Source: a virus. From it: a stretch of DNA of 21,170 nt. Below the pieces are notes generated by a model that saw only the letters and a list, made by a program, of their open reading frames with translations, was not told the DNA's origin and made no database searches. Made by a program: the position numbers and the translations under genes. Of this stretch, positions 1 to 21,170 are shown one piece after another. Numbering within the stretch: position 1 is the stretch's first letter; each line of letters opens with the position of its first letter. The stretch lies in IMG/VR virus record IMGVR_UViG_3300010151_000238, positions 1-21,170 of that record. One strand, written 5' to 3'.

Positions 1-2
1 CC

Positions 3-254
3 GTAAAGGTAGATAAGCGATCCAACGGCGCAAAGAAACGACACTTGAAAGCCACCGCCAACCCAGTTGGGGGTCAGCGGACTACAAAGCGAGCAACCGG
101 CGCAGAAGAACTAAGTAAACTCGGCAACGGCTACGTTTTTGCCGAGAACAAAACTATTTATGGAGACATGGAGTCCAAGATTTTGAACTCCAGTAAGGAA
201 ATCGAAAAACTAATAGAAAGTTTGGAGAAGGTAAATGAAGCGAAAGCACAATAA
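3..254 (+). CDS. Unknown protein, 5'-truncated by window edge
   Basis: This frame is open from the first bases of the window to a stop at 252-254, so the gene most likely begins upstream. A TTG at 45 could be a start but has no convincing ribosome binding site. The visible 83 residues are basic at the start (KRSNGAKKRH), followed by a Gly/Thr-rich stretch, and end in a charged helix (residues around MESKILNSSKEIEKLIESLEKV) that looks like a coiled coil. The stop overlaps the next gene by 20 bases, so the two are probably co-translated. In T4-type phages the gene before this block is often the portal or a small head protein, but nothing visible proves either. Function is not assigned. Confidence 0.6.
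   Translation, partial: VKVDKRSNGAKKRHLKATANPVGGQRTTKRATGAEELSKLGNGYVFAENKTIYGDMESKILNSSKEIEKLIESLEKVNEAKAQ
153..161 (+). promoter_or_regulatory. ACTATTTAT element, candidate late promoter (copy 1)
   Basis: This is an exact copy of the 9-mer that also precedes genes at 3212, 6123, 8716, 13195 and 16006. Here it lies inside the end of the first coding frame, 73 bases before the start of the gene at 235. It could drive that operon. It is less certain than the intergenic copies because it sits in coding sequence. Confidence 0.4.
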
Positions 255-1047
255 GAAGAGGAACACGGCGTTTTTATTTGAAGCGCTTGTCCGTGAAATG
301 ACCAAAGCTGTGGTCCGTGGCAACAAGAAGAAGAAAAATAAAGTTTTAAAAGTAATCAAAGAACACTTTTCTAAGGGGAAGCCCCTTTACAAAGAACTTC
401 AACTTTATAAAAGCATTTACGAAACAAAAAACGTAGACCATCTTACCGCAGCAAAGATTGTGGTGGAGTGTCGCAACGAACACCGCCAACTTGATAAAAA
501 ACAAGTATTCAAATATCAATCTTTTTTAATCTCCGAGGTTAATAAAACCATTTCACCCCGCGTTTATAATAATTTTGTCCCCAACTATCGTTCGTTAGCT
601 TCGATAGCACAGCTTTTTAATGACGATACTTCTGCCAAGTCGCGAGTGCTTTTAGAAAGCGCCCTCATCAAACAAATGACTGCGCCCACAAAAAACGTTC
701 AGAAAAAGAAAGGCTTGGACGATTTTACTTTCAAACAATATGTCAAGACTTTTAATAAAGAATATTCCTCATTGTTGTCCGAGCAAAAGATGGTTCTTGG
801 GTTGTTTATTAATGATCAAATTTCGTTGGCATCTTTTTTGAATGAAGAGATTGATCGCTTACGTTCCACTTTGCAAAAAGGTCTTGATGTCAATGAAATA
901 AAAGAAGATGAAATAATGACAGAGAATACCCAAAAGATAATTCAAATCCTCGATGACATAAAAAACAAAAAACTTTCCGAGCAAGCCATTGTCGATATTC
1001 TCAAGATACAAAAATTAGTTAGTGAGATCCAATCTAATGACGATTAA
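235..1047 (+). CDS. Conserved phage protein of unknown function, head-gene cluster
   Basis: A 270-residue, strongly basic protein. The N-terminus (KRKHNKKRNTAFLFEALVRE) is distinctive. I recognise the type from the head-gene clusters of uncultivated T4-like phages, where it is annotated as hypothetical. The body is predicted mostly helical, with no signal peptide or membrane segment. The C-terminal third, from about residue 205, is acidic and helical and could be a coiled coil (IIQILDDIKNKKLSEQAIVDILK). The start at 235 is supported by GGAGAAGG at 223-230. The gene overlaps its upstream neighbour by 20 bases and its downstream one by 11. Position just ahead of the prohead protease suggests a role in head assembly or the prohead core, but this is inference only. 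Confidence 0.85.
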   Translation: MKRKHNKKRNTAFLFEALVREMTKAVVRGNKKKKNKVLKVIKEHFSKGKPLYKELQLYKSIYETKNVDHLTAAKIVVECRNEHRQLDKKQVFKYQSFLISEVNKTISPRVYNNFVPNYRSLASIAQLFNDDTSAKSRVLLESALIKQMTAPTKNVQKKKGLDDFTFKQYVKTFNKEYSSLLSEQKMVLGLFINDQISLASFLNEEIDRLRSTLQKGLDVNEIKEDEIMTENTQKIIQILDDIKNKKLSEQAIVDILKIQKLVSEIQSNDD

Positions 1048-1561
1048 AATCAAAGTCGGTCGCGCCGCAAAGAAGCAAGCAGTTCAACGAAAAATCGCTG
1101 TTAAAAAATCTTTGGACGGCAACTTGATGTTTCTTTCGCACCCACATATCAATGTCATCGTCAAAAAAGATAAAAATAAAGTTTTAGCTTTCGCCAAAGA
1201 TTCCAAATACACGGATGAAGCCTACGCCGCCATGAAACGCTTGTTAACCTATTTAGCCGATGTGGGCTTAGTGGCTTTTGATTCTATTCAGGGGGGAAAT
1301 ATTTATGCTTCCTTGGAGGGGCTTTTAGTAGAGCCGACCGAAGAACGTTCCATTGTGCAACTGGTGACTTTTCATATTGGTGAATGGCTCAACAAAGAAA
1401 GCTCGGAAGTTTATGATGAATATTACCAAGAAGAAGTCGAAGAATATTTATTAGATCCCGATGACGCGGATTCTACGGAGCTTGGTGAAGTCCCACAAGA
1501 AGCTGACAAGGGCGTGCTACCCAAAGATCCCCTTGTTACTCCCCTTATTTACAGGATATAA
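1037..1561 (+). CDS. Conserved phage protein of unknown function, head-gene cluster
   Basis: From the ATG at 1037 this is a 174-residue protein; a GTG at 1022 would add five residues. The ATG is preferred because it overlaps the upstream stop by only 11 bases. The first third is basic (KVGRAAKKQAVQRK). The middle is a compact alpha/beta-looking region (LMFLSHPHINVIVKKDKNKV). The C-terminal third is very acidic (SSEVYDEYYQEEVEEYLLDP). No membrane segment or catalytic motif is evident. The stop TAA at 1559-1561 shares its last base with the next ATG (TAATG), implying translational coupling. The basic-then-acidic layout and position before the protease fit a head or prohead-core component, but no family can be named. 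Confidence 0.8.
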   Translation: MTIKIKVGRAAKKQAVQRKIAVKKSLDGNLMFLSHPHINVIVKKDKNKVLAFAKDSKYTDEAYAAMKRLLTYLADVGLVAFDSIQGGNIYASLEGLLVEPTEERSIVQLVTFHIGEWLNKESSEVYDEYYQEEVEEYLLDPDDADSTELGEVPQEADKGVLPKDPLVTPLIYRI

Positions 1562-1875
1562 TGTCCCTAATTATATTTATTTTAGCCGCGTATGGCTTAA
1601 CTCAAATATTAGTGTTTGGGTCAATCTTTGATCCAATTAGACCAACTCAGGGCTTTTTCGGAGAACTCTTTCAGTGTTCAATGTGCTTGGGTTTTTGGGT
1701 TGGTGTGTTTGTTTACGGTGTTTCTTTTTACACGGAACTATTTACATTTGAACTCAACTTGGTCAATCCATTTTTATTGGGATGGCTCAGTTCGGGGACA
1801 AGTTATATTCTAAGTCAACTTTTTGGCGATGAGGGAATAAAAATAAAGGTGGAGAATAATGGGAATCAACATTAG
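1561..1875 (+). CDS. Small DUF1360-like membrane protein with CxxC motif
   Basis: A 104-residue protein with a hydrophobic N-terminal segment (residues 2-21), a second around 43-57 and a third around 68-88. It therefore probably has two or three membrane spans. The motif FQCSMCLGFWVG (Cys39 and Cys42) resembles the C-x-x-C-x-G-F-W signature of DUF1360 (PF07098) inner-membrane proteins, whose function is unknown. No other membrane protein is seen in this head block. It is translationally coupled to the gene before it, and its tail overlaps a possible 25-residue peptide. Possible roles are anchoring prohead assembly at the inner membrane or changing the host envelope; both are speculative. The DUF1360 assignment rests on the motif and topology only. 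Confidence 0.75.
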   Translation: MSLIIFILAAYGLTQILVFGSIFDPIRPTQGFFGELFQCSMCLGFWVGVFVYGVSFYTELFTFELNLVNPFLLGWLSSGTSYILSQLFGDEGIKIKVENNGNQH

Positions 1876-1936
1876 CGTTTTTACAGACAATCACTGGATG
1901 CTTCGTCCTCCAACCAACTGTTGCAAGGGGTCGTGA
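1859..1936 (+). CDS. Possible 25-residue peptide overlapping DUF1360-like gene
   Basis: A short frame begins at ATG 1859 behind AGGTGGAG (1847-1854) and ends at TGA 1934-1936, two bases before the protease ATG at 1939. It encodes a 25-residue peptide starting MGINISVFTD and ending with a Cys-Cys pair (TNCCKGS). It covers the otherwise unexplained 63 bases between the upstream stop and the protease start. The protease ribosome binding site lies inside it. It may be a real micro-protein or a leader whose translation opens the protease start. There is no homology evidence, so it remains tentative. Confidence 0.4.
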   Translation: MGINISVFTDNHWMLRPPTNCCKGS

Positions 1937-1938
1937 CT

Positions 1939-2520
1939 ATGAGCAAGAAACAAATTCTTACTGAGTATTTTTTATTGGAGCGACAAACCGAAGGAGTCAA
2001 GACCGATGACGGCTTTATTTATCTTTCTGGGCTGTTTCAACAGGCTAACAAGAAAAACGGCAATGGCAGAGTTTACCCGCCTCGCGCACTGGCTCGCGAA
2101 ATAGAAAACTATAAGAAGATTGTGCGTGAACGTCGTTCCTACGGAGAACTTGACCATCCTGATAGTTCTGTGGTGGAATTGAAAAACTCTTCGCATATTG
2201 TAACTGAAATCAAAATGGACGGCGAAGGCGTTTTTGGAACGCTCAAGCTTTTAAACACTCCCGCTGGCAAAATTGCCCAGCAGATTGTTATGGACGGCGG
2301 CTCAATGGGAATCTCCTCCCGTGGTTTAGGCTCTACTCGACAAGATGGCGATACTACGCTTGTTGAAGACGATTTTCAACTTATTTGTTTCGATCTTGTT
2401 TCGGAAGCCTCAACTCCCGGCGCATATTTGATGAAAGAAGGCAAAGAGCGTGACCTATTCTGCAAGGCAGACCGCATTAATCGTGCGCTCAATGATATTC
2501 TTGTAGGAAGGAAGAAATGA
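1939..2520 (+). CDS. 21: Prohead core serine protease, T4 gp21-like
   Basis: A 193-residue prohead maturation protease of the T4 gp21 family, which shares the herpesvirus-assemblin fold. It cleaves the scaffold and the N-terminus of the capsid protein before DNA packaging. The catalytic His is expected in YGELDHP (His73) and the nucleophile Ser in GGSMGISSRG (Ser126 or Ser127). The acidic residue in CFDLVSEAS (Asp152) lies in the strand where an active-site partner could sit. The early GLFQQANKKNGNGRVYPP block is typical of the family. The start is set at ATG 1939 behind AAGGGG (1925-1930); a TTG at 1921 would add six residues without support. The stop overlaps the next start (ATGA). Its position directly ahead of scaffold and capsid genes matches T4 order. 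Confidence 0.93.
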   Translation: MSKKQILTEYFLLERQTEGVKTDDGFIYLSGLFQQANKKNGNGRVYPPRALAREIENYKKIVRERRSYGELDHPDSSVVELKNSSHIVTEIKMDGEGVFGTLKLLNTPAGKIAQQIVMDGGSMGISSRGLGSTRQDGDTTLVEDDFQLICFDLVSEASTPGAYLMKEGKERDLFCKADRINRALNDILVGRKK

Positions 2521-2942
2521 AGCGAGAACAACTAAAAAAACTTATCAAGCCCATTATCAAAGAATGTATCCATGAAGTTATTATGGAAAGTGGCGTGTTG
2601 ACCAAGGTTGTTACAGAGGTCGCCAATGGGCTGAATGTTGCCCACAACGGGCAACATATTGTTTCTGAACACCGACAACCAGAGTCCAACCATAATCAAG
2701 AAGCCATCAACCTTCAAAAAGCCCGCTTAAACGAACAACGTCAACAACTCACATCAGCTATAGGAAACAAAGCCTACACAAATATTTTTGAGGGAGTTGA
2801 ACCAATGACCGCTCCAACTGACCCGTCCCCCGGCAACCCGCTCGCCACCGTGGCTCCAAATGACCCCGGCGTGGATATTTCGGGCATCATGGCGATAGGC
2901 GGCAAAAGTTGGAAAACTTTGGCGCGGGGCAAAAAGAGATAA
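2517..2942 (+). CDS. Conserved phage protein of unknown function
   Basis: A 141-residue protein whose start overlaps the protease stop as ATGA, behind a purine-rich GGAAGGAAGAA. The N-terminal amphipathic helix (KREQLKKLIKPIIKECIHEV) is a pattern I have seen in small proteins near the protease and scaffold of uncultivated T4-like phages. The middle is Gln/Asn-rich, the region from about 95 to 120 is Pro/Gly/Thr-rich and probably disordered, and the C-terminus is a short basic tail (SWKTLARGKKR). No catalytic or membrane motif is visible. Its place between protease and scaffold suggests a prohead-core or minor capsid protein that might be a protease substrate; this is inferred from position only. 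Confidence 0.8.
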   Translation: MKREQLKKLIKPIIKECIHEVIMESGVLTKVVTEVANGLNVAHNGQHIVSEHRQPESNHNQEAINLQKARLNEQRQQLTSAIGNKAYTNIFEGVEPMTAPTDPSPGNPLATVAPNDPGVDISGIMAIGGKSWKTLARGKKR

Positions 2943-2943
2943 A

Positions 2944-3150
2944 ATGGCACACGTCACGGTCCACGCACGTTATAAAGAACCAGCCGATAGGCTAATCAAA
3001 AGATTTTCCCGAAAAGTAAAAAAAGAAGGGATTTTAGAAGAAGTCCGAGATCGAAGATTTTATAAAACGCCTTCATCGGTGCGACGCCAGAAAAAGCTTC
3101 GTAGAAAAAGGCTAGCCCGCAAAGCAGCCGAACAGCAAAGAAATAAGTAG
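2944..3150 (+). CDS. rpsU: Phage-encoded 30S ribosomal protein bS21
   Basis: A 68-residue, highly basic protein that reads as bacterial bS21 over most of its length. It has a short beta-strand start (HVTVHARYKEPADRLI), then the helix RRF-x-RKVKKEGILEEVR matching the bS21 core RRFKRxxEKAGVLxEVR. The RRFYKTPSSVRR segment matches the REFYEKPTxxR hallmark. The tail is Arg/Lys-rich (RRQKKLRRKRLARK). bS21 sits near the 3' end of 16S rRNA on the 30S platform and influences initiation. bS21 genes are documented in some phages, including marine ones. The gene starts one base after the preceding stop and is followed by a candidate promoter at 3174. Incorporation into host ribosomes to bias initiation toward late phage mRNAs is an inference. 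Length and motifs appear intact. Confidence 0.93.
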   Translation: MAHVTVHARYKEPADRLIKRFSRKVKKEGILEEVRDRRFYKTPSSVRRQKKLRRKRLARKAAEQQRNK

Positions 3151-3173
3151 AAAGAGTTTTTACTCCTGTAGAT

Positions 3174-3182
3174 ACTATTTAT
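3174..3182 (+). promoter_or_regulatory. ACTATTTAT element, candidate late promoter (copy 2)
   Basis: This exact 9-mer lies in the 61-base gap between bS21 and the scaffold gene, 29 bases before the scaffold ATG. The scaffold ribosome binding site (AAGGAG at about 3198-3203) lies between them. There is no recognisable -35 box, as expected for T4-type late promoters, which rely on a -10-like element read by a phage sigma factor. Confidence 0.6.
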
Positions 3183-3211
3183 AGGGAATATTTCTGTAAG
3201 GAGAAGCGCAA

Positions 3212-4294
3212 ATGTCGTCATTGTTCGAAAAGGCTATAGCTGACGCCAAAGAGTTAAAGGAAACCGCCCTTAAAAATGCGGAGCATTTGATAATCGAAAA
3301 GTATTCGTCTGAACTAAAAGAGACCATTGAAAACCTTTTGGAACAACCGGAAGAGGAAGATCTTGATATAACAATGGACGACGAAGCACTCGCAGGCGAT
3401 GAAGACCTTGGTGCAATGGGCGAAGAAGAGGAAGAAATGGGACTCGACATGGGTCCAGAGGTTGGTCCCGGCGAAGAATCCTTAATGGCTCAAGTTCCCG
3501 ACGCCGCAGTTGCTGTTCTTTCTGGTGAACTTGATGACGCCGAAGAAATAGAAATAGACTTTGACGAACTTCGTGCTGCTATGGATGCGGAGATGGACCC
3601 CTCCACCCCAGAAGATATTATTGATCGAGAAGAAGAAATTATTGAACCTATGGCTGGCGGCGAAGAAGGAACAGAAGATGTAGAAGCCATAATGGAAGAA
3701 CTTACAGAAGAACAACTCGCCACTTTACTTGAAGAGGTTGATGTTGATATCGCGTCCATCTATCCTTCAAACGGCTGGGCTGGCTCTACTCAAGGGGATA
3801 AAGCAGAAAACGTACAACTCGTTGCTCTGGGTCAAGCGCTTGAAGAAGAATTGGCACGCGAACGCGAAAAGAACGAAAAGCTCACGGATCAAAATGTTGA
3901 ATTGACCGAGAGCTTAAAGAAATCAAAAAAGAATCTTGTCAAAGCCAAAAAAGTTCTAACAGAGATGCAGAACAGGGTGGCACAGGCAAACCTCCGTAAC
4001 GCTAAGTTGTTTTATGCAACAAAAGTGTTGGAGACACAAGAACTTAATACCCGACAAAAGAATAAAATTGTCGAGTCCTTGGCGAAAGCCAAAACAACTG
4101 AGGAAGCAAAACTGGTTTATGAGACTCTAAAAGAATCAGTGGGTAGCACCAAAGAAACTGCACCAAAATCATTGGTTGAGGCAGTAAACAGAACACGTTC
4201 CCTCATCCTCTCTTCTACACCAAGAGAAGAGAAACAAAAAGTTTCTCCGATGTATGATCATTGGAAGAAGCTTGCAGGAATTAATAAACCATAG
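3212..4294 (+). CDS. 22: Prohead core scaffolding protein, T4 gp22-like
   Basis: A 360-residue, very acidic protein. It has an N-terminal helix (SSLFEKAIADAKELKE), a long Glu/Asp-rich disordered middle at about residues 45-180, and a coiled coil at about 205-270. The C-terminal domain has NAKLFYATKVLETQELNTRQ followed by KNKIVESLAKAKTTEEAKLVYETL, typical of T4-type scaffolds. The short tail PMYDHWKKLAGINKP is also usual. The protein forms the temporary core around which the capsid shell assembles and is then digested by the prohead protease. The start is supported by AAGGAG just upstream. The stop TAG overlaps the strong ribosome binding site of the capsid gene, so the two should be translated in tandem. 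The assignment rests on composition, C-terminal motifs and position. Confidence 0.9.
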   Translation: MSSLFEKAIADAKELKETALKNAEHLIIEKYSSELKETIENLLEQPEEEDLDITMDDEALAGDEDLGAMGEEEEEMGLDMGPEVGPGEESLMAQVPDAAVAVLSGELDDAEEIEIDFDELRAAMDAEMDPSTPEDIIDREEEIIEPMAGGEEGTEDVEAIMEELTEEQLATLLEEVDVDIASIYPSNGWAGSTQGDKAENVQLVALGQALEEELAREREKNEKLTDQNVELTESLKKSKKNLVKAKKVLTEMQNRVAQANLRNAKLFYATKVLETQELNTRQKNKIVESLAKAKTTEEAKLVYETLKESVGSTKETAPKSLVEAVNRTRSLILSSTPREEKQKVSPMYDHWKKLAGINKP

Positions 4295-4299
4295 GAGGT
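4292..4299 (+). promoter_or_regulatory. Near-consensus ribosome binding site of the capsid gene
   Basis: TAGGAGGT lies 8 bases before the capsid ATG and is the longest Shine-Dalgarno match noticed in the window. Its first three bases are the scaffold stop codon. A strong site fits the need for hundreds of capsid copies per virion. Confidence 0.8.
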
Positions 4300-4307
4300 A
4301 AACAATT

Positions 4308-6026
4308 ATGTCTGCATTAAAGAAATTGACAGAAGGCATCGTTGCACGCGACCTCGGTAAAGAAGGTGCTGCTCTCATGATTAAGTGGGAAAAGACCGGT
4401 CTTTTAGAGGGTATCGATTGCGATGTCAAGAGAAATACTATGGCTCGGCTCTTAGAGAACCAAGCCAAGGAACTTCTTCGCGAAGTTTCTACAATGGCGG
4501 CAGGAGATGTTGAAGGCTTTTCAGCCGTCGCGTTTCCGCTCGTCCGACGAGTTTTTGGTGAGTTGATCGCCAATGATCTTGTCTCCGTTCAACCGATGAG
4601 TCTGCCCAGTGGTCTGATTTTCTTCATGGATTTCGTCTACAAGGGTTCAAAGTTGGGTAATGTGGCTACAGCCGATGAGTCCATTTATGGCGGTAATCGG
4701 GTCGGTAATCAGATTACTGGTGGCTTGCTCATCAGTGGTACTGGTGGTCCCGCAGAAGAGGGTCCGTACTCCCTCAACAATGGTTATGCTGCGCCTACTG
4801 GTGCTATTACCTTGACAACCACGTTGCTTGCTTCCGGTACATACGGCGGCGGCATTGTAGCATCCGATAATGGCGATATTCTCAAAGGCGATTTACTTGC
4901 CAGCACGTTTGATCGCTATCTGCGTTATGACGCAGATATTCCCTCTGGTACGAATGCTGCTGTTGCAACTTTCCCGGTTTCCGAACTTGTGGATGGATAC
5001 ATGTTGCAGGACGATTTGATTACGCTCACGCCGATTACCGCTCTGACTAATGGTCTGGTGCAACGCCGATTGACGCGGATTGATCCTGATGATACGACAC
5101 GATGTTTTGTTGTGTGCGCTGCGACAGGTTCAGAAACGGTGGATCAGTGTGCTACCGCTTTGGATACTAATAACTGGGCTGGTGCGTTGATCGATCGTTG
5201 GACGACAGGCGACGGCGTTGGCTCCGTTAAGGGTGCTGCGGACTGGGCATTGGAAAACACGCCCAATATTCCCGAGATTAACATCAAGGTGAATAGTGTT
5301 GCTGTCACTGCCGACACCAAGAAGCTGAAGGCGAAATGGACGCCCGAGTTGGGGCAGGATCTTAATGCCTACCACAACTTGGATGCTGAAGTGGAGCTTA
5401 CTAGCATTCTCTCTGAGCAGATTGCCTTAGAAATCGATCAAGAAATCTTGAACGATCTCGTTCAAGGTGCTGCAAAGGGTGCCGGTGTGCAATACTGGAG
5501 CCGAGATGCGGGTAAGTTCGTAAATCGCGATACTGGTGTTGAGGTTGGTGCTTCTGGTACTCCCGACTTCACTGGTACGGTTAGCGAGTGGTACGAGACG
5601 CTTATTGAGACAATCAATGGTGTTTCGGCTCAAATCCACCGCAAGACTATTCGCGGTGGCGCAAACTTCTTAGTTTGTGGTCCCGAAGTCGCCGGTATTC
5701 TTGAGTTCACTGCTGGTTTCCGTGCTAATGTTGCTGTTGACAGTAATAAGGGCACTGCCGGTGCGATGAACGTTGGTTCACTCAGCAAGAAGTTCGACAT
5801 TTGGGTCGATCCTTATTTCCCAAGGAATGTTATTCTCGTGGGTCGTAGGGGTAATAGCTTCTTAGAAAGTGGTTACGTTTATGCTCCTTACGTTCCGCTA
5901 CAGGTCACTCCTACCATCTTTGGTACGGAAGACTTTGTGCCGCGTAAGGGTGTCATGACTCGCTACGCCAAGAAGATGGTCCGTCCAGACATGTATGGTC
6001 TGGTAATCGTCGAAGATTTGGTATAA
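4308..6026 (+). CDS. 23: Major capsid protein, T4 gp23-like
   Basis: A 572-residue major head protein of the T4 gp23 family (HK97 fold); T4 gp23 is 521 residues. Hallmarks are AFPLVRRVFGELIANDLVSV followed by QPMSLPSGLIFFMDF at residues 74-108, and the C-terminal FGTEDFVPRKGVMTRYAKKM then VRPDMYGLVIVEDL. The first 69 or so residues are the expected propeptide. GDVE/GFS after Glu69 is the likeliest cleavage point for the phage protease by position, although the classical consensus has Leu or Ile two before Glu. LLE at 32-34 and 48-50 also fits that consensus. Residues about 110-330 are rich in Gly/Thr/Asp and probably contain the insertion domain. A strong ribosome binding site precedes the gene and an intrinsic terminator follows. 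No gp24-like vertex paralogue lies in the window. Confidence 0.96.
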   Translation: MSALKKLTEGIVARDLGKEGAALMIKWEKTGLLEGIDCDVKRNTMARLLENQAKELLREVSTMAAGDVEGFSAVAFPLVRRVFGELIANDLVSVQPMSLPSGLIFFMDFVYKGSKLGNVATADESIYGGNRVGNQITGGLLISGTGGPAEEGPYSLNNGYAAPTGAITLTTTLLASGTYGGGIVASDNGDILKGDLLASTFDRYLRYDADIPSGTNAAVATFPVSELVDGYMLQDDLITLTPITALTNGLVQRRLTRIDPDDTTRCFVVCAATGSETVDQCATALDTNNWAGALIDRWTTGDGVGSVKGAADWALENTPNIPEINIKVNSVAVTADTKKLKAKWTPELGQDLNAYHNLDAEVELTSILSEQIALEIDQEILNDLVQGAAKGAGVQYWSRDAGKFVNRDTGVEVGASGTPDFTGTVSEWYETLIETINGVSAQIHRKTIRGGANFLVCGPEVAGILEFTAGFRANVAVDSNKGTAGAMNVGSLSKKFDIWVDPYFPRNVILVGRRGNSFLESGYVYAPYVPLQVTPTIFGTEDFVPRKGVMTRYAKKMVRPDMYGLVIVEDLV

Positions 6027-6052
6027 TCTAGTCGTTGACTGATTAAAAGATT

Positions 6053-6090
6053 CCCCTCGTCTGCCTCGGCAGGCGGGGGGTTTCTCTTTT
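6053..6090 (+). terminator. Strong intrinsic terminator after the capsid gene
   Basis: The arms 6053-6064 and 6069-6080 form a 12-base-pair, GC-rich stem with two G-U pairs and a four-base CTCG loop. It is followed by the T-rich run TTTCTCTTTT (6081-6090). It sits 26 bases after the capsid stop and just before the next ACTATTTAT copy, so it probably ends the scaffold-capsid transcript. Confidence 0.88.
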
Positions 6091-6095
6091 GCCAA

Positions 6096-6104
6096 ACTAT
6101 TTAT
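6096..6104 (+). promoter_or_regulatory. ACTATTTAT element, candidate late promoter (copy 3)
   Basis: This exact 9-mer lies between the capsid terminator and the next gene, 18 bases clear of the ATG at 6123. GAGAGGA, the ribosome binding site, follows almost directly. A terminator followed by this element is what a new transcription unit would look like. Confidence 0.65.
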
Positions 6105-6122
6105 GTGAGAGGATTTAAAACT

Positions 6123-7376
6123 ATGCCCGTGCCACAACTTAAACCAGTTTCCACTGTAAGTACTGCCGTTTTGCCTGTTACCGGGACTGCTGGAAACGTC
6201 GCCGCTGAACTTCCCTTTACAGTTTACAGCGGAGTCGATGCCTTTCTTAGCGGCGCTGCTGATCAAGTCGCCTATGTTTATAAAAAGCTCGGCGGCGATG
6301 TCTTAGATATTGAAATAAAAGAAGGCAATGTATATGCTTCCTATCAAGAAGCGGTTTTAGAATATTCTTATCTTATAAATTCCCATCAGGCTAAAAATGT
6401 TTTATCAGATATGTTGGGCGCTGCAACTTCTTCTTTCGATGAGGATGGAGAGGTATCAGCAGGCGCGTCGGATGCATCAAGAGATTTTCCCAACTTTGGT
6501 TTTGGTTATGCTCGCCGAGTCGCAGAAGGTATTTCCACAGAAGCCGGGGTGGGAGGATTTCAAACTCATTATTCGGCAAGTTTTAAGTTGATAAGTAATC
6601 AACAAGAATATAATCTTCAGGAAATCGTGCAAAATAGTAGTTCGGTTTCTACGGTTGATTTTTACAATAAAATTAATAATACAAAAGTTCTTATTCGGGA
6701 TGTCTATTATAAAAGCCCCAGCGTTATGTGGAGATTTTTTGGGTATTATGGCGGCTTGAATGTGGTCGGCAATCTTTCAACTTATGGACAATTCGCCGAT
6801 GATAGCACTTATCAAGTTATTCCCACATGGCAAAATCGCTTACAAGCGATGGCTTTTGAAGATAGTGTTAATGTTCGCTTTTCCCACTATTCTTATGAAC
6901 TTCAAAATAATTATTTAAAGGTTTATCCACCTCCCGGTGATAGTGTTGACGCTGACGACACCATTTGGTTTACATTTACGGTAGAAGAAGATGCCAACAC
7001 AGTGGACACCACGCGCTTGCGCGGGGTAAAGGGCGTTAATAATATGAACACTCTTCCATTTGCTAATATTCCGTATGATAATATTAATTCTGTGGGTAAA
7101 CAGTGGATTCGCCGTTACGCGCTAGCGTTATGTAAAGAAATACTGGGGCAAGTGCGTTCCAAGTTTTCCACTATTCCTATTCCAAACGACAGTGTAACCC
7201 TTAACGGCGACGCCTTGATTAGTCAAGCTCGCGAAGAGCAAGATAAATTAAAAACTGAGTTGAAAGAACTCTTAGACGCTTTAACTTACGGAGCCTTAGC
7301 CGAAGGAGATGCGGAAATTGTAGATGCAACCAGCAAAGTTTTTCAGCAAGTTCCCACTCCGATTTTTGTGGGATAA
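6123..7376 (+). CDS. Putative neck/head-tail connector structural protein
   Basis: From ATG 6123 this is a 417-residue protein. A GTG at 6105 would add six residues but overlaps the ribosome binding site GAGAGGA. A conserved-looking N-terminal block (YVYKKLGGDVLDIEIKEGNVY, then EAVLEYSYLINSHQAKNVLS) spans about residues 53-97. A Tyr-rich beta-type middle follows. The C-terminus is helical (KQWIRRYALALCKEILGQVR then TLNGDALISQAREEQDKL, about 330-385). I recognise this pattern from structural proteins of uncultivated myoviruses lying between the capsid and sheath genes. That position matches the neck and head-closure proteins (roles of T4 gp13/gp14). The exact equivalence is not shown by sequence. 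Confidence 0.75.
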   Translation: MPVPQLKPVSTVSTAVLPVTGTAGNVAAELPFTVYSGVDAFLSGAADQVAYVYKKLGGDVLDIEIKEGNVYASYQEAVLEYSYLINSHQAKNVLSDMLGAATSSFDEDGEVSAGASDASRDFPNFGFGYARRVAEGISTEAGVGGFQTHYSASFKLISNQQEYNLQEIVQNSSSVSTVDFYNKINNTKVLIRDVYYKSPSVMWRFFGYYGGLNVVGNLSTYGQFADDSTYQVIPTWQNRLQAMAFEDSVNVRFSHYSYELQNNYLKVYPPPGDSVDADDTIWFTFTVEEDANTVDTTRLRGVKGVNNMNTLPFANIPYDNINSVGKQWIRRYALALCKEILGQVRSKFSTIPIPNDSVTLNGDALISQAREEQDKLKTELKELLDALTYGALAEGDAEIVDATSKVFQQVPTPIFVG

Positions 7377-7381
7377 AATGA

Positions 7382-7861
7382 ATGGCAAAGTTTACTAGAC
7401 CACCAGCCCCACCACCACCGCTCTTTGTCGGAGACAAAGAAAGAAAGCTGGTTCGTCAAGTAAACACAGAACTCATTGAAAACGTTATTGGGCAGCAAAT
7501 CGCATATTACGCCATTGATTTAGAAACTTCAAACTTTCATCCTATTTATGGAGAAAGTAAAGAAAAAAGTTTTTTGCCCCCAGTGAGAGTGTACGCAAGA
7601 GTTGAAACACAGCCTTCCGAAATTCTCCAAAATAAGACGGGCATCGATCGCCTGCAAAAAATTAATGTTTATTTCCATCGTAAAAGATTAACAGAGGATC
7701 AAAAGCTGGTGGTCCGTATCGGGGATTTTGTTTATTATGATGGTGATTTTTATGAAATAGTCGAAACCCGAGGATCTAAAAGATTGTTTGGGCAAGACGG
7801 ACAAAAGTATGAGATTTCGGCTACATGTATAAAGGCGCGGGAGAATTTGTTCGATGGTTGA
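7382..7861 (+). CDS. Putative head-completion/neck protein
   Basis: A 159-residue protein starting at ATG 7382, five bases after the preceding stop; an earlier ATG at 7378 is followed by a stop after six codons. A Pro-rich start (RPPAPPPPLFVGDKERK) leads into a helix (LVRQVNTELIENVIGQQIAYY) and a beta-rich body (LPPVRVYARVE, INVYFHRKRLTEDQKLVVRI). The final strands are GDFVYYDGDFYEIVE and YEISATCIKARENLF. A small beta protein at this place, with a GDxVxYDGxxYEI pattern, resembles phage head-completion or stopper proteins that bridge portal and tail. It overlaps the next gene by 8 bases. The role is inferred from position and fold impression. Confidence 0.7.
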   Translation: MAKFTRPPAPPPPLFVGDKERKLVRQVNTELIENVIGQQIAYYAIDLETSNFHPIYGESKEKSFLPPVRVYARVETQPSEILQNKTGIDRLQKINVYFHRKRLTEDQKLVVRIGDFVYYDGDFYEIVETRGSKRLFGQDGQKYEISATCIKARENLFDG

Positions 7862-8657
7862 ATTAAAGGAACAGCCCTTTGTAGAGTCTTCGATAGAAAC
7901 GATGGACACCGCAGTCTTTAATTACGTCGATACCCAATTAAATCTTTATACCACTCGTAATGGTGAAAGCGAAAAAGTTCCTGTACTCTGGTCGTCTGCG
8001 GAACGTGCGTATCAAATCAAGAAAAATAAAGAGTTGCGTGATAATCGGGAAACACTTATATATCCGTTGATAACTGTGTATCGGGAATCGATAGCCAAAG
8101 ATATTGATGGATTTCCGTTTACTCCCGGCAATAATTCTTTTGCGATAGCCCGAAGAATAATGCCATTTAATACACGAAAATTTGCCAATGCTACCGCGAA
8201 GAAAAGATTTAAGGTAAGTAATGAAAAGTTTGATAATAAAAAGGTAGTATATGAAACACTCTATTCCGAAAATGTTACGGCTGTTGTGGCAAAATATAAT
8301 ATTCTTATTCGAACAAGCTATTTAACGGACATGAACCAGATTTTAAATGGGTTTTTAACAGCAAACAATTATCGGGATATCAAGGTAGAAAATGAAGGTC
8401 ATGCTTATTATATGACTTTTCCTAATGAGTTTTCTTTTGATAAGGTCTCGGAGACATTAGATTCGGGGGAAAGATATTTTGACACCTCATTTATCATTAC
8501 AACACGCGGCGCTCTTTTTCCACGCCCAGAAAATATAGAGGATGCCGTACTTAAAACTTCTCAAAACGCGGTCATTATAAAGTTTAACAAGGAAAGAACA
8601 ATTGTGGGCGAAGTCCCGACTATCAGAAAAGGCGCAAAATCATTTGTTGAGGATTAG
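7854..8657 (+). CDS. Putative tail-completion/neck structural protein
   Basis: A 267-residue protein overlapping the preceding gene by 8 bases. Near the start is MDTAVFNYVDTQLNLYTTRN, then VPVLWSSAERAYQIKKNKEL and a strand-rich region (LIYPLITVYRESIAKD). A core with VAKYNILIRTSYLTDMNQIL and YRDIKVENEGHAYYMTF follows, then SGERYFDTSFIITTRGALFP near the end. I associate this pattern with uncultivated T4-like phages, where it lies just before the sheath gene. The expected function there is tail completion or tail-to-neck joining (roles of T4 gp15 or gp3). There is no signal peptide, membrane segment or enzymatic motif. An ACTATTTAT promoter follows the stop, so this gene closes the neck unit. 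Confidence 0.7.
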   Translation: MVELKEQPFVESSIETMDTAVFNYVDTQLNLYTTRNGESEKVPVLWSSAERAYQIKKNKELRDNRETLIYPLITVYRESIAKDIDGFPFTPGNNSFAIARRIMPFNTRKFANATAKKRFKVSNEKFDNKKVVYETLYSENVTAVVAKYNILIRTSYLTDMNQILNGFLTANNYRDIKVENEGHAYYMTFPNEFSFDKVSETLDSGERYFDTSFIITTRGALFPRPENIEDAVLKTSQNAVIIKFNKERTIVGEVPTIRKGAKSFVED

Positions 8658-8679
8658 CTTTCTTTTCAAAGGAGTTGTT

Positions 8680-8688
8680 ACTATTTAT
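8680..8688 (+). promoter_or_regulatory. ACTATTTAT element, candidate late promoter (copy 4)
   Basis: This exact 9-mer lies in the 58-base gap before the sheath gene, 27 bases clear of its ATG. The ribosome binding site AGGAG follows. No convincing terminator hairpin lies in this gap, so upstream transcription probably runs through it. Confidence 0.6.
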
Positions 8689-8715
8689 AAGTGATATTCT
8701 AGGAGTGATTAAACG

Positions 8716-11556
8716 ATGTCAGTAAAAAAGTTCAAATTTGTATCTCCCGGCGTTTTTATCAATGAGATTGATAACTCCGAACTACCAACTGTTCCTGCAC
8801 CTGAAGGACCAACCATTATTGGTCGTTCGTTGAGAGGACCGGCGATGAGACCCGTGGAGGTCGAATCGATGGAAGAGTTCGTTACAGTCTTTGGTCCCCC
8901 CATCAATGGCTCAGAAAACGTGGATGCTTTCAGACATCCTGAGTTCGGTGCGCCAACCTATGGTGGCTATGCGGCTGAAGCGTGGTTGAGAAATAGTTCC
9001 ACAATAAACTTTGTTCGCTTGTTGGGTCGCCAAGATGAGAATTATACCGTTGGCAGCGGCGAAGCCGGATGGAAACTTGCTGATTTTTCTGCCACAGGCG
9101 GCGGCGCATACGGTTTGTATGTTTTTAACTCTGGATCTGGCGGCACGCACGAAGGTACGCTGGGCGCAATTTTTTACTGTGATGATGATACTTATGTTGA
9201 GCTTAGTGGCACGGTTGAAGACGCCCACGGCGTCGGTGCCGATAGCGCTTTGACCGGTGCGTGTGCCCTTGTAAAGACTACTAACAATGAAGCCACTGTG
9301 CGTATTGTTGGCGGTCTTGGTACAATTGAGACTGCGTGTGGCTTTGACCGTACTTCTAGAAGGTATATCCGGTCAACTTTTAATACCAATCCCACTAAAA
9401 CCACTACGGGCATTACGCCCACTGCTGATCGACAAGATTATTTTTTAGGTGAGACATTCGACCGCGCCATTGAATCAGTTATAACGGGTACAAGCAACAT
9501 CGCCTTCGCGATGGTTGTTCCCCTTGATAAAGGCAGCACCGGAGACGGCGCAAATTTCGGTAAGGGATTTGTGGATTGTCAAACGGGCTGGGTTATTTCT
9601 CAAGATAAACTTGGCTCGACCGGCAGTTTCAATCCCACCCTAGCCGCGAGCGTAACCAAGCTATTTAAATTTCATGGCTTACAAACAGGACAGTATGACC
9701 AAGGAGCAGTGAAGATTTCCATTGAAAACATCATGCCCGCAAAGAATCCGGCTGGCTTTGGCACATTCAATGTTGTGGTTCGCAGGTTGCGTGATAACGA
9801 TGCAAAGGTTCAAGAAGTTGAAAGGTATAACTCTCTTACACTTAATCCTAACTCTCCCAACTATGTGGCTACCCAGATCGGCGACCGATACATTTCGTGG
9901 GACAATGATTCCAGAGTATACAAAGAATACGGACAATATGAAAATCGTTCACGTTATTTCCGTGTCGAAATGGCACAAGTGGTAGATGACGGTGCGCTGG
10001 ACAATATCTTGTTGCCCTATGGTTATTACGGACCTCAGAAATACAGAAACATTACTTTGGGTTCAGGTTCGACTCTCGGTGCGGCTGATTTTGCTGTCGG
10101 CACCGCATCGTTGCCCGATGGCGCTAACCCGAACTTGGGCACCGGTAGCGGTGTTGATTCGAGACCATATGGCGGCGTCGGCGATTGGTTGCTTCCCTAC
10201 GGAGCTACCTGTTCCATTTCCATGCCATCAGTCCCCTTACGAACATCAACCGCAACGGGTGATGTTTCCAGCCCACAGGCAGCTTATTTTGGCATTACGA
10301 CTACGCGGGGTTCAGGCTCTTCAACTTATGATGACTCTATTCCAGCCTTCTTGCGTACTAAGCCTGTTAACATTGATAGTTTTGCAGAAGGAACGCTCAC
10401 GCAGTTTTCACATGTGTTTACCCTTGATGATCTTGTTGTCTCAAATGGAAATATGACCTATTCAAGTGGGTCGAGGGTCGGCGGCACTTCACTTACTGCG
10501 AAGAGCGGCAGTTACTCTATCCTTACTGGTACGCTGTCTCCAAAGGGATTCACGATGCCACTCTTTGGTGGGTTTGATGGTCTGGATATCACAGAAAAAG
10601 ATCCCTTTGCCAATAGAAACACCACTGGTGAAACAGAGCGAAGCAGCTATGCTTATCACTCATTAACAGTGGCAATGGACTCTATTAGAGATCGTGAAGT
10701 CGTACTGACCAATGTCATTACAGCCCCGGCTATTACAACTGCTGGTCTAACCAATAAAATGTTAGATATAGCAGAGGATCGAGGAGACTGCTTGGCAGTC
10801 ATTGATTTAGCTGGCGGGTTCCAGCCTTCTTCGGAAAACGCATCTGCTCTTTCGGCAAGAATCGGTTCAGTAACAAACACGGTTAATAACTTAAATGCAC
10901 GCAATCTTAACACAAGTTTTGGATGTGCATTTTATCCTTGGGTTAGCATTAGCGATTCTTTTGGAGACGCTAATCTGTGGGTTCCCCCTTCAGTTGTAGC
11001 CCTTGGTGCATTCTCTTACACCGATAAGAATGCCGATCCTTGGTTCGCGCCTGCTGGTTTTACTCGCGGCGGCTTATCAAAGGGTGCCGGCGGCGTTCGC
11101 GTGGTAGGAGTTACGGATCGTTTGCGTTCGAAAGATCGAGATGATTTGTACGAGACTAACATTAATCCCATTGGAACTTTCCCGAATGAGGGGATTGTGA
11201 TTCTGGGGCAGAAAACCCTTCAAACCACACGTTCAGCACTGGATCGAATTAATGTTCGTCGGTTGCTGATCTACACCAAGAGACAAATCACAGCGGTGGC
11301 AAACAATCTATTGTTTGAGCAAAATGTCCCAGAGACTTGGAAGAAATTTACTGGTTTAGCCGAACCAATCCTCCGAGATATCCAAGCTGGATTTGGTTTA
11401 GAAGATTACAGGCTGATTTTAGATGAAACTACAACCACACCAGAGCTTCGTGATAGAAATATTATGTATGCCAAGATTTTCTTAAAACCGGCTAAATCAA
11501 TTGAGTTCATTGCTTTGGACTTTATCATTACTAACTCGGCAGCGACATTTGAGTAA
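8716..11556 (+). CDS. 18: Contractile tail sheath protein, T4 gp18-like
   Basis: A 946-residue tail sheath subunit. The N-terminus has the signature FVSPGVFINEIDNSELPTV and GPTIIGRSLRGPAMRPVEV (about residues 8-60). The C-terminal domain has RLRSKDRDDLYETNINPIGT, ILGQKTLQTTRSALDRINVR and a helical end with ILRDIQAGFGLEDYRLILDE. These ends form the conserved sheath core, whose arms interlock in extended and contracted states. T4 gp18 is 659 residues, so about 290 extra residues lie mostly in a Gly/Ser/Thr-rich middle (about 120-620), probably as surface domains. Polymerised around the tube, it contracts to drive DNA injection. The ribosome binding site is AGGAG before ATG 8716. The tube gene follows 18 bases after the stop. 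Confidence 0.94.
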   Translation: MSVKKFKFVSPGVFINEIDNSELPTVPAPEGPTIIGRSLRGPAMRPVEVESMEEFVTVFGPPINGSENVDAFRHPEFGAPTYGGYAAEAWLRNSSTINFVRLLGRQDENYTVGSGEAGWKLADFSATGGGAYGLYVFNSGSGGTHEGTLGAIFYCDDDTYVELSGTVEDAHGVGADSALTGACALVKTTNNEATVRIVGGLGTIETACGFDRTSRRYIRSTFNTNPTKTTTGITPTADRQDYFLGETFDRAIESVITGTSNIAFAMVVPLDKGSTGDGANFGKGFVDCQTGWVISQDKLGSTGSFNPTLAASVTKLFKFHGLQTGQYDQGAVKISIENIMPAKNPAGFGTFNVVVRRLRDNDAKVQEVERYNSLTLNPNSPNYVATQIGDRYISWDNDSRVYKEYGQYENRSRYFRVEMAQVVDDGALDNILLPYGYYGPQKYRNITLGSGSTLGAADFAVGTASLPDGANPNLGTGSGVDSRPYGGVGDWLLPYGATCSISMPSVPLRTSTATGDVSSPQAAYFGITTTRGSGSSTYDDSIPAFLRTKPVNIDSFAEGTLTQFSHVFTLDDLVVSNGNMTYSSGSRVGGTSLTAKSGSYSILTGTLSPKGFTMPLFGGFDGLDITEKDPFANRNTTGETERSSYAYHSLTVAMDSIRDREVVLTNVITAPAITTAGLTNKMLDIAEDRGDCLAVIDLAGGFQPSSENASALSARIGSVTNTVNNLNARNLNTSFGCAFYPWVSISDSFGDANLWVPPSVVALGAFSYTDKNADPWFAPAGFTRGGLSKGAGGVRVVGVTDRLRSKDRDDLYETNINPIGTFPNEGIVILGQKTLQTTRSALDRINVRRLLIYTKRQITAVANNLLFEQNVPETWKKFTGLAEPILRDIQAGFGLEDYRLILDETTTTPELRDRNIMYAKIFLKPAKSIEFIALDFIITNSAATFE

Positions 11557-11574
11557 TAAGGAGATTTAAAAATT

Positions 11575-12087
11575 ATGTCAGAATTTTGGACGTCACCCCA
11601 ATTAGAACCAAAGAAAAGTTATCAGTATACTGTTGCGTTTGAAAACATCGGCAGTTTTTTGATCAAGGGTGCCACTTTACCAGCGGTTGAGATAGGAACA
11701 ATCGAAGCAGATTATACTCAGTATAAGTTTTATTATCCCGGTAAAATGTCATGGTCACCTGTTGAGTTTACCATTTATGACGTGGCTGGACCACAGTCGG
11801 TGGCAAAGAAACTCCAAAGTATTTTAGGCAAGGTTGGTGTTAAGATGCCTGTTAACTCCAACGATCAGGCTACAATGTCTAAAATGGGCTTCGCCGACAA
11901 GTTGGGAGATATAAAGATTACTCAACTTGGTACAGGCGGCGCAAGCGATCCGCAGGGTACTTGGACATTAGTCAATCCCATTATCACCAGTGTAAACTAT
12001 GGCACGCAGGGCTATTCAGAAGAAAGCCTTATCGAAGTTACAGTTGGAGTTCAATATGATTGGGCTAATTATGAAGCTGGTGCATAA
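11575..12087 (+). CDS. 19: Tail tube protein, T4 gp19-like
   Basis: A 170-residue tail tube subunit (T4 gp19 is 163). The sequence shows YQYTVAFENIGSFLIKGATL, a Pro and acidic turn, FYYPGKMSWSPVEFTIYDV, and a C-terminal GTQGYSEESLIEVTVGVQYD, consistent with the beta-barrel tube fold of the phage T4 gp19 family. Hexameric rings stack to form the channel inside the sheath. Its place directly after the sheath gene with AAGGAGA upstream is the standard sheath-tube order. Nothing odd is seen in length or composition. Confidence 0.92.
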   Translation: MSEFWTSPQLEPKKSYQYTVAFENIGSFLIKGATLPAVEIGTIEADYTQYKFYYPGKMSWSPVEFTIYDVAGPQSVAKKLQSILGKVGVKMPVNSNDQATMSKMGFADKLGDIKITQLGTGGASDPQGTWTLVNPIITSVNYGTQGYSEESLIEVTVGVQYDWANYEAGA

Positions 12088-12106
12088 AACATAAAATAGA
12101 GGTTAC

Positions 12107-12958
12107 ATGAGAAATGAAGAAAGGCTCGGTACAAGCCAACAAGAAACAAATCGTTCTACCAATTCTACCACTCCCCCCCAACAAATACAAAATTTATTAA
12201 ATTTTCCGACCAGCACGGAATTTGTAGATCTTCCCTCTCGCGGGGAATTTTATGCTGAAGATCATCCTTTACACGGGCAAAAACAGCTTGAAATGAAGGT
12301 GATGACGACAAAAGAAGAAGACATTCTTCTTAATGCCAATTATATTAGAAATGGTGTCGTGATTGACAAGCTCTTAAGAAGCTTGATGGTTGACAAATCC
12401 ATTAAGTTGGACGACCTTCTCATTGGGGATAAAAATGCCCTAGTGTTTGCAGCAAGAGCGTCCGGTTTGGGGCATCTTTATACTGCTAAGGTGAAGTGTT
12501 CAAAATGCGACGAATCTACAGAGGTGGAACATGATTTAAGTGATTTGGCTACCAAAGACGCAAACACCGTTGATTGGATATCTCCAACAGAATCTGGCAC
12601 TTTTGTAGTAGATTTACCCAAATCTAAGTTGAAGGTGGAGTTTAAGCTGTTAACAGGAAGAGAGGAAAAAGATATAGACATAACGGTGGCTAAACGCAAG
12701 AAACATCGATTGCCCGTCAATCATCTTTTGATTCGGCTACAGAAAATAATTCTGTCCATCAATGGAGTTTCTGATTCCTTTCAAATTTCTTCGTGTTTAG
12801 AAGCAATGCCCATTATGGATTCAAGGCGAATACGCTTGGCGTATGATCATGTACTTCCAGATATAGACACATCATTTGATTTTATGTGTCCATTCTGTGA
12901 TACAGAGCAGGAGGTAGGACTGCCCCTGACGGCAGACTTTTTTTGGGCTGACTCCTGA
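12107..12958 (+). CDS. 26: T4 gp26-like baseplate hub/tail assembly chaperone protein
   Basis: A 283-residue protein with a Gln/Thr-rich N-terminus. A conserved block follows: FVDLPSRGEFYAEDHPLHG (39-57), MTTKEEDILLNANYI, then LLRSLMVDKSIKLDDLLIGD (89-108). Two Cys pairs (CSKC at 131-134 and CPFC at 261-264) could bind a metal ion. The region TGREEKDI to LQKIILSINGVSDSF matches T4 gp26/baseplate-type proteins. The end LPLTADFFW is the usual family terminus. Members lie between the tube and tape measure genes, where tail assembly chaperones also sit. The last codons run through a T7 tract, after which another frame stays open for 67 codons, so a longer 346-residue form is likely. The ribosome binding site is AGAGG before ATG 12107. 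Confidence 0.85.
   Translation: MRNEERLGTSQQETNRSTNSTTPPQQIQNLLNFPTSTEFVDLPSRGEFYAEDHPLHGQKQLEMKVMTTKEEDILLNANYIRNGVVIDKLLRSLMVDKSIKLDDLLIGDKNALVFAARASGLGHLYTAKVKCSKCDESTEVEHDLSDLATKDANTVDWISPTESGTFVVDLPKSKLKVEFKLLTGREEKDIDITVAKRKKHRLPVNHLLIRLQKIILSINGVSDSFQISSCLEAMPIMDSRRIRLAYDHVLPDIDTSFDFMCPFCDTEQEVGLPLTADFFWADS
12938..12944 (+). promoter_or_regulatory. Probable recoding (frameshift) site, T7 run
   Basis: Seven T residues are read as TTT TTT TGG in the gp26-like frame, 12 bases before its stop. Dropping one T (+1) or re-reading two (-2) puts ribosomes on GGG CTG ACT, opening the downstream frame to 13148. Phe-tRNA can re-pair at every step of the run, and polymerase slippage is also possible. 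The site lies where lambda-type G/GT frameshifts occur, between tube and tape measure genes. A one-base homopolymer error would give the same picture. Confidence 0.6.
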
Positions 12959-13148
12959 GTATGGCAAGCAAGCCTATGAGATGCTTTTTTATCTCGTCTA
13001 TTATGGAGGAATAAGCTTCACAGAATCTTATAATTTTCCAATCGGTCTTAGGCGTTATATGTTTGACAGGCTTGTCAAAGAAATCAAAGAAAAAAACAAA
13101 GCCATAGAAAAAGCCAACAAACCGAAAGGTTCGCCTCGTTTTAGATGA
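12945..13148 (+). CDS. gp51-like frame, read as C-terminal extension of gp26-like protein
   Basis: This frame stays open from 12930 to the TGA at 13146-13148, and its reading begins with GLTPEYGKQAYEM after the T7 run. It encodes a hydrophobic-aromatic stretch (MLFYLVYYGGISFTESYNFP) followed by IGLRRYMFDRLVKEIKEKNK and a basic tail. I recognise the GG-x-SFTE-x-Y-x-x-P-x-x-LRR pattern from short proteins that follow gp26-like genes in many myoviruses, comparable in position to T4 gp51. The only upstream ATG in this frame (12981) has no ribosome binding site, so fusion by frameshift (279 + 67 = 346 residues) is preferred over a separate 55-residue product. It probably assists hub or tape measure assembly. 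Its stop lies inside the terminator hairpin. Confidence 0.7.
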   Translation, partial: GLTPEYGKQAYEMLFYLVYYGGISFTESYNFPIGLRRYMFDRLVKEIKEKNKAIEKANKPKGSPRFR

Positions 13149-13163
13149 GGGGAACTTTTTTTT
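13128..13163 (+). terminator. Intrinsic terminator after the gp26/gp51-like frames
   Basis: The arms 13128-13137 and 13147-13156 pair as a 10-position stem with one G-G mismatch and one G-U pair, around a nine-base loop. The 3' arm runs into eight T residues (13156-13163). The upstream stop codon (13146-13148) lies at the loop edge. The next ACTATTTAT copy starts four bases later. Confidence 0.8.
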
Positions 13164-13166
13164 GTG

Positions 13167-13175
13167 ACTATTTAT
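13167..13175 (+). promoter_or_regulatory. ACTATTTAT element, candidate late promoter (copy 5)
   Basis: This exact 9-mer lies three bases after the T run of the terminator and 19 bases clear of the ATG at 13195, with the ribosome binding site AGAGAGG between. It is the second terminator-then-element arrangement in the window. Confidence 0.65.
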
Positions 13176-13194
13176 TGGAAGAGAGGTACTACAA

Positions 13195-13512
13195 ATGGAC
13201 GAACCCACAGTTATTAATTTAAATGAACAAAGAATTGACGAATCTTGGATGAGACAATTCGGCACCCAAGTAAAATACATGATCGACCAAATGGGATTTG
13301 GCGGGATGGTCGGAGGCTCTAACCTCAGTATTCGAGGAATGCCTTCCCAAATTCAAAGCTTCGCGGGCGCTCTTATGGGCGAACGAGCGCATATGCAAGC
13401 CGCGACACGCTATGGTTTGACCGATCCCAAGACTTACGCAAGTCGATTGAAACTCGACCGAGCCGTAAAAAACTTTGAGAGAGCCACAGGAATCAAATAT
13501 CCAGTAGGATAA
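13195..13512 (+). CDS. Small conserved phage protein preceding the tape measure gene
   Basis: A 105-residue protein. It has a Gly/Met-rich stretch (MIDQMGFGGMVGGSNLSIRG), then MPSQIQSFAGALMGERAHMQ and the C-terminal helix TYASRLKLDRAVKNFERATG ending in IKYPVG. I associate the block (IRG-x-PSQIQSFA ... DPKTYASRLKLDRAVKNFERATGIK) with short conserved proteins just ahead of tape measure genes in uncultivated myoviruses; no function is known to me. It is first in its transcription unit, and the tape measure ATG follows six bases after the stop. A chaperone or tail-tip partner of the tape measure is a guess based on position. Confidence 0.8.
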   Translation: MDEPTVINLNEQRIDESWMRQFGTQVKYMIDQMGFGGMVGGSNLSIRGMPSQIQSFAGALMGERAHMQAATRYGLTDPKTYASRLKLDRAVKNFERATGIKYPVG

Positions 13513-13518
13513 TAAACA

Positions 13519-15966
13519 ATGGTAGCAAAAAAACCACTATCGCCACTAGACCAAATTAAAGCCAAAGAAAAGGCGCTTAAAGTAAGCCAAAAACAGCAAG
13601 CGCTGTCCCTTGATATGCTGAAAGAAGAGTGGAGCATCAGAGAAGAGCTTGACAAAAAGCAAATTTCCAAAGCCGAGAGAGAGAAAGAAACACTAGAAAC
13701 TGAAACTTCCTTTCTCAAAGAGCAATTCGATCTTAGAAAAGAACTTTATAAATTGGCTCTTGAAACCAATGAAGGAGAAGAAGAAGCCAAAAAAAATCTC
13801 ATTGAAGCCAACATAGCTCTTAAAGCAGGCAACGACCTTTTAACAGAAAGAAACGAAAAACTTCAAGAGAGCCGCGACGCCTCCGAAGCCATTGGCGGGA
13901 TGATGGAGCTTGCCGCTGGTCGTCTCGGAGTGTCTGTTAAACAGTCAGAAATGTGGTCCAAATCCTTTTCCAAAATAGGAAAAAGCTTGGACTCGATGGT
14001 TGCCGATCTGATAAAGGGCAACCGCTCCATGAAGGACATGAAGGCATCCATGAAAGAGATGGGTGCGTCCGCTGCTAAATCGATCGCCTCGTTCTGGACC
14101 ATCTCTGATCTCCTTGGTAATATGGTAGCCAGCACTCTTGAAGTATCCAAGAATTTAAGAGCGGTCAGGGTAAGCCTTGTCCAATCTGGCATGTCAACCA
14201 AGAAAGCCGCGAAAATACAAAAGGGCTATCTTGATCAGTTGTATAAAATAGGCATTTCAGCCGGGGAATATGCTGGGCACGTCGCTGAGATGTATAACAA
14301 TAACGCCAAACTGGGCGAAACCATGAAGAGTAACGCACCTCTTTTTGCCAAACTGGGCAAACTTGGCTTCAGTACCGGCGATTCAATGAAGGTCTTAAAC
14401 AGCCGGATGTTTGAATTCGGCGAAACAAGTAGCGCTGCTTTGTTGGATACGCTCGGAGACTTAGCTGCGATCGATGAAAATCTCGACCAACTGCGCGGTA
14501 CGTCGGTAAAGACTTTTGCAGCCAATATGCAGCGCCTGAATCAATATGGTCCGCGAAGTATCCAAGTCTTTTCTGAGTTGGCGGTTGTTTCTAAAAAAAC
14601 TGGGATGGAGATGAGCAAGATTCTCGATATAACATCCAAGTTTGACACTTTCGAAGGCGCAGCCAACATGGCTCAAAAGTTGAATGTAGCTTTGGGCACG
14701 TCAATCAGTTCGTTAGAGTTGGTTGGTAAAACCGATGTTGAACGCGCACAGATAATCAGTCAACGATTACAAGATGCGGGTGTAGATTTGGAGAACATTT
14801 CTCCTCAACTTGCTAGAGTTATTTCACAAACTGGCTTGGAGGTAGGTTCTTTGAGACGGTTGGCTGGAGCCGATCTTTCCAATGTCAGCGCTGAAGCGGT
14901 AAAGACCTCTGAAGATAATACTAAGCTGCTCAAGGATGTTGCCAAGGACGCTGCTGCCGCGATTGATCCTCTGGATAAAGCTGCGAATGCGGTGACACTA
15001 GCGTTTGGCTCGCTTGCCAAGAAGCTTGATCCCCAGATCATGAAAATAGCTGATGCCATTGCTGAGATGGACCCCGATGTCATCTTGGCGGTGGCGTTCG
15101 CATTTGCTACTATTGGTACAGTGCTGGGTGCGCTCATGGCTTCAAGAACTTTCAAGATGATCAAGGGGGCGTTTGGTGTTGGCAAAACTGTCGCTGCGGC
15201 TGGCAAAGGTGCCAAACTCTTCGGAAAAGGTGGTGATGTCGTCAAGAGCGTATCAACCGGCAAGCGCCTTTACGGCACCGCCGCCGCAGGAGCTTTAAAA
15301 AAAGGTACTGCGGAAATAGTTGCAAAGGGCGCTACCAAAGGCGTCGGCAAAAAGGTAGCTGCAACTGTGGCTGGCGGCGCAGCGCTAGGCGTTGGCGGGG
15401 CACTTACCAAGATGGGACCAAAAGCCGCAGGCGTTGCCGTCGCGAAAAAAGTTCCTGTCCTTGGGCTTATTCTGGGTGCTGGGTTTGCCATTCACCGTGC
15501 TATGGATGGTGATTACGTTGGCGCGGCTGGCGAGCTTGTTGCCGGTGGGCTTTCCACTATTCCCGGCATCGGCACTGCCGCCTCGATTGCCATTGAAGGT
15601 GCGTTGATGGGCAGAGATGTGGGATATGCGACCGGCGCTATTGAGGGCAGCAAAACCAGCGCCGCCAATCAACTACGAGACGCCGCCGTCTGGGGCGCGA
15701 CAGGAGCCGGCGCATTCATGGGTCCAATGGGTTCCCTCGCCGCCGCCGGTCTTGCTGCCAAATATGTTCCCGGCGAAGACACATCTGCGATGCAAGGTGC
15801 CGTTCAGGGAACCGCACAGGCTCAAGCTGCTGCCCGTCAGGCATCGGGCACTCAGACAACAAACGCCAATATTAACTTAACGGTGGACAAGCGCCAGTTG
15901 GCGAAGGTCACCGTGCCGATTGTTAATGGCGCTGTGCAAAGCCCCTTAATGCCGCTCGGCGCATAA
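13519..15966 (+). CDS. Tail tape measure protein
   Basis: An 815-residue tape measure protein. Residues 1-120 are a charged helical coiled coil (KAKEKALKVSQKQQALSLDM, then EREKETLETETSFLKEQFDL). A central helical domain of about 180-500 contains long Ala/Leu/Lys repeats with little Cys or Trp. A hydrophobic span lies at about 517-540 (DVILAVAFAFATIGTVLGAL). A Gly/Ala-rich hydrophobic region follows at about 610-755 (VPVLGLILGAGFAI, TIPGIGTAASIAIEGALMG), typical of tape measures that insert into the host inner membrane. The end INLTVDKRQLAKVTVPIVNG resembles tape measure C-termini. If the usual scaling of about 0.15 nm per residue holds, the tail would be roughly 120 nm. No lytic transglycosylase or peptidase motif was recognised. 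Confidence 0.9.
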   Translation: MVAKKPLSPLDQIKAKEKALKVSQKQQALSLDMLKEEWSIREELDKKQISKAEREKETLETETSFLKEQFDLRKELYKLALETNEGEEEAKKNLIEANIALKAGNDLLTERNEKLQESRDASEAIGGMMELAAGRLGVSVKQSEMWSKSFSKIGKSLDSMVADLIKGNRSMKDMKASMKEMGASAAKSIASFWTISDLLGNMVASTLEVSKNLRAVRVSLVQSGMSTKKAAKIQKGYLDQLYKIGISAGEYAGHVAEMYNNNAKLGETMKSNAPLFAKLGKLGFSTGDSMKVLNSRMFEFGETSSAALLDTLGDLAAIDENLDQLRGTSVKTFAANMQRLNQYGPRSIQVFSELAVVSKKTGMEMSKILDITSKFDTFEGAANMAQKLNVALGTSISSLELVGKTDVERAQIISQRLQDAGVDLENISPQLARVISQTGLEVGSLRRLAGADLSNVSAEAVKTSEDNTKLLKDVAKDAAAAIDPLDKAANAVTLAFGSLAKKLDPQIMKIADAIAEMDPDVILAVAFAFATIGTVLGALMASRTFKMIKGAFGVGKTVAAAGKGAKLFGKGGDVVKSVSTGKRLYGTAAAGALKKGTAEIVAKGATKGVGKKVAATVAGGAALGVGGALTKMGPKAAGVAVAKKVPVLGLILGAGFAIHRAMDGDYVGAAGELVAGGLSTIPGIGTAASIAIEGALMGRDVGYATGAIEGSKTSAANQLRDAAVWGATGAGAFMGPMGSLAAAGLAAKYVPGEDTSAMQGAVQGTAQAQAAARQASGTQTTNANINLTVDKRQLAKVTVPIVNGAVQSPLMPLGA

Positions 15967-15990
15967 CCTTGATGATATTTTTGAAACAAA

Positions 15991-15999
15991 ACTATTTAT
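15991..15999 (+). promoter_or_regulatory. ACTATTTAT element, candidate late promoter (copy 6)
   Basis: This exact 9-mer lies in the 39-base gap after the tape measure gene. It ends only six bases before the ATG at 16006, so a transcript starting here would have almost no leader for that gene. No clear ribosome binding site separates them. The true start could lie further in, or the first gene may be poorly translated from this promoter. Confidence 0.55.
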
Positions 16000-16005
16000 A
16001 TAACT

Positions 16006-16725
16006 ATGGCAAAACAACATAAAAATTTCCACGGAGGGCTGTTACAGGTTCAATTTTTTCTTCCGCAGTTGACGTCGGGTCGAATCGCGGAGTTTCCTGC
16101 TTTTATTACTAATCTCAGTGATAACTTTACTTCCAACTGGTCCGCTAAACAAGCCTATGGCTTTCAAGACCAAGTGGGAGTTTTTCAGGGAACAAATAGG
16201 GCGGTTTCGTTGGGATTAAGAATAGTGGCGTCGAGCGTTACAGAAGCCGCCAGCTACCAAAAAAAATTAAACAGAATTATAATGTCACTTTATCCAACTT
16301 ATAGCAGTGATGGAATTCCTCAAAGCTCACCAATTGTTGGTTTAAAAGTCGCCAACGTCATACATGACAACGGCAACTTTTTGTTTGGTTGGCTTAATGG
16401 GGTCTCACTTACTCCCAATCTTTCCGAGGGATCTTTTTATAATATTGGTAAACAGACACTCTACGATAAAGCTGGTAAGAAAACCGCCACCGCAAAATCA
16501 ACGGCTCCCATGCTTCCCAATCTATGGGACATGAGTTTTGAGTTTAATGTTATCCACAATAAACGCCCCGGCTTCACCGCCGCCGCCAACAATGCTTTCA
16601 CCGACACGATGTTTCCCGTTAAGGTAGCCACCGGCAAGGCGTTGTTCGCCTCCGATAGACCACCACACTCGTCACTTGGACAGCCGGGAGATATAAACGT
16701 TGGACCGAACACCAACAAGGGCTAG
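16006..16725 (+). CDS. Putative baseplate/tail-hub structural protein
   Basis: A 239-residue protein. The N-terminal half shows LLQVQFFLPQ, then FPAFITNLSDNFTSNWSAKQ and AYGFQDQVGVFQGTNRAVSL. A helix with ASYQKKLNRIIMSLYPTY and a beta region (IVGLKVANVIHDNGNFLFGW then LNGVSLTPNLSEGSFY) follow. The block LPNLWDMSFEFNVIHNKRPG lies near the C-terminus, and the tail is Gly/Pro/Asn-rich. I recognise this layout from virion structural proteins next to LysM and hub genes in uncultivated myoviruses. A tube-initiator or hub-adaptor role is suggested by position before the LysM protein. Starts inside the frame are possible because ATG 16006 has no clear ribosome binding site. The next gene begins eight bases after the stop. 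Confidence 0.75.
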   Translation: MAKQHKNFHGGLLQVQFFLPQLTSGRIAEFPAFITNLSDNFTSNWSAKQAYGFQDQVGVFQGTNRAVSLGLRIVASSVTEAASYQKKLNRIIMSLYPTYSSDGIPQSSPIVGLKVANVIHDNGNFLFGWLNGVSLTPNLSEGSFYNIGKQTLYDKAGKKTATAKSTAPMLPNLWDMSFEFNVIHNKRPGFTAAANNAFTDTMFPVKVATGKALFASDRPPHSSLGQPGDINVGPNTNKG

Positions 16726-16733
16726 TAAACTCA

Positions 16734-17075
16734 ATGGGATTACGCTTAGAAGAAAAATTTTTATTTGACAACACTTCGTGGGAATTTCTTAAAAAGTATA
16801 CCACACAAAAGAAGTTTGTGTTGCAATATGCAACGCAGATACTTTCATATCCCACTCAACAACAAATTAATCAAATCACCTCATATGAGTTCAGGACATG
16901 GGGCGCTGGCGATACATACGCAAAATTGGCAAATGAATATTATGGTGATCCTGAATTGTGGTGGGTGCTTGCGTGGATCAACAAAAAGCCTACGGAGTTC
17001 CAACTGAGTCGCGGAGATGTTTTATATGTTCCTTTGGTGCTGAGAGAAGCACTCGCCTTGGTGGGGATTGAATAA
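16734..17075 (+). CDS. LysM-domain baseplate protein, T4 gp53-like or tail-hub LysM
   Basis: A 113-residue protein. Residues 1-45 are an N-terminal arm. Residues about 52-101 form a LysM-type module (RTWGAGDTYAKLANEYYGDP, WWVLAWINKK, then LSRGDVLYVPL). In contractile tails, short LysM proteins occur as baseplate wedge gp53 in T4 and as hub-spike adaptors (gpX/XkdP type) in simpler phages. Here the LysM probably serves protein-protein assembly rather than cell-wall binding. It lies between a hub-like gene and the large hub gene, and its stop shares a base with the next ATG (TAATG). Wedge versus hub cannot be decided from sequence alone. Confidence 0.85.
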   Translation: MGLRLEEKFLFDNTSWEFLKKYTTQKKFVLQYATQILSYPTQQQINQITSYEFRTWGAGDTYAKLANEYYGDPELWWVLAWINKKPTEFQLSRGDVLYVPLVLREALALVGIE

Positions 17076-19549
17076 TGACTAAAAAAGCTCTTAGTACTGC
17101 TGAAGTTCCCAAAGAGGAACTCAAGAACACTGTATACAAAGTAAATGTTAGAGAACGCGGCAGCCGAGACGAGCCTGTCGCTGCCGGCGAAGGACTTCAG
17201 CTAAGCGCTGCCGCTCGCACCGGTCTTCGCGGCAGGGCTGCTGCCAAAGCTGCCGAAAAAGAAAAAGATGAAGCTAAAAGAAAAACCGCTGCCACACTCG
17301 CCGCCTCGGTCACACAGATCGCAAAGCAGTTTGGGGTGAAGGAGAGCGTTCACAGTAACCGAATATGGAGTGATCAAGCATGGTTGATAAGCCATCCTGA
17401 CTCCTTTTTTCACGAACCCAAAGATTTCAATTTTCCTTCTAAAAACTCCGTCGCAAAGTTTTCTATTAGGTATTCTGAACATGCGCGGTTGAACAACCAC
17501 AACGTCCTGCAACAATTTTTAGCTCTAACCCCAGCCCAGCTTTCATTATTACAACCTCATTTTAAACTTGAAAGATTGGAAGGCAGCAAGTCGGTTCCTT
17601 ATAGCCCACAATATCACCAGCCACCACGCAATATTGGAAAGACCAAGAATAAGGAAGCTGATAAACTAGAGTTTACCAGTATCGAATCCGTTTCGATTGA
17701 GAGATTAGAAAAGTATAAAGAAGAAGTGAATCTCAGGATTTCTATGAAATTTTTTGCTTCGTCGTATAAAGCTTTTTCTACTTCACCTCCTAGTAGCGAT
17801 CCCAAAAAGCCAAACGCTGCTCTCATCGATTTTCTACGCCGCAATTTACGAACGAAACAGAAGCAACCCGATGGCATTAAGAAAGATGTTACAAAGCCCA
17901 TAAACTATTATGCAGATATCAAGCCTGCTCCCGTTCCAAGTCTTACGCCAGAAGCCGCCGCCGCCCAAAAGCTGTGGGGGAAGATGGGCAAACCCACCGA
18001 ACCCAAAAGCCAACCTCTTGGCGATACAAATTATATGCACGATCACACCATGCGTCTTACCATTGGATGGAGTACCCCACCGGGAAAGCAACTTAAAGCC
18101 TTAAGCGACCGGCATTTTTTAGATAAAGCCAGCCGCAAAGTTTTAACAAATTATTCTGCGAAGTCCAAAATAACGTTATATGGCACATTGCTTCATCATG
18201 AAATGGACATTCAATCTGATGGTTCTATCAATTTGACTATTGATTTTTTGGGATTGCTTGATTCTTTTTTCGCTGATCCACGAGGAAATGCGCTCTTTAT
18301 GTACAACAGTCCCGCTTATACGAAGATGCGCTCCAGCTTGAAAAAAATCAAAACAGCCGCCACCACCAAGATCAAGGCGAAGCATCAAGAAGAATATAAA
18401 GCTTGGCAAAACAAATATATTAGCGAAGCGTATACGAGCATTTATAAACAAATCGTTGCAACAAACAAGCTCTATGCGACAACTGTGCCTTGGCGGTCAA
18501 TGGAGGGCTTTTATAAACGTGGCGGTATTGGCGAGACGCCCAGCCGCATGGCAACCGGACCACAGTATAAGGTCTCATCGAAATCTATTAAATATGCCGA
18601 GAATACTAAACCTAAAGTTGCTGTCGGTGCTGCTCCTAACGATAAGACCGATGGGTATAAAGCGAAAAGAATTGAATATTTTTCGCTAGGCACTCTAATC
18701 AATGTTTTTATAACAAACTCCCTCGATAAAATTTATGGTGAAGAAGATAAGCTTTTTAAGCATACGAGATTTCGATTCGGCGACATTGTTTTTATAAAGC
18801 CATCGTATCATAAGGGGAAGTATTCCGGCAAGCTTATGACAACAAACATTGGAGCCATCCCCGTGGCTTTTTCTACGTTTCAATCATGGTTCACTCGTTA
18901 TATTTCTGGCAAGGGCGTTAAGATTATTACCCTGAGAACTTTTTTGTTTGATTTGATTCAAAACCTCGTTGACAGCAGTTTTACAAATTTTAAATTTGTA
19001 AAAGAAAGCACATCGTTGTATAAGCCAAAATTTAATATGTATGGTACTGATCGCATGTGTTATATTACAGCTAACAATGTCGGTTTGCAAAGGAGCACCG
19101 GCAGGGCTAAGATGTATGCGAAATACCCTCGATTTATTTTAGGGGGTTCCCAAGCGGTCGTGACCGGCTTCTCATTTTCGAAGGTTAATATGGCGGGGTT
19201 CGCAGAAGCTCAGATGTACGCAAAAAACGTTCAAGCAACTGGTATAGCTAGAGAGGTGTACAACGTGGTGATTGATATAGTGGGAAATCCTCTTTTTGAA
19301 AATGGAATGTATATAGTTGTTGATCCTTCTGGATTTGTACCGAGAAATCGGGACTCCATTCAGTTGGGACTTGGCGGTCTTTATGTTATTAAAAAGGTGG
19401 ATATAAACTGGAAGGCAGATAGTTTTTCCACTCGTCTAGAGGCTATTTACGAAGCCCCTCTTCCTGCTACCCCACTCGATACCTTCAGTAAGAAGATCAC
19501 GCGCCAGCAGAACAAGTCGACCCTGGGCTGGTCGTGGTCGAGCGAATGA
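17075..19549 (+). CDS. Large baseplate hub-like structural protein
   Basis: An 824-residue protein. Residues 1-85 are a basic, Ala/Lys-rich low-complexity arm (AARTGLRGRAAAKAAEKEKD). Next is a conserved-looking block with LALTPAQLSLLQPHFKLERL at about 147-167. The middle has a beta-domain (MRLTIGWSTPP, SDGSINLTIDFLGLLDSFFA then DPRGNALF) at about 325-410 and a charged helical insert. The C-terminal part holds FRFGDIVFIKPSYHKGKYSG and NVVIDIVGNPLFENGMYIVV. The final GLGGLYVIKKVDINWKADSF, STRLEAIYEAPL resembles hub barrels of the T4 gp27/gpD type, in which GNPxFxxGxxI precedes a G-GYYxV strand. The exact hub equivalence is inferred. Its stop overlaps the next start (ATGA), and a 25-base palindrome lies inside at 18979-19003. 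Confidence 0.75.
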   Translation: MTKKALSTAEVPKEELKNTVYKVNVRERGSRDEPVAAGEGLQLSAAARTGLRGRAAAKAAEKEKDEAKRKTAATLAASVTQIAKQFGVKESVHSNRIWSDQAWLISHPDSFFHEPKDFNFPSKNSVAKFSIRYSEHARLNNHNVLQQFLALTPAQLSLLQPHFKLERLEGSKSVPYSPQYHQPPRNIGKTKNKEADKLEFTSIESVSIERLEKYKEEVNLRISMKFFASSYKAFSTSPPSSDPKKPNAALIDFLRRNLRTKQKQPDGIKKDVTKPINYYADIKPAPVPSLTPEAAAAQKLWGKMGKPTEPKSQPLGDTNYMHDHTMRLTIGWSTPPGKQLKALSDRHFLDKASRKVLTNYSAKSKITLYGTLLHHEMDIQSDGSINLTIDFLGLLDSFFADPRGNALFMYNSPAYTKMRSSLKKIKTAATTKIKAKHQEEYKAWQNKYISEAYTSIYKQIVATNKLYATTVPWRSMEGFYKRGGIGETPSRMATGPQYKVSSKSIKYAENTKPKVAVGAAPNDKTDGYKAKRIEYFSLGTLINVFITNSLDKIYGEEDKLFKHTRFRFGDIVFIKPSYHKGKYSGKLMTTNIGAIPVAFSTFQSWFTRYISGKGVKIITLRTFLFDLIQNLVDSSFTNFKFVKESTSLYKPKFNMYGTDRMCYITANNVGLQRSTGRAKMYAKYPRFILGGSQAVVTGFSFSKVNMAGFAEAQMYAKNVQATGIAREVYNVVIDIVGNPLFENGMYIVVDPSGFVPRNRDSIQLGLGGLYVIKKVDINWKADSFSTRLEAIYEAPLPATPLDTFSKKITRQQNKSTLGWSWSSE
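18979..19003 (+). repeat. Perfect 12-base inverted repeat within the hub-like gene
   Basis: Positions 18979-18990 (TTTTACAAATTT) are repeated as the exact reverse complement at 18992-19003, with one T between. The site is AT-only apart from one C and one G. It encodes part of SSFTNFKFVKE, so it may be a coincidence of codon choice, or a protein-binding site or mRNA hairpin. Confidence 0.7.
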
Positions 19550-20904
19550 AAACAATACTTAATAAATATCAGACTAAGATTCAAGTTCCTGACGCATCAA
19601 ACTTCAAGTCCTCTGTAACCAATTTTAAAGAGAGAAAAACACTTGACGAGTTAGTTGACGAGGAGGGTCTATTTGATGAAACAGCGGATATCCGCGTTCA
19701 ACGGTATTTATACGGGCGTATAGATTATGACAATAACTCAGTGTACCCCAATGCTTCCAAGGTGTTGTTGGGCAGCCCTTCATACGTTTTTGGTTTTGAT
19801 TTCACTCAGGCGTTAATAAATAAATTCAATGAAGATTGGACGCAACTTGCAGAGAGCGTCCCCACCGATTCTATTTATAAAACAATCCAGCTTTCAAATA
19901 AAGATTACCGAGACATTGATGAAGCATTTCGCAGCTATTACCACGATTTATTTTCACAATACCAGACCATGCTCTTTATAACGGGACGTGAAACCCACAT
20001 AACCGACTTTGATTCTTATGTAACGAACTTTACTCAATATTGCGTGGATGCACATGTTTCCTTTACGCGAGAAAGCCTCATCAAAAGCAATCACTATAAA
20101 ACGGACAATACCTTACTGGTTTATAATTTACAAGAAAAAAAGCACGGAAATGATGAAGAAACTTTTCAAGAATTTTATATGGACAGCCACATACTTTTAA
20201 TGGCAGAGGCTTTGCTACAACATGGGTTTGTGTTAGATCGACATGCTCCTTGGAGATTTATTATAAATTTAAAAGCTCCTCAGTTTGCAGACGGACCAGA
20301 GGGCAAGACCTTAAAAACTATATTTGATGATTACTATTTCAGAGCCTATGAAACTGAAGCAAGCCATGCTGTAGAATTACTGACCACTTATTATAACAAT
20401 TTTGTAGCGACGGCTCGTAAAAAAATTATTAAAGAGGTGGTCGGTCCACACAAAACTCTAATTCCCGTGCAATGTAAAATTGAAAGAAAACAGGTTTTGT
20501 CGTCGGACCACTTGAAGTTGACAGTTCTAAAATTTTTATTACAGATGCGTCAATCGGAAGAAGAAATTAAATTGTTATCAACCGAGCGGCAAGCCGTCAT
20601 TCAGGGGCTTGCCACACAAAAGAAAATATCACTTCAGGCAGCTTATGAAAAGTTACATTTTTTTATAAAAAACAAAATAAGACTCGACATTAAATCTAAC
20701 ATGAGCCGCCCCGATGCTCTATATGCAGCGAATCATTTGGGCTGCAACGGCGCAACGTGGGTAAAGAATGTTGGCTGGATTCCCTGTAAAAGCCGCGAAG
20801 CTTTTCAGAGTAATCTTGAGGCAGCGGTACTTCCCGATCGTTCTGCGGCAGAGACATTGAAAATGCAGTTATTTAAAGAATCAGTCCTTGACAGCATCCC
20901 TTAA
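19546..20904 (+). CDS. Conserved phage structural protein of unknown function
   Basis: From ATG 19546, which overlaps the upstream stop as ATGA, this is a 452-residue protein; a GTG at 19534 would add four residues. It is rich in Tyr and Phe and predicted helical. Notable blocks are LYGRIDYDNNSVYPNASKVL near residue 60, EKKHGNDEETFQEFYMDSHI near 200 and LLQHGFVLDRHAPWRFIINL near 225. I recognise the HGND ... GFxxDxxAPWR combination from unnamed proteins in baseplate regions of uncultivated T4-like phages. The C-terminal part has a Cys-containing segment (HLGCNGATWVKNVGWIPCKS). No enzymatic motif or membrane span is seen. A baseplate wedge or peripheral role is a guess from position. Confidence 0.75.
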   Translation: MKTILNKYQTKIQVPDASNFKSSVTNFKERKTLDELVDEEGLFDETADIRVQRYLYGRIDYDNNSVYPNASKVLLGSPSYVFGFDFTQALINKFNEDWTQLAESVPTDSIYKTIQLSNKDYRDIDEAFRSYYHDLFSQYQTMLFITGRETHITDFDSYVTNFTQYCVDAHVSFTRESLIKSNHYKTDNTLLVYNLQEKKHGNDEETFQEFYMDSHILLMAEALLQHGFVLDRHAPWRFIINLKAPQFADGPEGKTLKTIFDDYYFRAYETEASHAVELLTTYYNNFVATARKKIIKEVVGPHKTLIPVQCKIERKQVLSSDHLKLTVLKFLLQMRQSEEEIKLLSTERQAVIQGLATQKKISLQAAYEKLHFFIKNKIRLDIKSNMSRPDALYAANHLGCNGATWVKNVGWIPCKSREAFQSNLEAAVLPDRSAAETLKMQLFKESVLDSIP

Positions 20905-20916
20905 TCGTGTTACACT
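20888..20916 (+). promoter_or_regulatory. Sigma70-like promoter before the last gene
   Basis: TTGACA (20888-20893) is a perfect -35 box. A 17-base spacer leads to TACACT (20911-20916), a four-of-six -10 box, with an extended TG at 20908-20909. The expected transcription start falls at about 20922-20924, on the ATG of the next gene. The -35 box lies inside the preceding coding sequence, so chance is possible. Confidence 0.5.
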
Positions 20917-20922
20917 AGGTAT

Positions 20923-21170
20923 ATGATTTTTCAAACGCTGGACGACAAAGAGTCCTGTGTCGCATCTTATTATGACGGCACGCTTCATTTTGACGAAGTT
21001 CCATCCAAGCCAACGGCTACTTGGAACTATCATACATACTTGCCCGATAATGTCAAGTTCGCTGAACTTTATACGGCTGGCAAGACAGCAGACCAAGTTT
21101 GTCCAGAGGAACTAAAAAAAGATTGGGAGGAAATCACTTCTCGCTTGAAGGGAATGCTCCGGTCTTTTTA
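20923..21170 (+). CDS. Unknown protein, 3'-truncated by window edge
   Basis: An open frame runs from ATG 20923 to the window end, giving 82 visible codons. The N-terminus MIFQTLDDKESCVASYYDGT followed by LHFDEVPSKPTATWNYHTYL suggests a compact alpha/beta protein. Later residues (ADQVCPEELKKDWEEITSRL) are an amphipathic helix. No Shine-Dalgarno sequence of more than three bases (AGG) precedes the ATG, and a sigma70-like promoter would place the transcript start on the ATG, so it may be leaderless. I have the impression of a conserved unknown of T4-like phages but cannot name a family. It follows the preceding stop by 18 bases. Confidence 0.75.
   Translation, partial: MIFQTLDDKESCVASYYDGTLHFDEVPSKPTATWNYHTYLPDNVKFAELYTAGKTADQVCPEELKKDWEEITSRLKGMLRSF

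Follow-up and report, generated by a model that had tools for sequence, protein, structure and literature searches.

The locus between the tail tube gene and the probable tape measure gene of the window (the whole stretch of 21,170 nucleotides of viral DNA that was analysed) very probably encodes a pair of tail assembly chaperones, of which the long form is predicted to arise by programmed +1 ribosomal frameshifting. Frameshifting of tail chaperones and the identity of the T4 chaperones are already known, while the +1 variant together with its conserved signal, and the contrast to a sister branch with a -1 shift, appear to be new in the searchable literature. A programmed frameshift had been proposed in the original prediction and is supported by the conserved junction, the slip site and the coding selection in relatives.

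Genomic organization of the locus

The gene order is sheath, tube, gp26-like locus and tape measure (Table 1). The chaperone-like position between tube and tape measure assumed in the original prediction is borne out, for the tube by its PHROG 4542 match and for the tape measure by position, size and the annotation of the counterpart of the 13519-15966 ORF in Flavobacterium phage immuto as tail tape measure; a direct match of this ORF to a tape-measure family was not found in the PHROG scan. The 0-frame protein is matched by PF12322 T4_baseplate (40.1 bits versus a cut-off of 24.5, E 4.4e-10) and by PHROG 150, named 'baseplate hub' (E=1.9e-13).

The gp26-like frame ends with ...CTG ACG GCA GAC TTT TTT TGG GCT GAC TCC TGA (stop codon at 12956-12958), and the +1-frame translation of 67 codons from 12945 onwards reads FGLTPEYGKQAYEMLFYLVYYGG...SPRFR. 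The end DFFWADS-stop, the T7 run and the length of the open +1 frame described in the original prediction were all found in the sequence, and the predicted length of 346 residues for the fusion was reproduced by translation with one base skipped. As had also been claimed, the +1 segment lacks an independent start in the window: neither ATG nor GTG nor TTG is present in the +1 frame between the TGA at 12927-12929 and the T run or the conserved GLTPEY.

The terminator-like hairpin with T8 that directly follows the +1 frame is situated between the chaperone and tape measure genes and also occurs in the diverged relative L241. A second terminator-like hairpin is located at 12920-12935, in front of the T7 run.

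Table 1. Positions of features at the predicted chaperone locus and of neighbouring genes in the window.
Feature	Position	Strand	Remarks
Sheath gene	8716-11556		5' of tube
Tail tube gene	11575..12087	+	PHROG 4542 tail tube, E=4.5e-17
gp26-like gene (TAC-N)	12107..12958	+	283 aa; C-terminus ...ADFFWADS*
Predicted frameshift product (TAC-NC)	12107..13148	+	346 aa, translated skipping one base
AGGAGG, SD-like	12909..12914	+	23 nt 5' of first T; candidate stimulator
TGA closing the +1 frame upstream	12927..12929	+	
T7 slippery site TTT TTT T(GG)	12938..12944	+	P-site UUU, A-site UGG
+1-frame gp51-like C-terminal segment	12945..13148	+	67 codons + stop (13146-13148)
Terminator-like hairpin, then T8	13134..13163	+	directly after +1 frame
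Probable tape measure gene	13519..15966	+	815-aa ORF; from position, length and immuto annotation

Conservation among relatives

A scan of IMG/VR and GTDB contigs yielded 131 usable loci, of which 111 are non-redundant at 90% identity and 109 possess enough flanking sequence. The out-of-frame arrangement, which the original prediction had proposed to check in relatives, is conserved: after the gp26 stop, 50 or more codons can be read in the +1 frame without a stop in 105 of the 109 loci (dinucleotide shuffles: 1.8%), and the -1 frame is open to this extent in four loci of the same survey. Comparison of close pairs gave a pN/pS of 0.18 for the +1 frame with 0 stops in 7,344 codon comparisons, versus pN/pS values of 2.0 and 1.2 and hundreds of stops for the other two frames. 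Judged from these substitution patterns, purifying selection is acting on the +1 frame only. The T7 run is present in L002, another IMG/VR contig which aligns without gaps and with a single mismatch along 6,127 nt (99.98% identity), as well as in L241, whose +1 tail is 76% identical. Six Ts in one continuous gene, which the original prediction had named, for reads, as a finding that would speak against it, were not seen in the relatives surveyed.

Out-of-frame junctions also occur in isolates, with TTT TTT TGG in Microcystis phage Mel-JY01 and Rhodothermus phage RM378, TTT CTT TGG in Flavobacterium phage immuto, TTC TTT CGT in Streptococcus phage GXN1, TTT TTT CAC in Bacillus phage SP-15 and TTT TTT AGT in Listeria phage LIS04. 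Isolate annotations either end at the gp26 stop or contain a hypothetical ORF that is shorter or has a separate start; in case of Mel-JY01, the second ORF is annotated as a separate gene with a TTG start. The motifs TTTTTTTGGCCT and TTTTTTCGTCC may serve to search for and annotate the chaperone form, which none of the examined public annotations of isolates contains.

Several loci deviate from the common arrangement. L105 and L106 fall just below the 50-codon limit, yet gp51-like sequence is present in their +1 frame. In L053 (around 3709-3756) the site is lost (TTC TTC TGG) and the gp51-like segment is in the -1 frame; A AAT TTC could act as a -1 heptamer there, which makes a switch of shift direction possible. 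The gp51-like segment of L006 (LR756511.1, 3769-3926, from a 595-kb uncultured phage) is in the -1 frame as well and starts at an ATG of its own, which overlaps the gp26 stop (TAATG). The lineage of L111, L114, L116 and L120 carries TTA/CTA TTY AAT CCC AGT at the junction, where the +1 shift appears to have moved to CCC_A.

Slip site and direction of the predicted shift

TTT TTT TGG is found in 68 of the 109 non-redundant relatives, and the commonest full site is TTT TTT TGG CCT. Dual coding accounts for the CCT following TGG, as the T of this CCT is also the second position of a Leu codon in the +1 frame. The P-site Phe codon is TTT in 99 out of 102 cases, whereas TTT makes up 77% of the Phe codons elsewhere (p=2e-8); for a conserved Pro five codons upstream of the site, all four codons are used equally. 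UGG or CGN is conserved in the A-site. A second branch carries TT(T/C) TTT CGN, at which UUU would slip to UUC, and a few relatives carry TTT CTT TGG (CUU_U). Altogether, +1 re-pairing of either Phe or CUU to UUU is possible in 99 of 105 relatives. The base preceding TTTTTT is T in only 2 of 88 sites, although 25-38% would be expected from the background (p about 4e-9); the -1 heptamer U UUU UUN thus seems to be avoided.

The original prediction had left the shift as +1/-2. A -2 shift at T7, as in phage Mu, would lead into the identical frame and add one residue (ADFFFGLT), and in 91 of 105 relatives TTT TTT T allows re-pairing of the P-site tRNA after a backward step of two bases. Nevertheless, eight loci of the TTC TTT CGN/CAT type permit re-pairing of the Phe tRNA at +1 while excluding it at -2, five further loci likewise lack Phe re-pairing at -2 (13 of 105 in all), and the frame is kept in every case; moreover, the avoided U UUU UUN is favourable to backward slippage. 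We therefore consider a -2 shift very unlikely. The +1 part of the original alternative is favoured over both -2 shifting and transcriptional slippage, because the sites TTC TTT CGT and TTT CTT TGG fit +1 only.

Transcriptional slippage at the U run, by which mRNAs with six (or nine) Us and one continuous frame would be produced, is slightly less likely still. It would be in line with T7 in 71 and T8 in 5 of the 105 relatives. However, the junction is unchanged in the 13 relatives with T6 only and in the 16 without any T run longer than three (TTC TTT CGT etc.), and slippage of the polymerase alone would conserve neither the UGG/CGN context of the A-site nor the avoidance of a preceding T.

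Candidate stimulatory signals and translation initiation

Within 42 nt 5' of the site, a Shine-Dalgarno (SD)-like motif is present in 53 of 105 relatives, versus 21.0 ± 3.5 by synonymous resampling. Most of these motifs are located 23-31 nt upstream of the site, and no enrichment was found elsewhere in the gene. Statistically, the SD-like element thus seems to be kept beyond amino-acid need and represents a candidate stimulator. Stimulatory SD sequences are spaced about 3 nt from the prfB site and about 10 nt from -1 sites; a spacing of 23-31 nt is outside the known stimulatory spacings and, to our knowledge, fits no known mechanism. On folding, the RNA 3' of the site showed only weak structure in the window (z between -0.6 and -1.2), and over the family as a whole such structure exceeded expectation only slightly; an Rfam search gave no match.

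A function of the SD-like element as initiation site was also considered and was rejected, as the element is not linked to +1-frame starts: a +1-frame ATG occurs in 3 of the 53 loci with the element versus 7 of the 52 loci without it. This bears on the possibility that the +1 ORF is a separate gene, translated from an internal start or by termination-reinitiation, which we regard as improbable to the same degree as transcriptional slippage. An ATG, GTG or TTG precedes the site in the +1 frame in 49 of 109 loci, the outlier L006 has its ATG at TAATG, and Mel-JY01 is annotated in this way. On the other hand, such a start is absent from 60 of the 109 loci, including the window, the upstream +1 stop can be as close as three codons to the slip site, and the conserved sequence starts at the slip site itself. 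Relatives with a clear independent start had been named in the original prediction as a refuting outcome; most relatives have none, and the outlier L006 has its own.

A sequencing or assembly error or a pseudogene, with six Ts forming a plain fused gene, is the least likely explanation: homopolymer runs are indeed error-prone, but T7 is repeated in the second contig (L002) and in the diverged relative (L241), as a check of the T count in related genomes had been meant to clarify, and the out-of-frame junction recurs in more than 100 diverged loci including the isolates immuto, SP-15, LIS04, RM378, GXN1 and Mel-JY01.

Relation to T4 gp51 and structure models

On its own, the 67-aa segment retrieved little from Pfam, PHROG and tblastn, and profile-profile comparison was needed; PHROG scans of 46 tails gave only two weak matches, both to family 634. 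In profile-profile comparison the +1 tails match the gp51-like -1-frame tails of T4-like cyanophages (95.4%, E 1.7e-8), and these cyanophage tails in turn match the C-terminus of T4 gp51 (95.4%, E 1.6e-8). The direct comparison of the +1 tail with T4 gp51 is weak (E 0.008, probability 4.7%). The C-terminal segment is thus likely homologous to gp51, with the link running through the cyanophage tails. T4 gp51 is covered over its full length by the profile of the fusion family (96.8%, E 3.8e-10), and it matches PHROG 150 plus 634 itself. From these matches, T4 gp51 would be equivalent to the protein made by frameshifting and T4 gp26 to the protein made without it.

The AF2 model of gp26 reached a pLDDT of 89.8. 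Among 350,542 PDB chains, Foldseek ranked the HK97 tail assembly chaperone 2ob9 first for this model, at a non-significant level (probability 0.51, E 0.93). The AF2 model of the fusion has a poor middle part (pLDDT 64), which is probably due to a mixture of partial sequences in the alignment. No relative was identified when PDB sequences were searched with a profile.

Proposed mechanism

We infer the slip mechanism, the ratio of the two products and the chaperone function, the last by homology and gene position. Most ribosomes would read the gp26-like frame to its own stop and release the short form (TAC-N). In a fraction of ribosomes, with UUU in the P-site and UGG in the A-site, the P-site tRNA would slip from UUU to UUU, one U would be skipped, and the long form composed of the gp26-like and gp51-type parts (TAC-NC) would result. 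If lambda G/GT is taken as the model, the tape measure protein may be coated by many copies of the short form, and tail tube subunits may be recruited by a few copies of the long form. If the shift is +1, the trans-frame peptide should be ADFFGLTPEYGK, and ADFFFGLTPEYGK in case of a -2 shift. Furthermore, under +1 shifting the long product should depend on TTTTTTTGG and should be lost in the synonymous version TTCTTCTGG.

Comparison with known systems

Frameshifting of lambda-type tail chaperones is classic. Like gpG/gpGT of lambda and the counterparts in P2, Mu and HK97, the locus of the window is located between tube and tape measure and combines a short form with a frameshift-extended form whose extension has no start of its own. 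It differs in direction, which is -1 in lambda, -2 in Mu and predicted to be +1 at UUU_UGG / UUU_CGN in the branch of the window, and in the protein family, which is PF12322/PHROG 150 and not gpG. According to a 2016 review, frameshifting of tail chaperones is conserved widely among phages with long tails 'except T4' (PMC5009743).

Regarding the +1 direction, the CTT TGG of a few relatives resembles the CUU_U site of bacterial prfB, where a stop codon is in the A-site and the SD is 3 nt away. The +1 shifts of prfB, Listeria phage Tsh and the SPP1 tail gene (PMC3498833) concern a release factor or structural proteins and not a chaperone. The site of influenza A PA-X is UCC_UUU_CGU (PMC3498833); the CGN branch likewise contains UUU_CGU with a P-site slip from UUU to UUC, although protein and host domain are unrelated and only the slip sites are compared. 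For the tail chaperone counterpart of the haloarchaeal myovirus HSTV-2, a +1 shift was described as very likely (PMC5009743), and we place this case beside the window by its description only. With the family surveyed here, a large number of natural bacterial +1 sites of the types UUU_UGG and UUU_CGU would become available, and a large family of T4-related contractile-tailed phages apparently makes its chaperone in two versions by a +1 skip at a T run.

T4 gp26/gp51 (Straboviridae) share the gp26-like N-terminal part, and gp51 aligns across the whole fusion, but in T4 two separate genes without a shift are present. That T4 encodes 26 and 51 separately, as stated in the original prediction, holds, and the two genes are even divergently transcribed. 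Tail assembly chaperones of T4-like phages were identified by Vladimirov, Gautam & Davidson in 2022, as cited in two later publications (PMC12846349, PMC10274946). In the summary of this work given in PMC10274946, gp51 is the counterpart of the frameshift product and gp26 that of the unshifted product in T4, and, to judge from its title, the 2022 work puts forward for T4-like phages a mechanism different from frameshifting (PMID 34826709). The link between the T4 and lambda systems drawn in the original prediction thus holds, but it is not new. Poly-T signals in the branch of T4-like cyanophages are attributed to Vladimirov et al. in PMC12846349, and for this reason the -1 signal of the cyanophages may already be known. 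From the present survey, relatives of T4 gp26/gp51 seem to retain widely a recoded single locus that is read forward.

A further comparison is given by the T4-like cyanophages and T4-like phages of Vibrio and Stenotrophomonas, which have the same gene pair, the same Phe-Phe position and homologous C-terminal tails. In this set (L145, L153-L156, L158-L239; 77 non-redundant loci), T TTT TTC is found at the same Phe-Phe in 77 of 77 loci, the gp51-like sequence is in the -1 frame, which is open for a median of 62 codons (+1 frame: median 8), and an SD-like element is present in 59 of 77, mostly 10-11 nt upstream. An SD-like element at 10-11 nt together with a heptamer is the textbook layout of -1 shifting. 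Several isolates of this type (S-CAM8, DSL-LC03) are without an annotated gp51. L144 (Synechococcus phage S-SCSM1) has T TTT TTC as well, but its -1 frame is closed and the gp51-like sequence, which has a separate ATG, lies in the +1 frame, due to either a lineage change or an indel.

Cyanophage-type loci thus combine a predicted -1 shift at U UUU UUC with an SD-like element at about 10-11 nt, whereas the branch of the window combines a predicted +1 shift with a base other than T before the run and an SD-like element at 23-31 nt. On balance it seems probable that homologous T4-type chaperone genes switched their shift direction at one Phe-Phe pair, with -1 in the cyanophage type, +1 here and separate genes in T4, and that the direction is set by the nucleotide preceding the run together with the distance of the SD-like element. 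If so, these loci represent a natural experiment in frameshift direction, and the two sister families, +1 versus -1, form a pair in which the determinants of shift direction can be tested.
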